Assembly: GCA_016187935.1 (NCBI GenBank)
Contig: JACPIU010000022.1
Coordinates: 1-64,000, forward strand
DNA length: 64,000 bases
Direction: 5' to 3'
DNA from: Bdellovibrio sp.
GTDB lineage: Bacteria; Bdellovibrionota; Bacteriovoracia; Bacteriovoracales; Bacteriovoracaceae
The notes under the pieces were generated by a model. The model worked only from the letters and a program-made list of their open reading frames with translations, was not told the DNA's origin and ran no database searches. Below are positions 1-64,000 of the stretch, piece by piece (the first letter of the stretch is position 1; each line of letters begins with the position of its first letter). The position numbers were made by a program, and so were the translations under genes.

Positions 1-61
1 CAAGCGCAGCATTTAAAGCGTGCAATTGTTCTTGAGTCATTTTTCCTGAAATAAAATCCAT
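1..61 (-). CDS. Truncated N-terminus of an unknown protein
   Basis: A reading frame on the minus strand opens at an ATG at 61 and runs off the left edge; it begins MDFISGKMTQEQLHALNAAL. A second in-frame ATG at 40 has a better ribosome-binding site (AGGAA just upstream) and may be the true start. Only 20 residues are visible, so no family can be named. The 212 bases between this start and the next gene hold no convincing coding frame and presumably carry its promoter. Confidence 0.4.
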   Translation of the reverse strand, partial: MDFISGKMTQEQLHALNAAL

Positions 62-273
62 CTCTGCAAACAAAGTCACTTTTTTTAAAAGAAGAACATG
101 TTAAATTAGGGCAGCCATGGTTCATTCCCTCTGATATGCAAAATGAGAATTGAATCCCAATGCATAACAGCTTGAAATTATTATTAGAGAAAAAAATGAC
201 AGATCAAAAGTTCGCTGCTTTCAACAAAACCTACCCCATTGTTGTGGGCCAGTTTTTAATGATTATTATCAGT

Positions 274-1335
274 TCAAAAATCGTCTCCCATATCACCAGA
301 CAGTGCATGATATCTTTTTTCAATGTCTTGATGATGTCGTTTTTCTTCGCGAACTAGATTTTGAAAGAGCATTTTGATTTCAGAGTGGAGGGGGAGAGCC
401 GTAAAACATTCGAAGAGTTGAATTGCGCTGTACTCCCGGGTTAGAGCGACCTTCAGAACCTCCTGCATGGTGAGGTTGTCACTCCAATTAATGGATTCTG
501 CCTTATGTGAGATTCCAAGATCTTTCATAAAAGAACCATCGATAGCAAGAGAGCCATCATAAATTTCAGATTCCATTAAATTTTTTATCATTTTTTCGTG
601 CTGCTCTTCTTCTTGAATTAATTGTTTTAAAAAATTTTTAACATCGGGTATTTTGGCCTTCTCCAGGGCCTTTTTATAGAACTGCTGGGACTGCACTTCT
701 TGGAAGATGGCCTGCTTAAGTAGATCATCGACATTGTAATTAGTTGGCATGATAACCTCTTTTATGTTGAGAACATTCTTGGAAAAACTGTCAGAAATAG
801 ACGAGATAAAATCTTGTCTGTCGCCAGAACAATAAATGGCGCTATAGATCAGGTTAGTTCCGAGTAGCGCCAAGGCCTTAAGATGATTTTGGTCCTTTTG
901 GATCAAACATTCCAGGTGGACTAAAAATACTTTGGGAGGGAAAGAACGTCGATAAGCATAAGAAACCCCGGCCCAACCGCGCATCATATTTTTATCGGGA
1001 GCATGGTGCATATTATGGGCAAAAATAAAATAGTGAGTACAAGGAAGCGCCTGGGCAAGTGCTGATTCTGCCGCAAAAATTTTACGAATGCATTCCTCGC
1101 TGGTCAGTTCGGCACATTCTTGCTCTTGGCACTGAGGATTACAGAACTTTAAATCACATACCGGTGTCATTTTGAGAAAGCTATTTTTTGACGAGGAAAG
1201 TGCATGAAACAGCTCTCCAACACTTAAGGCCCCACCAATTTCCACAATAGTCCCACCAAGGGTTGTATCTGAGCAAATTATTTCAATTTTTCTGTCGAGA
1301 TCATGAATTTCATTTAGACTTTCGCTTTGGAACAT
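274..1335 (-). CDS. Ferritin-like (rubrerythrin-type) diiron protein with an extra N-terminal domain
   Basis: A 353-residue protein in two parts. The C-terminal half (about residues 205-345) is a four-helix ferritin-like domain: an early Glu in the EVQSQQFYKKA helix, an EEEQH motif, a second Glu helix (REYSAIQLFE) and a second EEKRH motif, together giving the E, ExxH, E, ExxH ligand set of rubrerythrin-type diiron sites. No rubredoxin CxxC pair follows. The first 190 residues form a different domain with several cysteines (CNPQCQEQEC) and the segments GTIVEIGGA and GTNLIYSAIY, which I only vaguely recall from uncharacterised proteins. The ATG at 1335 follows GAGGAT at good spacing. It is divergent from nfnA. 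A role in peroxide or iron handling is likely from the domain; the N-terminal function is unknown. Confidence 0.75.
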   Translation of the reverse strand: MFQSESLNEIHDLDRKIEIICSDTTLGGTIVEIGGALSVGELFHALSSSKNSFLKMTPVCDLKFCNPQCQEQECAELTSEECIRKIFAAESALAQALPCTHYFIFAHNMHHAPDKNMMRGWAGVSYAYRRSFPPKVFLVHLECLIQKDQNHLKALALLGTNLIYSAIYCSGDRQDFISSISDSFSKNVLNIKEVIMPTNYNVDDLLKQAIFQEVQSQQFYKKALEKAKIPDVKNFLKQLIQEEEQHEKMIKNLMESEIYDGSLAIDGSFMKDLGISHKAESINWSDNLTMQEVLKVALTREYSAIQLFECFTALPLHSEIKMLFQNLVREEKRHHQDIEKRYHALSGDMGDDF

Positions 1336-1360
1336 TTTAGATTATCCTCGAATTTCTGAT

Positions 1361-1388
1361 ACTATAGGAATAATATGACATTTTGCAA
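1361..1388 (-). promoter_or_regulatory. Candidate sigma-70 promoter for the ferritin-like gene
   Basis: On the minus strand TTGCAA (1383-1388) and TATAGT (1361-1366) are separated by 16 bases and end 25 bases before the start codon at 1335. Both hexamers match the sigma-70 consensus at four or five positions. It lies in the 112-base divergent gap shared with nfnA. It is inferred from sequence only. Confidence 0.45.
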
Positions 1389-1447
1389 TCGTTTACCAAT
1401 CGAGAGAAATTAGGAAAGAGACTAGTCCAACTCCGGAGTTAACCGCT

Positions 1448-2299
1448 ATGTTTAAAATTATTGAGGCCCGATTCCTTTCAAAAGATGTTAAGTTATTTAA
1501 AATCGCGGCACCACGCATTGCTAAAAAACGTCTTGCCGGTCAGTTTGTTATTTTGCGCTTAGATGAACAAGGCGAGCGAATCCCTCTAACTATTGCCGAT
1601 TCTGATGACAAGCAAGGCAGCATTACTATTATTGCTCAAGGTATTGGAAAAACGACTAAAAAACTCAACACACTCAATACGGGGGAAAGTATTTTAGATG
1701 TGGTGGGGCCATTGGGTAAACCTTCCCATGTTGAGAATTTTGGCACGGCCGTATGTATAGGTGGTGGCGTTGGAACAGCTATTGCTTATCCGATTGCCAA
1801 GGCCCTCAAGCAAGTAGGCAACCATACTATTACGATCAACGGAGCGCGCAGCAAGGATTTAGTCATTCTCGAAGAAGAAATGAAAAAATTCAGCGATGAA
1901 GCTTATATTACAACCGATGATGGTTCCTATGGTCATCACGGATTTGTAACTGACATTTTGAAAAAACTAATCAGTGAGGGGCGCAAGATAAATTTTGTTT
2001 TGGCCATTGGACCTATTCCTATGATGAGGGCCGTGACAGAGGCGACTCGTCCTCACGGAATTAAGACGGTGGTGAGCTTGAACCCCATCATGATTGACGG
2101 TACAGGGATGTGTGGAGGTTGTCGCGTCATTGTGGCAGGCAAATCGGAATTTGCCTGCGTCAGCGGCCCAGAATTTGATGCCCACAATATAGATTTTGAC
2201 AATTTGATCAATAGAAATAAGACCTATCTGGATTTGGAAAAAGAAGCAACATTGAAATTTGAACATGAATGTAAGCTGGTTAACCAAAAACCAGTCTAG
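1448..2299 (+). CDS. nfnA: NfnA-like FAD/NAD-binding subunit of ferredoxin:NADP+ oxidoreductase
   Basis: A 283-residue protein of the dihydroorotate-dehydrogenase electron-transfer-subunit family: an N-terminal FAD-binding beta barrel (about 1-95), a GGGVGTAIAYPIAKAL nucleotide-binding segment (about 100-115), and a C-terminal [2Fe-2S] loop, IDGTGMCGGC followed 12 residues later by another Cys. Three Cys plus the preceding Asp is the ligand set reported for NfnA. Followed after 20 bases by nfnB, it should form a two-subunit flavoprotein that moves electrons between NADH, ferredoxin and NADP+; sulfide dehydrogenase SudB is the close alternative. GGAG stands ten bases before the ATG. Confidence 0.85.
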   Translation: MFKIIEARFLSKDVKLFKIAAPRIAKKRLAGQFVILRLDEQGERIPLTIADSDDKQGSITIIAQGIGKTTKKLNTLNTGESILDVVGPLGKPSHVENFGTAVCIGGGVGTAIAYPIAKALKQVGNHTITINGARSKDLVILEEEMKKFSDEAYITTDDGSYGHHGFVTDILKKLISEGRKINFVLAIGPIPMMRAVTEATRPHGIKTVVSLNPIMIDGTGMCGGCRVIVAGKSEFACVSGPEFDAHNIDFDNLINRNKTYLDLEKEATLKFEHECKLVNQKPV

Positions 2300-2319
2300 A
2301 TTAAGCACGGAGAACGATC

Positions 2320-3741
2320 ATGGCCCAGTTTCCACCTGTAAAAGACAGAATGAAGATGTCCCGCATGGATATGCCGGAGCAAGATCCCAACGTTAGAAAT
2401 ACTAACTTTGAAGAAGTGGCGTTGGGATATAATGTTGGTCTGGCCTTAAATGAGGCGCAACGCTGTCTTCAATGTAAGACTCCCACATGTATCGACATGT
2501 GTCCGGTCAATATTAAGATCGATCAGTTCATTGAGAGAATTGTGGCGGAAGATTATGTCGGTGCCTATAACAAGATTCGAGAAGATAATTTTTTGCCAGC
2601 AATCTGCGGGCGTGTTTGTCCTCAGGATAAACAATGTGAGTCAACTTGCGTCTTAACCAAAAAATTTAGCTCGGTGGCGATCGGTCGTTTGGAGCGATTT
2701 GTAGCGGACAAAGTGATGTCTCTCAATATGATTCCGGCCCCTGTTAAGGCCAAGCCAACGGGGAAAAAGGTAGCGATTGTCGGCAGTGGTCCTGCTGGAT
2801 TGGCCTGCGCTGCCGATCTGGTTGGTATGGGACATGAAGTGACTGTTTACGAAGCTCTCCATGAGTTAGGAGGGGTTTTGGTATACGGTATTCCAGAGTT
2901 TCGTTTACCAAAAGCAATTGTTCGGCAGGAAATTCAGCGGTTGGCCGATGCAGGCGTTAAATTTGTTAAAAATGCCGTTATCGGCAAAACCATAACCATT
3001 GATGAATTGCAACAAGAGGAAGGCGTTCAGGCCATATTCATCGGCGTGGGGGCCGGTTTGCCTAAGTTTATGGACATTAAGGGAGAAGAGCTGGCCGGTG
3101 TCTATTCTGCCAATGAATTTCTGACTCGTGTTAATTTAATGAAGGCCTACAAATTTCCTGAATTCGATTCACCCGTTCTTGATCCCGAAGGAAGAAACGT
3201 GGTGGTGGTGGGAGGTGGGAATACCGCTATGGATGCGGTAAGAACGGCCAAACGTCTGGGGGCCAAAACTGCGCGTATTATCTATCGCCGTTCCGAAGAT
3301 GAAATGCCGGCACGGACAGAAGAAATTCACCATGCCAAACAAGAGGGAGTGATTTTTCAGACACTCACGAATCCACTGGAGTATCTCGGTGACAAGAATC
3401 AAAGAGTGAACGGTGTGAAATTGCAAAAAATGGAATTAGGCGAACCGGATAAGTCTGGCCGTCGTCGTCCTCAAGAAATTAAAGGCTCCGAATATATCGA
3501 GCCCATTGATATTGCCATTGTGGCGATCGGTAACGGTTCCAACCCACTTCTCTTGGAAACAAACCCTGATATCAAAACCAATAAGTGGGGAAATATCGAA
3601 GTCAATCCCGAAACCATGGAAACATCGAAGAAAGGTATCTTTGCCGGAGGTGACATTGTCACTGGAGGAGCAACCGTTATTCTTGCGATGGGTGCCGGCC
3701 GTAAGGCGGCCAAGGCCATGAATGAGTATCTTAATCGCTAA
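2320..3741 (+). CDS. nfnB: NfnB-like / glutamate synthase small-subunit-type oxidoreductase
   Basis: A 473-residue member of the NADPH-dependent glutamate synthase beta-subunit family. Cysteines 49, 52, 57, 61 and then 96, 100, 106, 110 supply the two N-terminal [4Fe-4S] clusters. An FAD dinucleotide fold follows (GSGPAGLACAADL, near 155) and then an NAD(P)-binding fold (VVVVGGGNTAMDA, near 296), ending in the family's GGDIVTGGATVILAMGAGR. Because the partner just upstream is NfnA rather than the large GOGAT subunit, an electron-bifurcating NADH-dependent ferredoxin:NADP+ oxidoreductase is more likely than glutamate synthase; this is context inference. GCACGGAGAA precedes the ATG. Confidence 0.87.
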   Translation: MAQFPPVKDRMKMSRMDMPEQDPNVRNTNFEEVALGYNVGLALNEAQRCLQCKTPTCIDMCPVNIKIDQFIERIVAEDYVGAYNKIREDNFLPAICGRVCPQDKQCESTCVLTKKFSSVAIGRLERFVADKVMSLNMIPAPVKAKPTGKKVAIVGSGPAGLACAADLVGMGHEVTVYEALHELGGVLVYGIPEFRLPKAIVRQEIQRLADAGVKFVKNAVIGKTITIDELQQEEGVQAIFIGVGAGLPKFMDIKGEELAGVYSANEFLTRVNLMKAYKFPEFDSPVLDPEGRNVVVVGGGNTAMDAVRTAKRLGAKTARIIYRRSEDEMPARTEEIHHAKQEGVIFQTLTNPLEYLGDKNQRVNGVKLQKMELGEPDKSGRRRPQEIKGSEYIEPIDIAIVAIGNGSNPLLLETNPDIKTNKWGNIEVNPETMETSKKGIFAGGDIVTGGATVILAMGAGRKAAKAMNEYLNR

Positions 3742-3748
3742 CGACTTG

Positions 3749-3949
3749 CTAACGGTTTCTGCCATTAATCCCATCAACCGTTAGGACAGTAAAAATCAAA
3801 CCGACACCTATTTGGAGTACAACGATGCTCAAAAAAATAGGAATGATGTCTTGGTTTTTTTCTGTTAAGTAAGAAGAAGCTCTAAGATCGAGAAATATTA
3901 GGACAGCAAAATAGATAATTGCAATAACAGCATTCGAGTAGCTTTTCAT
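3749..3949 (-). CDS. Small two-helix membrane protein
   Basis: A 66-residue frame on the minus strand, tail to tail with nfnB. It shows two hydrophobic stretches (about residues 7-25 and 35-58) separated by a charged loop, a layout typical of small inner-membrane proteins. An AAAGGGA purine run sits very close to the ATG. I recognise no family. Its last codons lie inside a 9-bp inverted repeat (3749-3757 with 3776-3784). It could be a small real gene or a chance frame; the two balanced membrane segments favour the former. Confidence 0.45.
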   Translation of the reverse strand: MKSYSNAVIAIIYFAVLIFLDLRASSYLTEKNQDIIPIFLSIVVLQIGVGLIFTVLTVDGINGRNR

Positions 3950-4017
3950 TCCCTTTATTTAAGAACGTGGCCAAGCAATTTGTAGATGACCTTTCTCTTG
4001 CGCATCGATAGATTACA

Positions 4018-4569
4018 TTATTGCTTACACCATTCAACAAATCTTACATGCCATGGTGACGGAGCTTGATTGTTTGTTTCTGGGTGAAAAGTGGTCACCA
4101 TGAGATTCTCGGATTCCACCCAGATTGGATCATCATTTCTCCTGGCCAGTACATTTACCTTCTTTCCGACTTGCACGATACGAGGTGCCCGAATGAATGA
4201 AACCTGGTATCCCTCCACAATCTCTGCACTACTATTAAGCTGGCGTCCGTAAGCGTTGCGCTCGATCTCCATGTCAATCGCATGAAAAGACGGTTGAGAG
4301 GGATTGCTCACTGATTTTGCCAAGAGTATCGCCCCAGCACAGATACCCCAGGTTGGTTTAGATGCGAAGAATTTTTTCAAATCAGATCCAAACCCGAGAA
4401 GCGCGATAAGCTTGAGCATGACCCCGCTTTCTCCTCCTGGAAGAATGAGACCGTCAATCTCTTTTAACATCGTACTGTTCATAACTTCAATGTACTCAGT
4501 GCCAAGAGCATGCAGATGAGGACTATGTAATTTCATAGCACCTTGTAAGGCCAGGACACCTATTTTCAT
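4018..4569 (-). CDS. pdxT: Pyridoxal 5'-phosphate synthase glutaminase subunit
   Basis: A class I glutaminase that releases ammonia from glutamine for PdxS. It starts MKIGVLALQGA as the family does, has the oxyanion segment LPGGESG, the nucleophile Cys in TWGICAGAILLA and the His-Glu pair in TTFHPET. About 183 residues is the normal length. I chose the ATG at 4569: it lies two bases after the pdxS stop and behind GAGAGGG, whereas the longer frame needs a GTG inside pdxS. The arrangement implies translational coupling with pdxS. Confidence 0.93.
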   Translation of the reverse strand: MKIGVLALQGAMKLHSPHLHALGTEYIEVMNSTMLKEIDGLILPGGESGVMLKLIALLGFGSDLKKFFASKPTWGICAGAILLAKSVSNPSQPSFHAIDMEIERNAYGRQLNSSAEIVEGYQVSFIRAPRIVQVGKKVNVLARRNDDPIWVESENLMVTTFHPETNNQAPSPWHVRFVEWCKQ

Positions 4570-4571
4570 GC

Positions 4572-5465
4572 TTACCACCCTCTCTCCGCTAATCGTTGCT
4601 CGGATGGGATTGACCGGATTTCTAATCCCGGCATTGGTTCCGCCAAACCTTTTGATGCTTCAAAGATGGCCAAAGGATTGTCAAATTGAAGAACCGCTTT
4701 AACGATAGCTTTGGCATACGCTGCGGGTGCTTCCGATTTGAAAATACCGGAGCCTACAAAAACGGATTCGGCCCCAAGCTGCATGACCAGGGAAGCATCC
4801 GCAGGAGTGGCCACTCCACCGGCGGCAAAATTGGGAACAGGGAGCTTACCGGTTTTTCTGATGAGTTTAAGCAGTTCAAAAGGCGCACCAAGATTTTTGG
4901 CCTCTGTCATTAATTCTGAATCTTCAAGGTATGTTATGCGCTTGAGTTCCTGATTGATCTGTCGCAGATGGCGAACAGCTTCAACGATATTGCCTGTGCC
5001 TGCTTCGCCTTTAGTTCTTATCAAAGCAGCACCTTCTCCCATGCGTCTCAAGGCCTCTCCAAGATTAGTGGCGCCACAAACAAAGGGAATTTTAAAGAGA
5101 TGCTTATCAATGTGATAGCTCTCATCCGCAGGGGTTAAAACCTCGCTTTCGTCTATATAATCAACGCCGATTGCTTCGAGCACTTGAGCTTCGGCAAAGT
5201 GGCCGATGCGACATTTTGCCATTACGGGAATATCAACTTGCTCCATAATTTTGAAAATAAGTTCCGGATTAGACATGCGTGCAACCCCGCCATCTTTTCT
5301 GATATCAGAGGGAACTCTTTCCAAGGCCATGACGGCGATCGCTCCGGCGTCCTCGGCGATCCGTGCTTGTTCGGGGGTCACAACATCCATAATGACGCCT
5401 TTTTTTAGCATCTCGGCCAGACCTGTTTTCAAATTAATGCATGTCGCTTCCTGATTGGTAACCAT
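4572..5465 (-). CDS. pdxS: Pyridoxal 5'-phosphate synthase lyase subunit
   Basis: A 297-residue (beta/alpha)8 barrel that makes PLP from ribose 5-phosphate, glyceraldehyde 3-phosphate and ammonia supplied by PdxT. Family signatures are unmistakable: [20 protein letters not shown] at the N-terminus, [47 protein letters not shown] and [13 protein letters not shown] strong AAGGAGT precedes the ATG. It is the first gene of the pdxST unit and is divergent from the PdxR-type regulator, so it is probably switched by that protein through the repeats at 5528-5596. Confidence 0.96.
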
Positions 5466-5527
5466 TTGGTACTCCTTGGTACATTGTTTTCACCTTTGGA
5501 GTTATGTTATAGATTCACAAGAATCTG

Positions 5528-5596
5528 AAGGGACAGGACCAACTTTTTTTGTGGGACAGTTCTTCTGTCCCACAAAATTTTTCCAAACTGTCCCTT
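5528..5596. promoter_or_regulatory. Nested symmetrical operator, probable PdxR binding region
   Basis: Four copies of one heptamer sit in the pdxS/pdxR gap: GGGACAG at 5530-5536 and 5553-5559, and its complement CTGTCCC at 5565-5571 and 5588-5594. The two inner copies extend to a perfect 10-bp inverted repeat (TGTGGGACAG / CTGTCCCACA), the outer ones to AAGGGACAG / CTGTCCCTT. Copies on each side are exactly 23 bp apart. A TATAAC -10 candidate for pdxS (complement of 5506-5511) puts its -35 region on the outermost copy, consistent with an activator or switch site. Confidence 0.7.
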
Positions 5597-5654
5597 AAGA
5601 CACGACAAATGAAGTGTTAATCTGTTTTCACGAAAAACTGATAAGGAGATACTC

Positions 5655-7115
5655 GTGGAAAGACAACCTTATATACGCTTTAATTTAGGCTCTGAAAATT
5701 CCGGTCGATCTTTGAATGTTGAACAATTGGTAAGCATCATCCGAAAGCAGATTCAGTCTGATAATAATTTTCAAGGTTGTCGCCTGCCTCCCGTGAGAGT
5801 ACTTGCTCATCAGCTCGGATTATCAAAGAATACGATACAAACGGCTTATGATGAGCTGAGGGCCCAGGGGCTAGTGGAAAGCAAAGATCGTTCCGGTTTT
5901 TTTGTGGCGGAAGGTGAGAAACCTCGAACTTTTGATTTCACAGACAAGGTTCCTGGGCCGGAATTTAAGAATATTTCTTATATAGGATATGTGAATCAAA
6001 AGCAGAACAAGGCCATTTCTCTCAGTTCAGTTTTTGTCGATCCGCGAATACTTCCGAAGGAAAAATTATCGGCCTGCTTTCGATCAGTGTTGAAGTCTCC
6101 AGGTCTTCCAGAATTTCATGATCCTCAGGGAATGCCGGCGCTCAGGGAAAAAATTGCCTCACGACTTCAGGATCGGGGAATGGATGTTGAAGCAGATCAT
6201 ATTATTATTACTAATGGCTCGCAACAGGCGCTTGATTTGGTGACGAGGGCCTTGGCCACAAAGGTTGTCGGCACTGAAGATCCCTCATATCATCTCGGAA
6301 AATATTTATTTGAAATGAATGGAATTGAAACTTTCGGACTTCCCATTGATCCCTTCAAGGGGATTGATGCAATAACCTGGGAGAGGAGACTTGCAGAAAA
6401 GCGCCCTGGGCTCGTTTACCTAACTACCAGCTTTCAAAATCCCAATGGATATTCGTATTCAAGTTCTGAGATATCAAGCATTGTTCATTGGGCGAAAGAG
6501 TTCAAATTTGGAATTCTCGAAGACGATTGGGGCGCGGAAATGCTTTCCTATTCGGAGTTCAAACCAGGATTGCGTGCCATGGGAGGAAATAATGTTCTTT
6601 ATATGAATTCTTTCACGAAAAAAGTGCTCCCATCTTTGCGTTTAGGCTATCTTGCAGCAAATGACAAAACCATTGAGCCGTTGCTCATGGCAAAACGTGT
6701 TTCAACAATTGCCGTTCCAGCAATCATCGAAGCGGTGCTCTTCGAATTTCTAGATCGAGGTTATTACGACACGCACTTGCGGTACATCCAAGAGGAATTG
6801 GACATCCGTTACGAGCACTGCTTAAGTTTGTTGCGCGAACATATGCCTGAAGAAATCAAATGGACCTCTCCAGGAGGCGGCCCCGTCCTTTGGCTTGAGC
6901 TACCAAAAAGAGTTAACCTCGAAACGCTTATGGAAAAATTGAAAGATCAGGGGATTCTTATTCAGCTATCAAACCATGCTTTCTTTGGACGGCCGCATTC
7001 TCATGGATTTAAAATGGGATACGCCTTCCTGTCTCAGGCAGAGATGGAGGAAGCTATCATAAAAACTTCACGAGAAATCAAAAGGCAGATGAATGTTCAA
7101 GGGAATTGTATTTGA
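5655..7115 (+). CDS. pdxR: MocR-family (GntR/aminotransferase) regulator, probable PdxR
   Basis: A 486-residue fusion of an N-terminal GntR winged helix (about 18-78; RLPPVRVLAHQLGLSKNTIQTAYDELRAQGLVESK) and a class I aminotransferase-like domain (about 110-480). The PLP-binding Lys is in SFTKKVLPSLRLGYL and the substrate Asp in EDDWGAE. Such proteins sense PLP and activate pdxST in other bacteria; here the gene is divergent from pdxST across a palindromic region. The start is a GTG with AAGGAGAT seven bases upstream. The gene overlaps the following phosphatase by 23 bases. The function is inferred by family and context. Confidence 0.85.
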   Translation: MERQPYIRFNLGSENSGRSLNVEQLVSIIRKQIQSDNNFQGCRLPPVRVLAHQLGLSKNTIQTAYDELRAQGLVESKDRSGFFVAEGEKPRTFDFTDKVPGPEFKNISYIGYVNQKQNKAISLSSVFVDPRILPKEKLSACFRSVLKSPGLPEFHDPQGMPALREKIASRLQDRGMDVEADHIIITNGSQQALDLVTRALATKVVGTEDPSYHLGKYLFEMNGIETFGLPIDPFKGIDAITWERRLAEKRPGLVYLTTSFQNPNGYSYSSSEISSIVHWAKEFKFGILEDDWGAEMLSYSEFKPGLRAMGGNNVLYMNSFTKKVLPSLRLGYLAANDKTIEPLLMAKRVSTIAVPAIIEAVLFEFLDRGYYDTHLRYIQEELDIRYEHCLSLLREHMPEEIKWTSPGGGPVLWLELPKRVNLETLMEKLKDQGILIQLSNHAFFGRPHSHGFKMGYAFLSQAEMEEAIIKTSREIKRQMNVQGNCI

Positions 7116-7692
7116 TCTCGATGGAACGTTGATTGACTCGCCACTTTGTTTCAAGGCGATTCGTCGTGAATTGGACATCCCAGATGGAGAGTATATCTTG
7201 GAATATCTTGATACTCTTCCGTTTGGACCACGAACCGAGAAATATCAGAAACTTCAAGAAATAGAGATTCAGGCCGCTCGCCAGGCCATACCGTTTTCAG
7301 GCGCTTTGAAATTATTGCATGATTTGCGAGAGCGGGATATCCGAGTGGGGATTTTCACCCGCAACTGTCGCGTGGCAACACAATATGTGATTGAATCTTT
7401 TGGTATGGACATCGACATGACAATTACACGAGAGGACGCTCCGGCAAAACCCAATCCTACCGGTCTCAAAAGATTTCTCGCCCGATGGTGTTTGGAGAAA
7501 CATGAACTATTATTTGTTGGCGATTTTCGTTTCGATATTGAATGCGGCATGAATGCGGGGGTGCAAACCGCTCTATTTACCAATAGCAAGAAAGGTCTAG
7601 AGTCGTTAAACCCCGATCATATTATTTCCAATTATGAAAATTTTTGGGAATGTCTTTTGTCAAAACACCAGGTTTTACTTTCGACTGTTTAA
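7093..7692 (+). CDS. HAD-family phosphatase, possibly acting on PLP
   Basis: A 199-residue haloacid-dehalogenase hydrolase with all four motifs: DLDGT (nucleophile and acid/base Asp), FTRN, KPNP and GDFRFD. The small cap between motifs I and II resembles phosphoglycolate phosphatases. Its start lies inside the end of the MocR-type regulator, 23 bases before that stop, so the two are co-translated. Sitting in a vitamin B6 locus makes a pyridoxal-phosphate or intermediate phosphatase an attractive guess, but nothing in the sequence fixes the substrate. It ends in an 18-base tail-to-tail overlap with the cytochrome gene. Confidence 0.8.
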   Translation: MFKGIVFDLDGTLIDSPLCFKAIRRELDIPDGEYILEYLDTLPFGPRTEKYQKLQEIEIQAARQAIPFSGALKLLHDLRERDIRVGIFTRNCRVATQYVIESFGMDIDMTITREDAPAKPNPTGLKRFLARWCLEKHELLFVGDFRFDIECGMNAGVQTALFTNSKKGLESLNPDHIISNYENFWECLLSKHQVLLSTV

Positions 7693-8013
7693 TTCAATCA
7701 AACCATCAGCTATGAGATCAAGATCTGCATCGCTTCCCTTCCAGGCGAGCTTATGTTTACTGCCTTTTTTCGATAGTTTTTTCTTGAGAAAAGCAACAAT
7801 AAACTTTTTGGGACCTTTTTTATATCCGGTAACTTCTTTGGATAGATGAGAGAGGTCTGGGGCCTTACTCTTGGTTTCAATTAATCCGAGTGCTTTCACT
7901 ACATGGCATTTGGAGCATTTATTATCCTTGAGAAGTGTGGTGAGTGCGGCATCATCGCCGAAAGCGGTGCTAGTTGTAAGGACAAAGGCCATAATTAAAG
8001 TGATCGATTTCAT
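7675..8013 (-). CDS. Small periplasmic monohaem cytochrome c
   Basis: A 112-residue protein with a cleavable signal peptide (MKSITLIMAFVLTTSTAFG) and one haem-binding CSKCH motif near residue 33. The C-terminal half (SDADLDLIADGL) resembles the last helix of class I cytochromes c, but the expected axial Met before it is not evident: the position reads KLAWKG, so the sixth ligand may be His, Lys or absent. TGAGGA precedes the ATG. Lysine-rich in the middle, it probably docks to an acidic partner. No neighbouring oxidase or reductase gives its electron partner. Confidence 0.75.
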   Translation of the reverse strand: MKSITLIMAFVLTTSTAFGDDAALTTLLKDNKCSKCHVVKALGLIETKSKAPDLSHLSKEVTGYKKGPKKFIVAFLKKKLSKKGSKHKLAWKGSDADLDLIADGLIELNSRK

Positions 8014-8104
8014 AAATTCCTCAATGTTTAATTTTATACATGAATTTAGTAATGAGATATATTATGTGATCTTGATTAAGAACTGTCTTGATTTTTATTC
8101 AAAC

Positions 8105-9739
8105 TTATTGTGATGATGACTTCTCGCTGGCAATTCCTCTCGATGGATTGCCTTGTGGCAGGGTGGGTTCTTGTAAAGGCACAGTCTTTGAAATAAATTC
8201 CTGCACGCCTTTTTTCAAAACTTGCTTTCGTCCAAGGGAAACCACGCGAGTTGGATTTGGATTGCTGGTGTAATAGTAGATTCTGAAATCATACTCTCCA
8301 GGGGGAAGGGTGACTTGTACAAGGCGAACTGCTCCTGGCAATGTACTCCAAAAACGCACATCAGCTTTCTCACTTTCGGCAATAGCGTTTGCCGCCCCCA
8401 CATAACTCATTTGGGCCGCCATGCCTGCAAAGGCCGCCGCGTTACCGCCTTGCTGTGACACGCTCTTATAGACACCATAGGCCGCGACAATCGCAGCGAC
8501 ATGCTTTGCCGCTACCCGAATTCCAGTCTTTGTTTTGACCGCATTGGCATGTTCATTCATTGCTTGCTCTGCCATATCACTGAGTGGGGCCACAACAGGC
8601 ATGGTCACTTGCTTAACAGCTTGCCCTGAAGGGGTGGTGATATAGAGAATGGCCTGTTCCATCACAGGGTTTCGTTCAATCCCTGGTAATTCGAAAACAA
8701 TACCAGTGCTGAAATTAAGTCCAAGATTACTTCCGGCAAAACTCGTCATTCCACCTAAGTCAATAGGATAAGAATATTTTATGGCCTTCTTCTCTGCAAT
8801 AAGTCCATCTTGTACCATGATAGTCATGAGAGTCCCTTTTTCCTTGAGGGCCTCTTCAATCTCGGGTGAGGGAGTAAGCTGAGTGTGCCATGTTGCGTAT
8901 TCTTGGGGTAAATATTTCTTGGTCAGTTGCAGGATTTTTAAACTTAAAAAATTATACACCGGTCGTTGATGATATGTTTCTTGGACGTAGTTTTGTTCCA
9001 CAAATTTTTTTTCCATGGTTGGTAATTTAGCAAAATCGGCCAAAAATTTATCAGCTTTGAGATTAAAACTTGGATAAGAATTATAGTTAGTAAAAAACAA
9101 ATTTAAAGCGTCGCGATACAACAACAATGCTGTCTGGCCATCAACTGCTGTATCGATTGCTTCGTGAATCAGACCTCCAAAAATCTTGGCCAAGATATCA
9201 TCCTTGAAAACAGCTTGGCCTAAGCGATCATCTTTCGTAGATTTGATAAAGGAATCCCAGGCCAAAACCTCGGCACGAGCGCGCTGGAGATAGGCGGCCT
9301 TCTGAGGGCCCGAGTCGTTCAAGTAAAGCAAATAATGGTTTAATACCAGATAGAAATATACCAGTGAAGCCTCATATTTTTCCCCATAGTATAGATCGGC
9401 GTTGTCGTTGGAAACTGCTGATTGCAGTTTATTTGAAATGCGGGTTGTAAAAAGTTCAGTCAATAATTTTTTAGCTGCTTCAAACGAATCAAGTGATGCT
9501 TGGTATTTCCCGGCATTGTGATTAAGCAAACCTTTTTCCATATAAACAATGAGCTGAGCGTTTTTATCTTCTCGCAGGGAAGATTTATCCAAAAACTGTA
9601 TGCCCTGATCATAGTTCCCAGTACTGGAAAATTGCCGCAACTTTTGCTGTGTCTCTTGGTGTCCACTGGCACACCCAAAGAATGTCAGTAATAGAATACA
9701 AGAAACAATTCCTTTAAACATTCTACGACATTTTGGCAT
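8105..9739 (-). CDS. COG3014-type outer-membrane lipoprotein
   Basis: A lipoprotein of about 544 residues. The N-terminus MPKCRRMFKGIVSCILLLTFFGCASG has a lipobox with Cys after TFFG. The body is rich in short helices typical of TPR-like proteins, with a glycine/alanine-rich segment (GGNAAAFAGMAAQMSYVGAANA) and a C-terminal beta-rich part (LPPGEYDFRIYYYTSNP). This arrangement matches the COG3014 family known from Bdellovibrio and other Gram-negatives; its role is not established. I moved the start to the ATG at 9739, behind GGGG; ATG 9721 is also possible. The longest frame, from 9811, would bury the signal peptide. Confidence 0.75.
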   Translation of the reverse strand: MPKCRRMFKGIVSCILLLTFFGCASGHQETQQKLRQFSSTGNYDQGIQFLDKSSLREDKNAQLIVYMEKGLLNHNAGKYQASLDSFEAAKKLLTELFTTRISNKLQSAVSNDNADLYYGEKYEASLVYFYLVLNHYLLYLNDSGPQKAAYLQRARAEVLAWDSFIKSTKDDRLGQAVFKDDILAKIFGGLIHEAIDTAVDGQTALLLYRDALNLFFTNYNSYPSFNLKADKFLADFAKLPTMEKKFVEQNYVQETYHQRPVYNFLSLKILQLTKKYLPQEYATWHTQLTPSPEIEEALKEKGTLMTIMVQDGLIAEKKAIKYSYPIDLGGMTSFAGSNLGLNFSTGIVFELPGIERNPVMEQAILYITTPSGQAVKQVTMPVVAPLSDMAEQAMNEHANAVKTKTGIRVAAKHVAAIVAAYGVYKSVSQQGGNAAAFAGMAAQMSYVGAANAIAESEKADVRFWSTLPGAVRLVQVTLPPGEYDFRIYYYTSNPNPTRVVSLGRKQVLKKGVQEFISKTVPLQEPTLPQGNPSRGIASEKSSSQ

Positions 9740-9859
9740 AAGGGAACCCCATGAGAAAAAATTGAGAAGAACGATGCACTTGTCGGAAGAATTTCTGTCG
9801 GGCCGAAGCACCTCGTACTATGTAGGAGTTAGATGAACTCAAACGTAGACAGTATCACT

Positions 9860-9871
9860 CCTGTATACAGG
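9860..9871. promoter_or_regulatory. 12-bp perfect palindrome in divergent promoter gap
   Basis: CCTGTATACAGG lies in the 228-base gap between the divergent COG3014 lipoprotein and mrp genes, about 97 bases before the mrp start. It could be an operator for a dimeric regulator. It is too short for the E. coli LexA box, which needs eight bases between CTGT and ACAG. Nothing else in the gap stands out. Confidence 0.3.
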
Positions 9872-9967
9872 TATTTGATGCAAAGCGCCTGGGTTTTTAT
9901 GCTTGAAATAGGACATTGTTTGGCCTAATTAACTAGCGAGAAAAATTGAAAGAGTGAGGTTTTATAT

Positions 9968-11071
9968 ATGAGTGCAACCCCGGGGCTTGAAGCCGTAAAA
10001 CATGTGATTGCAATCGCCAGTGGCAAAGGTGGAGTTGGCAAATCGACAGTGACAACCAATGTGGCCTTTGCGCTTCATAAGCTGGGTTATAAAGTTGGAC
10101 TGCTTGATGCCGATCTTTATGGGCCAAGTCAGCCAGGTTTGCTTGGTAGTCAGGAGCGACCCACAGGCCAGGATGGTTTCATCGTACCCATGAAGAAGGG
10201 TGGGATTAAATTTATCTCAATGGGAGCGATGAATCCTTCGGGTAGGGCCTTCATCGTTCGTGCTCCCATTGCAGTCCAAGCGATTCAACAATTTTTAACT
10301 AAAGTTCTCTGGGGTGATTTAGATTATCTCCTCGTGGATTTACCTCCAGGTACGGGTGATATTCAACTCACTCTTGTGCAGATGGCACGATTTTCGGGTG
10401 CTGTGATTGTGACAACTCCCCAAAGAGTGGCAGCGGAAATTGCAAAAAAGGCCCCTGATATGTTCAAGTCAGTGAATGTGCCAATTCTTGGTATTGTTGA
10501 GAATATGAGCGGTTTTACTTGTTCCCACTGCGGTGAGATATCTGAACCATTTAAGAAAGGTGGTGGTGAGGCGATGGCCCATGAACTCAATGTCCCTTTC
10601 TTGGGATCGTTGCCGCTAGACCCTGAAATTATGATGAGTGGCGATGAGGGAATCAATTTAATGGATGCTAAACCAGATTCTCATGCGGCACTGGCCTTTC
10701 TCGCTTTAGCGCAGAAGTTGGGCGAATCCATAAGAGTGGCAGATTCTTTAGGACTAACCATAGAGGCCGAACATGTTGAGAACAATGGTACTTCCATTTC
10801 AGTATTATGGAAGGACGGTTCTAAGTCAGAGGTCGATGCCTATTCTCTTCGCATCCAGTGTCCTTGCGCAGCTTGTGTCGATGAATATACCGGGACAAAA
10901 ATCTTAAAAACTGAGACTGTTCCCCTTACTATTCGAATAGAACACTATAACATTGTCGGACGTTATGGTTTATCGGTTCGTTTCAGTGATGGGCATGGAA
11001 CGGGTATTTACAAATTATCAAACATAAAGCAAATGCTTAAACAATCTTCAGACGCAACCTTGAGCGTTTAG
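9968..11071 (+). CDS. mrp: Mrp/ApbC-type Fe-S carrier ATPase fused to a DUF971 domain
   Basis: A 367-residue P-loop ATPase of the Mrp/NBP35 family: deviant Walker A SGKGGVGKST (about residue 17), switch segment DADLYGPSQPG, and the CSHC pair near residue 182 that carries a bridging [4Fe-4S] cluster. From about residue 258 follows a DUF971 domain (SLRIQCPCAACVDE ... YGLSVRFSDGHGTGIY), often seen near or fused to Mrp. It delivers Fe-S clusters to apoproteins in the cytosol. The usual N-terminal MIP18 domain is absent. The Nfu-type gene begins eight bases downstream, supporting a shared Fe-S role. Confidence 0.9.
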   Translation: MSATPGLEAVKHVIAIASGKGGVGKSTVTTNVAFALHKLGYKVGLLDADLYGPSQPGLLGSQERPTGQDGFIVPMKKGGIKFISMGAMNPSGRAFIVRAPIAVQAIQQFLTKVLWGDLDYLLVDLPPGTGDIQLTLVQMARFSGAVIVTTPQRVAAEIAKKAPDMFKSVNVPILGIVENMSGFTCSHCGEISEPFKKGGGEAMAHELNVPFLGSLPLDPEIMMSGDEGINLMDAKPDSHAALAFLALAQKLGESIRVADSLGLTIEAEHVENNGTSISVLWKDGSKSEVDAYSLRIQCPCAACVDEYTGTKILKTETVPLTIRIEHYNIVGRYGLSVRFSDGHGTGIYKLSNIKQMLKQSSDATLSV

Positions 11072-11079
11072 GGCATCCT

Positions 11080-11724
11080 ATGAAACCAGAAGAACTAGAA
11101 ATTCTCGCGACACCGTCACAAACTCCTGAGGTTTGTTTTTTTGCAGCTTCAATTTCTTTCACAGATCGGAAAATCGAGTGCCATTCTAGTAAAGAAGCAA
11201 AAGGCTCGGCATTGTTATCTGGTTTGTTTGAGTTCCCTTGGGTCTCAGAAGTTGCCGTTCATGGCAATCGATTAGTCATTAAGAAAAAGGATACGGATTC
11301 ATGGCCGGAGAATGCTCGACAGGTGGGGCAACTCATTCGACGTCTACACAAAGATAAAATTCCATTTTTCAGTCGCAGTTTTTTAGAGGCACTTCCTCAT
11401 GATGAGATTCGCGGTGCACATGGGGCTCCCGCTTTTCAAATCAATGAAGCTAATGTGAACAGTGAATTAGGCAGACGGATACAGCGTTTTTTAAACGAAT
11501 CTATAGCGCCTTCCCTTGCCGCCCATGGCGGTTATGTAACACTGGTTGATGTGCATTCAGATACGGCCTTTTTTTATTTCGGTGGCGGCTGTCAAGGATG
11601 CGCACAGGCCTCTGTTACTGTGAAAGAGGGAATTGAGCGTGCACTGCTTGATAATATTCCAGAAATCAAGAAAGTGGTTGATGTAACTGACCACAAACGC
11701 GGAGAGAATCCTTATTATAAGTAG
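11080..11724 (+). CDS. Nfu-type iron-sulfur cluster scaffold/carrier
   Basis: A 214-residue protein. The C-terminal 75 residues are a NifU-like domain (SIAPSLAAHGGYVTLVDV) with the cluster-binding GGGCQGCAQAS motif, and an N-terminal Nfu_N-like domain covers about residues 20-90. Two of these proteins bridge one [4Fe-4S] cluster and hand it on. Gene order Mrp then Nfu with an 8-base gap is a sensible Fe-S delivery unit. The bases directly upstream (TAGGGCATCCT) give a modest ribosome-binding site. Confidence 0.88.
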   Translation: MKPEELEILATPSQTPEVCFFAASISFTDRKIECHSSKEAKGSALLSGLFEFPWVSEVAVHGNRLVIKKKDTDSWPENARQVGQLIRRLHKDKIPFFSRSFLEALPHDEIRGAHGAPAFQINEANVNSELGRRIQRFLNESIAPSLAAHGGYVTLVDVHSDTAFFYFGGGCQGCAQASVTVKEGIERALLDNIPEIKKVVDVTDHKRGENPYYK

Positions 11725-11725
11725 T

Positions 11726-12058
11726 TTGGGATTACTTTTTCTTTCAAATATTTTCATGACATTCGCTTGGTATGGTCATTTAAAAAATTTGAAATCATTG
11801 CCACTTTACTGGGCCATCTTGATTAGTTGGGGGATTGCTTTTTTTGAATACTGTTTGCAGGTTCCCGCCAATCGGATTGGTGCCGGACATATGAGTTTGC
11901 CGCAGTTAAAAGTCTCTCAAGAAATTATCACCATGATCGTATTTTCGTTTTTTGCCGTCTTGTATATGAAAGTGCCATTAACAAAAAATTTCTTTTTCGC
12001 TTCGCTATGTTTGATTTTTGCCGCCTATTTTATTTTTAAGGACGCTGCACCTAAATAG
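11726..12058 (+). CDS. DUF486 (DMT-superfamily) small membrane protein
   Basis: A 110-residue four-helix inner-membrane protein. SNIFMTFAWYGHLK at the start and QVPANRIG in the middle are the DUF486 signatures. Relatives are annotated as DMT-superfamily proteins; the substrate is unknown. No ATG is available before the conserved start; the TTG at 11726, one base after the nfu stop, gives the usual family length and implies coupling. It overlaps the next gene tail to tail by 34 bases. Confidence 0.75.
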   Translation: MGLLFLSNIFMTFAWYGHLKNLKSLPLYWAILISWGIAFFEYCLQVPANRIGAGHMSLPQLKVSQEIITMIVFSFFAVLYMKVPLTKNFFFASLCLIFAAYFIFKDAAPK

Positions 12059-12600
12059 ACCGGTGTTTTTCCACGAATGTTCTTATCGAGGATAAAGATC
12101 AGAGAGGGAATACTAAAAGCACCGAGAATCCACCACAATCCTTCCTTAAAATAAACCTCTGCCCCCAATACAATAAAAGTAAAAATAGCAAAGAGCGCGA
12201 TTAGAAAGAAACTTCCGATGAAACTAAAGCGTAAACGTTGAATTTCGTCTTTTCTTAAAAGCAGTATCCCCAGAAGTGCTCCGCTACCAAGAAAAATAGC
12301 ACCGCAGGCCACCATACATCCTTCTGCGCCAAGAGAATGGTGAAAAGTGTGTACAACATATTTTTGTGAAGTTAATCCCAGATGAAATTGGGGACAAAGC
12401 AGTAGACTTGCTGCTCCTGTAAGGACTTGAGCAAAGATGACCTTTGCTCCGCTCACCCATGCTCCATATTTTAAATCCCAGAGTATTTTGGCCTGAACAA
12501 TTTGATTGGAACCAATCTCTTGGTAAGGTGGATTTTGAACTTCATTGCAAAATGAAAGATATTCTTGTCGCAAGGATTCATTTTTCTTTTTCATGTTCAT
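12025..12600 (-). CDS. Four-helix membrane protein paired with an ECF sigma factor
   Basis: A 191-residue protein: about 50 hydrophilic residues, then four hydrophobic segments (about 52-68, 90-115, 127-147, 155-170). The loop between helices 1 and 2 and the start of helix 2 carry Cys and His (LLLCPQFH ... HTFHHSLGAEGCMVACG). Its ATG overlaps the sigma-factor stop, so the two are made together. A cytoplasmic N-terminus plus membrane anchor next to an ECF sigma is the usual plan of an anti-sigma factor. No ZAS/HxxxCxxC motif is present, so that role is inferred from position only. Confidence 0.65.
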   Translation of the reverse strand: MNMKKKNESLRQEYLSFCNEVQNPPYQEIGSNQIVQAKILWDLKYGAWVSGAKVIFAQVLTGAASLLLCPQFHLGLTSQKYVVHTFHHSLGAEGCMVACGAIFLGSGALLGILLLRKDEIQRLRFSFIGSFFLIALFAIFTFIVLGAEVYFKEGLWWILGAFSIPSLIFILDKNIRGKTPVYLGAASLKIK

Positions 12601-13139
12601 GTTTTGGACCCTCCGGTCTGTGGAGGACGAAGTAATATCTTTTTGAGCTTACTGATAGAGCGAGAGATTATTTGCCGCGCATTTACTTCGCTGGTGTCGA
12701 GAAGGACGGCCAGTTCTTGAAATGTTTTATCTTCTATAAAACGACCAGTTATGGCAGTTTGTTCGCGCGGGGGCAAGGATGATAAGGCCACCTCAACAGC
12801 TTCCATTGAAAGTTCATCTTCGGCATTTTCTGTCAGCTCTATTTGTAGCTGTATTTCTCTTCCAGATTTTCTGAAATGATCAATCAGCACAGTTCTGGCA
12901 ATGGTGAAGAGGAAGGCCTTAAAAGGATATTTTGGATCATAGAGAAATCGGGAGCGATGTAATTTCATAAAACAATCTTGAAAAACCTCTTCAGCTAGCT
13001 CTTTTTTAGACAGCTTGCTTTTCAAATAACTGAACACCGGCCGCTCAAAACGACTAAAAAGCGTTGAAAAAGCGTTAAGATTACCCGCTTGATATAAAAC
13101 CATTAAATCCTCATCACTCTTGAGGCCTAGGCCCGTCAT
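12597..13139 (-). CDS. ECF-type RNA polymerase sigma factor
   Basis: A 180-residue sigma factor with region 2 (about 10-90: EEVFQDCFMKLHRSR and PFKAFLFTIARTVLIDHFRK) and region 4 (about 115-170: LPPREQTAITGRFIEDKTFQELA, then an HTH ending in ISRSISKLKK). It lacks regions 1 and 3, as ECF sigmas do. The downstream membrane protein overlaps its stop codon and is the likely regulator. Its regulon cannot be deduced from this window; the divergent neighbour is a YkgJ-type cysteine protein followed by copper-export genes. Confidence 0.9.
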   Translation of the reverse strand: MTGLGLKSDEDLMVLYQAGNLNAFSTLFSRFERPVFSYLKSKLSKKELAEEVFQDCFMKLHRSRFLYDPKYPFKAFLFTIARTVLIDHFRKSGREIQLQIELTENAEDELSMEAVEVALSSLPPREQTAITGRFIEDKTFQELAVLLDTSEVNARQIISRSISKLKKILLRPPQTGGSKT

Positions 13140-13242
13140 TGGGATTCCTTATTTTTAATTACGGGAAACCTTGCTCTTTTGTGACGGTTCCCAATAATAT
13201 AACCAGATAATTATAGCAGATAGATCATGAATTAGATGTACT

Positions 13243-13824
13243 ATGACTGAATTAGAGGTACTTAATCAACAGTTACTGGACTATTTTAGTGGAGTTGAAC
13301 GCGTTTTCAGCGAACAGCAGAAGACGCTCAATCTCGCCTGTTTATCGGGGTGCGGTAGCTGCTGTTTAAATCCGGATGTGACGGCAACTTTGCTGGAAAT
13401 GATTCCCATCGCGATTCATTTGTTTCAACAAGGGCAAGCAGAGCAAATTTATAAGGCCTTGAGCGAGACTTCTCAGAAAAATTGTTTCTTCTACGCCCCA
13501 GAGAGCAAGGATGGAGAACAGGGACGATGTTCGATTTATTTCCACCGGCCTTTATTATGCAGAATTTTTGGGGCCTTTCCACGCCGAGATAAATGGAACA
13601 ATAATGAATTGTCGGTATGCAAGAAAATTAAGCAGGAACGTACTATCGCCTATGAAGTTGCCATCAATAATTTGCGGAATTTTTCTTTTGATGAATTAGC
13701 ATGGGCGCACACCTGGAAATTGAAGGTGATGAATCTGCGTCCCGATATTGGCACCGAAGAGTTTCCGATTAATTTCGCCACGATACAGGCGATCACATTT
13801 ACCGCACTATACTACAGGGTATAG
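13243..13824 (+). CDS. YkgJ-family cysteine-cluster protein
   Basis: A 193-residue protein with the YkgJ layout: CLSGCGSCC near residue 33, then KNCFFY, GRCSIYFHRPLLCRIFGA and a final VCKK cysteine. The eight or so cysteines are thought to bind a metal or Fe-S cluster; no reaction is known. The start ATG at 13243 has no strong ribosome-binding site. It precedes the CopZ-like gene by 28 bases and may share a transcript with the copper genes. Confidence 0.8.
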   Translation: MTELEVLNQQLLDYFSGVERVFSEQQKTLNLACLSGCGSCCLNPDVTATLLEMIPIAIHLFQQGQAEQIYKALSETSQKNCFFYAPESKDGEQGRCSIYFHRPLLCRIFGAFPRRDKWNNNELSVCKKIKQERTIAYEVAINNLRNFSFDELAWAHTWKLKVMNLRPDIGTEEFPINFATIQAITFTALYYRV

Positions 13825-13852
13825 TGAGATGGAAAATATGGGAGGGAAGATT

Positions 13853-14077
13853 ATGTCAGACAAAACATTTCTCTTTGACGTTCGAGGTATTCGTTGTGAG
13901 GGCTGTGCCAAGAAAATTACCGATGCTTTGGTCGGTCACGGTTTTGCCACCAAGTTGGATGTGGATGTTCAGAGTGGGAAAGTGACTATTCAGGGACAAC
14001 CAAGTACCACGGCCATGTCACTCAAAACAGAAATAGAGAAATTAGGCTTCAAAGTCTCAAAATTTGAAACCAAATAG
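13853..14077 (+). CDS. CopZ-like heavy-metal-associated domain protein
   Basis: A 74-residue HMA-domain protein with the metal-binding RCEGCAKKI motif near residue 14. It begins at the ATG after GGAGGG (13841-13846), a strong site; the longer frame from 13748 overlaps the upstream gene and is not needed. The gene lies directly before a Cu+ P-type ATPase, so it most likely carries Cu(I) to that pump. The first position is RC rather than the common MTC, an ordinary variation. Confidence 0.82.
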
Positions 14078-14091
14078 TACCATTAAAATAT

Positions 14092-16293
14092 ATGGCCACA
14101 GAACAATTTAAAATCAAAGGCATGACTTGCTCTTCTTGCGCAATGGCGATTGAAACTATCGCAAACAAGGTAAATGGTATTAGGGATGCACAGGTTAGTT
14201 TTGCAACCGAAACCGGTACATTTCAGGCGGAAAGTGAAACATCAGTCCACCGCTTGAAAGAGCAGCTCAATCGGCTTGGGTATTCTCTAGAACCTTTGAG
14301 TGCTGGGCACCCCATCGCGGTTGGAATGCCCCAGGAAGAGATGATAAGAGAAAAGATCAAACTTGTCCTCGCAGCGACATTGTCCGTTATGATTTTTTTG
14401 TTGGAGATGGGGCCGCTTATGCATTGGCCGAATCACCAAATGAATCATTGGTTGCAAGCAGCCCTGGCCTTTCCGGTTATTCTTTGGCCTGGCATGCGTT
14501 TTTGGCGAGGTCTTAAATCACTCGTCTATGGTCATCCTAATATGGATAGTTTGGTTGGGCTAGGAATGCTAGCGGCACTTATTCCGAGCATTCTAACCTT
14601 GATGTTTCCTGGTCAGGTCAGATCCTTGGGGTTGGACGCTCGCGTATATTTTGAAGGAATAGTTTTCATTATTTTTTTTATAGGAATCGGGCATTTTTTG
14701 GAAGCCAAGGCCAAGGGTAAAACTTTTAGTGCACTTGAGGCGCTTGCTCGATTGAAGGCAAGCAGTGCTCGTCTTATTACATCAGATGGAGAGATGATCG
14801 TTTCGCCCAACCATCTGAAGTGGGGTGATCGCATCATTGTTCATCCTGGAGAGAAAATTCCCGCCGATGGAGAAATTTTTCAAGGACAATCATCTATCGA
14901 TGAATCCATGATGACCGGTGAACCCTTGCGAGTATCAAAAAAGATTGGTGACAAAGTCATAGCTGGCACAATCAATGGGGATGGAATTCTTCGCATCGAA
15001 GTCATGGGCGTTGGGGAGGAAACGTTTCTTGCCCAGATTATGAAGTCAGTTACTCTAGCGCAACAACAAAAACCCAAATTACAACATATCGCCGATCGTG
15101 TAGGGAAATGGTTCGTGCCATTTATCCTGGCGGTGGCGGTAATAACTTTTATGGCATGGTGGATCTTCGGGCCAGAACCCAGATTAGGTCTTGCCTTAAA
15201 TGCGCTCGTTGCTGTCTTGGTCATCGCTTGCCCCTGTGCTTTAGGTCTGGCCACTCCCATGGCGGTTTCCGTCGCCTCAGGTGAAGCCGGGCGACTAGGT
15301 CTGATGATTAAGGGGGGAGAAACTTTTGAAAAGGCCAATGACATTACGATGGTTGCCTTTGATAAAACAGGGACGTTAACCGAAGGTCGACCGTCTGTCA
15401 GCGAAATATTTTTTCATTCGTCTGTTGATTCAGAAGAGACAAAGTGTAGGACGTTGGCAATTTTAAAAACCTTAGCGAGCTTTAGCGGCCATCCCTTGTC
15501 CAAATCTACTGCCGCTTATTTAAATGAAATCGACATATCTGGTATTGATCTTGAATCTTTCGAGAATGTTCCAGGCCGTGGACTTTGGGCCACCATTCAA
15601 GGAGACAAATGGTATTTAGGTAATTTCTCTTTTTTAAATGAGAATGCCGTTACGTTGAATGATATTCCGGTCAGTACGCAGGAGAAAATCAGCATCCTAT
15701 TAGGTTGTGCCTCACATGCATGGTCTGTAGTGATAACTTTTGAGGACAAGATACGCCCTGAAACAGCGGGTATGCTTGCCCTTCTACAAGAACGTTCGAT
15801 TAAAACGCTTTTATTATCGGGTGATAATCAAAAAGTTGTCGATCAAGTTACCCGTGAACTTAATTTGTATTTTGGACAAGGCAATTTATTGCCGAATAGT
15901 AAAAAAACAGTGATTGAAAAGTATCAGCAAGCTGGTGAAAGGGTGGCCTTCGTTGGCGATGGCATTAATGATGCACCAGCTTTGCACCAGGCAAATTTGT
16001 CTTTTGCCGTGGGGTCTGGTTCAGATGTCGCTCATGCTTCCTCTGATATTGTGATTTTGAGAGGAAACCTTTTTAAACTGGTAGAATTTTTGAATTTGTC
16101 CAGACGCACGGTAAAGATCATGAAGCAAAATCTTGTTTGGGCCTTTGCTTATAATGTTGCCTGTATTCCTATTGCTGCAGGTGTCCTGTATCCTGCATAT
16201 GGAATCAAATTGCCTGCAGCATTGGCATCTTTAAGCATGGCCTTGAGTAGTCTTTCTGTTGTATTCAATGCTTTGAGATTGAAGACGAAGTGA
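14092..16293 (+). CDS. copA: Copper-exporting P1B-type ATPase
   Basis: A 733-residue inner-membrane pump. It has one N-terminal HMA domain (GMTCSSCAM), the actuator loop with MMTGEP, CPC in the transport helix ([12 protein letters not shown]), the phosphorylation motif DKTGTLTEG, the HP locus (SGHPLSKS) and GDGINDAP. The last two helices carry AYN and [15 protein letters not shown], the residues that mark Cu+ specificity (P1B-1). It follows the CopZ-like gene after 14 bases with no clear ribosome-binding site, so coupling is likely. No CueR/CsoR-type regulator is adjacent. Confidence 0.93.
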
Positions 16294-16385
16294 AATGCTT
16301 GAAAGAAATATGAACATTCTTGTTGATGGCACAACATTTTCCCATATTTGACAAGAACTAAAATCTGCCATTACCCTTGGATGTC

Positions 16386-17120
16386 ATGAGCGATCAATTT
16401 GGTTTGATTTCAATTATTGTTTCAATTTTATTTTTTGCCACCTTATTGCGTGCCTTCACCGGTTTTGGAGATGCGCTTGTAGCGATGCCCTTATTAATGC
16501 TCTGCCTGCCTGGACCGATTGCTATTCCCTTATTTGCACTCATTTCCGGAACGATTGGCATAGTGATGGTTATTCATGGTCGAAAGGAGATTGACTTGCG
16601 GACAACGTGGCGCTTGACCATCGCTTCATTGCTCGGTGTTCCCGTCGGGATTTACTATTTACACCATTTCAATGATCAACTGATTAAAAGCTTGCTTGGT
16701 ATTGCCTTGTTAATCTTTACTTTTCTGAATCTTTTACGTCCTGGTGTCATTAAACTTCATACTGACCGAAGCAGTTATTTTTTTGGGCCGTTATCAGGTG
16801 CTCTGGGTGCCGCCTACAATATCAATGGTCCTCCTATCGTTGTCTATGCTACGCTACGTGGTTGGTCGCAGAAAGATTTTCACACAACTATGCAAGGATA
16901 TTTTTTTCTAAGTGGTTTATCGATAATGATCGGACATGGCGTTTCTGGCCTGTGGACTCGTGAGGTTTTTATTTTCTATTTAGTTTCATTACCGACAACA
17001 TTACTTGCGATGCTTGTTGGAACAAAGATTGCAAAGAAAATCCCAACCGTTTTTTTTCATAGAATTGCAAATATACTTGTGGGGTGCATTGGTGGCTTGC
17101 TGGTATGGCAAAACATTTAA
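16386..17120 (+). CDS. TauE/SafE-family membrane transporter
   Basis: An inner-membrane protein of about 244 residues and roughly eight helices. RAFTGFGDALVAMPLL at the N-terminus and the repeated-half motif GALGAAYNINGPPIVVYATL near residue 135 are the hallmarks of the TauE/SafE (DUF81) family, which exports sulfite or organosulfonates. I prefer the ATG at 16386 over the TTG at 16377. Eighteen bases separate it from the ceramidase-family gene, so these two are probably one transcript. The substrate is not visible from sequence. Confidence 0.85.
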   Translation: MSDQFGLISIIVSILFFATLLRAFTGFGDALVAMPLLMLCLPGPIAIPLFALISGTIGIVMVIHGRKEIDLRTTWRLTIASLLGVPVGIYYLHHFNDQLIKSLLGIALLIFTFLNLLRPGVIKLHTDRSSYFFGPLSGALGAAYNINGPPIVVYATLRGWSQKDFHTTMQGYFFLSGLSIMIGHGVSGLWTREVFIFYLVSLPTTLLAMLVGTKIAKKIPTVFFHRIANILVGCIGGLLVWQNI

Positions 17121-17138
17121 GGATGTATTGGAGGTAAT

Positions 17139-17867
17139 ATGATTGACCCATGGTCGAATTGGCAGCCTGCTGCATGCATGCCTGATCATTGTTTTTGTGA
17201 AGCCGTACGCTTCGGCGAACTTATTCGACAACCGAGTAATACATGGTCAAACTTAAGTTTTGTACTTGTTGCTAGTGTTCTCATTGTTCAAATTGCTAAG
17301 ACAAACGATTCGAAGAATAAATTGATTCGACACAAATTTCTTTCTTATCTCTATGCACTGAGTTGCTTATTGGTGGGATTGGGGTCTTTTTTCTTTCATG
17401 CTTCCTTAACTTTTGTGGGCCAATGGGTGGATGTGCTTGGAATGTATTTGGCCATTACTTTTTTTGGCCTATACAACATATTCAGGATTTTTGATTGGAA
17501 GGTTCGATCTTTTGTTGTGACATTTTTTTTCATTAATTCTGTTTTATCATATGTTCTTTATGCTCATGCTTGGTCACGTCGTTATCTCTTTGCATTGTTT
17601 GTGGTTCTTTTAATTTTCAGTATCTGGTACTCGAACACTAAAATAAAATCGATGCTGTCCAATAGGATTCTCTATCAATCCATTGCCTGCTTTATGCTGG
17701 GAGTGATGATTTGGATATTAGATATAACTAAAGTTATCTGTGATCCCTATCTTGTCCTGCAAGGACATTCATTGTGGCATTTTCTCACGGCCCTCGCGAG
17801 TTATCTGATTTTCAGGTATTATCTTTCTGAATCTCATGCTCAAACAGTTCTTGAAGAAACGGTGTGA
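17139..17867 (+). CDS. Alkaline-ceramidase-family membrane hydrolase
   Basis: A 242-residue, seven-helix protein of the alkaline ceramidase / CREST superfamily. It has CEAVRFGELIRQPSNTWSN at the start, GSFFFHASLTFVGQWVDVLG in the middle (Ser, first zinc His, Asp) and GHSLWHFLTA near the end (the other two zinc His). All residues known for Zn-dependent amide hydrolysis are therefore present. GGAGGT stands just before the ATG. Eukaryotic members cleave ceramide to sphingosine and fatty acid; the bacterial substrate is unproven. The end overlaps the TetR gene by 28 bases, tail to tail. An S1P-lyase homologue lies 3 kb away. Confidence 0.82.
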   Translation: MIDPWSNWQPAACMPDHCFCEAVRFGELIRQPSNTWSNLSFVLVASVLIVQIAKTNDSKNKLIRHKFLSYLYALSCLLVGLGSFFFHASLTFVGQWVDVLGMYLAITFFGLYNIFRIFDWKVRSFVVTFFFINSVLSYVLYAHAWSRRYLFALFVVLLIFSIWYSNTKIKSMLSNRILYQSIACFMLGVMIWILDITKVICDPYLVLQGHSLWHFLTALASYLIFRYYLSESHAQTVLEETV

Positions 17868-18490
17868 CTCTTAATCAATCTATCGCAGGCCCTAATCGCA
17901 TTAGAGCGATAAAAGGCGAGTGCATCCTTTCTTGGGTCATAGGCGGCCAAGATGAGTGAACCAGTAATTTGAGCATGCAGGTCTTGGGCCAGTTCATCAA
18001 CCTGTTCCAGTTTGGGATAAAAATCACATCCTATCCCCACATAAAGAAGTGAAGTAATGCGCTTGATAACAAGCATAATATAAAAATTTGCCAAATCGTC
18101 ATGTGAGCGGTGAATCGCTGTGTGATAGTAGTGGTAGAGATAGAATTTACTATGGTGTGATTTCGTTTTAATCCACTGAAAAAGAATTTTGATATAATCA
18201 TCAATGCCAGAAAAATTATTATTTAAACTGACTTTTTCTAATTCGTAATTGATGAAGCGAATACTTTCTTGGTCAACGTATCTGATGGCGGCCTCTAGGA
18301 GTGTAGGACCATTTTTCCCATTAAAGTGATAGTGAACAATCCCTAAAGAAACTTTGGCGGCCTTAGCGACTTTATGCATGGTGATTTGCTCTACGCCTAA
18401 ACGTTCGCAAAGTTTAAGATATGCTTCAAGGATTTGGATTTGTTTTTGGCTTAATTGGATTTGTTCTAAGGCAATTTTTTCATAGTGCAT
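17840..18490 (-). CDS. TetR-family transcriptional regulator
   Basis: A 216-residue regulator: an N-terminal TetR helix-turn-helix (about 15-65; LGVEQITMHKVAKAAKVSLGIVHYHFNGK) and a helical ligand-binding domain with no assigned ligand. It is divergent from the lipoprotein / S1P-lyase operon across a 150-base AT-rich gap with inverted repeats and convergent with the ceramidase gene. It is thus well placed to control one or both, perhaps in response to a lipid; that link is inference. Confidence 0.85.
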   Translation of the reverse strand: MHYEKIALEQIQLSQKQIQILEAYLKLCERLGVEQITMHKVAKAAKVSLGIVHYHFNGKNGPTLLEAAIRYVDQESIRFINYELEKVSLNNNFSGIDDYIKILFQWIKTKSHHSKFYLYHYYHTAIHRSHDDLANFYIMLVIKRITSLLYVGIGCDFYPKLEQVDELAQDLHAQITGSLILAAYDPRKDALAFYRSNAIRACDRLIKSHTVSSRTV

Positions 18491-18532
18491 AGCGCTAGCA
18501 ACCTTTCGTAAGGGGTTTAAATCATTGCAATA

Positions 18533-18592
18533 TTGAAAATATATTCAAATATATAAAAATAATCTTCAAATAAGTTCATATATTTTTATATA
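18533..18592. promoter_or_regulatory. AT-rich divergent promoter gap with two inverted repeats
   Basis: Between the TetR gene and the lipoprotein operon stand TTGAA-N6-TTCAA (18533-18548) and a perfect 12-bp inverted repeat TATATAAAAATA (18550-18561) / TATTTTTATATA (18581-18592) with a 19-base spacer. The first is of TetR-operator size. The second is pure A/T and could also arise from promoter -10 elements on both strands. Confidence 0.4.
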
Positions 18593-18640
18593 CTTATACA
18601 GCATTCGCAATTGCTTGAATAGAAAAAGGAGTCAGCAGGA

Positions 18641-20812
18641 ATGCCAATCGCACATCTGCAAATCCTAATACTGACATGCCTTCTGACATGCCTCTCGGGC
18701 TGCGATTTTCTAAGTGATAAGGCGCCAGCGGATGAGCAGATGCTTGAGATTGGGAATTTTACATCCCGTTGCAAATTAGATATGCAGCGCTTCAGCAAGC
18801 TCTTTGAAGAATCTTTGCTCTCAGAATTGGATTGTTTAAAAAAGAATCTCAATGCTTTTGTCGATTTGGTTGATAGACAAGATGCCAATCATGTTCAATT
18901 AAGTGAACTATTGAAATTTGTGGAGAAATTTCATCCTAAGGAATATGAAATTGCCCAAAAAGTCTTAACCATAGTGCTCAAAGTAAATTCTGTTTTATCT
19001 GGCGATAACGTTACTGTGATTCATGTAAAAAACATAGAAAAAATGTTGCAGCTCTTTTTATTCATAAATCAGGACGGTGTCAGGTTGCGATATCAATTTG
19101 AGAAGCTGACTAAGGCCAATTATTTGGTGAAGAGAGAAATAATAGCTCATGAGCTTAGCAAAATATCAGATACCTTCCTTTTAAAAATACTAACTGATCA
19201 GACCTCCGAGTCTCAGATCGATATTTTAGAATTGGCGGAAGCACTAAAGGGAATTTTTAACTATGGCCTTGCAGGTGTCGATGCTGATTTGTTGCAAAGT
19301 GCTCTGTTTATAAAAAAACTATTTTTGGGTGGAGAACAAGGTAAATTAACTCACAATAATATTCGCGATCTTTTCAAGAAAGCACCTCGTATTATTATGG
19401 CCTTTCTTGATCTTGCTATGCTTGATGGCAATCAATTGCTTGAGAATAAGACTATTCAATACCAGTTTCTTTTGGCGGTTAATGAACTTGCTCGTTTACT
19501 CTATCCCCATGATCCCTCGGAAAAGATTGTCACAAATCGCGAAATCCTTTTTTTTCTGATGAAAATTTCAGATCAGAAATATGATCTCGACAAACTTGAA
19601 GAAGGGATGGTGCATTTTAAAGAGAGAATTATTGGTGGGGACCCGGATAATTATAGTTTCGCTGATGTTAATAAGGCCGTATCACTTACCTGTGAAATCT
19701 TTGAGACACTTTATTTTAATAGTGTGACATACCATCATTTTAAACCCGTACTCGAGCAATCAAAAAAAATTGAAGCGCTCGAAAGGCCTGTTCTTCCCGA
19801 ATACGCCCTTATTCCAACCTCACATGTGTTGAAGTATTGGGATCGCTTCGAATATATGCTCACGAGTTATCGCTTTTTTACGGATAAAAGCGGTCGACAA
19901 GTTTATGGCGATTATTATGATCGCCATCTCTCAGGTGTGAACAAAATGGCGATTATGCGGATGGCATTTTCCAAACTGACACGTGCTTATGGATATCCGA
20001 ATGAAAACGATGACGATCACCGTCACACTCATTTGCTGGATAAAAAAAGATTAAAATATTTCATGTACCAATTTAAGGGTGTTCTTTATGAACTGCGGCT
20101 TTTATCAGCAGAACTAGAGCGCACCATTAATGAAATTAGTATGGGATCAGACCTGTTTCAGGCCCATTCAAACGATGATTTTGCAATGGATGAAGATGAG
20201 TTGACTGAATATATCGCATTAATCTTGGCATCAAATAAAATTGGTAAGGAAATTACTGAAAAACTTTCTCATGAGTGTCAATTAATACCTGGTGATGATG
20301 GTGGCTATGATATCCCTTGTTATCGTGAACATTTTTATCGCGTTTTATTTCAGGAATTAAAATTGGATTGGTATTTCCCCAAGCTTTTTAATTATTATTC
20401 GAACAGTCCTTTTGCTGAAACTTGGGATCATTTACTGAATCTTGAAGGAAATTCACGAATTATTGCGGATGATCGACTGCCGATGACTCCAGTGGATATT
20501 AATCGTCTCGTGACTTCTTTCTCGCAGATTGAATCCATGATGATTCGCTTTGATGGCAATCGCAATAATTTTCTTGATCATGAGGAAATAGACAATGGAT
20601 ACCTGCATTTTAAAAGCATCATTGTGGCTTTGGCCAAACTCAACGAACAGCGTGATGGTATTATTAAATCAATTTTTCTCTTCTTGATTCAAAAAAAACG
20701 AATCCCCAAAATGGTGGAATTGATGACATTTCACATTTTCGGGAACAAAAAAAATATCACGGCCTCGCGTTATACAATCGGGCTGGTGTTGGCAAATATA
20801 ATCAATAGATAA
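18641..20812 (+). CDS. Large EF-hand-containing lipoprotein
   Basis: A 723-residue lipoprotein (lipobox Cys in TCLLTCLSGC). A canonical EF-hand calcium loop, DGNRNNFLDHEE, lies near residue 640. Several similar but decayed loops recur along the chain: DRQDANHVQLSELLKF, GGEQGKLTHNNIRDLF, GGDPDNYSFADVNKAV, each ending in a hydrophobic helix. This suggests repeated EF-hand-like modules. No enzyme motif is visible. Seven bases separate the stop from the AAGGAG region of the S1P-lyase gene, so both share a transcript. It probably sits in the periplasm or outer membrane. Confidence 0.75.
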   Translation: MPIAHLQILILTCLLTCLSGCDFLSDKAPADEQMLEIGNFTSRCKLDMQRFSKLFEESLLSELDCLKKNLNAFVDLVDRQDANHVQLSELLKFVEKFHPKEYEIAQKVLTIVLKVNSVLSGDNVTVIHVKNIEKMLQLFLFINQDGVRLRYQFEKLTKANYLVKREIIAHELSKISDTFLLKILTDQTSESQIDILELAEALKGIFNYGLAGVDADLLQSALFIKKLFLGGEQGKLTHNNIRDLFKKAPRIIMAFLDLAMLDGNQLLENKTIQYQFLLAVNELARLLYPHDPSEKIVTNREILFFLMKISDQKYDLDKLEEGMVHFKERIIGGDPDNYSFADVNKAVSLTCEIFETLYFNSVTYHHFKPVLEQSKKIEALERPVLPEYALIPTSHVLKYWDRFEYMLTSYRFFTDKSGRQVYGDYYDRHLSGVNKMAIMRMAFSKLTRAYGYPNENDDDHRHTHLLDKKRLKYFMYQFKGVLYELRLLSAELERTINEISMGSDLFQAHSNDDFAMDEDELTEYIALILASNKIGKEITEKLSHECQLIPGDDGGYDIPCYREHFYRVLFQELKLDWYFPKLFNYYSNSPFAETWDHLLNLEGNSRIIADDRLPMTPVDINRLVTSFSQIESMMIRFDGNRNNFLDHEEIDNGYLHFKSIIVALAKLNEQRDGIIKSIFLFLIQKKRIPKMVELMTFHIFGNKKNITASRYTIGLVLANIINR

Positions 20813-20825
20813 AAAGGAGATGACC

Positions 20826-22325
20826 ATGATGACGATGCCTGCAACAGGTTTTGAGCAAGAAAATCTATTTTCAATCATGGAAAGTTTGAAATATCAGGAT
20901 ACAAAATGGCGAGATGGACAAACATTTTGCCTTGTCTATGATGGTGGTAAGGAAATCGCTGAAGTCAACAAACGGGCCTATAATTTATTTATGTCTGAAA
21001 ATGGTTTGAATCCTTCGGCCTTCCCGAGTTTGAAAACTATGGAAAATGAAGTTGTTTCAATTATCGCACATCACCTAGGAAGTACCGGAGATGTCTGCGG
21101 CACAATGACATCAGGAGGGACAGAATCTATTTTAATGGCCTGTAAGGCGGCACGGGATTGGGGGATCCAGCATAAAAAAATCAAAGGTCGTCCTCAAATT
21201 CTTATGCCTGAGTCGGCCCATCCTGCTTTTAACAAGGCCGCTCATTATTTTGGTCTTGATATTGTAACCATTCCAATGAAGGCCTTTCGTGCGGATATCA
21301 TCGCCATGAGGCAGGCGATTACAGAACAGACGGCGATGCTTGTGGGATCGGCGCCCAATTATCCTTTTGGAGTTATTGATCCAATCAGCGACATTGCTCA
21401 ATTGGCGCAAGAATATAATTTATGGTGTCATGTCGATGCTTGTATCGGCGGCATTTTATTACCGTTCTTTAGAAAGTTAGGCCAAGATGTGCCACTGTTT
21501 GATTTTACACTTCCTGGCGTGACATCGCTCTCGGTTGATCTACATAAGTATGCCTATGCTGCCAAAGGGACTTCCGTTATTTTGTACAAGAATAATGACT
21601 TTCGCAGAAATCAGTTTTTTGTTGCGACTGATTGGCCGGGAGGAATTTATGCCTCGCCGAGCATGACAGGAACACGTCCTGGGGGGGCCATTGCATCTGC
21701 ATGGGCCATTCTCCATTTCTTAGGGGAAGAAGGTTATTTAAAGCTATCCCAAACGATTAAACAAACGACAGAAGAATTCGTTAAAAGAATTGATGCTATT
21801 GATGGTGTTACTGTCGTCGTTCCTCCTGAGATGAGTATTATTGCATTATCATCAGACCAATTCGATATCTATCAGATTGGGGATGAAATGGGGCTGAGAG
21901 GTTGGTACATGGATCGGCAACAATCGCCTCCTTCCTTGCATCTTACAATTATGGCAGGGCATGCAAAGTCAGTAGACCAATTTTTTAGAGATTTAGAAGC
22001 AGCAATTTTAAGCGTCAAGACAATCAGCAGAAAACTCTCAAATATCAAAATCCAAATGAAAAAGACTTTTATGAAATCAATGCCACAGGGGCTTGTTTCT
22101 AAAATGATTAGAAATGAAGGGCAGGCAATTCGCGATAATCATGGCGCAATTCCCAAACGAACCGCCGCAATGTATGGAATGCTGTCATCGATTCAAAGTG
22201 AAGGCGATTTGATTGAACTGGTTCTCAATATTATGGATGGTATCTTCACTCAGAAAAGTACACCAATCTCAAAAGCGACAAAAGATTCGGATAAATTTGT
22301 TGAGCGTGTTGCCGATGTTTCATAA
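20826..22325 (+). CDS. Sphingosine-1-phosphate-lyase-type PLP-dependent lyase
   Basis: A protein of about 499 residues with the fold-type I PLP decarboxylase pattern and strong resemblance to S1P lyase: GTMTSGGTESILMA, the His-Asp pair LWCHVDACIGG, the PLP-lysine motif SLSVDLHKYAYAAKG and TRPGGAIASAWA. S1P lyase splits phosphorylated sphingoid bases into a fatty aldehyde and phosphoethanolamine. No N-terminal membrane anchor is present, as in other bacterial homologues. The ATG at 20826 is preferred: AAGGAG is six bases upstream but abuts the ATG at 20820. A glutamate-decarboxylase-like activity is the alternative. Confidence 0.85.
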   Translation: MMTMPATGFEQENLFSIMESLKYQDTKWRDGQTFCLVYDGGKEIAEVNKRAYNLFMSENGLNPSAFPSLKTMENEVVSIIAHHLGSTGDVCGTMTSGGTESILMACKAARDWGIQHKKIKGRPQILMPESAHPAFNKAAHYFGLDIVTIPMKAFRADIIAMRQAITEQTAMLVGSAPNYPFGVIDPISDIAQLAQEYNLWCHVDACIGGILLPFFRKLGQDVPLFDFTLPGVTSLSVDLHKYAYAAKGTSVILYKNNDFRRNQFFVATDWPGGIYASPSMTGTRPGGAIASAWAILHFLGEEGYLKLSQTIKQTTEEFVKRIDAIDGVTVVVPPEMSIIALSSDQFDIYQIGDEMGLRGWYMDRQQSPPSLHLTIMAGHAKSVDQFFRDLEAAILSVKTISRKLSNIKIQMKKTFMKSMPQGLVSKMIRNEGQAIRDNHGAIPKRTAAMYGMLSSIQSEGDLIELVLNIMDGIFTQKSTPISKATKDSDKFVERVADVS

Positions 22326-23103
22326 CAAGAGCATTGGAGTTCTCGCTTCTCCAGTATTTTTGGGTATCATGCTCTTTTCGCCGAACTTGTTTGCCGCCAT
22401 AGATTACCAGACAAGAAGTGTGGTTCGATCCTATCCCATGGGGCTATTGATTTCAGGCACGACTGGCATTAGTAAAAAAATCTGGGATGATGCCAATGGC
22501 AAGAACACTTTTATGTATGGTTATCTAAGGCCATCTGTGCAGGTACAAACCAATTCGATGGTAAATACCGCCAAAATGCAGTTGGATTTTGCCCCAATTT
22601 CATTTTCCACTTTATATATAGGGACTGCTAAGACCTATAGATATCTCAAAAAAATGGGAAGTTTTAATTGTGATGAGGTGATTTGTGAGGGACAACTGGA
22701 GCGTCATTATGTAGGAACCAAAATAGGATTGAAATTTCGGAATATTTTTTTTATGAACGATTATCGTTATGAGAAAAACCGTATACAGAAAAAACAAGGA
22801 TTATTTGCAGATGAACAAGCGACGCTCATCGGACGTGGACCGTATGATTACTTAAATCAGAATCTCACTGTCATTGGCCACCAAATTCAGGATCACTGGT
22901 CGCTTGGTATTTTAGATCAATATAGTTCCATGAAGTATCGGAAAAATAGTTCCAATATGGCGCTTTTGTTTGGTGAGTTTACACGAGAAAAGTGGAGATT
23001 TATGCTTGGCGCGGGTATATTTAAAAATTTGCAACATCAATACGTTTTTTCATCATTAATCATGCTCACTTGGCAAGGAGAAAAGGGATTGCTGCTTTTT
23101 TAG
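22315..23103 (+). CDS. Secreted protein of unknown family, possible outer-membrane barrel
   Basis: A protein of about 262 residues with a signal peptide (MFHNKSIGVLASPVFLGIMLFSPNLFA). The rest alternates polar and hydrophobic residues in short strands (for example YRYLKKMG, HYVGTKIGLKFRNIFF) with many Tyr and Phe and a C-terminal FSSLIMLTW... strand, which fits a small beta barrel. The start overlaps the lyase stop by 11 bases, so the gene closes the lipoprotein-lyase operon. I know no family for it. Its end overlaps the DUF819 gene tail to tail by four bases. Confidence 0.6.
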   Translation: MFHNKSIGVLASPVFLGIMLFSPNLFAAIDYQTRSVVRSYPMGLLISGTTGISKKIWDDANGKNTFMYGYLRPSVQVQTNSMVNTAKMQLDFAPISFSTLYIGTAKTYRYLKKMGSFNCDEVICEGQLERHYVGTKIGLKFRNIFFMNDYRYEKNRIQKKQGLFADEQATLIGRGPYDYLNQNLTVIGHQIQDHWSLGILDQYSSMKYRKNSSNMALLFGEFTREKWRFMLGAGIFKNLQHQYVFSSLIMLTWQGEKGLLLF

Positions 23104-24230
23104 AAATACATTCTGAGAAAATAGGAAACGGCCAAGCCGACATAATTTCCCACGGCATATCCCACTAGACCAGTGGTAATGCCCGAGACAACAATGTCCT
23201 TGTTTTTCATCGAATCTGCCACGGGACCGATGAAGGCCGGACCATAAATGGCGGCAATATGGGTAATTAAGGCCGTATCCGCGTCAATTTTTGCGATAAA
23301 GGCCAAAAAGAAATTTAGCAAGATAGAAATTATTAAAACTGTCAAAGTGAAGAGGATAAAGTTAATTCCGGCATGAGCGATCATCGAGATGCTGGCCATG
23401 GAGCCAATCGAAATGCAAAAAATAAAAAGAATATATTGGCCAAGCAGATAACTTGTTTTGAGTGTGCGTATGGGTGGGTAAAACGAAGCTAGAACCGCTA
23501 GAGTGGTGAGTACCATGAGAAAAAATGGCACTGATATTTGCTTGAAAAGAAGATATGATAACCCAATAGAGATGGCCATAATCACGGCTGCCAAGAGAAT
23601 TGAGTAGGTTCCGTCCAGAATTTTTCCACCCAGGGATAGTGATTTTGAATCAGAGGAATTATAGATCCCAACATTTTGCTTACTATTATAGCGAGGAAGA
23701 AAAAGAAGAAGGGCCTTTTGTCCTACGCTGAGAATGATGAAAAAGTACACCCCACAAACTATTAGGTCAGAAGCACTTAATAATACAAAAATTTCCTGTT
23801 TAACATCGAGTGCCATACCGATAGCACTCATATTGGGAGTTCCCCCCACAAAAACTCCGGTCAACATTCCCGCAACTTTCCATAATTCGGGAAGTTTTCC
23901 TTGGAAAATAATTCCAGACACAATTGTTGCGAAAGAGACAGAAATGATTGAGCATAAGAAGGCCAGAAGGGTTTTGGGAGCAAGGTGGAACCATGCTTTA
24001 AGATCGACATTAAAGAGAAGAAGAGGGATGGCAAGAGGGACGGACGCTTCGGTCATAGTTTTTGAAAAATCAGTATCCAGTGGAATGAAAGGCAAATTGC
24101 CAATCAGAAGGCCCATACCATAGCAAATAATGACAGTGCCGAGTAAGGCAATAATTTTAACTCGCTTTTCGGCCCAGAGAAAAATGGCCGGGAAACATAT
24201 AAAGGCCATGGCCTGAAAAAAAATAGTCAT
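23100..24230 (-). CDS. DUF819-family membrane protein
   Basis: A protein of about 376 residues and 11 or so hydrophobic helices. GVFVGGTPNMSAIGMAL near residue 125 and the C-terminal ITHIAAIYGPAFIGPVAD with GLVGYAVGNYVGLAV match DUF819 (YjcL-like), whose halves resemble each other as in transporters. The substrate is unknown. I chose the ATG at 24230 behind AAGGAAAG; it overlaps the rlmC stop as ATGA, so the two are co-translated. Confidence 0.82.
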   Translation of the reverse strand: MTIFFQAMAFICFPAIFLWAEKRVKIIALLGTVIICYGMGLLIGNLPFIPLDTDFSKTMTEASVPLAIPLLLFNVDLKAWFHLAPKTLLAFLCSIISVSFATIVSGIIFQGKLPELWKVAGMLTGVFVGGTPNMSAIGMALDVKQEIFVLLSASDLIVCGVYFFIILSVGQKALLLFLPRYNSKQNVGIYNSSDSKSLSLGGKILDGTYSILLAAVIMAISIGLSYLLFKQISVPFFLMVLTTLAVLASFYPPIRTLKTSYLLGQYILFIFCISIGSMASISMIAHAGINFILFTLTVLIISILLNFFLAFIAKIDADTALITHIAAIYGPAFIGPVADSMKNKDIVVSGITTGLVGYAVGNYVGLAVSYFLRMYF

Positions 24231-25402
24231 GAGCTTTCCTTCTTGGTGCGAGTTAAAAGGGCAAGACACTCTAGATGAGGAGTAAAAGGAAACATGTCAA
24301 AGGGGGTGAGTTCTGTGAGGCAAAAATCGGACGCGAGAAGATCAATGTCTCGTTTCAAACTCTGGGGATTGCAGCTTGAATAAAGCAGTTGAGTGCATGA
24401 GGAGTCAATAATCAGGTTAATCAAGTTTTCTGACAGACCCCTTCGCGGAGGATTAACCACAACTGTATCGAAATCTTGAATCTCATGAACAAATCTTGAA
24501 AGATTATCAGCATCGAGAGTTCGGAATTCTACATTGGATAATTGATTGATTTCCGCCGCACGATGGGCCAGGGAGATGGACTCGTCGGTAATTTCTATAC
24601 CGCAAACTCGATTCGCGTTTTTTGCCAAATGCATGGCAAAAGCACCTGTACCGCAATACAGGTCCAAGACATTTCTTCCTTTCAACTCCAGAAAAATATC
24701 ACTGGCCTTTTGGTAAAGTGAAGCCTTGATATCAGGACTTCCTTGAATGAAACTGTGAGGGCCATAGAGCAACGTAAGACCATTGATTGTTTCTTGTATA
24801 TGACGTCGCTCAGTCAAAAATATTTCGGTATCACCATGCCTTTTCGCCATGTGGATTGGTTGCAGTGTCGCACTTGCGATGATGCAATCGCCATGAATCC
24901 GCTGGATATCTTCATTCATTTTTTTGAGTCTTTCCAGGCATTCTCGACTTCTCAAGGTATAACGAATGAGGATTTCATGACTGTCGTATCCGAGCATAAG
25001 GGTAATAAATTTGAGTTCGCCTTTTTTGGTAATGATATCATAGGGGGGTATTTTATGTTTGATCATGCCTTCAGTAATCAAATCAGCTAATGAATTCAGC
25101 CGCTTGTGATGTTGGGGACAATGGCGTAAGTCATGCAACACGTTCCCATTGTGATCAGGAAAACCTAATTTAACATTGGGGAGACATCCGCCCACCGCCC
25201 ATTTGCTTTTTGCTCGGCCGGCAAAAGGAGCACTCGTTGCAACTATAGGATGGATTGAGCTGTCAGGGAAGAAATCGGAAATGGAAAGCATTTTATTTTC
25301 AAGGGATTTTTGATAGGTCATGGTTAAAAGTGAGCAAGACCGGCATTGATGATCTTCAAAATAGGGACAAATATAATCTTTGCTTGTATCTTGATATGAC
25401 AT
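24227..25402 (-). CDS. rlmC: 23S rRNA m5U methyltransferase, RlmC type
   Basis: A SAM-dependent RNA uridine-C5 methyltransferase of about 391 residues. It starts with the RlmC-type iron-sulfur motif (CPYFEDHQCRSC), has LQPIHMAKRHGDTEIFLTE, the SAM site LDLYCGTGAFAMHLA, VVNPPRRGL and the catalytic SSCNPQSLKRDI. No TRAM domain is present, which separates it from RlmD. Modification of U747 of 23S rRNA is expected. Of three possible starts (TTG 25435, ATG 25414, ATG 25402) the last leaves the usual short lead to the first Cys. It is divergent from the radical SAM gene by only 34 bases. Confidence 0.88.
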   Translation of the reverse strand: MSYQDTSKDYICPYFEDHQCRSCSLLTMTYQKSLENKMLSISDFFPDSSIHPIVATSAPFAGRAKSKWAVGGCLPNVKLGFPDHNGNVLHDLRHCPQHHKRLNSLADLITEGMIKHKIPPYDIITKKGELKFITLMLGYDSHEILIRYTLRSRECLERLKKMNEDIQRIHGDCIIASATLQPIHMAKRHGDTEIFLTERRHIQETINGLTLLYGPHSFIQGSPDIKASLYQKASDIFLELKGRNVLDLYCGTGAFAMHLAKNANRVCGIEITDESISLAHRAAEINQLSNVEFRTLDADNLSRFVHEIQDFDTVVVNPPRRGLSENLINLIIDSSCTQLLYSSCNPQSLKRDIDLLASDFCLTELTPFDMFPFTPHLECLALLTRTKKESS

Positions 25403-25436
25403 AGAGACTAGCATGATAGCGTGTAATAGAGACAAA

Positions 25437-27086
25437 ATGAAGATCCTTCTGATACAGCCTCCGGTAGAGGATTATTACGATACGGATATACGCTTATGGC
25501 CGCTGGGATTGGCATACATAAAGGGTGCGATAAACTATTTCCACCCCGCTACAGATGTCGTGATTCGAGATTATCACGCTGGTCATGGTCGACAAATGGT
25601 TTCTCTCCCGCCAGAGCTGCAATACTTGAGAGAGTATTATCTTCCCGGTGATCAATCTCCCTTTTGTACTTTTACCCATTACTATCGTTTCGGGGCCAGC
25701 GCTGCCAAGATTGTTGAGGATCTAAATTTGCATTCACCTGATGTTGTAGGAATCTCCTGCAACTTCACTCCATATTTTCGTCAGGCCCTTGAAGTGGCAA
25801 AGCTTGTGAAGAAAGTTTTAGGCCCTCATGTGATGGTGATTATGGGAGGAGCGCACGTGAGTGCGGTTAAGTTAGAAATGCTCCGATACTTCGAAGTTGA
25901 TTTTATTATATACGGTGAAGCGGAGCGCCCCATGGTGGAATGGATGGAGTGGTCCCAAGGTAAACGTCGCCTGCAAGATGTTTCTGCCCTGGGGTACCGT
26001 GAAAACGGAGTGCTGAAAATAAATCCAAGCAAAGAAAATTTTTCAATTGATGATCTCCCAATACCATCTTTTACAGATTTGCCTCTCGCGAATTATAAGA
26101 TGGGCAGAAATCCCATGGCATTTATGTTGACCTCGCGCGGTTGTCCTCATCAATGTTCTTTCTGTTCCGTTCATACCACTTTTGGTCCCTCGTATCGTAA
26201 ACGTTCCACAGGCTCGATTATTGAAGAAATTGAGCTGCGTTACCGACAGGGTTTTCGCGTTATTGATTTTGAGGATGACAATCTTACCTTTTTCAAGGAT
26301 GACATGAAGCAATTAATGTGCAGCTTAATAAACCATTTTCCTAATGGGGAAATGGAGTTTGTCGCGATGAATGGTCTGAGTTATTTGAGTTTAGATGAAG
26401 AGCTATTATCGCTGATGAAAAAGGCCGGGTTTACCCAACTCAACTTATCCCTGGTGACGTCCGATGAATCGATGCGTGCGACAACCAAGCGCCCTCATAC
26501 AGTTGCACATTATAAAACAGTTATTGAAACAGCTACGCGGTTAGGGCTCAAAGTCATTTCTTATCAAATCCTCGGACTGCCTGGTGAATCCTTGGAAAGT
26601 ATCATCCAAACTTTGTGCTTTCACGCTCAATATCCAGTTTTGTTGGGTGCCTCGAATTTCTATTTAACCCCAGGATCACCCGTGGCAGAGCAATTTCAAA
26701 GTTTGACCGAGGAAGATTATGTTCGCGCCAGATTAAGTGCCATGGCGATTACTAAAACCATTACAAGGGAAGAAATCTATACTCTTTTTATTATTACCAG
26801 GTTAATCAATTTTCTAAAGGGCCTGTCCATAAACAGCAATTTTACTCTTTCTCAAGTGTTATCGGGAGAGCTTTATCAACAACTTAGTGGTCAGAGACGT
26901 ATTGGCCTTGGCCTGGAATTATTGGCACAACTTTTAACTGAAAAGAAACTGTATTTCGCAACAAGCAAAGGCAAAATACTCAATAACAAATTCAAGGTTG
27001 AGCTATTTCTGCAAATATGGGGAAAACTAGACTTTATTAGAACTATGGGTGGTCAAACAATTGTCTTATCAGAAGACGCTTTTTGA
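25437..27086 (+). CDS. Radical SAM protein with N-terminal cobalamin-binding domain
   Basis: A protein of about 549 residues. An N-terminal B12-binding-like domain (about 1-180; PDVVGISCNF, VMVIMGGAHVS) precedes a radical SAM core whose CPHQCSFCSV motif (near residue 235) holds the [4Fe-4S] cluster; an uncharacterised domain of about 130 residues ends the chain. Such proteins modify lipids, tRNA, antibiotics or peptides. I place the start at the ATG at 25437 (MKILLIQPP), not the longer frame. It heads a same-strand run reaching to the GCS2 ligase at 30788. The substrate is unknown. Confidence 0.85.
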   Translation: MKILLIQPPVEDYYDTDIRLWPLGLAYIKGAINYFHPATDVVIRDYHAGHGRQMVSLPPELQYLREYYLPGDQSPFCTFTHYYRFGASAAKIVEDLNLHSPDVVGISCNFTPYFRQALEVAKLVKKVLGPHVMVIMGGAHVSAVKLEMLRYFEVDFIIYGEAERPMVEWMEWSQGKRRLQDVSALGYRENGVLKINPSKENFSIDDLPIPSFTDLPLANYKMGRNPMAFMLTSRGCPHQCSFCSVHTTFGPSYRKRSTGSIIEEIELRYRQGFRVIDFEDDNLTFFKDDMKQLMCSLINHFPNGEMEFVAMNGLSYLSLDEELLSLMKKAGFTQLNLSLVTSDESMRATTKRPHTVAHYKTVIETATRLGLKVISYQILGLPGESLESIIQTLCFHAQYPVLLGASNFYLTPGSPVAEQFQSLTEEDYVRARLSAMAITKTITREEIYTLFIITRLINFLKGLSINSNFTLSQVLSGELYQQLSGQRRIGLGLELLAQLLTEKKLYFATSKGKILNNKFKVELFLQIWGKLDFIRTMGGQTIVLSEDAF

Positions 27087-27167
27087 CTTAGTATCATTAA
27101 TAAATTTATTACATGCGCAGCGTGAGAATTTTGATAGCATGTCTGCGCGTGATAGGAGAAAAGCTGC

Positions 27168-27494
27168 ATGGTATACACAGCAAAATATGCAACTTTATTA
27201 GAAAGCAAGAGAAGAGAACTCTTAGAACGTATTCATGGCATCACGAAAGATAAAACGCGAAGAGAAGGCCCTTTAGATGCAGATTTTGAAGAACAGGCAA
27301 CAATGCTGGAAAATGCTGAAGTTGTAGACCATTTGGATTCGATAGAACGCCAGGAACTGGCACAAATTGAAGCTGCCTTGAGACGCATTAAAGATCAGGA
27401 ATATGGCCTTTGTCAGGTTTGCCAGGAAGAGATTAGCGAAAAACGACTGTTGGCAATACCGTATGCTACTACTTGTCTCAATTGTTCTCGATAA
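27168..27494 (+). CDS. DksA/TraR-type zinc-finger protein
   Basis: A 108-residue protein: a coiled-coil N-terminal half (about 8-75) and a C4 zinc finger, CQVC then CLNC, 17 residues apart. The coiled-coil tip carries DADFEEQA instead of E. coli DksA's DxxDxA, an acidic tip consistent with action in the RNA polymerase secondary channel. GGAG stands ten bases upstream. It lies 33-40 bases before the CBS-domain gene. The family regulates rRNA and stress promoters; which effect applies here is not visible. Confidence 0.85.
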   Translation: MVYTAKYATLLESKRRELLERIHGITKDKTRREGPLDADFEEQATMLENAEVVDHLDSIERQELAQIEAALRRIKDQEYGLCQVCQEEISEKRLLAIPYATTCLNCSR

Positions 27495-27534
27495 TTCTTT
27501 TGAATGAGTTGTCAGTCTCCCAGGGGGAATGAAA

Positions 27535-28023
27535 ATGTATAAAAACCGTGATGTTGAAAGCTTAAAACAAGACACATTTGATATTTTTAGGGAGTTGGTA
27601 GTTCGAGATCTGATGACTAAAGATCTCTTTACTCTCTATGACGACGACACTCTTAATTTTGCTGATGAGGTGATGAATTGGAAGAGAATCCGTCATATCC
27701 CGATTATTAATCATAAATATGAACTGCAAGGCATTCTTACTCACCGTGATCTTTTGGCCCTGTCAATCTCCCAGTTGGCCGATTTACCGGTCAGTGATCA
27801 AAAGAGGCTTCATCGAAAAATTCGTGTTGGTGATGTTATTAAAAGAAACGTAACTACGACAACGCCTGGAACTCATTTGAAAGATGCCGCCAAGATTATG
27901 TTTGAAAAAAAGATTGGATGCTTGCCTGTCGTCGAAGATGGACGTTTGGTGGGCATTATAACCGAAGCTGATTTTGTTAAATTTTTTATTGAGTGGCGCG
28001 TCGAAAAAGATAGTTTCAGATAA
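27535..28023 (+). CDS. Tandem CBS-domain protein
   Basis: A protein of about 162 residues made of two CBS domains (about 22-75 and 95-155): VRDLMTKDLFTL ... RHIPIINHKYELQGILTHRDL and VGDVIKRNVTTT ... GCLPVVEDGRLVGIITEADFVKF. Such pairs bind adenosine nucleotides and act as energy or ligand sensors. The ATG at 27535 is spaced eight bases from AGGGGG; the ATG at 27529 abuts it. Its partner could be any gene of the same run. A stand-alone protein, it lacks an effector domain. Confidence 0.82.
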   Translation: MYKNRDVESLKQDTFDIFRELVVRDLMTKDLFTLYDDDTLNFADEVMNWKRIRHIPIINHKYELQGILTHRDLLALSISQLADLPVSDQKRLHRKIRVGDVIKRNVTTTTPGTHLKDAAKIMFEKKIGCLPVVEDGRLVGIITEADFVKFFIEWRVEKDSFR

Positions 28024-28089
28024 TTTACTGTAATTTCAATCTGGCCCGTTATGCTTTCCTATGGAACAATTATTGTCTTGGGCCTTTGA

Positions 28090-29562
28090 ATGATACCGAC
28101 CTATATTGTCACGGAAAATCCCGATAAGTTTATTTTAAAACTTGATGGCGTCGAAGTCATTGCTGCCAAACAGTATTTAATGAACCCATTCTACAGTCAT
28201 TTGAAATCGGCCAAGATTTTTAATCTTTGCAAGTCATATCGTTATCAAGGTGAAGGCTATTATGTCAGTCTATTGGCAACGGCTCGACGTCATCGAGTAA
28301 TGCCTGATCCAATTACAATTCAGGATTTTAAATCACAAAATATTATTAAAATATTCTCTCTGGAAGTCGATGCCTTAATTCAAAAAGCATTTAAGAACTT
28401 GAAATCCGACGAGTTTGTTCTCTCCATTTATTTTGGGCGAAATATGGCCCATAACTATGATGAGCTTGCGAAGAAACTTTTTATGCATGTCAAGGCCCCA
28501 CTTCTAAGGGCCCAATTTGAGAAGAATGGAAAATGGATTTTAAAGAGTTTGCGACCTATTCCTTTTTCTGAAGTGGATGAGAAACATATTCCCTTCCTCG
28601 CGGAAGCTGCGAATGATTATTTTAGGAAACGCAATAGTTTGTCTGCAAAAGGACTTAAGAATTATCATTACGATTTGGCGATTTTAATTAATCCCGAGGA
28701 AGTGTCTCCGCCTTCTAATGAAAAGGCGTTAATGAAATTCATTCAAGCTGCCAAGCAGATAGGTATCAAGGCCGATATAATCACCAAGGAAGACGCTCAT
28801 AAAATACTCGAATACGATGCTTTATTTATTCGAGAAACCACCAGTGTTCCTCACCATACTTACCGTATTGCCCGAAAGGCCATGGCCGAAGGGTTGGTGG
28901 TTATCGATAATCCAGAATCAATTGTAAAATGCACCAACAAAGTTTTCTTGGAAGAGATATTAAGTCAGAAAGGTATTCCTCGCCCTCTTACCTTTATCCT
29001 GCATGAACATAATATGCAGGAAATCGCTGAGAAAATAACTTTCCCTTGTGTCATGAAACAACCAGATTCCGCATTTTCTCAGGGGGTATTTAAGGCCGAA
29101 AATCTTGGGCATTTTATTGAAATGGCGGAAAAGTTGTTGGAGAAATCAGATTTGGTTATTGTGCAGGAGTTTATCCAAAGTGATTTTGATTGGCGCATTG
29201 GCATTCTCAATAATCGTCCTCTTTTTGCGTGTAAATATTTTATGGTGCAGGGGCACTGGCAGATTAAGAATCATATCAGCGAGACCGTCTGTCATGATGG
29301 TGCTGCCGAAACTTTGCCCATAGATCTTGTACCACCGAGAATCGTAGAAATTGCGTTGAAAGCATCAAAATTGATTGGTGATGGGCTGTTTGGCATCGAT
29401 CTAAAACAGGTTGGGGATAAGGTGTATTTAATTGAGGTAAATGATAATCCCAATATTGACTTTGGGGTTGAAGACTTAGTTGCTAAAGATGATCTCTATC
29501 TTGAGATCATGAAATATTTTAACCAAAAATTAAATAAACAGCGTCTTTTGGATACTCTATGA
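28090..29562 (+). CDS. RimK-like ATP-grasp ligase with RLAN N-terminal domain
   Basis: A 490-residue protein: an RLAN-type N-terminal region (about 1-190; CKSYRYQGEGYYVSLLATARRHRVMP), a linker domain and a C-terminal RimK-like ATP-grasp (about 270-485; NPESIVKCTNKVF, FPCVMKQPDSAFSQGVFK, LIEVNDNPNID with Mg-binding Glu and Asn). RimK enzymes ligate glutamate or other amino acids to a carboxylate. The stop overlaps the GCS2 ligase start as ATGA, so the two are made together. Iyer and colleagues predicted that such ATP-grasp plus GCS2 pairs build small peptides; the product is unknown. Confidence 0.85.
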   Translation: MIPTYIVTENPDKFILKLDGVEVIAAKQYLMNPFYSHLKSAKIFNLCKSYRYQGEGYYVSLLATARRHRVMPDPITIQDFKSQNIIKIFSLEVDALIQKAFKNLKSDEFVLSIYFGRNMAHNYDELAKKLFMHVKAPLLRAQFEKNGKWILKSLRPIPFSEVDEKHIPFLAEAANDYFRKRNSLSAKGLKNYHYDLAILINPEEVSPPSNEKALMKFIQAAKQIGIKADIITKEDAHKILEYDALFIRETTSVPHHTYRIARKAMAEGLVVIDNPESIVKCTNKVFLEEILSQKGIPRPLTFILHEHNMQEIAEKITFPCVMKQPDSAFSQGVFKAENLGHFIEMAEKLLEKSDLVIVQEFIQSDFDWRIGILNNRPLFACKYFMVQGHWQIKNHISETVCHDGAAETLPIDLVPPRIVEIALKASKLIGDGLFGIDLKQVGDKVYLIEVNDNPNIDFGVEDLVAKDDLYLEIMKYFNQKLNKQRLLDTL

Positions 29563-30788
29563 GCAAGAAAAGTTGGCATCTTTTCGAAGGTGTTGGTCTT
29601 GAACTTGAGTACATGATTGTCAATATCGAGACACTCGATGTCTTACCGATCGTAGAAAAAATTCTACGCGATCACAATAATGGGGAATTAATTGATGAGT
29701 TAGATGTTGGACCAATTCGCTGGTCGAACGAATTGGTCTGCCATGTTTTGGAACTGAAAGGACCAGCGCCATTTACGGACCTGGCCCATGCTTCGCAAAT
29801 TTTTTCAGATAGTATTGTTCATCTGATGGCGTATTTAGGCAAGCAAGGCGCCACGTTATTACCTACGGGGATGCATCCTTGGATGAATCCATTAAAAGAA
29901 ACGGTTCTTTGGCCTCATGGTCAAAAAGAGATTTATAATCAATTTAACAAAGTATTTGGCTGCCAGGGGCACGGTTGGAGCAATCTGCAAAGCATGCATA
30001 TTAATTTACCCTTTGGTAACGAAGAAGAATTTGGTCGTCTGCATGCTGCCATAAGAATTATCCTTCCTTTAGTTCCGGCATTGTGCGCTAGTTCTCCAAT
30101 CTATGACGGACTTTTGCATAACAACCCCAGCAATCGTCTGATTTTCTATGAATCAAATCAGGCAAGAATACCCTCGATAACCGGAGGCGTGATTCCCGGG
30201 CCGGTTTTTAATTTTCACGACTACGAAGTATTATTGGAGAAAATGTATAAGGATATTGCTGCGTTTGACCCTGATGGAATTTTACAAGGTCCGTGGCTTA
30301 ATTCGCGAGGCGCAATTCTTAAGCCGGATTATGGCTGTATTGAAATTCGTTTGGCAGATGTACAGGAACATCCCCGCGTGGATGTGGCCATGGCCAGCTT
30401 TATAGTTGCCCTTCTTCGTGAACTCGTGGCGGAAAGTTTTTGTTCTTATGGGGAACAAAAGCTTGTTTCGACGGAGCTTTTACGCAATATCTACGAAAAG
30501 GCCAATCGATTTGCAATAGAACAAATACCGATGACTTATGCCAAGCTTTGGGGCGTGCATGATGGTTCTGGCATTAATGATTCTTATGCGGAATTCCTAT
30601 TTGGACTTTTTGAAAGAGTTAAGAAGAAACTGCCTGTTTTTGCAGTTTCAACACTTGAACAATGGTTTGAACAGGGTCCCCTGGCCGTGCGTATGAAAAT
30701 CGCTTATCAGCGGGATAAAAATTTGAAAGCAATGTATCAAGAATTGAACAAGTGCTTACAAGAAAATCGACTGTTCACGGTCAATTAA
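29559..30788 (+). CDS. GCS2-family carboxylate-amine ligase
   Basis: A 409-residue glutamate-cysteine-ligase-fold protein of the GCS2/YbdK group: GVGLELEYMIV near residue 11 with metal-binding Glu, HGWSNLQSMHINLPFGNE with the conserved His and Asn, and CIEIRLADVQEHPRVD late in the chain. Family members form an amide from glutamate or a related acid and an amine. It is translated with the RLAN/ATP-grasp ligase just upstream (four-base overlap). A plain gamma-glutamylcysteine role is possible, but no gshB-type partner other than that ligase is present. Confidence 0.85.
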   Translation: MSKKSWHLFEGVGLELEYMIVNIETLDVLPIVEKILRDHNNGELIDELDVGPIRWSNELVCHVLELKGPAPFTDLAHASQIFSDSIVHLMAYLGKQGATLLPTGMHPWMNPLKETVLWPHGQKEIYNQFNKVFGCQGHGWSNLQSMHINLPFGNEEEFGRLHAAIRIILPLVPALCASSPIYDGLLHNNPSNRLIFYESNQARIPSITGGVIPGPVFNFHDYEVLLEKMYKDIAAFDPDGILQGPWLNSRGAILKPDYGCIEIRLADVQEHPRVDVAMASFIVALLRELVAESFCSYGEQKLVSTELLRNIYEKANRFAIEQIPMTYAKLWGVHDGSGINDSYAEFLFGLFERVKKKLPVFAVSTLEQWFEQGPLAVRMKIAYQRDKNLKAMYQELNKCLQENRLFTVN

Positions 30789-33277
30789 CCCTTAATGACA
30801 ATATTGATAATTTTTCCTGGGACATAAATCTTTTTTAGCACTTCTTTTCCCTCGATATTTTTTTTAACATCAACATCATTAAAGGCCACGGCCAATGCTT
30901 CAGCTTCGCTGGAATTCTTTTTAATTTCGATAAGGGCCCGCTTCTTGCCATTAATCTGTACGGCAATGCTGATAAAGTCTCTGGTCAAGTATCGATTATC
31001 CATCATGGGCCAGGTAGATTTGTAGAGACTTCGTTCTTGGCCAAAATATTCTTTCAGCAACATTTCTGCTGTGAACGGCAGCAGAATTCCAATCGCCACG
31101 AGATAATCGGCAATGAGTGATTTGAGAGTTCCATGATCACTCTCTGTCAGATCTTTCAATGTGTTGATTGTTTTGAGTAAGGAGTTCGAGAGTTCATGGA
31201 CTTTAGCGACGGCATTATTAAAAAGATTTTTTTCAAGTTGTTCTTCAAGTTGTGATAGACCACCAAAGAGATCAAAGAGAAGTTCTTGATGCTTAAATTT
31301 CAAAAGATCGCCACGTTGTGGGATGATATGTTTTACTGTATCGAGGTAGTTTGAGAGATTGTTAAAATTCTTTTTGATGAATTCCTGTTTGGATTTGATG
31401 CCCTTATCATCCCAATCGCGATCTAGTTCAGCGGGTGTATCGCTTAAAATGTAAAAGCGTAGAGCATCACCTCCGTATGTATTGATAATCTCCGTGGGAA
31501 CGACAACGTTTCCTTTGGATTTGCTCATTTTGGCGCCGCCTTGACGAACCATTCCATTGCAAAAGAAATATTCAACAGGCTCATCAAAATTAACCAATCC
31601 ACGATCTTTGAAGAATTTTGTGATAAAGCGGAAATAAATCATATGTTGAGCTGCATGCTCTAATCCGCCCACATAGAAATCTATTGGCATCCAGGAATTG
31701 ACCACATTGCTATCAAAAGGCCTTTTTGTGTTTTTATTATCGATAAATCGGAAGGCATACCATGAACTGCACAGGAAGGTGTCAAGCGTATCAGTTTCGC
31801 GTTTGGCGGGCCCATGGCAATGAGGGCATTTGGTATGAACAAAATCATGAAATTGCCGCAAGTTTAGGACGCCGTCTTCCATATCACTATCACGCGCAAT
31901 GGGCAGTTCTACCGGAAGATCTTTCTCTGGTACCGGAACTGTTCCGCATTTTTGACAATAAATGATCGGAATGGGGCATCCCCAAAAACGTTGGCGTCCA
32001 ACTGACCAATCTCTTAATTGAAAGGTCGTGGTCGCTTCCCCATGTCCTTTCTTCACGAGATCGTGTGTAATTTTCTCGATGGCCGTTTGACTTCGCAATT
32101 CAGAATAAGGGCCGGAATTAATGAGTGTGCCAAATTCAGTATAAGCTTCCTTCAAGTTGCCTTGAGCATATTCTTTATTCGGCACAATCACTTCATAAAC
32201 AGGCAATTTAAACTTTTGAGCAAACTCAAAGTCGCGGGTGTCATGGCCCGGGACGCACATGACTGCTCCTGTACCATAATCTCCAATGACATAATCGCCA
32301 ATCCACACCGAAACCTCTTTCTCGGGCGCAAATTCTGGAAAGGGATGTTGGCATTTTACGGATGTTTTTATGCCTGTCTTTTCTTTGCTTTGCATGCGCT
32401 CGACTTGAGATTTTTTGAGTGCCGATTCAACATAGCTTTTTATTTCCGGCGATGGACTTTTGGATAAAATTTTTGCCACTAAGGGGTGTTCAGGAGCGAT
32501 GACGACGGCACAAACACCAAATAAAGTGTCGGCGCGTGTAGTGAATACACGGATTGTATCATTTAAATCGTTGACGCTAAAATCGATGTTCGTTCCAATG
32601 TTTTTATTAATCCAATTACGTTGAACGGCGACAGCTTCAGGTGCCCAATGAATTAATTTTTCCAGATCATCCCAAAGTTTTGGAGCATAAGCTGTAATTT
32701 TAAAGAACCATTGGTCCATCAGCCTTTTCTCAACCACTGCGCCATCTCGATAACAATGGCCATTAATGACCTGCTCATTGGCCAAGACGGTTTGATCGAT
32801 AGGACACCAATTAACATAGCCTGCCTTTTTATAGGCCATATTGGCCTTGAGCATTTCCAAAAAGAGCCATTGCGTCCAGCGATAATAATCGGGTGATGAG
32901 GTGTTTAATTCTTTGTCCCAATCAAAAGACCATCCCTCTCCATTAAGTTGTTCATTTTTCATTTTATGGATATTGCTTTTAGTCCAGGAGTCTGGTCTGA
33001 CTTTGTGTTTTATGGCAGCGTTCTCCGCAGGTAATCCGAAAGCGTCCCAGCCCATTGGATGCAGAACTTCGAAACCTTTTAATTTTTTAAATCGTGCTTT
33101 AACGTCCGAAAGTGTATAGACCAAAACATGGCCCATGTGGGCATTTCCAGAAGGGTAGGGAAACATGGCAAGGGAGTAAAATTTTTTATTGGATTTAGAA
33201 ACATCACAAAAAAAATCATTGTTTTTTTTGTGCTCGGAGAGAATTTTCCCTTCTACTTGCTGATGATCGTAGTTCAC
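30785..33277 (-). CDS. leuS: Leucyl-tRNA synthetase
   Basis: An 830-residue class I synthetase that charges tRNA-Leu. It shows FPYPSGNAHMGHV (HIGH motif), the editing domain with TTRADTLFG and VMCVPGHDTRDFEFA, the zinc-type insert (CQKCG ... CPHCHG) and KMSKSKGNVV. The start is the GTG at 33277, five bases after GAGGAG; the longer frame adds only 11 unconserved residues. The end overlaps the GCS2 gene by four bases, tail to tail. Confidence 0.96.
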   Translation of the reverse strand: MNYDHQQVEGKILSEHKKNNDFFCDVSKSNKKFYSLAMFPYPSGNAHMGHVLVYTLSDVKARFKKLKGFEVLHPMGWDAFGLPAENAAIKHKVRPDSWTKSNIHKMKNEQLNGEGWSFDWDKELNTSSPDYYRWTQWLFLEMLKANMAYKKAGYVNWCPIDQTVLANEQVINGHCYRDGAVVEKRLMDQWFFKITAYAPKLWDDLEKLIHWAPEAVAVQRNWINKNIGTNIDFSVNDLNDTIRVFTTRADTLFGVCAVVIAPEHPLVAKILSKSPSPEIKSYVESALKKSQVERMQSKEKTGIKTSVKCQHPFPEFAPEKEVSVWIGDYVIGDYGTGAVMCVPGHDTRDFEFAQKFKLPVYEVIVPNKEYAQGNLKEAYTEFGTLINSGPYSELRSQTAIEKITHDLVKKGHGEATTTFQLRDWSVGRQRFWGCPIPIIYCQKCGTVPVPEKDLPVELPIARDSDMEDGVLNLRQFHDFVHTKCPHCHGPAKRETDTLDTFLCSSWYAFRFIDNKNTKRPFDSNVVNSWMPIDFYVGGLEHAAQHMIYFRFITKFFKDRGLVNFDEPVEYFFCNGMVRQGGAKMSKSKGNVVVPTEIINTYGGDALRFYILSDTPAELDRDWDDKGIKSKQEFIKKNFNNLSNYLDTVKHIIPQRGDLLKFKHQELLFDLFGGLSQLEEQLEKNLFNNAVAKVHELSNSLLKTINTLKDLTESDHGTLKSLIADYLVAIGILLPFTAEMLLKEYFGQERSLYKSTWPMMDNRYLTRDFISIAVQINGKKRALIEIKKNSSEAEALAVAFNDVDVKKNIEGKEVLKKIYVPGKIINIVIKG

Positions 33278-33354
33278 ACGTACTCCTCGTCGGATTAATG
33301 GAGGTAACAATAGCTAAAAAGTCAGGGAAGATAAAGGGGTGCCAGGCCGCTTTT

Positions 33355-33567
33355 CTAAAGATCTGGTGTTGTCTCTTGTGTCTTTGAAGCCATGGGGACA
33401 TTTTTCGGCTTTTCGATCACACCCTTACTAAGGGCCTTAAGCAAATTTAAGCTCCAAATTTTACGCAACTTGCGTTGACGCCTAAGGGGAAGGTGATCTT
33501 CTTGTGAATGTTCAATTTTTTGTGCGTGAGATTCTTCTTGCTTTGAAAATTTGTTTTTAAATCGCAT
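33355..33567 (-). CDS. Small basic protein upstream of leuS
   Basis: A 70-residue frame rich in Lys, Arg and Gln (RRQRKLRKIWSLNLLKALSKGV), with no signal peptide or membrane segment. The ATG follows AGGGAGG at six bases, among the strongest ribosome-binding sites in the window, which is the main evidence. It lies 77 bases before leuS on the same strand. It has no leucine run, so a leader-peptide attenuator is unlikely. I recognise no family. Confidence 0.5.
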   Translation of the reverse strand: MRFKNKFSKQEESHAQKIEHSQEDHLPLRRQRKLRKIWSLNLLKALSKGVIEKPKNVPMASKTQETTPDL

Positions 33568-33701
33568 GAATCCTCCCTGCTAACAATTAATGCTCACAAT
33601 TGTAGTAAAAAATTTACAGAATGATAGGACAATTTTGCGATACTAATTTACTTGGTTGTCATCCCTTGAGCTGAGATTGTTCGAGCAAAGAAGTATGGTT
33701 T

Positions 33702-35264
33702 TCAAAAAACTCTGCTGAAATCGCTCCAAGCTGTCCAGCCGGATTCATATGTTCCATTCTCAGTGCGGAAGCGCCAATAATATTTAGTAAAGGCCTGAGA
33801 TACAGGCACCTTGAGCTTTTGGTAAGGAGTAGGGAATTCAAGTGAAGGTACGAATGCTTCTGCCAGTTCATCCATTTGATGAGAGCAGAATCGCTTGACT
33901 TGATCTCTCGATTTTTTGGGAATTTTTGCCAGACCCAGGTCACAACTTAAGAAGCGAGCAAACTTTGCTAGGCCAAATAATTTAGTTTCCTTGATGTTGA
34001 TTGTATGAATAACTGGGCGAATCGATTTTGCTACGACCGTCCATTTGTTTTCATAGCAAGGGTAGGGAATAAAAGCTGCCTTACACCATTTCCAATGTCG
34101 TTCCCACCAGCCAACTTGTACATCGTAACGTGTCGATGGATGGTAGTGATGATTTTTGTCAGCATCAAATAGCATGAGATAAGTGTCGCCTCCAAACGTA
34201 AATTGGATTTTATCTACCGGTCCTTGGTTTTTAATTCGATCATTTGGTCTCGAGGCCACTTCCACGTTATCAAGAGCTTGCTCAATGACATCCAATTGAG
34301 AACGCGAATGATCAAAAGCGAATCCATCATCAGGACCTCTTGCGACAAAAGATGTATTCATTAAGTTATCGCCGGCATGATGAAATGTTCCGCGTCCAAA
34401 AAACATGCCTCCTTCATAAGCATATTCGAGCGGGGAATGTCCCGGCGTTGTAACACGAGCGGGAAATTTGTCTAGGGTAATATTTTCGGAACCGTTATTG
34501 GCCAGGATATCGCTAATTCTGACAGGATAGAGGCCGCGAATGTTTTCCCAAAAGGCCTTGAGACCATCCCATCCCTCTCCGAAAGCGGCAAAAGCACTTA
34601 GAGCATCAACTGAATGAATATTGAGATTTTCAAAACCTGGCTCAACATATTCATCTAGAAAATTCAAACCTCCATGAGCTGTCTCATGGGATACGAGATA
34701 GTTAGAGGTAACATCGTTCTTTGTCACTAACACAATGCCATAGCGGGAGTTGATAAAAGACGGCGTCTTGGCATTAGCGGTGGTATCTGCCGTGGTGTTG
34801 AAAATTGCAATAGCACACCAGGGTTTAATATAGCGGCCATTTTCTCGCTGAATATCGACGATAGCTTCATGGACTTTATCTTCATCAAGCACAATGCCAA
34901 AGTTATCTCGAATAGGGTGGGGAATGATTTGACCGCCAAGGGTGGCCTTTTTACTTTCGAGCAATTCTCCCGGCATCCAGAACGATACAAAGAGAAATTT
35001 GTCCCTATATTTTTGCGAATAAACATCTGTTCCGGCGTGTACCATATTACTAGCGTAATTTTGAAAGGCCGTTTGAAATTCGGACTTGTCATTTTGAGTG
35101 AATCCGGTTGGTAAAACCACGATTTGCAAACGACCATCGTTTTTTTGTAAATCGCTTTCAGAGCACGGCTTCAATTCCCCCGTCAGGCAAGTCATTTCAA
35201 ATGCCTGTGCCGAGGAAATTGCAAAAGTTAAAGCTAGTAGACACTTTATAATATTTTTACTCAT
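33702..35264 (-). CDS. Secreted metalloprotease, peptidase M64-like
   Basis: A protein of about 520 residues with a signal peptide (MSKNIIKCLLALTFAISSAQA). The zinc site reads LVSHETAHGGLNFLDEYVEPG: HExxH followed by the DEY that marks family M64 (IgA-peptidase-like). VVLPTGFTQND near the start also matches that family's opening strand. The C-terminal 150 residues (GWWERHWKWC ... KVPVSQAFTKYYWRFRT) are a separate region without a known name. The ATG at 35264, behind GGGAGAG, overlaps the stop of the upstream gene. It probably acts in the periplasm or outside the cell. The target is unknown. Confidence 0.7.
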   Translation of the reverse strand: MSKNIIKCLLALTFAISSAQAFEMTCLTGELKPCSESDLQKNDGRLQIVVLPTGFTQNDKSEFQTAFQNYASNMVHAGTDVYSQKYRDKFLFVSFWMPGELLESKKATLGGQIIPHPIRDNFGIVLDEDKVHEAIVDIQRENGRYIKPWCAIAIFNTTADTTANAKTPSFINSRYGIVLVTKNDVTSNYLVSHETAHGGLNFLDEYVEPGFENLNIHSVDALSAFAAFGEGWDGLKAFWENIRGLYPVRISDILANNGSENITLDKFPARVTTPGHSPLEYAYEGGMFFGRGTFHHAGDNLMNTSFVARGPDDGFAFDHSRSQLDVIEQALDNVEVASRPNDRIKNQGPVDKIQFTFGGDTYLMLFDADKNHHYHPSTRYDVQVGWWERHWKWCKAAFIPYPCYENKWTVVAKSIRPVIHTINIKETKLFGLAKFARFLSCDLGLAKIPKKSRDQVKRFCSHQMDELAEAFVPSLEFPTPYQKLKVPVSQAFTKYYWRFRTENGTYESGWTAWSDFSRVF

Positions 35265-36054
35265 GACTATCTCTCCCTTCGCTTGATTCGTGAGCATGAT
35301 GTTGTTTATTTTCCGCCCATGTGAAGCTGTTAAGTTTTTTTTGAATACTGAGAAACTGAATTTTTGATGATTCATTCAAGTGCGATAGGGTGTGCTTTTG
35401 GAAATTGGAATTTCCACTGAAAAGATAGACGCTGGCCAAGGCCGTCAGGCCTAAGCCTTGCTCATTGCTCTTACTTCCATTGCCGAGTTGGATGAGAAAA
35501 TTGTGGGATAGTTCATGATCTAGGGGATGAAGCAATCCTACGATCATGGCCTTTTCATCAGAGGTAGATATGGCATAAATGGACAGCATTGTCTGTTCGG
35601 ATTTTATAAGATTTAACGTTCCTAAATTTTCAAGAATCCTATAGCGAATTTTCTCATCATGTGTTTGCGAAAAGATGGTTGCCATATTATCAATATGGCG
35701 TGGTCCAATCGCTCCTGAACTTAATTGCTGATAAATTTCCTGGGAGTGATCAGATAGTAAATCAGGGGAAAGGTCCAAAAGTTTCTGATTAGGGGGAGGG
35801 GCATCCACTTTGGACCATCCATCCTTCAAGAATACAGGGAGTGAGGATTTCTCTGACGGCAATTGCGATTCATTGTTGATATTTGTTGGCCTCCCATCAG
35901 AGGAATTCTGCTTTTGAATTCGAGGAGTAGAGGATGAAAGGTCCGATGCAGAAGTCGACCACAGCGAAGAGAAAATGGAATACAGGACTGCGCCAAGTCC
36001 CAGCGCCAACATGATAAGGGTTGTTTTTGATCGACTATTTTTCTTACTTCTCAC
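35257..36054 (-). CDS. Membrane-anchored helical-repeat protein
   Basis: A 265-residue protein: a short basic head, one membrane helix (about 12-30), a Ser/Asn-rich linker to about residue 75, then paired helices suggestive of HEAT-like repeats (about 95-250). The end overlaps the start of the M64-like protease by eight bases, so both are made together and this protein may anchor, inhibit or guide the protease. It has no named family. It is divergent from the MerR-B12 regulator, whose operator-like repeats lie in the shared gap. Confidence 0.6.
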   Translation of the reverse strand: MRSKKNSRSKTTLIMLALGLGAVLYSIFSSLWSTSASDLSSSTPRIQKQNSSDGRPTNINNESQLPSEKSSLPVFLKDGWSKVDAPPPNQKLLDLSPDLLSDHSQEIYQQLSSGAIGPRHIDNMATIFSQTHDEKIRYRILENLGTLNLIKSEQTMLSIYAISTSDEKAMIVGLLHPLDHELSHNFLIQLGNGSKSNEQGLGLTALASVYLFSGNSNFQKHTLSHLNESSKIQFLSIQKKLNSFTWAENKQHHAHESSEGRDSHE

Positions 36055-36211
36055 GCCCTTTCCCTATTTTCCATAACTTAGCCAATAATGCCAAGCGTTG
36101 ATTATCGCCTAATGAACGATGTTCACCAAGCAAAACAGAACTATTTGAAAAGATTACATGAATTGGAAAATAGGCTGTTTTAATGAGATAAATCATAGAC
36201 ATATGTTATAC

Positions 36212-36255
36212 ATGGCTAGCAAGTGTCTATAGAAGTGCTATAGTTGGGCATATAA
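36212..36255. promoter_or_regulatory. Tandem 11-bp direct repeats, CarH-like operator
   Basis: Three consecutive 11-mers share a central CTA at exactly 11-bp spacing: ATGGCTAGCAA (36212-36222), GTGTCTATAGA (36223-36233) and AGTGCTATAGT (36234-36244). A fourth, weaker unit TGGGCATATAA (36245-36255) follows and overlaps a possible TATAAG -10. They end 40 bases before the MerR-B12 regulator start, in the 241-base gap shared with the protease operon. Confidence 0.6.
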
Positions 36256-36295
36256 GTATCGTTATGTTGATAGTTGATAAAAAGGGGTTAGATTT

Positions 36296-37237
36296 ATGAC
36301 AGAGTATAGCATCCAAATGGCAAGTCGATTGAGCGGTGTGGGTATTCACACTCTTCGTGCCTGGGAAAAAAGATATCAAGCCGTTGTGCCGCAACGTTCA
36401 AATAATGGACGTCGAGTTTACAGCGATCAAGATATTTCAAAGCTGCGCATGCTAAATGAGTTGTGTGGTCTTGGTAGTTCAATTGGATCGATTGCCAATC
36501 ATTCTTCATCAGAATTAGAGCAACTTTTGGCAAAATTTACTGAGAAAGACAATAAACAACCCTCCGACATGCCTTTAACCTCTGTGACCAATAAAGTCGT
36601 ATCGCGTGATGCATTATCCCATCTCCTCTTGGCACTCCAGGCCTACAAGTTAGACGTGATATCCCATGAGTTGAATAAGCTTATTGGTGTACTCAATCCT
36701 AGAGAATTTGTGTTTGATGTCCTTTATCCATTATTGCAGGAAGTGGGGGCCAAAGTGAAACAAGGTGAAATGACCTTGGCCCAAGAGTTTGCTATTGCCT
36801 CTATTGTCAAATTCCATGTGGGCCATCTGCTCTATGGGACTTTTAGAAATACACGTCATAGTGATAAAGTTTTTCTGTTTGCAACTCCTGAAAATAATCA
36901 TCATGAATTTGGTATTCTCTTATGTGCTCTGATGTGTGTGCATTATGGGCATAAATTTTTCTATTTTGGTATGAACATGCCATCTGAGGCCTTAATTCAG
37001 GCGATCGCTGCACTCGAGGCAAATTACATTATTCTTGGCACCACCAATCTCATGCCAGAATATGTTGAAGCAGATTTAAATACCTATTTTACAGATATTT
37101 TAAATGGCTTAAAAGTAAACCAAAAATTGGTTGTTGGAGGTAATGGTACCTTTGCGATTGATCGATTTCATCGTAACCCCAAATTCCAATATCTCTCTTC
37201 ATTGCAACATTTTGATAATCTCATCAAGGATCTTTAA
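36296..37237 (+). CDS. MerR-family regulator with B12-binding domain (CarH/LitR type)
   Basis: A 313-residue regulator: a MerR winged helix (about 1-72; YSIQMASRLSGVGIHTLRAWEKRY), a helical linker domain (about 105-185) and a C-terminal cobalamin-binding Rossmann domain (about 190-310). The B12 motif ExHxxG reads NHHEFG, so the lower-ligand His and Gly are kept but the acidic residue is Asn. The helical domain lacks the WxxxEH segment of light-sensing CarH (here QEFAIASIV), so light response is uncertain. AAGGGG precedes the ATG. It probably represses its own gene through the repeats at 36212-36255. Confidence 0.85.
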   Translation: MTEYSIQMASRLSGVGIHTLRAWEKRYQAVVPQRSNNGRRVYSDQDISKLRMLNELCGLGSSIGSIANHSSSELEQLLAKFTEKDNKQPSDMPLTSVTNKVVSRDALSHLLLALQAYKLDVISHELNKLIGVLNPREFVFDVLYPLLQEVGAKVKQGEMTLAQEFAIASIVKFHVGHLLYGTFRNTRHSDKVFLFATPENNHHEFGILLCALMCVHYGHKFFYFGMNMPSEALIQAIAALEANYIILGTTNLMPEYVEADLNTYFTDILNGLKVNQKLVVGGNGTFAIDRFHRNPKFQYLSSLQHFDNLIKDL

Positions 37238-37258
37238 AATACGAGTTGTCTCTGAATA

Positions 37259-37296
37259 TAAAAAAAGGCCTTCTCAAAAAGAAGGCCTTTTTTTTA
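37259..37296. terminator. Bidirectional rho-independent terminator
   Basis: A perfect 14-bp stem (37261-37274 with 37280-37293, GGCCTTCT / AGAAGGCC core) with a five-base CAAAA loop is flanked by A-runs and T-runs, so it can end transcription of the MerR-B12 gene (+) and of hpf (-), which converge on it. Confidence 0.92.
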
Positions 37297-37311
37297 TATT
37301 CTTATTCCGGT

Positions 37312-37635
37312 TTATTCTGCTGCCGCCACGGAGGTCAATTTATCATGATGTTTGTTGGTAATAACCTCTTTTCTTTTGCCTAATTGCTTTTCCAATTTTT
37401 CCATCACGACGTCGATGGTTTTATACATATTATCGGTTTTCGCATGGGCATTAAGTTCAATGTTTTTTCCAAGAACAGTAACATTAGATGTATGGTTGTC
37501 TTTCTCAATGGAGCAGTTCCAATGAACTGAAAAGCGTCCTTCAAAGTATTTTTTAAGTTTAGTAACTTTTTCCTGAATAATTGTTTCTACACCGGTGCTT
37601 GGTTCAAGATTGGTAAAATGTACTTTAACTTCCAT
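37312..37635 (-). CDS. hpf: Ribosome hibernation promoting factor (short HPF)
   Basis: A 107-residue protein of the RaiA/HPF family: MEVKVHFTNLEPSTGVETIIQEKVTKL pattern at the start, then HAKTDNMYKTIDVVMEKLEKQL with the helix that sits in the 30S decoding region. It lacks the long C-terminal dimerisation domain, so it is the short form. It binds idle ribosomes when growth slows. AGGAGG precedes the ATG at six bases. A FNR/CRP-like half-palindrome lies 124 bases upstream. Confidence 0.92.
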   Translation of the reverse strand: MEVKVHFTNLEPSTGVETIIQEKVTKLKKYFEGRFSVHWNCSIEKDNHTSNVTVLGKNIELNAHAKTDNMYKTIDVVMEKLEKQLGKRKEVITNKHHDKLTSVAAAE

Positions 37636-37758
37636 TGTATCCTCCTAAAAGAGTTTCGAAGTAGGTCTGCAAGATCTGCGATCGCCTTAAAGAACGACCT
37701 TACAACTCAGGAGCATATCATAATTTCAAAATGGTAGTTATAAAAGTTACCTGATGCA

Positions 37759-37772
37759 TTGACCTATGTCAT
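37759..37772. promoter_or_regulatory. CRP/FNR-like box in hpf/fnr gap
   Basis: TTGACCTATGTCAT matches the TTGAN-N4-NTCAA plan of CRP/FNR-family sites with one base off in the last position. It lies in the 302-base divergent gap (37636-37937) between hpf and the FNR-like regulator. Apart from this site and A/T-rich stretches (37790-37870) I see no gene or RNA in that gap. Confidence 0.4.
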
Positions 37773-37937
37773 TGAAATTAGATGAGAAATATTAAAAACC
37801 TGAAAAATATATAAAGAAGTCAATCTACAAAAAAGATGATAAATGTCCAATAATACAGAATAAAAAGCAGTGATTCTCTTGTTTTTTTTGAGCTAAATTG
37901 GTAATTTACAGCAAGTTACATCGATGGAAGTTATACA

Positions 37938-38663
37938 ATGCAGAATCCAAGAAAGACTATTCGTCCTGAACATTGCGAAGAGTGCCCGTCATTAGGAAAA
38001 GGAATTTTTTGTGAGCTAGAAAGGCTGTGTCTTAATGAATTAAGCGGGCATAAGGTCAACAACGTATTCAAGAAAGGGCAATCTCTCTTTGTTGAGGGCA
38101 ATCCTCCCTTCGGCGTGTTTTGTGTTAGCGAAGGCAATATTAAAATCTCGAAAATGAGTTCCGATGGTAAAGAGTCAATTGTAAGAATTGCCTCACAGGG
38201 TGATATCATCGGTCATCGGAGCATTTTTACAGATCAATTTTACACTGCATCTGCCACGGCGATGGAAGACTCTGCGGTTTGTTTCGTGGATAAAAAATAC
38301 ATTATTAAACTCGTGCGCGAACAACCTACGGTAGCTTGCCATTTAATTTCTCTGCTTGGGCGAGATCTGGGGGCAGCAGAAAACAGAATTGCTTCTTTTG
38401 CCAAGAAGAATGTGCGTGAACGTGTGGCCGAATTTCTTCTTCTTCTCAAAGAAAGTCATGGGACAAAGGATGAAGATGGCAAATGTCGGTTGGTGCTTAA
38501 ATTGTCTCGTGAAGAAATGGCTTCCATTGTTGGAACCGCCACAGAAACTCTTATTCGTTTTATTTCAGAGCTAAAAGATGAAGGAATCATTGATCAGGAT
38601 GGAAAATCCATTGTGATCTGCGATGAAGAGCGTTTAGTCGAATTTGCTAATATAAGCTATTAA
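37938..38663 (+). CDS. FNR-type transcriptional regulator with likely [4Fe-4S] cluster
   Basis: A 241-residue CRP/FNR-family regulator. Cys 13, 16, 25 and 31 lie in the N-terminal tail (HCEECPSLGKGIFC), much like E. coli FNR's HCQDCSISQLC, and Cys 115 (DSAVC) aligns with FNR Cys 122, the fourth ligand. A cNMP-fold domain (about 35-150) and a winged helix (about 165-235) follow; the recognition helix TATETLIRF keeps the Glu and Arg that read TTGA half-sites, with Ile for FNR's Ser. It is therefore probably an oxygen-responsive regulator. FNR-like boxes lie on both sides of the gene. Confidence 0.85.
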   Translation: MQNPRKTIRPEHCEECPSLGKGIFCELERLCLNELSGHKVNNVFKKGQSLFVEGNPPFGVFCVSEGNIKISKMSSDGKESIVRIASQGDIIGHRSIFTDQFYTASATAMEDSAVCFVDKKYIIKLVREQPTVACHLISLLGRDLGAAENRIASFAKKNVRERVAEFLLLLKESHGTKDEDGKCRLVLKLSREEMASIVGTATETLIRFISELKDEGIIDQDGKSIVICDEERLVEFANISY

Positions 38664-38684
38664 AGCTGTCTTTGAAGTATATTT

Positions 38685-38698
38685 ATGATAGTTATCAT
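38685..38698. promoter_or_regulatory. FNR-like box upstream of orphan cNMP gene
   Basis: ATGATAGTTATCAT keeps the full TGAT-N4-ATCA core of the FNR consensus; only the outermost bases differ. It lies 22 bases after the FNR-type gene and 35 bases before the next start, where an activator or repressor of that gene could bind. Confidence 0.5.
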
Positions 38699-38733
38699 GA
38701 TTGATTGCCATTTTTTTTTCAGGATATTAAATC

Positions 38734-39102
38734 ATGATAAAAAATAATGAATTACCAGGAATTTATTTTCTTGATCTGAAGCTGGTGGAAGACCTAGTGA
38801 AGCATTTTCCTGTGCGCACTTATCTTGCAGAATCGGATATTATTTACAAGGGACATATTCCGCATGCGGCATATGTGCTGACAGAGGGAACAGTGCAAAT
38901 GGCAAAGAAAAAGGCCGTTGTAACATTGCTTCCTGGGGTAATGTTGGGGGCCAGGGAGTTATTTCGCAATAATATTTTTCGTTTTAATGCTAAAGTGGCC
39001 AGTGGTGGAAAAGTTATCATTCTGGATCGCAGCTCTCTAACTGAGGCGATGAGTCATAAATATGAAATTATTCGGAACTCTTTTCTTGCCGCTGTTAAAT
39101 AG
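38734..39102 (+). CDS. Stand-alone cNMP-binding-fold protein
   Basis: A 122-residue protein consisting of one CRP-type sensory barrel (PVRTYLAESDIIYKGHIPHAAYVLTEGTVQM, LLPGVMLGARELF) with no DNA-binding domain. The cyclic-nucleotide phosphate cassette is not conserved, so it may bind something else or a protein. It follows the FNR-type gene by 70 bases and precedes the receiver protein by 39. It might modulate that regulator, for example by forming mixed dimers; this is speculation. The start has AGGA about 12 bases upstream. Confidence 0.7.
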   Translation: MIKNNELPGIYFLDLKLVEDLVKHFPVRTYLAESDIIYKGHIPHAAYVLTEGTVQMAKKKAVVTLLPGVMLGARELFRNNIFRFNAKVASGGKVIILDRSSLTEAMSHKYEIIRNSFLAAVK

Positions 39103-39141
39103 CAGGCCCAAAATACCTAAGGAAAATTGTGATAGAGGTGA

Positions 39142-39573
39142 ATGATGGCATTGAAGTCTTCAATGAAAATTCTTTTGGTAGATCATGTTATTGGTATAAG
39201 AAATGCTACACGGGCCATGTTAACGGCAGTGGGATTTCGTAATGTTAAGGAAGCAGGTGACGGAGAGAGTGCGTGGAGCATTATTGAGGAAGGGATCGCG
39301 ACTAATGAAAAAATAGAACTTATTATTTCTGAATGGTCCCTGCCGAAATTGACAGGTAAGGAATTGCTCGAACGCATTCGGGCCAATCCAAGCATGAAAG
39401 CTGTTCCTTTTTTATTGGCAACAGGTGAAGCAGAACAACAGACTATTGTGACGGCCATAAAGTCAGGGGCCAATAATTTTATCGTAAAACCGTATTCCTC
39501 CCAAACATTGCAAGAAAAAATTGCTGAGGTCTTTCAGAAAATCGAAGAACAAAAAAGTAAAAAAAAATCATAG
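39142..39573 (+). CDS. Receiver-only response regulator with Glu at the phosphoacceptor site
   Basis: A 143-residue CheY-like domain with no output domain. The fold is well kept (MKILLVDHVIGIRNATRAML, ATGEAEQQ, VKPYS), including the Thr and Lys switch residues. The phosphoacceptor Asp of CheY (ISDWNMP) is Glu 64 here (IISEWSLP), and the second acidic Mg ligand is His 15 (LVDH). It therefore probably cannot be phosphorylated normally and may be locked in an active-like state. GAGGTGA precedes the ATG; eight bases separate it from apt. Confidence 0.82.
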   Translation: MMALKSSMKILLVDHVIGIRNATRAMLTAVGFRNVKEAGDGESAWSIIEEGIATNEKIELIISEWSLPKLTGKELLERIRANPSMKAVPFLLATGEAEQQTIVTAIKSGANNFIVKPYSSQTLQEKIAEVFQKIEEQKSKKKS

Positions 39574-39581
39574 GAGCGTTT

Positions 39582-40109
39582 ATGCCGATTAGATCGAAAA
39601 TTCGTACTATTCCCAATTACCCAAAGCCTGGCATCATGTTTCGGGATATCACAACGCTCCTTAAAGATCGAGAAGGATTTGCCATGGCGATAGATCAGCT
39701 ATGTGCTCGTTACAATGATAAAAAACTTGATGTCATTGCTGGAATTGAGGCGCGGGGCTTTATTATAGGTGCCGCAATGGCAGTACGGATGAAACTTGGT
39801 TTTGTGCCTATCCGAAAGAAGGGCAAATTGCCCGGCCCAACAGTGGGGGTTTCGTACAAGCTAGAGTATGGTGAAGATCATATCGAGATCCATAAAGATG
39901 CCATTCAAAGAGGTGAACGTGTTCTCTTGGTTGACGATCTCATTGCGACTGGTGGAACGGCGTTGGGGGCCGCCAAGCTTATACGGCAAATCGGGGGAGA
40001 GTTGGTTGAGGCCTGTTTTATCGTCGATTTACCCGAACTCAAAGGGGGGGATAAATTGCGTGAACAAGGTATTCCCTACTTCTCATTAGTGGATTTTGAG
40101 GGCGAATAA
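39582..40109 (+). CDS. apt: Adenine phosphoribosyltransferase
   Basis: A 175-residue type I phosphoribosyltransferase that salvages adenine to AMP. IRTIPNYPKPGIMFRDITTLL at the start, AGIEARGFIIGAA, the flexible loop RKKGKLPGPTVGVSYKLEYG and the PRPP motif VLLVDDLIATGGTALGA are all typical. AGGAGCG precedes the ATG. It follows the receiver gene by eight bases, so it is probably transcribed with it. Confidence 0.96.
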   Translation: MPIRSKIRTIPNYPKPGIMFRDITTLLKDREGFAMAIDQLCARYNDKKLDVIAGIEARGFIIGAAMAVRMKLGFVPIRKKGKLPGPTVGVSYKLEYGEDHIEIHKDAIQRGERVLLVDDLIATGGTALGAAKLIRQIGGELVEACFIVDLPELKGGDKLREQGIPYFSLVDFEGE

Positions 40110-40221
40110 CCCCTTTTTAGTTGTCATTTTAAGCTTCGTAGGTTTATTATGCCCGCCTTGGGGGCCCTGTGCCTCGATCTTGATTCGATATGTTGAAAAG
40201 TAGCTGTTAAGGAGTAATGCC

Positions 40222-40308
40222 ATGGCCGCCCGAAAAAGAGCAAAAAATCGCCATCATTGTCGTCGTTTAGCTCGTAAGCGTAAGCTTATGAAAAATCACA
40301 ATAAATAA
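40222..40308 (+). CDS. 28-residue highly basic mini-protein
   Basis: A very short frame, MAARKRAKNRHHCRRLARKR and eight more residues, with 7 Arg, 6 Lys and 3 His and no acidic residue. AAGGAG (40209-40214) is seven bases before the ATG, as good as any in the window. It lies alone between apt and the phosphodiesterase lipoprotein. The composition resembles tiny ribosomal or RNA-binding proteins (bL36- or bTHX-like in character, not in sequence). It is too short for routine gene finding. A chance frame cannot be excluded. Confidence 0.55.
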   Translation: MAARKRAKNRHHCRRLARKRKLMKNHNK

Positions 40309-40470
40309 CTAAGTTTCGAGTTTGCATCGCGAATTTTTCTAGAGTAAAGCATTTTTATTCGTATGGGGCTTCTGCTCATCGTTGAGTCATTTGGTCTGAT
40401 ACGTTTCTTTTAATTTTGCACAGATTTAAGTCGATAGGAAAGGGAGTCCTTTTACCGGGAGTTCTCTGTG

Positions 40471-43323
40471 ATGCGTCTTAAAATTTCCGTGCAGAAAATT
40501 GTGCTGATATTTTTCTTGTTAGCTTCATGCTCGACACCTGTATCTGAGCAGACCCTGCGCCGCCCGGCCAATGATCCTAAGAATCTCCCTTTTATACGCA
40601 ATAAAGATTTTGTGGATGCAAAATTGTACCATTTCAAAGGTCCCCTGGCCTTTCCGCCTGTCCGATGGATAGTGGAAATTGTGATTAAGAAAAAGGCCAA
40701 AGAATTCCTCAAAGAGCTTCCCCTCGATAAAACTGTCTATGAACGCATTATGGATAAACTTAAAGATCACAAATTTATGGTGCAGTTTATACCTTTTCTC
40801 TTGGCCATCAAGGATATGTACATGGCCCGGGAAAAAGACAAAAAAAGAAATTTTGAAAATCATATAAAAAAATATTGGCCAGATCCGAATGCATTGCCAG
40901 GTCTGAAGCATTCACTTTTCACTTATGAAAGTAAGACAAAAAAGAAAATTGATGACAAGGACAAGAGTGGTTCATCTCCCGGAATGTCCAAAAAAATGAT
41001 TGCAAAATTTGTGACACTTGTCGATGCGATCATGTTTAAAGAGATTGATTTCAGATTAGGGATGAAACCGGTTTTGGCCGAGGAAAGAATTGTTGCCACC
41101 ATGCCTGCGGTAAAAGCTCTCATGGAGCAGGTGGTAGAGGAATTTGAAATTCCAGAAACATATAAGGAAATTGTTACTGGTATCATTAATGAACCAAGAC
41201 GCTTGGAAACTCTCACAGTGTCACTAAGTGAAGTTATTTTAAAAACCATTTATAACAACTACCAAATGTTTGCTCGACAGTATCATCGAGAAGAAATTTT
41301 AAAAGATTGGCTATTACGTGAGGTTGAGAAAAAAGATAGCAACGAGGTGTGGGAGTATTTGCGTGAATCGATGAATGAGCGAAGATATGCTGTTCACATC
41401 GTGGTTGATGGCCTCCAAGGAGGGCTGACTGAGGCCTTGGTCAATTTAAATCCAGCAGATCCGTTTTTGCCCAGTATCTATCAAGAGCACCAGAATCGAG
41501 ATTCATACAAACCCAAAAATATTCCCTTTAAAGAAACTGATAAACAGCAGATGGATTTCTTAAAATATATTGTGGAAGGCACCGAGAGATTTGAGCACCC
41601 TCAGTATTTGCCATTTTTTAAGGAGTTGTATTTAAAATATAAGAACGGGATTGCCATGAACGGTATTTCAACTACTCCCACGATAAGCGTAAGAAATATT
41701 CCTATGGCGACAACGGGAGCTGCCGCTGATGGACCTGGTGGAACGCTCCTTCCTAATTTCCATTATGTGGATAGAAAAAAAGATCGCGCCTATTACTTCT
41801 TTGGCAACGACGCTCTTCGTATCGAAGATCTGGCCAATGAAAATGGACTTAAGACAATCTTTCAGAGACTGACTTATTTAAATACACTTAATTGCAACAA
41901 TCAGTTTGGTCTTGGCTCAGATATGCTGTTTGACCCGCTCATTAATATTGCTGTTGGTGAATCTTCGCGCGACTTTGGAGAAATTATTTGCTTGGCCGAT
42001 CTAGAAAGAAGAATGGAACATGAAAAACGTGCTAACGAAATTAGAACTCGGCTTTTGGGATATGAAAAGCAAGTTAAGCAGTGGCACCGGATGGCGCGGG
42101 CCTTCCGTGATGATGCTCGTCGCAGTCCGATGTTAACTGTCCGAGCGCTGGTGCGCGAGTTGGCCGAGCATGAGAATGCCGGAATGCCTGCCTACTTGGC
42201 CTTGTATGTCGCCTGGCCGGACCACTTCGCTCATTTTAAAGGACCGTTTAGTGATGAAATAATTTCACCTACTGGCGAATACAATCGTCTGGACTACTGG
42301 TTAGGGCGAGTTCGTGATGTTTATAAAAACTCCGGTATATTTGATAAAACGATATGGGGGTTGGCCGGTGATCACGGGCTTACTCCCGTGTATTACCTAT
42401 TAAATCCAGAAGTTGTGGTTTTTGATAAAATGAAACATGAAGGCATTGATCTTCTGGTTCGTAAAATATCCAGTGATGAAGGAGAAGGGCCGAAGCTTAA
42501 TCACCCCTTTAAACCAAACTCGGTCAAAGGAGTTGATGTAGTGATTGCTTCTACTGCTGGTGGCAACTACATGATCGATTTTTTTATCGATCAAGCTGAG
42601 AATTGGTCCAAGCAACCTCTTTACGAAGACATACGTCACTTAAAGCTTATGAGCGGTCAGGTTGTCGATATGATTTCAGAGCTTGCGACAAGGTTGGAAG
42701 ATACTTTGGATTACTTTGTGGTTAGAGAGAATAAATGTACCATGCAATCTTGTGATGTCAAAGTCGGCAGAATGGAAGGAGATAAATTAGTCGAGGCCAG
42801 TATCTATCGACGGGGAGATCGAATATTTTACAGCTATGGTGATGTTGATCTCATGGATGTTGGAAAGCTAAATCATTATCGTAAAGTTAAAGACGAGTAT
42901 GTTTATCATGAATTGGCGGAAAAATGCCTCAGACGGGCCGATATTAATAATATTGGAACATGGTGTTTTGAAGATGAGTGGAGGCTTTTAACATCATACA
43001 CAGAACGTCCTGATTCTGTGGCCCAATTGGCCCATCTCTATGATTCAGACTTGGCAGGTACGGTTAACCTGTTCCCTCGACCAGGGATAGGATATAATTC
43101 CAAGGTTCCGGGACGTCATGCCGGTGAATACTATCATGAGAAAGATGCTCTGGTAGCGGTGTGGGGTACCAATGTTAACCCTCCCATGCGATTACGATCA
43201 GAACAAAATGGATCAATGCCGGTCGTATTATATGAGTATTTATCTGGGAAGAAGACCTATCGAGGTCAAGATGGTTGGGGATTTGATTCTTTTATTGAGA
43301 AATTGAATATAAACTTTAAGTAG
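40471..43323 (+). CDS. Lipoprotein of the alkaline-phosphatase/phosphodiesterase superfamily
   Basis: A lipoprotein of about 950 residues (lipobox Cys in FFLLASCST). The catalytic residues of type I phosphodiesterases are spread over the chain: VVDGLQGG (metal Asp, near 325), RNIPMATTGAAADG (nucleophile Thr, near 420), WPDHFAHFKGP (Asp, His, His, near 586), GLAGDHGL (Asp-His, near 636) and a late GRHAGEYYH. The first 280 residues and long inserts are unique. It should cleave a phosphate ester or diester in the periplasm. The start may be the GTG at 40468. The stop overlaps the bpt start by one base. Confidence 0.72.
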   Translation: MRLKISVQKIVLIFFLLASCSTPVSEQTLRRPANDPKNLPFIRNKDFVDAKLYHFKGPLAFPPVRWIVEIVIKKKAKEFLKELPLDKTVYERIMDKLKDHKFMVQFIPFLLAIKDMYMAREKDKKRNFENHIKKYWPDPNALPGLKHSLFTYESKTKKKIDDKDKSGSSPGMSKKMIAKFVTLVDAIMFKEIDFRLGMKPVLAEERIVATMPAVKALMEQVVEEFEIPETYKEIVTGIINEPRRLETLTVSLSEVILKTIYNNYQMFARQYHREEILKDWLLREVEKKDSNEVWEYLRESMNERRYAVHIVVDGLQGGLTEALVNLNPADPFLPSIYQEHQNRDSYKPKNIPFKETDKQQMDFLKYIVEGTERFEHPQYLPFFKELYLKYKNGIAMNGISTTPTISVRNIPMATTGAAADGPGGTLLPNFHYVDRKKDRAYYFFGNDALRIEDLANENGLKTIFQRLTYLNTLNCNNQFGLGSDMLFDPLINIAVGESSRDFGEIICLADLERRMEHEKRANEIRTRLLGYEKQVKQWHRMARAFRDDARRSPMLTVRALVRELAEHENAGMPAYLALYVAWPDHFAHFKGPFSDEIISPTGEYNRLDYWLGRVRDVYKNSGIFDKTIWGLAGDHGLTPVYYLLNPEVVVFDKMKHEGIDLLVRKISSDEGEGPKLNHPFKPNSVKGVDVVIASTAGGNYMIDFFIDQAENWSKQPLYEDIRHLKLMSGQVVDMISELATRLEDTLDYFVVRENKCTMQSCDVKVGRMEGDKLVEASIYRRGDRIFYSYGDVDLMDVGKLNHYRKVKDEYVYHELAEKCLRRADINNIGTWCFEDEWRLLTSYTERPDSVAQLAHLYDSDLAGTVNLFPRPGIGYNSKVPGRHAGEYYHEKDALVAVWGTNVNPPMRLRSEQNGSMPVVLYEYLSGKKTYRGQDGWGFDSFIEKLNINFK

Positions 43324-44015
43324 TGATTTATCTTCGACCTGCTCAATTCTCAGAAACCTTTGAATGTCCTTATGGGAAAGGGGCAAAGGCATGTTATCGA
43401 GATTTTATCGCAGTTGATCTGAGCAAAAATGAATTAGATAACCTACTCGTTGAAGGATGGCGTAAATTCGGGCCGTATTTTTTTGTCCCAAAATGTAATG
43501 CATGCACTGACTGTATTCCCATAAGGCTGGCACCGGCCAGTTTTGTTTTGGCCCACTCTCAGAGTAGAATTGTTAAAAAAAATTGGGATTTAAGGATTGT
43601 TCAGGGACCACTGAATTTTCGTCCTGAGATTTTTAACTTGTATGTTGAGTTTCAGCGCGCGCGTTTTGCTAAGGCCGATTGTGACATAGAGCAATTTTAT
43701 CAATCTTTTTATTTGGTTTCGAATCACGGTTTACAAATTGAATATTTTTCCCAGGACATCCTCATTGGCGTAGGATTTGTTGATGTCACTGACATGGCCA
43801 TGAGTAGTGTCTATTTTTTTTGGAAACAGGAAGAACATAAGAGATCACTAGGGATTTTTAGTATCCTTCATGAAATTGAAATTGCTAAGGCCATGAAACT
43901 TAAGTTTTATTATTTGGGATATGCTTTAGAGGGATTGCCCAGTATGAGCTATAAGTTTCAGTTTAAACCCCATCAACTTTATAATTGGAAGTTGGGAGAA
44001 TGGGAGAACAAGTAA
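43323..44015 (+). CDS. bpt: Bpt-type aminoacyl (leucyl/arginyl) protein transferase
   Basis: A 230-residue member of the ATE/Bpt family, which transfers Leu from Leu-tRNA to N-terminal Asp or Glu of proteins and so marks them for ClpS/ClpAP. Signatures: FECPYGKGAKACY, GWRKFGPYFFVPKCNACTDCIPIRL, SSVYFFW and YYLGYALEGLPSMSYKFQFKP. The start is a GTG that overlaps the upstream stop (TAGTG) with no own ribosome-binding site, implying coupling to the phosphodiesterase gene. Confidence 0.88.
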   Translation: MIYLRPAQFSETFECPYGKGAKACYRDFIAVDLSKNELDNLLVEGWRKFGPYFFVPKCNACTDCIPIRLAPASFVLAHSQSRIVKKNWDLRIVQGPLNFRPEIFNLYVEFQRARFAKADCDIEQFYQSFYLVSNHGLQIEYFSQDILIGVGFVDVTDMAMSSVYFFWKQEEHKRSLGIFSILHEIEIAKAMKLKFYYLGYALEGLPSMSYKFQFKPHQLYNWKLGEWENK

Positions 44016-44020
44016 ATAGC

Positions 44021-44905
44021 ATGAAGAAATGGACAAGATTTGCTCCAACCCCGAGCGGTAATATTCACTTAGGTAATGCCTTAAATTTTTTTTTAATTTG
44101 GGCCTGGGCCAAGAGCGAGCAGATGTCAATTGCGTTACGTGTTGATGATATCGATCGATCACGTTTTCGCTTAGAGTATCTTGATGATATCTTTGCTTCC
44201 CTTGATTGGTTGAAGCTTGATTATCATTCAGGCCCTATTTCTTCGAATGATTTCTTGCACAACTATTCTCAAAATTTACGGATTAATCAGTACCGTGTTT
44301 ATGCAAACGGATTATTTAATGCTGGTTTTGCATACTATTGCCACTGCTCACGCAAAAATATTGAAGAGAGATTTGGAACTTCTTGTTACCAAGGATTCTG
44401 TCGACGAGAGAATTTAAAGGACGGTATTTTACGACTTAATCTTGAATATTGCTTTTCTATGAAATATCTAGAGCAAGATGCATTTCAAGCTCTCATGCAG
44501 AATGTTGGCGATCTTGCCCTGATTGGCCGTGATAATCGGCCTACTTACCAACTTGTTTCTATCGTCGATGATGTTCAAATGGGCATTACCCATGTGATGC
44601 GTGGAGAGGATTTGCTGGCCTCCACTGAAGTTCAAAAACTTTTGGCAAAAATTTTAAATATAGTTTCTTTTACAAAAACCATCTTTCGTTTCCATCCATT
44701 GGTGCGTTCTCCCGAGGGGCGGAAGTTTTCGAAAAGCGAGGGAGCTTTCGCTCTCAAAAATCTCTATCTGAAAGCGTATCATCCCGTTGAGTTTTATCAC
44801 TGGGCCTCGGGCATCCTCGGTGTGGGCGTAAAATGCGAATCGGCCAAAGAGTTGGCCGATTCATTACCAAATGATTTTTTTACAAGTGACTTTTTACAAT
44901 TTTAG
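44021..44905 (+). CDS. gluQ: Glutamyl-queuosine tRNA(Asp) synthetase
   Basis: A truncated glutamyl-tRNA synthetase of about 294 residues with no anticodon domain. TRFAPTPSGNIHLGNAL holds the HIGH-type motif, FSKSEGAF the KMSKS-type motif, and YYCHCSRK ... CYQGFC supplies the Cys-x-Cys, Tyr and Cys zinc ligands typical of GluQ. It would glutamylate queuosine in tRNA-Asp. Starts at 44021 (five bases after the bpt stop) and 44000 (inside bpt) are both possible. It is tail to tail with the next gene, and the end carries a perfect 11-bp hairpin at 44837-44862. Confidence 0.83.
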   Translation: MKKWTRFAPTPSGNIHLGNALNFFLIWAWAKSEQMSIALRVDDIDRSRFRLEYLDDIFASLDWLKLDYHSGPISSNDFLHNYSQNLRINQYRVYANGLFNAGFAYYCHCSRKNIEERFGTSCYQGFCRRENLKDGILRLNLEYCFSMKYLEQDAFQALMQNVGDLALIGRDNRPTYQLVSIVDDVQMGITHVMRGEDLLASTEVQKLLAKILNIVSFTKTIFRFHPLVRSPEGRKFSKSEGAFALKNLYLKAYHPVEFYHWASGILGVGVKCESAKELADSLPNDFFTSDFLQF

Positions 44906-45384
44906 AACAAGATATCAATACTTGAGATACCCCAGCGGTAAACATTCAGCTTAAGACGTGAAATCTTGCGTCCATTTTTACTCAAAAACCAAGCATCACC
45001 ATCACGTTCGAGATCCAAGACGACTTTTCTATATACGTTAGCGGACAGTAAATTGTACTCTTTTAAGTAAATAAGTTCGAGTTGTCCTCCGGAATACATA
45101 CTAAAATTTAGCGCGCGAATACTGAGAACGTCTTGTCCACTATCACGGTAAAGAACTTTACTCCTACCATCGATCTCACCAACGGTGACATAAATACGTG
45201 TCGACGAAGTTGTAAAGGCAAGCCCCTTTAAGTCATTAACGTCATTCAGCACGGCCGCAAAACGCAGAGAGCTACTGTCATCGCTTCGTTCGACTCTGGC
45301 AAGTGTTTGCTCTTCTGCCATAGCATTGGTCATCGCCATAGAAAAAATCAGCATCATTGTCGCAAAAAATAAAAGAATTCTCAT
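44902..45384 (-). CDS. Periplasmic protein of unknown family
   Basis: A 160-residue protein with a signal peptide (MRILLFFATMMLIFSMAMTNAMA). The mature part is beta-rich with alternating charged residues and no cysteine. GAGGAGGAA precedes the ATG, a strong site. I recognise no domain. It overlaps gluQ by four bases, tail to tail. Confidence 0.7.
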   Translation of the reverse strand: MRILLFFATMMLIFSMAMTNAMAEEQTLARVERSDDSSSLRFAAVLNDVNDLKGLAFTTSSTRIYVTVGEIDGRSKVLYRDSGQDVLSIRALNFSMYSGGQLELIYLKEYNLLSANVYRKVVLDLERDGDAWFLSKNGRKISRLKLNVYRWGISSIDILF

Positions 45385-45536
45385 TTTTCCTCCTCATTTT
45401 TCCAAAACAACGTGGTTGGACCCTCGCATGAAGCTTTGTTTTATAAAATATGAGGATGTAATTTTTATAGGAGATTTCCTGCCTTCAGAGATTATTGTAA
45501 GAAAGAATTAGAAATTGATTGCAATTGTTGGAAGAG

Positions 45537-46478
45537 TTATTCCAGGAAGACAGGTCCAAGATTAAAGATCATCGGTGCATATTCGCCGAATTTCGTATGA
45601 AGTCCGATGGCCTCTTCCGGTAATACCGGACAGGTGTATTTGTGACCTGGGTCCAGACTTTCATAATAGAGTTGAATTTTCTCTACTTTATCCGCGATGG
45701 CCTTTGTCCTAAATTTCGAACAGTTGATCGCTTCATCCCATGAGTCGTCTACATAGATTGAAAAATCAATGGGCATACTTTGTAGCCATTTTCCGTTAGC
45801 ACAAGTGGCATAAGGGCCTGATGGCTTTTGTAATTCTAGAGGGTCTTGATACTTCATAAGAATATGATTCCAAAAAAACAGTCCTCTGAAATTCGCTGCC
45901 AAATCGGCATAGCTCATGATTCCTGTCATTACTGCGCCCAGGATATTGTGCTCGGAAGAGAGACCATATTGTAGAGCGTCTGTAACACTCTTGCCCTTAT
46001 TGTGAATTATATCGTAGTAAGCGCGACCACGCCCAAAAAAGTGCTCAAATTTATCTGTGCCAATTTTATGTCCGTTATAATTCACGATCGGTGAGGCGCT
46101 GTCATAAATTTTACCCATGATGCCGATAATGAAAGAATCTTTGCCATCAAAGTCACGATAAATCGAATGGCTGAATGGAATTTTCCGAATTGCTAGACCT
46201 TTTCCCTTATATAATTTACGGGTAAAGCGATCGGTATAGTGATTTTTAAAAGAGCGTTTCAGAGAGAGAAAAAGCGCCTTCTCATCGCAGGGTTTTGGTG
46301 AGTGATTGGCGAGCCGTAGAGCACGTTGGAATTCCTCGTTCGCCCAGGCATTGATTGTGTCTTTTTCATCACGGAGAGGATTGTAACGACCTTTAAAATT
46401 ATCAATCTCTGCCGCCATACTGGCGGAACAGCAAATCAATAACATTGCAACAATCACACTTTGGTAAAAAGAATTCAT
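45537..46478 (-). CDS. Secreted protein with KFEHFFGRG motif, unknown family
   Basis: A 313-residue protein with a signal peptide (MNSFYQSVIVAMLLICCSASMAA). The centre reads GTDKFEHFFGRGRAYYDI ... GLSSEHNILGAVMTGIMSYADLAANFRG, a His/Glu-rich helical region that looks conserved and could bind a metal or insert in a membrane. Four Cys in the second half may form disulfides. There is no clear ribosome-binding site. It is divergent from the PLD-family gene (116-base gap). The function is unknown. Confidence 0.65.
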   Translation of the reverse strand: MNSFYQSVIVAMLLICCSASMAAEIDNFKGRYNPLRDEKDTINAWANEEFQRALRLANHSPKPCDEKALFLSLKRSFKNHYTDRFTRKLYKGKGLAIRKIPFSHSIYRDFDGKDSFIIGIMGKIYDSASPIVNYNGHKIGTDKFEHFFGRGRAYYDIIHNKGKSVTDALQYGLSSEHNILGAVMTGIMSYADLAANFRGLFFWNHILMKYQDPLELQKPSGPYATCANGKWLQSMPIDFSIYVDDSWDEAINCSKFRTKAIADKVEKIQLYYESLDPGHKYTCPVLPEEAIGLHTKFGEYAPMIFNLGPVFLE

Positions 46479-46594
46479 AATTTGTCATCTTAGCTCTTTC
46501 TGGCATCTGCTTTGAGGGTGTGAGTAATATTTATAGGATCATTTGCGGCAAGTGCTTGAGGACAAGTACAATTAGATTCTCTAATGGAGTGCAT

Positions 46595-47983
46595 ATGAGA
46601 AGTTATGGAATATTCATTGTTTATCTCATGATCATGGGACTCATTTCGGCACGTGTGAACGCACAACTTGATGATATTCCGTTCGAGGACATTCCAAGAC
46701 CGGGTGGCGTTGACGAAATCCGTCGTATTGTTGATCAGGCCATTCGCGAAAATCATGAAAGAATGGAGCGACTTCGGGCCGAACGTAAGGGGTGGTTTGA
46801 TCGTCAGGCCATGGATGGACATACTATTGAGGTCGTTCCCGACGGCCCCACGCTTTTACAAAAACGGTTAGAGTCCATTCGGAGTGCTGAAAAATCGATT
46901 TATCTTTCTACTTTTATTTTCGATTCTGATGAAACTGGTCTCAAAATTGCCAAGGCCTTATGTTTCAAGGCCAGGCAGGGTGTAGATGTCCGGCTTCTGG
47001 TCGATTCATTTGGTTCCAAGAAATTTTATAATGGATATGCTGATCGCATGAGGAACTGTGGTGCTGGTATTTTGTTATTCAATCCACCATCATGGGGATT
47101 AAATGCGATTGCCTATGTTATCCATGAAAAAATTCTGGTGATTGATGGCGAAACGGTCCATCTTGGTGGAAACGGCATGCAGAACTCGTACCATCACATC
47201 CAACCTGCGCATAAGTTCTTTCATGATATCGACATCAAAGTAAAAGGTCCGATCGCGTGTTGGTTTCATAAGAAATTTGTAGAGACGTATCGTGAATCCC
47301 GTATGTGGGATGCACCGCCAGATGTACTGGGAAGTGGGGGCCGTAGCGAACGATATGAAGATTACCTTTTCGGCAGCAGAACATATGAGGAATGCAGTGA
47401 GAAGATGTTCGGCGATGCTAAAATGGTTCCGGTTTATAGCAATCCGTTGTTTTCAAAAAAACGTCCGATTTTTGAAACCTATGTTGATGCCTTTCTTGCC
47501 AGCGAAGGAGAAATCAAACTCTATTCCCCTTACTTCGTGCCACACGACGGTTTTTTGGCGGCACTTTTATGGGCGCGCAAGAATAATATCAAAGTTACTG
47601 TCATGACAAACTCCATCGAGTCGAACGACGAGGGGACTGGTGTTCTAGTCGCTATGGTTTATCGAATTGGTAAACTCGTCAAGGCAGGTGTAGATATTCG
47701 CTTGTGGAAAGGACCTTACACGCTTCACCGTAAGTCAGGGATTTATGACGGTAAATGGGCCTACGTTGGATCGGACAATCTTGATTCACGCGGCCACAAA
47801 TATAGCTCTGAATCGATTGCTTTTAGTAATGACAAGGTTTTTGTTGAACGTATTAATCAAGAGTTTGAAACCGATTTACAGAATACAACACCTTTGACCC
47901 GCGATTACATGCGAAAGATTTTGGAAACACAATCTAGTTTTAAACGATGGATGATTGAGAAAATTCTGGTTGATTATTTTTAA
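46595..47983 (+). CDS. Secreted phospholipase D-family protein
   Basis: A protein of about 462 residues with a signal sequence (MRSYGIFIVYLMIMGLISARVNA) and two HKD motifs: HEKILVIDG (with GGNGMQNSYH after it) and HRKSGIYDGKWAYVGSDNLDSRG. This is the catalytic pair of cardiolipin synthase / PLD-type phosphatidyl transferases. The export signal without multiple membrane helices favours a periplasmic or secreted phospholipase, or a ClsC-like enzyme. The ATG at 46595, five bases after GGAG, is preferred over the 25-residue longer frame. Confidence 0.83.
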   Translation: MRSYGIFIVYLMIMGLISARVNAQLDDIPFEDIPRPGGVDEIRRIVDQAIRENHERMERLRAERKGWFDRQAMDGHTIEVVPDGPTLLQKRLESIRSAEKSIYLSTFIFDSDETGLKIAKALCFKARQGVDVRLLVDSFGSKKFYNGYADRMRNCGAGILLFNPPSWGLNAIAYVIHEKILVIDGETVHLGGNGMQNSYHHIQPAHKFFHDIDIKVKGPIACWFHKKFVETYRESRMWDAPPDVLGSGGRSERYEDYLFGSRTYEECSEKMFGDAKMVPVYSNPLFSKKRPIFETYVDAFLASEGEIKLYSPYFVPHDGFLAALLWARKNNIKVTVMTNSIESNDEGTGVLVAMVYRIGKLVKAGVDIRLWKGPYTLHRKSGIYDGKWAYVGSDNLDSRGHKYSSESIAFSNDKVFVERINQEFETDLQNTTPLTRDYMRKILETQSSFKRWMIEKILVDYF

Positions 47984-48003
47984 AAAGAAAATAGTATTGC
48001 TCT

Positions 48004-48735
48004 ATGGATTCAGAGCACTTGAGAAGTTATTACGATAAGACCTTTCAAAAAACATTGAAGTCCACTAGTGGGCAGGTAGAGTGTTCAGCATCTCTGCTTG
48101 AATGGGTGCGGAGTAATTCCCCATTATGGCAAAGACATGGTCCCATGTTTGTCATTGAGTTAGGATGTGGTCCAAAATCCATTCTGGAAGAACTTCGATT
48201 CTCGGAAAATTCGCAATGTTTCGGCGTCGATTTTTCTGGCATTATGATAGATCATGCGCGCTCGCATACATCGTCAGGTGTTTTCTATGAGTGCTTAGAT
48301 GCACTGGAGATTGACACGCATCCAATCTTACAAGGTTTGAATTTTGATCTCGTGGTGGATGGTCATCTCTTCCATTGTTTAACTGATGAGCGCATGCGTG
48401 AAAAATATCTGTCTTTAGTTATGCAAAAGTTGAAAGTGAAACAAGGTTTTTTCATTCTAGAATGCATGGTTGAAACTGATACGCTTACCTTTGCAGATGA
48501 TTTTTTATTTTTAGAAGATTCGCGGGTTTTATTGCAGCAGATTGGAAATGAGGCAATTCCTGTTCGATATATCCCGCGAGCTGAAACTGTGATCGAACAG
48601 ATTGAAAAAAATGGATTTAAAATAATTAAATTCCTATGTCCTCCCGGATGGAAAATTATTAGTGACGCTCGGAGGGTTGAGCCAATTCAAGGAGATCCCG
48701 GGCTTGCGCGATTCTTGCTGACCCCTTTATTGTAG
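48004..48735 (+). CDS. Class I SAM-dependent methyltransferase
   Basis: A 243-residue protein with motif I VIELGCGPKS near residue 48, CFGVDFSGIMIDHAR (motif II acidic loop) and DLVVDGHLFHCL (motif IV region). These define a Rossmann-fold methyltransferase; the substrate is not predictable. It starts 20 bases after the PLD gene, so the two may share a transcript, although no ribosome-binding site is obvious. It ends with a nine-base tail-to-tail overlap with the CoA-transferase gene. Confidence 0.78.
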   Translation: MDSEHLRSYYDKTFQKTLKSTSGQVECSASLLEWVRSNSPLWQRHGPMFVIELGCGPKSILEELRFSENSQCFGVDFSGIMIDHARSHTSSGVFYECLDALEIDTHPILQGLNFDLVVDGHLFHCLTDERMREKYLSLVMQKLKVKQGFFILECMVETDTLTFADDFLFLEDSRVLLQQIGNEAIPVRYIPRAETVIEQIEKNGFKIIKFLCPPGWKIISDARRVEPIQGDPGLARFLLTPLL

Positions 48736-49608
48736 AGAGATGAGACTTACACATTCCAGTTTTTGAGATAAGTTCAAGGCCGTTTCATACGTTAGAGAGC
48801 TGATCGTTTGTTCTAAAAGTTGAAAGATATGTTCATCTTGACAAAAACGCTCGTGGGTTTGCAGAGGAAGATTCAGTTCAGATACAAACCGCATCCAATA
48901 TTTTTCCTCCATGAGTGCCAGCGCTAAAAAGTGTTGGGGGGATTGAGTTCGATAGATGTAATAACACGGGTAGAGTCCGTTATGGGGGCCCAATGTAGAT
49001 GAGGCAAAAATGGAGCTAAACCTTTCGGTGCTTGCTTGTAAAGAGAGAGTTTTGCAAACAACGGAATTCTGTTCCACAGCTTGTACCAGCAGATCAAGCA
49101 GGTGAAGGGCCAAGTTTTGGCCAAAACAGATTCCTGCTACAGGCAGGAAGGGGGGAGGAATGCGGGATTTGTTGCGATGTTGAAAGATATGTGATCGCAG
49201 GGTCCCTGTTCGGGCCAAAATATTTAGATCATGCATTGGGCGTGCAGACTCAACTTCCAGATAGGCAAGAGGACCTTTGTGCTCTTTAAGCAGATGATCA
49301 AGTTGGGATGATTGCTTGAGTTGCTCGGGCCAGCTTGTGATAATCCCGATACTGTCCTGGAGAAGTTGTTTCCATTCGAGCATATGGTTTGGATTTTGTA
49401 GGGAAAAAACTTTAAGGAGTTTTTGCTCTTGCATTTTTTGATACCATGTTTGAAACGTTCGGTCTTTCAAATCTATTGGAGCAACAAAGGGATCCCGGAA
49501 ATTTTCCCACTCGACTTTTACAATTTTGTATCCCATCTCTCCCAGCGTGTATGTGGCCAAAGGTCCAGGAAGGCGTTGTCCTAAATCTAGAATGATCCTA
49601 CTTTTCAT
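48727..49608 (-). CDS. Family III CoA-transferase / AMACR-like protein, short form
   Basis: A protein of about 293 residues. ILDLGQRLPGPLATYTLGEMGYKIVKVEW is the classical CaiB/BaiF start, and GLYPCYYIYRTQSPQHFLALALMEEKYW matches the AMACR-like later segment. The family's usual length is 360-400 residues, so this one is shortened between the two, and the catalytic Asp is not obvious; it may be a diverged or inactive member. The ATG at 49608 overlaps the stop of the thioredoxin-domain gene (ATGA). Confidence 0.7.
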   Translation of the reverse strand: MKSRIILDLGQRLPGPLATYTLGEMGYKIVKVEWENFRDPFVAPIDLKDRTFQTWYQKMQEQKLLKVFSLQNPNHMLEWKQLLQDSIGIITSWPEQLKQSSQLDHLLKEHKGPLAYLEVESARPMHDLNILARTGTLRSHIFQHRNKSRIPPPFLPVAGICFGQNLALHLLDLLVQAVEQNSVVCKTLSLQASTERFSSIFASSTLGPHNGLYPCYYIYRTQSPQHFLALALMEEKYWMRFVSELNLPLQTHERFCQDEHIFQLLEQTISSLTYETALNLSQKLECVSLISLQ

Positions 49609-51671
49609 GATTTTGGCACGGTATTTTTGTTGGTGAGTGTTTTGATGAAAGATTCCAACCCAGTGCCTTGCATTTCGCAGGTCTGCCAATTGCAGATTTG
49701 CCATTCGTCTTTTGAAGTTGAAACTGTTTCGTCTTGGTAAGAAATTACAAAGCGGAACATAAAATAACTTAAAAAATTTCTAAATTCCTTGTTCTCGTTC
49801 CATATCTTAGGCACCTTTAAAACGCGATATGCTTGATCGGGATAGGTGAGGGCACGCAGTGATTCACCTGCCGCCAAGGGATTTTTAAGAGCGTCTTGGG
49901 CCAGATCAGCTCCAAGAGCTTGGGCGCGCTCAAACCATTCATTCTTCGCTAATAAAATGGCCCCACGTCTTAGCAAGAGGATGAGAGTTGCACGTGGTGA
50001 TTTATAAGATGAATCGAAGGCATGGGCCTTTTGATTTGGCAGAGGGGGCCACTCATGACCTTTCATGCGTGTTAAGATGTCATTCCCATCAAAGAAGCTG
50101 TCCAAGATAAAATTCATCGTTTCAATAAAGTTATCCTTAAATACTGAGCTGGCGGTGGTTTCGTAGAGTCGAAGCATGGCTTCAGCAAAGAAGACATAAT
50201 CTTCAGAATACATTTGTTCTGGTGTTAGTGTCGTGACATGTCGGATTTTCATGGGGTCGTGGGCCTCTTTGGAAATTAAAAAATTTTTGTATAGGCCATC
50301 TGTGACTATCCGTAATAATGCTGCTGCCTTATTTTTAATAAAATCGATTGGACAATAATGAATAATATCGGCCAGGGCAGAAATCATCAGAAAATTCCAG
50401 CTAGCAAGTCCCTTAGTATCGGTCATAGGAGGAATGCGTGTTTGTCTTTCGGCCAAAATGGCCCTTCTGGCCTTTCGAATAATTTCCCAATTCTCTTTGT
50501 TTAAAAACTCGTCTTGATGTTCATGGGTGAGTCTGAGGACATTGAGACCGTGATCAAAGTTCCCCCGGCCGCTTATGCCCATCCACAGTTTGATTTGGTC
50601 TCGTTTCTTAATCAGTTCCTCATCCTCAGAATGAGCAAGTGCATCTTCAAATTCGGTTTCCGAGAAAGTGTAGTAGAGCCCCTCGACGCCCTCACTATCG
50701 GCATCTTGAGCAGAAAAAAAGAAGCCATCATCAGATAGCATTTCATGTTCTAGGTATTCAAGGGTGTTAATGATGGTATCAAAGACGATCGGAGTCGTGG
50801 CAAGTAATCCATATTTGGAGAGAGTGCGGAGCAAGCCGGCTTGGTCATAAAGCATTTTTTCAAAATGGGGAACGCGCCATTTAGCGTCGGTAGAGTAGCG
50901 ATGCATTCCTCCTCGCACTTGATCGATGATCCCTCCCATCAGCAGGTGATCGAGTGATTTAGAGATATGCGCTCCCTCTTCTTTATCAATCATACCTTCT
51001 AGCATTTGTTCTACCGCCCATTCGTAGAATGCATGTTGTGGAAATTTAGGTGCCTGGCCATAGCCTCCGTTGTCCTTATCTTGAAAATTCTTTACTGCGG
51101 CAAGGACTGACATGGGATGGGGAAAATGGCCATGAAATTGAACTTTGTCTTTCGGCAAAAGCCCACCAAGAATGGCTTCAACAACTTTTTGGGCGTTCTC
51201 TTGAATTAATTTTTCATCTTCCTTGATGGCGCGGGCAAGCTCTCGCGCTACATCGAGAAAACTAGGCAGATTACTACTGCCAGTTTTCGGAAAATATGTT
51301 CCCACAAAAAAAGGACGAAGATCTGGTAAGAGGAAGGCAGATAGAGGCCACCCACCTGATTGGGTAAAAAGCTGACAAGCTTCTTGGTAATATCGATCAA
51401 TGTCGGGAAATTCTTCTCGATCAACCTTGATACAAACAAAATTAGCATTCAAAAACGCTGCAGTTTCCGGATCATCAAAAGACTCGTGGGCCATGACATG
51501 GCACCAATGACAGGTCGAATAACCAATAGATAAAAAAATAGCACGGTTAAGAGATTGCGCATGCGCGATGGCCTCTTTACTCCATGGCCACCAATCGACA
51601 AGTTGAAAAGCATGTTGTTTGAGATAAGAAGATTTTTGGCCTTCAAGACGGTTGGCCTTCGGTTCGGTCAT
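49605..51671 (-). CDS. YyaL-type thioredoxin-domain / glycosidase-fold protein (DUF255)
   Basis: A 688-residue protein of the DUF255/spermatogenesis-associated-20 family: an N-terminal thioredoxin domain (IGYSTCHWCHVMAHESF, GGWPLSAFLLPDLRPF) followed by an (alpha/alpha)6-barrel-like region with GGMHRYSTDAKWRVPHFEKMLYDQA and SAQDADSEGVEGLYYTF. The family is widespread but its reaction is not firmly known. I chose the ATG at 51671 behind AAGGA. It is co-translated with the CoA-transferase downstream. Confidence 0.88.
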   Translation of the reverse strand: MTEPKANRLEGQKSSYLKQHAFQLVDWWPWSKEAIAHAQSLNRAIFLSIGYSTCHWCHVMAHESFDDPETAAFLNANFVCIKVDREEFPDIDRYYQEACQLFTQSGGWPLSAFLLPDLRPFFVGTYFPKTGSSNLPSFLDVARELARAIKEDEKLIQENAQKVVEAILGGLLPKDKVQFHGHFPHPMSVLAAVKNFQDKDNGGYGQAPKFPQHAFYEWAVEQMLEGMIDKEEGAHISKSLDHLLMGGIIDQVRGGMHRYSTDAKWRVPHFEKMLYDQAGLLRTLSKYGLLATTPIVFDTIINTLEYLEHEMLSDDGFFFSAQDADSEGVEGLYYTFSETEFEDALAHSEDEELIKKRDQIKLWMGISGRGNFDHGLNVLRLTHEHQDEFLNKENWEIIRKARRAILAERQTRIPPMTDTKGLASWNFLMISALADIIHYCPIDFIKNKAAALLRIVTDGLYKNFLISKEAHDPMKIRHVTTLTPEQMYSEDYVFFAEAMLRLYETTASSVFKDNFIETMNFILDSFFDGNDILTRMKGHEWPPLPNQKAHAFDSSYKSPRATLILLLRRGAILLAKNEWFERAQALGADLAQDALKNPLAAGESLRALTYPDQAYRVLKVPKIWNENKEFRNFLSYFMFRFVISYQDETVSTSKDEWQICNWQTCEMQGTGLESFIKTLTNKNTVPKS

Positions 51672-51840
51672 GCAAAATCCTTTAAGAGAAGTTTGAAATA
51701 TCAATGATACAGTGCCGAGCAGTTAGTGAAAATTTTACATATTTTTTATGATAAAAGCTGTAGGGAAGAGAAAATAAATAAAAGATCTTTAAAAATGTCA
51801 CAGAGGCCATTTACAAATAGATTGGTGCAAGTTATCCGCA

Positions 51841-52806
51841 ATGCCCATGCAAAAGCAGAACAAAATATTGCGCAATGAAGCAACGCAACCGTTTAATACG
51901 ATGCTAATCGTAACGGTCGTCTTCGCCATTTTGAAAGGCCCTGGTCCCTGGAATCAATTCGGACCGGCTTCTTCTCTCGACTTTTCCCTACATGGTGGAG
52001 TGGCGCATTTTATTGCTTCTAAGCCAGACAACAATGATAGGCCATATCGTTTTCGTACCGAATGTTGGGCCTTGAATGTGGTTCCAGAATTGAAAAAGAA
52101 ATCGATGGCGCATCTTTGGCGTACGGGAGACTTGTCGCGCCGTGACATGGAAGCATTTATTACTAGTTATTTCCATCACAGTCTTCATGCAAATGCTCTG
52201 GCCACTTTGAAAATGGCCATCCCATGGGCCGAACAATATTGCTTGGACCCTCTTTGGGTGGCTTCTATGATTTTTGTTGAAAGTAATTTTAGTACTTCGA
52301 GGCGCAGTTCGAAGAATGCTTTTGGAGCATTACAAATCATTCCTGAGACAGGGAGGCTCATAAGTAGAAAACTTTTTGGAGTGGAAGATCCGGGTCTAAG
52401 TTCGATCTTAGTCAAAACACCGGAAACCAATATCCGAATGGGTCTCTTCTATTTTGCTCGATTGATAAATTTCTTTTCGCGAAATTACGAACACGCCACA
52501 GTGGCCTATAACATGGGTCCCTGGTGGGTTAAAGACAAGCTCAAGCTTGGCCCCTATCGTGCCCGCGGGCATAACTATTTTGTCAAAATTCATAGTCAAT
52601 ACGTAGGGTTGATGCAGGAATACTTGGATTGGGTTTTAAACACACCCGCAGAATATGAAGGGACCTATGTCTTTATGGGACGTTCTGAGAATGGTCTTGA
52701 GCAATTGGCCCTCGGATATGCACGGGAGGTAGAAAGCTTTCTGGCCTATATAGATCAAATTATGGGTACAGAGAGGAAAACCTTTTTGGCCGAGAACGAG
52801 CAGTAA
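51841..52806 (+). CDS. Lytic murein transglycosylase (SLT domain)
   Basis: A 321-residue protein: a short basic head and membrane helix (about 20-36), then an SLT-type domain (about 105-240) with catalytic Glu in ASMIFVESNF, the following SSKNAFGALQIIPETG, and ATVAYNMGPW. It should cleave peptidoglycan between MurNAc and GlcNAc, forming anhydro-MurNAc. An uncleaved signal anchor would keep it on the periplasmic face of the inner membrane. The upstream gap holds no gene. Confidence 0.87.
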   Translation: MPMQKQNKILRNEATQPFNTMLIVTVVFAILKGPGPWNQFGPASSLDFSLHGGVAHFIASKPDNNDRPYRFRTECWALNVVPELKKKSMAHLWRTGDLSRRDMEAFITSYFHHSLHANALATLKMAIPWAEQYCLDPLWVASMIFVESNFSTSRRSSKNAFGALQIIPETGRLISRKLFGVEDPGLSSILVKTPETNIRMGLFYFARLINFFSRNYEHATVAYNMGPWWVKDKLKLGPYRARGHNYFVKIHSQYVGLMQEYLDWVLNTPAEYEGTYVFMGRSENGLEQLALGYAREVESFLAYIDQIMGTERKTFLAENEQ

Positions 52807-52892
52807 TCTGGCGTTTCTGAAACGTCAAAATTCAATTCCTAAAACGCGGCTTTCGTCCTAAACTTAGACAACCCTAGATTTGAGGTTTACAT

Positions 52893-53588
52893 CTGAAGAA
52901 AGTATCACTTGTTCTGGCCATCGACGGACCTGGTGGCAGTGGAAAATCAACTATTGCAAGATCAGTCGCCAGTCGCTTGGGGATTATCTACATTGACACC
53001 GGGGCCATGTATCGTGCCTTGGCATTGGCCGCTCACGAAAGCAATATTCCTTTCTCTTCTGCGCCGGATGTTAAAAACTTTTTAGATCATTTGAATTTGC
53101 AGTATGGAAAATCTTCCAATGAATTAGTGATAGTTAATGGTAAGAATTTAACATTGAGCATTCGTGAACATCACGTCTCAAAATTGGCGTCGGAATTTTC
53201 TCAGATTGGGGATGTGAGACATTATCTGGTGGATTTCCAGCGTAAATTAGGACAGCAACAGTTTTGTGTTATGGAAGGCCGTGATATCGGCACGGTGGTT
53301 TTTCCTGATGCTTTCTGCAAAATTTTTCTCACGGCCAGCTTAGAAATTCGTGGAAAAAGACGCATGGAGGAACTGCAACGGAAAGGACAATCTTGTCCAG
53401 GACTTGAACAAGTCATGCGTGATGTGGCCGAACGAGACCGACAAGATATGGAGCGACAAGAATCACCTTTGAGGCAAGCGGTGGATGCCATTCTTATAGA
53501 TACCAGCCCCTTCTCAATAAAACAGGTTGAAGACAAAATTGTCGAAATGGCCAAAAAGAAGGCCTTGGAGCATGGCCTTAAACTATGA
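52893..53588 (+). CDS. cmk: Cytidylate kinase, probable CTG start
   Basis: A CMP kinase of about 231 residues (CMP/dCMP to CDP/dCDP). The P-loop AIDGPGGSGKST, YIDTGAMYRALAL, EGRDIGTVVFPDA and the Arg-rich lid are all present. No ATG, GTG or TTG precedes the P-loop in this frame before an in-frame TGA; the only fitting initiator is CTG at 52893, seven bases after GAGG. The automatic start at 52977 is a TTG that deletes the ATP site and must be wrong. The stop overlaps the glycosyltransferase start (ATGA). Confidence 0.85.
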   Translation: MKKVSLVLAIDGPGGSGKSTIARSVASRLGIIYIDTGAMYRALALAAHESNIPFSSAPDVKNFLDHLNLQYGKSSNELVIVNGKNLTLSIREHHVSKLASEFSQIGDVRHYLVDFQRKLGQQQFCVMEGRDIGTVVFPDAFCKIFLTASLEIRGKRRMEELQRKGQSCPGLEQVMRDVAERDRQDMERQESPLRQAVDAILIDTSPFSIKQVEDKIVEMAKKKALEHGLKL

Positions 53589-54685
53589 TTGTGGCGATCA
53601 ACCGTACCGATGCCATTGGAGATACTCTTCTCACTTTGCCCATGGCAAAAGTGATAAAGCATCACTATCCTGATGCAAAAATAATTTTTATCATTTCACC
53701 TCGCACTCAAGAGCTGTTTACCAATACAATCGATGTTGATGATGTATGGATGATTGATCCCCAAAAAAACTGGGCCGGCCAACTTTGGTCTCTCTATCAA
53801 AAATTTAGAAAATATCATGTCGATACTTATTTTTACGTGGGAGGGATGCATTGGATTACTTTTTGTGCTTGGTTGGCAGGTGTAGCATTCCGAGGCGGGT
53901 TAATTAGTCGTTGGCCATCATTTCTTTTCTTAAATCAAGGGCTCCGTCAATCGCGTCGAATGGTGGTCATGCATGAAGCTGAATACAATCTCAATCTCCT
54001 GGCTGGTCTTGAGATTGATTGGTCTGCATTGTCTACAGATATCTGGAAAGAAAATTTAATTAAGATCACAGAGGAAGAACGGGAACAGGCCACTAAGATA
54101 TTGCATGATACCTGTCATTTATCCCCCGATCGACCCTATATTGTTATACATCCAGGGATGTCAGGCCATACATTGAATTGGTCTTCACGCAACTATGGTC
54201 GATTGATTACCCGATTACTGGATGCTGATCCAGAGCACTTTCAATTTATAGTGTCTTATACTCCGAGTGATCTGAATTTTTTATTGGGGATCAAAGATCA
54301 TTTAGGTCGGACAGAATATCAAAAGTATAAAGGGAAAATTCATTTTTTTGATGGTTCAAAAATTGGTCTGCGACTATTTATGGCAGTTTTAAGTAAGGCA
54401 AAACTTTTTGTTGGCCCATCGACAGGGCCAACACATTTGGCAACGGCCCTTGGAACACCGGTTGTTGCGTTATATTCTCCCATTAAAATACAGTCAGCGA
54501 AACGATGGGGACCTTTAGCTATGCGACCCAGACAAGTCAAAATAATAGTACCGGATGTGGTATGCGGTGAAGTTCATCATTGTTCTGGAGAAGTCTGCCC
54601 GTATTTCGAATGTATGGGTATCGTTGAAGTTGAAGATGTCGTCAAAGAGGTTAATAAATTATTAAAAAATTCTAAATCAGAGTAA
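53585..54685 (+). CDS. Glycosyltransferase family 9 (heptosyltransferase-like)
   Basis: A 366-residue GT9 protein: INRTDAIGDTLLTLPMAKVIK at the start, YIVIHPGMSG in the middle and KLFVGPSTGPTHLATALGTPVVALYSP for the ADP-sugar site. A Cys-rich end (CGEVHHCSGEVCPYFECMG) resembles the CxxxxC segment of heptosyltransferases. It should add a heptose to the LPS inner core at the cytoplasmic face of the inner membrane; the heptose-kinase-like gene 10 bases downstream supports this. Confidence 0.86.
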   Translation: MIVAINRTDAIGDTLLTLPMAKVIKHHYPDAKIIFIISPRTQELFTNTIDVDDVWMIDPQKNWAGQLWSLYQKFRKYHVDTYFYVGGMHWITFCAWLAGVAFRGGLISRWPSFLFLNQGLRQSRRMVVMHEAEYNLNLLAGLEIDWSALSTDIWKENLIKITEEEREQATKILHDTCHLSPDRPYIVIHPGMSGHTLNWSSRNYGRLITRLLDADPEHFQFIVSYTPSDLNFLLGIKDHLGRTEYQKYKGKIHFFDGSKIGLRLFMAVLSKAKLFVGPSTGPTHLATALGTPVVALYSPIKIQSAKRWGPLAMRPRQVKIIVPDVVCGEVHHCSGEVCPYFECMGIVEVEDVVKEVNKLLKNSKSE

Positions 54686-54695
54686 GGAATTTGGT

Positions 54696-55718
54696 ATGCA
54701 GACATTTACCAGCATGAGCGTTGAACGTTTCAAAGAAATTCTCTCAAAGTTCCAGAGTATTCCCCCCATCTTGGTCATAGGGGATATTGGACTTGATAAG
54801 TATACTTTTGGCGAGGTAACAAGAATTTCTCCTGAAGCACCTGTGCCGGTTGTGGTTGTGACGAAAGAATGGCCGAAATTAGGGCTTGCTTCTAATATTT
54901 CGCATAACTTAAGCACACTGCAAATTCGTTCTACCATTTGTGGGGTTGTCGGGGATGATTCTAACGCGCACCACTTCGAGCATTTACTGGAAGAAAATGG
55001 ACTCTCAACTTGGGGAGTTGTGCATGATCCTTCCCGGCCAACGACCTTCAAGGAGCGGGTAACCACTAACGTTCAGCAAATTTGTCGCATTGATTATGAA
55101 AAAGTACATCCGTTGAGTCAAGAAGTTGAGCAGAAGCTTTATGCCAGGATTAATGAATTTGCCCATCAGCACGGGCCAATTATTTTAGAGGACTATGCGA
55201 AAGGCACTCTAACCGATTCACTTTTGCAAAAAGTTATTACCTTAGCGCGTAAACAAAAGCGCCTTGTGGCGGTTGATCCTTACAGGACGCGAAATCCCGA
55301 AGTTTACCGGGGAGCGGGCCTTTTGAAACCCAACCTCGCGGAGGGAAAAATGTTGGCCCAAGCTCTGGGGTTGAAAGAGGATAAATGGGAGAATATCAGC
55401 AGTATTTTGCTTGAAAAGCTAGATATTGATATGGTTGCCATGACTCTCGGTGCGGATGGGATGCTGATACATGAGAAAGGGAAACCGGCCACTCATATTC
55501 CCACAGTCGCAACTGAGGTTTTCGATGTTTCTGGAGCTGGCGATACTACAATAAGCGTTTTGGTGGGAGTGTTGAGTGTTGGTGGCAACCTTGCTGAAGC
55601 GGCCATCATAGGTAATTGCGCAGCAGGTGTGGTGGTAGGCAAAAAAGGTACTGCCACAGTTAGTCAAGATGAATTGCTTGAGTTTTTTCAAGGTAAATTT
55701 TTGCGATTGCGCTCATGA
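54696..55718 (+). CDS. hldE1: HldE-N/RfaE1-type heptose-7-phosphate kinase
   Basis: A 340-residue PfkB-family sugar kinase. ILVIGDIGLDKYTFGEVTRISPEAPVPVV is the RfaE signature, and FDVSGAGDTTISVLVG is the PfkB ATP/catalytic motif with GAGD. No C-terminal cytidylyltransferase domain is present, so it corresponds to HldA. It would make heptose 1,7-bisphosphate for ADP-heptose. The preceding GT9 gene uses that product. The stop overlaps the DUF4416 start (ATGA). Confidence 0.85.
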   Translation: MQTFTSMSVERFKEILSKFQSIPPILVIGDIGLDKYTFGEVTRISPEAPVPVVVVTKEWPKLGLASNISHNLSTLQIRSTICGVVGDDSNAHHFEHLLEENGLSTWGVVHDPSRPTTFKERVTTNVQQICRIDYEKVHPLSQEVEQKLYARINEFAHQHGPIILEDYAKGTLTDSLLQKVITLARKQKRLVAVDPYRTRNPEVYRGAGLLKPNLAEGKMLAQALGLKEDKWENISSILLEKLDIDMVAMTLGADGMLIHEKGKPATHIPTVATEVFDVSGAGDTTISVLVGVLSVGGNLAEAAIIGNCAAGVVVGKKGTATVSQDELLEFFQGKFLRLRS

Positions 55719-56284
55719 GCCAGCCAATCTCACCGACACCAGCATTGATTTTCTTCAGTATTCTCTATCGTAAAACGAGGGTGAATATTAGGGAAATCGA
55801 AAGGACACTCGGCCAGGAATTTGCCGGGCAAGTGGGTGATCTTTCGAGTTATTTTCATGCCCATTGTCCGATGAAAAGATATTACTCCAAAGAAATGGGG
55901 CCGGAAGAAGAGTTAGCGCGGATTTTTTATTTTTCCATGCGGCCTGTATCGCGCGAAAAACTTGTGTCTATAAAATTATCAGCTTTCCAGCTAGAAGATA
56001 AGTGGATGGGGTTGGCTGAAAAATCATCGTTTCGGACGGTCAATATTGATGTTGGCATGGTAACCTTGGAGAATCTTGTTTTGGCCACGGGGAAAATGTT
56101 CACTCATCGGTTATACTTAGGACAAGGCGTCTGTGGAGACTTAACCCTTATTTACCAAGATGATTCATTTCAGCCTCTCCCCTGGACATATCCTGATTAC
56201 GCTCAACATGAGATCCGCAATTTCTTTGCATGGTTACGCAAAATTCTTCACCTCAAGATGCTCCAAGGATTGCAGGTCTTATAA
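55715..56284 (+). CDS. DUF4416 protein
   Basis: A 189-residue protein with the DUF4416 pattern: PTPALIFFSILYR at the start, KRYYSKEMGPEEELARIFYF, a NIDVGMVTLENLVLATGKMFTHRLYL block and WTYPDY before the end. No function is known. It is co-translated with the heptose kinase and lies 56 bases before pheS. Confidence 0.8.
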   Translation: MSQPISPTPALIFFSILYRKTRVNIREIERTLGQEFAGQVGDLSSYFHAHCPMKRYYSKEMGPEEELARIFYFSMRPVSREKLVSIKLSAFQLEDKWMGLAEKSSFRTVNIDVGMVTLENLVLATGKMFTHRLYLGQGVCGDLTLIYQDDSFQPLPWTYPDYAQHEIRNFFAWLRKILHLKMLQGLQVL

Positions 56285-56340
56285 ATTGTACGGTAATGTA
56301 ATCATGGAAAACGAACATTAATTTTGTTAAAGCTGGGATT

Positions 56341-57411
56341 ATGATTGAACAAAAATTAAATGAATTGTACCAAAAATTTAAAAGTGAACTTGGTGGTGTG
56401 AAAGATCGTGCTGCAGCACTCAATTTAAAAGCGCTCTATCTGGGCAAACAAGGGCCAATTACCGAAATATTGGCCAATATGAAGAATTTATCCATTGAGG
56501 AACGCAAAATTGTCGGACCCATCGCTAATGGACTTAAGGAAAAGATTCAGCAGGATGTTGAAGTTTCTCTTCAGAAGTTTGAGTTAGATGAAATTAATCT
56601 ATCATTATCCCAATCCCAAAATAAAATTGACCTGAGTTTGCGCGATTCTTTGCTGGCCAAAGTGCAAAATCATGGTGGCGCCCATCCCATATGGTCAATT
56701 CAGCGGGAAATTGAAGATGTTTTTTTAAGTATGGGATTTGAAATTATTGATGGTCCGCATATTGAGGATGAGTATCACAATTTTGAGGCACTCAATATTC
56801 CGGCAGATCATCCCGCACGCGATATGCAAGATACTTTCTGGTTCGAAACTGAGGCAAAACCGGGAGGCTTTCGTCATTTGTTACGAACTCATACATCGAC
56901 CATCCAGGTGCGTGGAATGAAACAACGACGTCCTCCTTTCCGTTTTATTGCCCCTGGGAAAGTGTTTCGTTGTGAAAGAACTGATGCCTCCCACGAAATG
57001 GTCTTTCACCAGCTTGAGGGAATGTTAGTTGATAAGAATGTATCTGTGGCCCATCTCATTTATTTTATGAAGACACTTCTGAGTGAAATTTTCAAGCGTG
57101 ACGTTGAAGTCCGTCTTCGACCTGGATTTTTTCCATTTGTTGAACCAGGTTTCGAATTGGATATCAAGTGTTTGCTGTGCAAAGGGGAGGGATGTTCTGT
57201 CTGTAAGCAAGTTGGGTGGGTTGAATTGCTTCCTTGTGGCATGATCCATCCAAATGTTTTACGCGCTGGCGATATTGACAGTCGGGAATGGAATGGATTT
57301 GCATTCGGATTGGGGCTTGATCGTTTGGTGATGATGAAATACGCCATTGATGATATTCGGCACATTCATAGTGGTGATTTGCGTTTTGTTGAACAATTTA
57401 AAAGTTATTAG
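56341..57411 (+). CDS. pheS: Phenylalanyl-tRNA synthetase alpha subunit
   Basis: A 356-residue class II synthetase subunit: N-terminal coiled coil (about 1-85), motif 1/2 region (GFEIIDGPHIEDEYHNFEALN, RFIAPGKVFRCERTDASHE) and motif 3 (GFAFGLGLDRLVMMKY). Cys residues CLLCKGEGCSVC form an inserted knuckle seen in other Deltaproteobacteria-like PheS. GGGA precedes the ATG. pheT follows after 11 bases. Confidence 0.96.
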   Translation: MIEQKLNELYQKFKSELGGVKDRAAALNLKALYLGKQGPITEILANMKNLSIEERKIVGPIANGLKEKIQQDVEVSLQKFELDEINLSLSQSQNKIDLSLRDSLLAKVQNHGGAHPIWSIQREIEDVFLSMGFEIIDGPHIEDEYHNFEALNIPADHPARDMQDTFWFETEAKPGGFRHLLRTHTSTIQVRGMKQRRPPFRFIAPGKVFRCERTDASHEMVFHQLEGMLVDKNVSVAHLIYFMKTLLSEIFKRDVEVRLRPGFFPFVEPGFELDIKCLLCKGEGCSVCKQVGWVELLPCGMIHPNVLRAGDIDSREWNGFAFGLGLDRLVMMKYAIDDIRHIHSGDLRFVEQFKSY

Positions 57412-57422
57412 CAGGTGATACT

Positions 57423-59879
57423 ATGCATATTTCAATGGATTGGATTCGAGAGTTTGTCAGTCTTCCTCCTTTCGAAGGTAAGGATGGTGCTAGAAAAGTC
57501 GCCACGCGCTTTACTATGGCCACTGCCGAAGTTGAAGAAGTTCTTATGTCTGAGGAGTATTATGACCGTGTCGTGGTAGCTCAAATACAGCAAGTCGAGA
57601 AACATCCTGCCGCCGACAAGCTCAATCTTGTAACCTTTCAGTTCGCTCCCGGTAAAACCCACAGAGTTGTTTGTGGAGCACAGAACGTTCGACCTGGCCT
57701 GAAAGTGCCTTACGCTCCTCTGAATACAAATCTTCCAAATGGGATGGTTCTAACCCCAAAGAATATCCGAGGCGTGATGTCTGAAGGCATGTTGTGTTCT
57801 GGGGAAGAACTTAATATTCCGTCGAAAGTCGATGGACTTTTAGAGTTGCCTGATTCCGCTCCGATCGGACAAACGCTGGGCGAGTATTTGAAAAAGAAAC
57901 GGGACGTTGTTTTTGTTGTAGATAACAAAAGTTTAACTCATCGCCCTGATCTGTGGGGGCATTTCGGCATGGCCAGGGAATTTGCCACCGCCTTTGACTG
58001 CCCTTTGAAAAATCCATTCTCAATTAACTGGGAAAACAAATATCATGATCTCATTGCTAAGCAGAAGGGAACGGCTTCTCCCATCACAATCAAAGTCCAT
58101 CAAGATTCATCCTGTCTTGGTTATTTCGGCATCTCCATTGACCATATTAAAGTGACTGAATCTCCAGATTGGTTAAAAGAACGTCTGAACACCGTAGGTT
58201 TGAGACCGATTAATAGTATCGTGGATATTTCAAATTATGTGATGTGTGAATTAGGTATGCCATTACATATTTTTGATCGAGATAGCATCGAGGGCGGTGG
58301 AGTATATATCGAAGCATTGAAGAACGACGAAGAGTTCGTAACCTTAGATGAACAGCGTCGAATTTTGAAGGCCGGTGATACTGTCATTCGGGATCATAAG
58401 AAAACGCTTGTTTTGGCCGGAATTATGGGGGGCTTAAATAGCGGTGTGACTGCGAATACTTCTCGAATCTTTATTGAGGTGGCAAACTGGAAAGCTGCGC
58501 ATGTGCGTAAGACCTCTGTGAGATTAGGTTTACGAACTGATTCCTCTCAGCGTTATGAGAAATCGCTTGATTCACTTATGTTAAAGCGTACGTTATTCAG
58601 AACTATCGAATTAGTCTTACAACTTAATCCTGATGCGAAAATTATCGGTAGTTTGGAATATGATGGTCCTAACTTATCAGACGATAAGTCGCTCATCATT
58701 CCCACTTCCGTTTCTTCAATTGTCAGACAGTTGGGGATTGATATTCCAGAGGAAAAAGTGCTTCATATTTTGCAATCATTGGATTTCAAGGTCAGCAAAG
58801 ATGGATCGAATTGGAAAATCGAAATTCCTAGTTATCGTGCGACAAAAGATATTGAGTGTGAAGCTGATATCGTGGAAGAAATCGGTCGCATTGTTGGTTA
58901 TGACAACATTCCACCCAAAACTCCCGAATTGAGAATTCGCCCCGTGCGCTTAAGTCCAATGCAAACAGTGCATCGAAAAATTCGTGACTATCTGATCTTT
59001 GGTGAGCGTTGTTTTGAGATTTTAACTTATCCCATGATCGGAAAAGATTTACTTACACGCGCTTCAATGAACGATCAAACAGCGCCGAAAATTATCAATG
59101 CCTTATCTGTTGACCATAATTTAATGCGTCCTTCTCTTATCCCATCTTTACTTGAAGCCGTGAGCCTAAATACCAGGGCGCGCGATGAATTTCGTCTTTT
59201 CGAAATTGGTAGGATCTATAATTTAAATATCGACAAAAAAAAGAATCATTTTGCCGATGAAAAACATGTTTTGGGTATAGCATTTTATCAACACGAACGG
59301 ACGTCAATTATGCAATGTCAAAATGCAGTTGAGCGTCTGTTATCCAACCTTAATGTTCCCTTTGATATCCGTGGGCCTATGGAAAAATTTTCTTGCCCGC
59401 TTATGCCAAACAACTGGCTTGGAAAGCACCCCTTTGAGCATCGAGATATAATGGCCATGGGAAAACCCCATGGAACAGTTTTCTCTGTCCATCCACTCGT
59501 TTTGCGTAATTTCAAGTTAAAAGGTCATTTGTCGCTTGCCCTTTTTGATCTTTCTCTTTTTGAAAAGGAGCTTCCGAAAGATAAAGCGAAATACATACCG
59601 CTGCCCAAATTTCCCGGTGCGCTTTTTGATTTTACTGTGGTCGCCCCCGAGGGAAGTGAGGCCCAGAGCATCGTAGGAATCATTCAGAAGCAAAAAATTT
59701 CCATTTTGGATAGTGTCAATATCATAGATATCTTCGCATTGCCCGATGGAAAACGTGCGGTTACTTTACGATTGAGCTTCCTCGATCGGGAAAAAACCTT
59801 AACAGCGGACATTATTAAAATGGCGGAAGAAAAAACGTTAGAAGCTCTCTCTTCTCAAGGTTTCCCGCTTAGAATGTAA
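57423..59879 (+). CDS. pheT: Phenylalanyl-tRNA synthetase beta subunit
   Basis: An 818-residue partner of PheS: an EMAP/tRNA-binding domain (about 40-155; VVVAQIQQVEKHPAADKLNLV), B3/4 editing domain (about 215-390), B5 (about 405-475), the inactive synthetase-like core and a C-terminal ferredoxin-fold anticodon-binding domain (FPGALFDFTVV ...). AGGTGAT precedes the ATG. No leader peptide or T-box is seen upstream of pheST. Confidence 0.96.
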   Translation: MHISMDWIREFVSLPPFEGKDGARKVATRFTMATAEVEEVLMSEEYYDRVVVAQIQQVEKHPAADKLNLVTFQFAPGKTHRVVCGAQNVRPGLKVPYAPLNTNLPNGMVLTPKNIRGVMSEGMLCSGEELNIPSKVDGLLELPDSAPIGQTLGEYLKKKRDVVFVVDNKSLTHRPDLWGHFGMAREFATAFDCPLKNPFSINWENKYHDLIAKQKGTASPITIKVHQDSSCLGYFGISIDHIKVTESPDWLKERLNTVGLRPINSIVDISNYVMCELGMPLHIFDRDSIEGGGVYIEALKNDEEFVTLDEQRRILKAGDTVIRDHKKTLVLAGIMGGLNSGVTANTSRIFIEVANWKAAHVRKTSVRLGLRTDSSQRYEKSLDSLMLKRTLFRTIELVLQLNPDAKIIGSLEYDGPNLSDDKSLIIPTSVSSIVRQLGIDIPEEKVLHILQSLDFKVSKDGSNWKIEIPSYRATKDIECEADIVEEIGRIVGYDNIPPKTPELRIRPVRLSPMQTVHRKIRDYLIFGERCFEILTYPMIGKDLLTRASMNDQTAPKIINALSVDHNLMRPSLIPSLLEAVSLNTRARDEFRLFEIGRIYNLNIDKKKNHFADEKHVLGIAFYQHERTSIMQCQNAVERLLSNLNVPFDIRGPMEKFSCPLMPNNWLGKHPFEHRDIMAMGKPHGTVFSVHPLVLRNFKLKGHLSLALFDLSLFEKELPKDKAKYIPLPKFPGALFDFTVVAPEGSEAQSIVGIIQKQKISILDSVNIIDIFALPDGKRAVTLRLSFLDREKTLTADIIKMAEEKTLEALSSQGFPLRM

Positions 59880-59891
59880 ATTTTGAGAATT

Positions 59892-60500
59892 TTAGATTCT
59901 ATCCCAGTAAACACCCAAGCGAACGGCAAAAATATATTGTTCGTATGCATCAAGGATGTATCGTGGGCCGATATACACAAAAATTCTTCTCGATAAAAAG
60001 GCAACATAGGCGAAATCCAATTTTCTGACTTCCCTTGTTTTTGTAGTATCGAGTCCTGCATTGTCAGTCAGTTTGTAAATGGACCCACCGAATCCAGCGG
60101 CCAAAACAAACCCTCCAACGGGACTGTGGATATTGATCTTGAAATTTCCAAACCCCATAAATCTGGTCATGTGCAGTTTGGGATAAACTTCTTGCTCTCC
60201 TTCAGAATTAGTAAATGTTTCATTCGTAACAAAGGTCGTATTGTCCAAATGCACAGATGGACTAATACGAAAATTTATATCCCAAAGGCGGTAGCGTCTT
60301 GGATGCTGAATGGATTTTACTGAAAATGAAACGTCTTTTAATTTCTCTTCATTTTCATAGCGAACACCGTTAAATTTTGCCTCGGTATCAGTATATTTCA
60401 GATTTGCCGTACCACTATTCATGAGAGAGCAGGCGACGTTTAGCAAGATCAGCAATGCATAAGTCAATACAGTAAGGGGATGCAAAGCCATATTTAACAT
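59892..60500 (-). CDS. Lipoprotein, possible outer-membrane barrel
   Basis: A 202-residue protein with a hydrophobic signal and likely lipobox Cys (LLILLNVAC). Afterwards polar/hydrophobic alternation with Gly and aromatic residues (GGFVLAAGFGGSIYKL, FLSRRIFVYIGPRYIL, IFAVRLGVYWDRI) suggests a beta-barrel-like fold. The start may be the ATG at 60500 or 60491; neither has a clear ribosome-binding site. It lies 18 bases after the 813-residue protein gene, so both share a transcript. The family is unknown. Confidence 0.65.
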   Translation of the reverse strand: MLNMALHPLTVLTYALLILLNVACSLMNSGTANLKYTDTEAKFNGVRYENEEKLKDVSFSVKSIQHPRRYRLWDINFRISPSVHLDNTTFVTNETFTNSEGEQEVYPKLHMTRFMGFGNFKINIHSPVGGFVLAAGFGGSIYKLTDNAGLDTTKTREVRKLDFAYVAFLSRRIFVYIGPRYILDAYEQYIFAVRLGVYWDRI

Positions 60501-60518
60501 TATACAAAATACGAGGCC

Positions 60519-62960
60519 CTATTGCTCACTTGGCAATTCTTTCCTTTTGAAAAAAACTGGATAGGCACTTTTAAAATATCGAAGAGTTATTACCTCAAAA
60601 ATATTTTGTTGGGATTCATCATTGATCTCATTTTGTACAAAGTCGTATTCTTTGGCCATGGCTTCTCGAAATTCGTTTTCGGCGACAGGGTCATTTTGTT
60701 TCTTTCTGTACCAATCAAATTTTGTAAGTCGTGGGAGAGTGGTCGTATCGGCAGATTTTGCCTTATTGAATTGCTCTGATGAAGTGAGGGGTACATTCCC
60801 TTGGTTCGTTATTTCCTTTGGGACTGAAAGACCAGCCAAGCTCATTTGAGATACGGGGGAAGGTTGCAAATTACCCCCTTTATATCTTGCAGCGGCCAGT
60901 GCCACTTGAATACGTGAAGAAATATTTTTTTCTACGTTCGAAAGTTCATCCTTGATTTTTTTTTGAGGATTTAATTTATGGAATGATTCTAATCCTCTTT
61001 TGAGAAGTGCCGCCATTTGCGCTCCAGAATTACCAAGGGCGTTCAAATTGCCTTTGGCCCCTTTGACATTTCCCATCATAAGTCGGTTGAATACTCCTAT
61101 CAGGTTGTCAGACGCAGCCATTGCATTTGGGCCGATATTATTGATCACCTGGCCGAAGTTATTGTTCCCGAACTCCATTGGTATTGTTGGATTAGCATTT
61201 ACATTATTATGATTGGAGCATGAACTAAGGGAGTCGGGACTTAGTGTGTTAGCTTGATTAATACAAAGAATACCCTGAGATGTCGTTGTACTTGTTGTCC
61301 TAACATCCGTACTTTGCGAAGGAGCGTTTGTCATCGACACACCACCATCTTTTTCTCGATTTTTGATAGCTTCAATTGTAGATGTAAGTTTCTTTTTAAG
61401 TTCAATGATTCTAAGTTTCGCTGCAAGTAATTCCTGTCGATAAGCATTGGCAAAATGTGCCCCAACCACAGAGCTGACAATTTTAAATAGAAATGTCCCC
61501 TCACCCACGACGGGAAATAAAGATGGAACAAGGGGATTTATGAGTAAGCTTCTTGATTTTAATACCGCCAAGTCACCAACGACCGTGAGATAGATTAAAA
61601 AAGCAGTCTCACCGCCATTTCTAAATCCCAAGTAATCGGCAAATTGTTTAAAGAATTGTGGTGAGATGGTTCTTTCAATCAATTGAGCAGATTGTCCGAT
61701 AGGGTCCACCAAAAGTTTCCTATAATCCTCCGCGAATGTACTTCCTTGGGCTAGATTCATTGTCTTGGTGGTTGTATTAAATATCGAAGACACATCCTTA
61801 TAAACATTAAAAAAATCGCTCAAGTTATCTGCTTCAGTGAGTTCTTGTTTTGCGGCCAAAGTTTCATCAAATTCTTGCTCGGTCGTTGTTGCGATAGCGG
61901 TATGAATGGGAGTGACTCGGGTGATGACTTGGCTTAGAAAATCTCCCCGGAAAATCTTCATAAACCACTTTTTCATGGCCTGAAAATCGTCATCTGAAAC
62001 ATGATAGGAAGGACCTAGGAGGTCTAGCTTGAAGGAAGGTGATTGGTTGCTTCCTGTGTTGACCATTTGAAGTTCTGTTAATGTCATGATGAGAGAATTA
62101 AAATCTTTTGCCTTTTGAAAAATTTTCTGTAATTCCTGTTTTGAAATTCCTCTCCCATGCCCCGGAACACTCATCGGGTTAAACATAGTTCCTTGAGGAG
62201 AAGAAGCTTTAAATTGTTGTTGGAAATTTTGAAAAGCGTCTTTTAAAGTTGGACCTAAAAAAGGCAGGGTTGCGGGATACATACCTAAGCAAATGTCGGG
62301 GGGATTGCCTATAGTCACATTAGTGGCAAGAGATAACACCGCAGATAAAAGCCATGCGGCTTTGGTGGCCCGGGTCGCCTCGGCCTTCTGATCCAGCATT
62401 TCTAATTCGAAATCCAGGCCTTGGTATTGGGCCTCGAGCGCTTTTAGGTGAAAGTCTTCGCCATGCTTGCCATTCTGGCATGATGGCTGGTTTTCTTGAT
62501 CACAAATATTGAGTGATTCTTCCAGAGACTTATATTTTTTTTGAAGATGATCATAAACCAAGAGTTCGAAATATAAATAAACAATACTGGCAATGCTGAA
62601 AACAATATTGTCAATCCATAGATTCGGAAGAAATACACCCGCAGGGCCGGCAGGTGCTATAAGGACACTATTCTTGCAAAACACTGGCATGGTGGCACCC
62701 GCCAAGTAATGTGTAATAAACATGAGATAGTTGAGGCTGAAGTCGCCAAGTTGGGCGCCAAAGGCAAAATCGGTTTTGCTTTTTGACAATTTTTCTTTTT
62801 CAGGATTTGTCTGAGTTGAAAGTGACTGGGCGTTGATAGTGTATAATTCATTTCCTTGATGAGTTAAATTTCGAGAATCGGCGTGGCAAATATTGGGAGC
62901 AAATATTTTTCCAAATAACAATGCGACACACACACATATGGTCATGAATTCTTTATGCAT
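60519..62960 (-). CDS. Large secreted/membrane protein of unknown family
   Basis: An 813-residue protein with a signal peptide (MHKEFMTICVCVALLFGKIFA). Hydrophobic stretches recur around residues 105-145, 200-220 and 460-510, separated by coiled-coil-like segments (KYKSLEESL, LRIIELKKKLTSTIEA) and Asn/Ser/Thr-rich low-complexity parts (DVRTTSTTTS, SNHNNVNANPT). About ten Cys may form disulfides. No enzyme motif is visible. Its size and mix suggest an envelope-assembly or surface component particular to this lineage. AT-rich sequence precedes the ATG with no strong ribosome-binding site. Confidence 0.65.
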   Translation of the reverse strand: MHKEFMTICVCVALLFGKIFAPNICHADSRNLTHQGNELYTINAQSLSTQTNPEKEKLSKSKTDFAFGAQLGDFSLNYLMFITHYLAGATMPVFCKNSVLIAPAGPAGVFLPNLWIDNIVFSIASIVYLYFELLVYDHLQKKYKSLEESLNICDQENQPSCQNGKHGEDFHLKALEAQYQGLDFELEMLDQKAEATRATKAAWLLSAVLSLATNVTIGNPPDICLGMYPATLPFLGPTLKDAFQNFQQQFKASSPQGTMFNPMSVPGHGRGISKQELQKIFQKAKDFNSLIMTLTELQMVNTGSNQSPSFKLDLLGPSYHVSDDDFQAMKKWFMKIFRGDFLSQVITRVTPIHTAIATTTEQEFDETLAAKQELTEADNLSDFFNVYKDVSSIFNTTTKTMNLAQGSTFAEDYRKLLVDPIGQSAQLIERTISPQFFKQFADYLGFRNGGETAFLIYLTVVGDLAVLKSRSLLINPLVPSLFPVVGEGTFLFKIVSSVVGAHFANAYRQELLAAKLRIIELKKKLTSTIEAIKNREKDGGVSMTNAPSQSTDVRTTSTTTSQGILCINQANTLSPDSLSSCSNHNNVNANPTIPMEFGNNNFGQVINNIGPNAMAASDNLIGVFNRLMMGNVKGAKGNLNALGNSGAQMAALLKRGLESFHKLNPQKKIKDELSNVEKNISSRIQVALAAARYKGGNLQPSPVSQMSLAGLSVPKEITNQGNVPLTSSEQFNKAKSADTTTLPRLTKFDWYRKKQNDPVAENEFREAMAKEYDFVQNEINDESQQNIFEVITLRYFKSAYPVFFKRKELPSEQ

Positions 62961-63071
62961 AATATTTTATAATTTTAGCCTAAAGTAATCTGAAAAGAAC
63001 AAATAATGGCGGGCCATTTAGAAAGTGCACAGTCCTATTACATTCGAGTGTTTTTGTCAGGTGAGGGGAAG

Positions 63072-63105
63072 GGAGGGCCGAGAGATGGCCGAGAGATGGC
63101 CCTCC
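63072..63105. repeat. Stem-loop containing a tandem 11-bp repeat
   Basis: GGAGGGCC (63072-63079) pairs perfectly with GGCCCTCC (63098-63105). Between them the 11-mer GGCCGAGAGAT occurs twice head to tail (63076-63097). It lies between two minus-strand envelope genes. No T-run follows on either strand, so it is not a standard terminator. Confidence 0.55.
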
Positions 63106-63122
63106 GATGAATGCTCTAAAAA

Positions 63123-63968
63123 CTAGGGAAGATTCATCTTTCGCGTTCTTCGATTAATCGAATCTATTCCACGCTTTAAATTATACAGCTGTCGATTGCT
63201 TGTCGATGATTGCAAGAACTTTAATTCACCTTGAACGGGCGATACACTGGAGGAGTACATTTTGTAATTTGTGTCTGCCAAAGTAGCTGGAGCATTGTGG
63301 TTGATCAAGTCATTTAAGATATCTGTATTAATAACTGAACTTAAATCCACAAAAAGCCCAATCCCACTTTTCCCTGATTCGCGTGAAGTGAACAGACCGG
63401 CCGATCCAAGAACACCTTGGATGTTAAAACCAAGGAAGATATTTGCCCCGCCAATGTATCCGGAGAGGACATCAAATTCTTTGATGGCAGCAGCAACCCC
63501 TAGAAGGACAGTCTTTTGATCAAAAGCGAAATATATTTTGACATTGGTTCCAGGTATCAAAAGTTCTATCACGGGAACTTGACCGACTCCTCCAATAGGA
63601 ATAGGCGTACCATTGGGTAATGTCGGACTTGCACCACCTTGAATTTTCGCAACATCCGAAAGATTTAGAGAAAGTTTGATCTCATTAAAACCAGGCGTTA
63701 AAGTTGGCAGAAAGCTAATCTCTCCATACGTGACATCAGGATTTTTTGGATTTCTAATAGGCATGGTAATGGCAGTAAAGCTTAAATTCCCCACCATAAA
63801 GGATGCACTCAAGGAAATCCATATATCCTCATCGCGCATGCTTGATTGTAAAACAATGTCTTTTACAATCTGGTTTTGTGAATTCTTTCCACAAGCATGA
63901 AAAACCATAAGAGATGAAAGCAGCACAAGAAGCGGCAAAACTGTTCGTAAAAAAGAAATTGATTTCAT
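63123..63968 (-). CDS. Lipoprotein of unknown family
   Basis: A 281-residue lipoprotein: signal peptide with lipobox Cys (LLSSLMVFHACGKN). The mature part is rich in beta strands, Gly, Ser and Asn (GGASPTLPNGTPIPIGGVG, VLSGYIGGANIFLGFNIQG), and ends in a basic segment (RGIDSINRRTRKMNLP). No Cys besides the lipidated one, and no known domain. TAGGG precedes the ATG. It is the first gene of the minus-strand envelope cluster seen here; the 162 bases to the next gene hold a stem-loop. Confidence 0.7.
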   Translation of the reverse strand: MKSISFLRTVLPLLVLLSSLMVFHACGKNSQNQIVKDIVLQSSMRDEDIWISLSASFMVGNLSFTAITMPIRNPKNPDVTYGEISFLPTLTPGFNEIKLSLNLSDVAKIQGGASPTLPNGTPIPIGGVGQVPVIELLIPGTNVKIYFAFDQKTVLLGVAAAIKEFDVLSGYIGGANIFLGFNIQGVLGSAGLFTSRESGKSGIGLFVDLSSVINTDILNDLINHNAPATLADTNYKMYSSSVSPVQGELKFLQSSTSNRQLYNLKRGIDSINRRTRKMNLP

Positions 63969-63980
63969 AAAAATACCCTA

Positions 63981-63999
63981 GAGAAAACGATGTTTTCTC
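63981..63999. promoter_or_regulatory. 8-bp inverted repeat just upstream of lipoprotein start
   Basis: GAGAAAAC-GAT-GTTTTCTC is a perfect 8-bp inverted repeat ending 13 bases before the start codon at 63968. It could be an operator or a hairpin in the mRNA leader close to the ribosome-binding site. The window ends here, so the rest of the leader is not visible. Confidence 0.35.
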
Positions 64000-64000
64000 A

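Follow-up and report, generated by a model that had tools for sequence, protein, structure and literature searches.

Background

CarH operators are built from units of the form nnnnTnnACAn repeated at 11-bp spacing, and comprise three or four such units (PMC9304148). Myxobacterial operators extend down to one or two full units with degenerate flanking units, and the myxobacterial regulator CarA functions without B12 (PMC9304148). The CarH, CarA, and LitR proteins characterised in the literature consulted are repressors (PMC9304148, PMC9758184). The light response is associated with a residue signature consisting of GxxW, EH, GxxH, and GxxxP; the residue at position 132 is not the same in all proven photoreceptors (PMC11796333). 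A literature search for CarH or light regulation in Bdellovibrio and Bacteriovorax returned nothing relevant, and the papers searched contained no description from the Bdellovibrionota.

Here we analyze a MerR-B12 gene and its upstream region within a 64,000-nucleotide stretch of a Bdellovibrio sp. genome (contig JACPIU010000022.1, positions 1 to 64,000; hereafter the window). We propose, with a probability of roughly 75%, that positions 36196-36212 form a CarH-type operator, the TnnACA repeats of which would be read by the helix-turn-helix (HTH) of the gene’s own MerR-B12 protein, resulting in self-repression that would be released by a probably non-canonical signal.

A likely operator upstream of the MerR-B12 gene

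The gene at 36296-37237 (plus strand) encodes a CarH-like regulator of 313 amino acids, identified through profile, PDB sequence, and Foldseek matches. The domains PF13411 and PF02607 are found above cut-off and PF02310 below it. The protein contains both the MerR HTH and the two-part B12-binding domain that characterize AdoCbl-dependent CarH photoreceptors, and it scores 72.9 bits against the NCBIfam CarH model, for which the cut-off is 400. Thermus CarH is the top match by both PDB sequence and Foldseek, the latter across the full length. When residues 101-313 were compared using VIA-align, photocobilin and CarH B12 domains ranked together, with Z-scores of about 19-21. The positions of the HTH are invariant or nearly so.

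Upstream of this gene, the sequence TAGACA-N5-TATACA spans 36196-36212 on the plus strand. Both hexamers are perfect TnnACA matches and they begin 11 bp apart, at 36196 and 36207. Expressed as the published 11-bp unit (PMC9304148), the first repeat (DR1) occupies 36192-36202, with its hexamer TAGACA at 36196-36201, and the second (DR2) occupies 36203-36213, with its hexamer TATACA at 36207-36212. A possible degenerate repeat, GAGATA, is in register further upstream (36185-36190, plus strand), though it is weak and matches two of four core bases; the next register downstream of DR2, AGCAAG, does not match TnnACA. We evaluated the motif by shuffling the 241-bp intergenic region 2000 times with its dinucleotide composition preserved. 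A perfect TnnACA pair arose in 0.85% of shuffles (P = 0.0085) and TAGACA-N5-TAGACA, allowing no more than one mismatch, in 0.1% (P = 0.001), both values being computed post hoc on a motif already noticed, with TnnACA taken from the literature and the TAGACA form from homologues.

As judged from these sequence features and from the homologues described below, the pair is likely to be a CarH-type autoregulatory operator with the usual core, and autoregulation of the MerR-B12 gene can fairly be inferred. The initial annotation had placed a tandem 11-bp CarH-like operator with a different core sequence at 36212-36255. The idea of such an operator before the MerR-B12 gene is supported by these homologues, with its location better given as 36196-36212; the core is the known TnnACA rather than a new one.

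Two congeners encode an orthologous regulator, at 88% and 79% protein identity. Their DNA at the aligned DR1/DR2 sites reads TGGATA/TAGACA and TAGATA/TAGACA respectively; DR2 is conserved in both and DR1 only partly. A perfect TnnACA pair is present in neither congener at the aligned site (shuffle P of 0.2-0.25 each). Elsewhere in the intergenic region, TGAAAAgATTACAt (36147-36161) is among the most conserved blocks across the three congeners.

The repeat geometry recurs beyond the genus. Within 200 bp upstream of 34 extra-genus homologues, perfect plus-strand TnnACA pairs at a spacing of 11 were found in 13, against 0.2 expected from shuffles, and the other plus-strand spacings from 7 to 39 were found in 0-2 homologues each; these counts are descriptive, given that shared ancestry makes them non-independent and that a script chose the start codons. 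No perfect plus-strand pair was present within this range in 21 of the 34. On the minus strand, TnnACA pairs at spacing 11 occurred in seven, and no spacing of the inverted arrangement TnnACA...TGTnnA was enriched. The L017 homologue has four TnnACA units in register and L015 has three perfect ones. Among named loci of Bdellovibrionota and Oligoflexia, the pair was detected in 7 of 20 (0.1 expected), in a set that partly overlaps the 34 homologues (L164 is the G033 locus). The spacing-11 signal is absent from a mostly Bacteroidota set of homologues (1 of 57), and a control set of sodB upstream regions contained a single spacing-11 pair in 31, in a congener. A peak at this one spacing is hard to account for in other ways.

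Related clusters provide further observations. An Armatimonadetes homologue (L186) has two separate upstream TAGACA pairs at 11-bp spacing. Several relatives carry the MerR-B12 homologue next to photolyase and SDR genes. Pairs of TAGACA precede a photolyase gene (L083), a desaturase gene (L082), and an SDR gene (L084); these gene names derive from motifs read in translations rather than from family searches.

A changed sensor site

Residues of the sensor site were assigned by alignment to a Thermus CarH sequence, which agrees with the PDB chain in the stretches behind the residue calls. At the positions of CarH W131, H132, E141, H142, E175, and H177, the regulator has V, K, E, F, N, and H. Its signature reads GxxV, EF, and NxxH with GxxxP intact, and the full light-response signature is hence lacking. 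The cobalt-ligating histidine H177 is retained as the aligned histidine in NNHHEFG. Most family members keep both EH and the cobalt histidine, and W131 is absent from them too.

Canonical AdoCbl light sensing by this regulator is doubtful. With four of the aligned residues replaced (W131, H132, H142, E175) and E141, H177, and GxxxP remaining, the adenosylcobalamin and light mechanism implied by the initial annotation finds no support. Release is probably triggered by something other than canonical adenosylcobalamin photolysis, because residues that contact the adenosyl group are replaced. The regulator might instead respond to a cobalamin carrying a different upper ligand or to a partner protein, or might have no ligand at all. 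Searches of the genome, the completeness of which is given as 99.25%, yielded no match for the photolyase/cryptochrome domain PF03441 or for phytoene synthase (PF00494). The genome does encode a PduO-type adenosyltransferase, and AdoCbl can therefore probably be made.

These observations bear on an alternative in which the operator is as proposed and the regulator, despite its changed residues, is a working AdoCbl light sensor that binds in the dark and is released by light. This would be compatible with the retention of the cobalt histidine and E141, the presence of the adenosyltransferase, the photolyase genes adjoining homologues, and the variability of position 132 among proven photoreceptors (PMC11796333). 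However, V, F, and N stand at the W131, H142, and E175 positions, leaving GxxW/EH/GxxH incomplete (PMC11796333), and neither PF03441 nor PF00494 is matched in the genome. We regard it as unlikely.

The B12-independent class of LitR offers another point of reference. Class II LitR proteins are recognized by a missing Rossmann part, whereas this part is present in the regulator’s predicted model and matched to B12 domains. Two queries for LOV genes gave no match in this genome. In relatives, a LOV-motif gene (NCRFLQ) adjoins the MerR-B12 gene where the cobalt histidine has been lost to S or R (L089:9043-9615, L087:4610-5179, L156, L163, L164, L165). In the named set, a LOV gene is located within the examined stretch at four of six histidine-lacking loci versus none of 16 histidine-keeping ones, a count that covers few clades and in which L164 repeats L087. 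As the LOV gene lies beside regulators without the cobalt histidine in these relatives, sensor replacement is directly testable. A same-genus paralogue (G000:C21:2920-3867, L039) and the L040 and L041 genes have K or R in place of the cobalt histidine and no tandem TnnACA pair; two of these three directly follow an OmpA-like reading frame.

Promoter, divergent genes, and candidate targets

In the proposed mechanism, the HTH of the 36296-37237 product would read the head-to-tail 11-bp TnnACA repeats, a dimer or larger oligomer of the regulator would sit beside or over the promoter, and the bound protein would repress its own gene. A candidate extended -10, TGcTATAgT, is located at 36236-36244 on the plus strand and has the counterparts TGCTATATT and TGCTAGGAT in the congeners. 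It is a by-eye reading: a promoter scan gave nothing convincing over these positions, its only plus-strand result being a 9/12 match at 36267-36294.

Two genes are transcribed divergently on the minus strand, encoding a protein of 265 amino acids (35257-36054) and a protein with a HETAH motif (33702-35375). Neither has a family match at E 0.1; the motif suggests that the latter is a zinc metallopeptidase. The arrangement of the pair (33702-36054) is kept in the congeners and its intergenic region is shared with the regulator gene, on which basis control of the divergent operon by the regulator is possible.

Searching this genome for TAGACA-N5-TAGACA with one mismatch gave 11 matches, compared to 15 for a reversed-pattern control; the two congeners gave 8 versus 13 and 3 versus 14. 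The exact pattern occurs at 15 sites in 59 relatives, many of them intragenic. We rejected the pattern alone as a definition of the regulon, since matches are not above control and many are intragenic. Inspection of the 11 matches, which as a group do not exceed the control, drew attention to superoxide dismutase. Upstream of sodB in all three congeners (L104, L105, L106), TAGAAA, TAGAAT, or TCGACA precedes a shared TAGACA by 11 bp, in DNA that is alignable by descent. By eye, this TAGACA lies just upstream of a TTGATT-17-TACTTT-like candidate promoter, ending 4 bp before TTGATT. We consider sodB a candidate second target as a lead only. As a family-wide target it was rejected, as extra-genus sodB upstream regions do not contain the pair.

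These positions would also suit a regulator that binds the repeats and activates, given that the repeats precede the candidate -10 (36236-36244) by about 24-43 bp and, at sodB, lie a few bases upstream of the candidate -35. Such activation is nevertheless improbable: the characterised CarH, CarA, and LitR proteins repress (PMC9304148, PMC9758184), and both promoters were read by eye. A broader scenario can be envisaged in which the CarH-type regulator of this genus retained its operator as its light-sensing site decayed. The regulator would have moved out of a photoprotection cluster to control its own gene as well as superoxide dismutase, and would respond to cobalamin state, redox, or a partner rather than to light. 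This scenario is speculative and rather unlikely.

The CTA array at 36212-36255

The feature originally reported in this region was a series of CTA trinucleotides. Reading of the sequence confirms that these begin at 36216, 36227, and 36238, in exact 11-bp steps. Counted from 36210, the 11-mers are ACATGGCTAGC, AAGTGTCTATA, GAAGTGCTATA, and GTTGGGCATAT. Pairwise comparison of the first three gives 6, 5, and 6 identities over the 11 positions, and comparison of the fourth with these gives 2-4. Three CTAs at 11 bp occurred in 0 of 2000 dinucleotide shuffles; any 3-mer repeated three times at 11 bp occurred in 10%, rising to 40% over periods 9-13. The top-scoring tandem 11-mer trio of the intergenic region begins at 36184 (P = 0.25), away from the CTA units. 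The array is real, yet weak as a repeat (P of about 0.1-0.25), and alone is not clearly beyond chance. A fourth unit had been described as weak and lying over a possible -10; it is indeed weak. The candidate extended -10 contains the third unit. Comparison with the two close orthologues, proposed as a check, gave a mixed outcome. The first CTA (36216) is replaced in both congeners and the fourth unit is not kept, whereas the second and third CTAs are retained, the latter within a conserved GTGCTA (36236).

On the minus strand, the CTA units read TAGCCA, TAGACA, and TAGCAC. The second corresponds to TGTCTA (36224-36229), an inverted TAGACA. It is unlikely that the units at 36210-36242 are the operator in this inverted orientation, either alone or together with DR1 and DR2. 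TGTCTA (CGTCTA in one congener) and GTGCTA are kept in both congeners, and on the minus strand TAGACA-N5-TAGCCA departs from the pair by a single mismatch; against this, the first unit is lost in congeners, the third doubles as the candidate -10, no inverted spacing is enriched among homologues, and P is about 0.1-0.25. That the spaced hexamers are here by chance, the family signal not extending to the genus, would accord with the missing perfect pair in congeners and with one-mismatch matches being no commoner than control genome-wide (11 vs 15), but appears improbable given a site upstream of the right gene, a TAGACA conserved in both congeners, and a family-wide spacing peak.

Comparison with described systems

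The locus belongs to an already known type of system, here with its sensor decayed. If the DR1-DR2 pair is the operator, the CarH operator code extends to the Bdellovibrionota, TAGACA at 11-bp spacing would serve as a simple rule for target prediction in this phylum, and the lineage would be one in which the half of a B12 photoreceptor that binds DNA has been preserved while its sensor changed.

Like the CarH proteins of Thermus thermophilus and Bacillus megaterium, the regulator combines a MerR HTH with four-helix and Rossmann B12 domains and is preceded by tandem 11-bp nnnnTnnACAn units (PMC9304148). It differs from them in the replaced residues at W131, H132, H142, and E175, in a CarH model score of 72.9 bits versus a cut-off of 400, and in that no phytoene synthase was found. 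With the myxobacterial CarH and CarA operators it shares few perfect repeats and degenerate neighbors (PMC9304148), although no carotenoid genes are nearby here. The Pseudomonas class II LitR recognizes a different site, TGTACA-N12-TGTACA, and has only the four-helix domain (PMC9758184), unlike the regulator described here. The Pseudomonas protein is CarH-like, does not use B12, and works with a short LOV photoreceptor; likewise, in relatives an adjacent LOV gene goes along with loss of the cobalt histidine.
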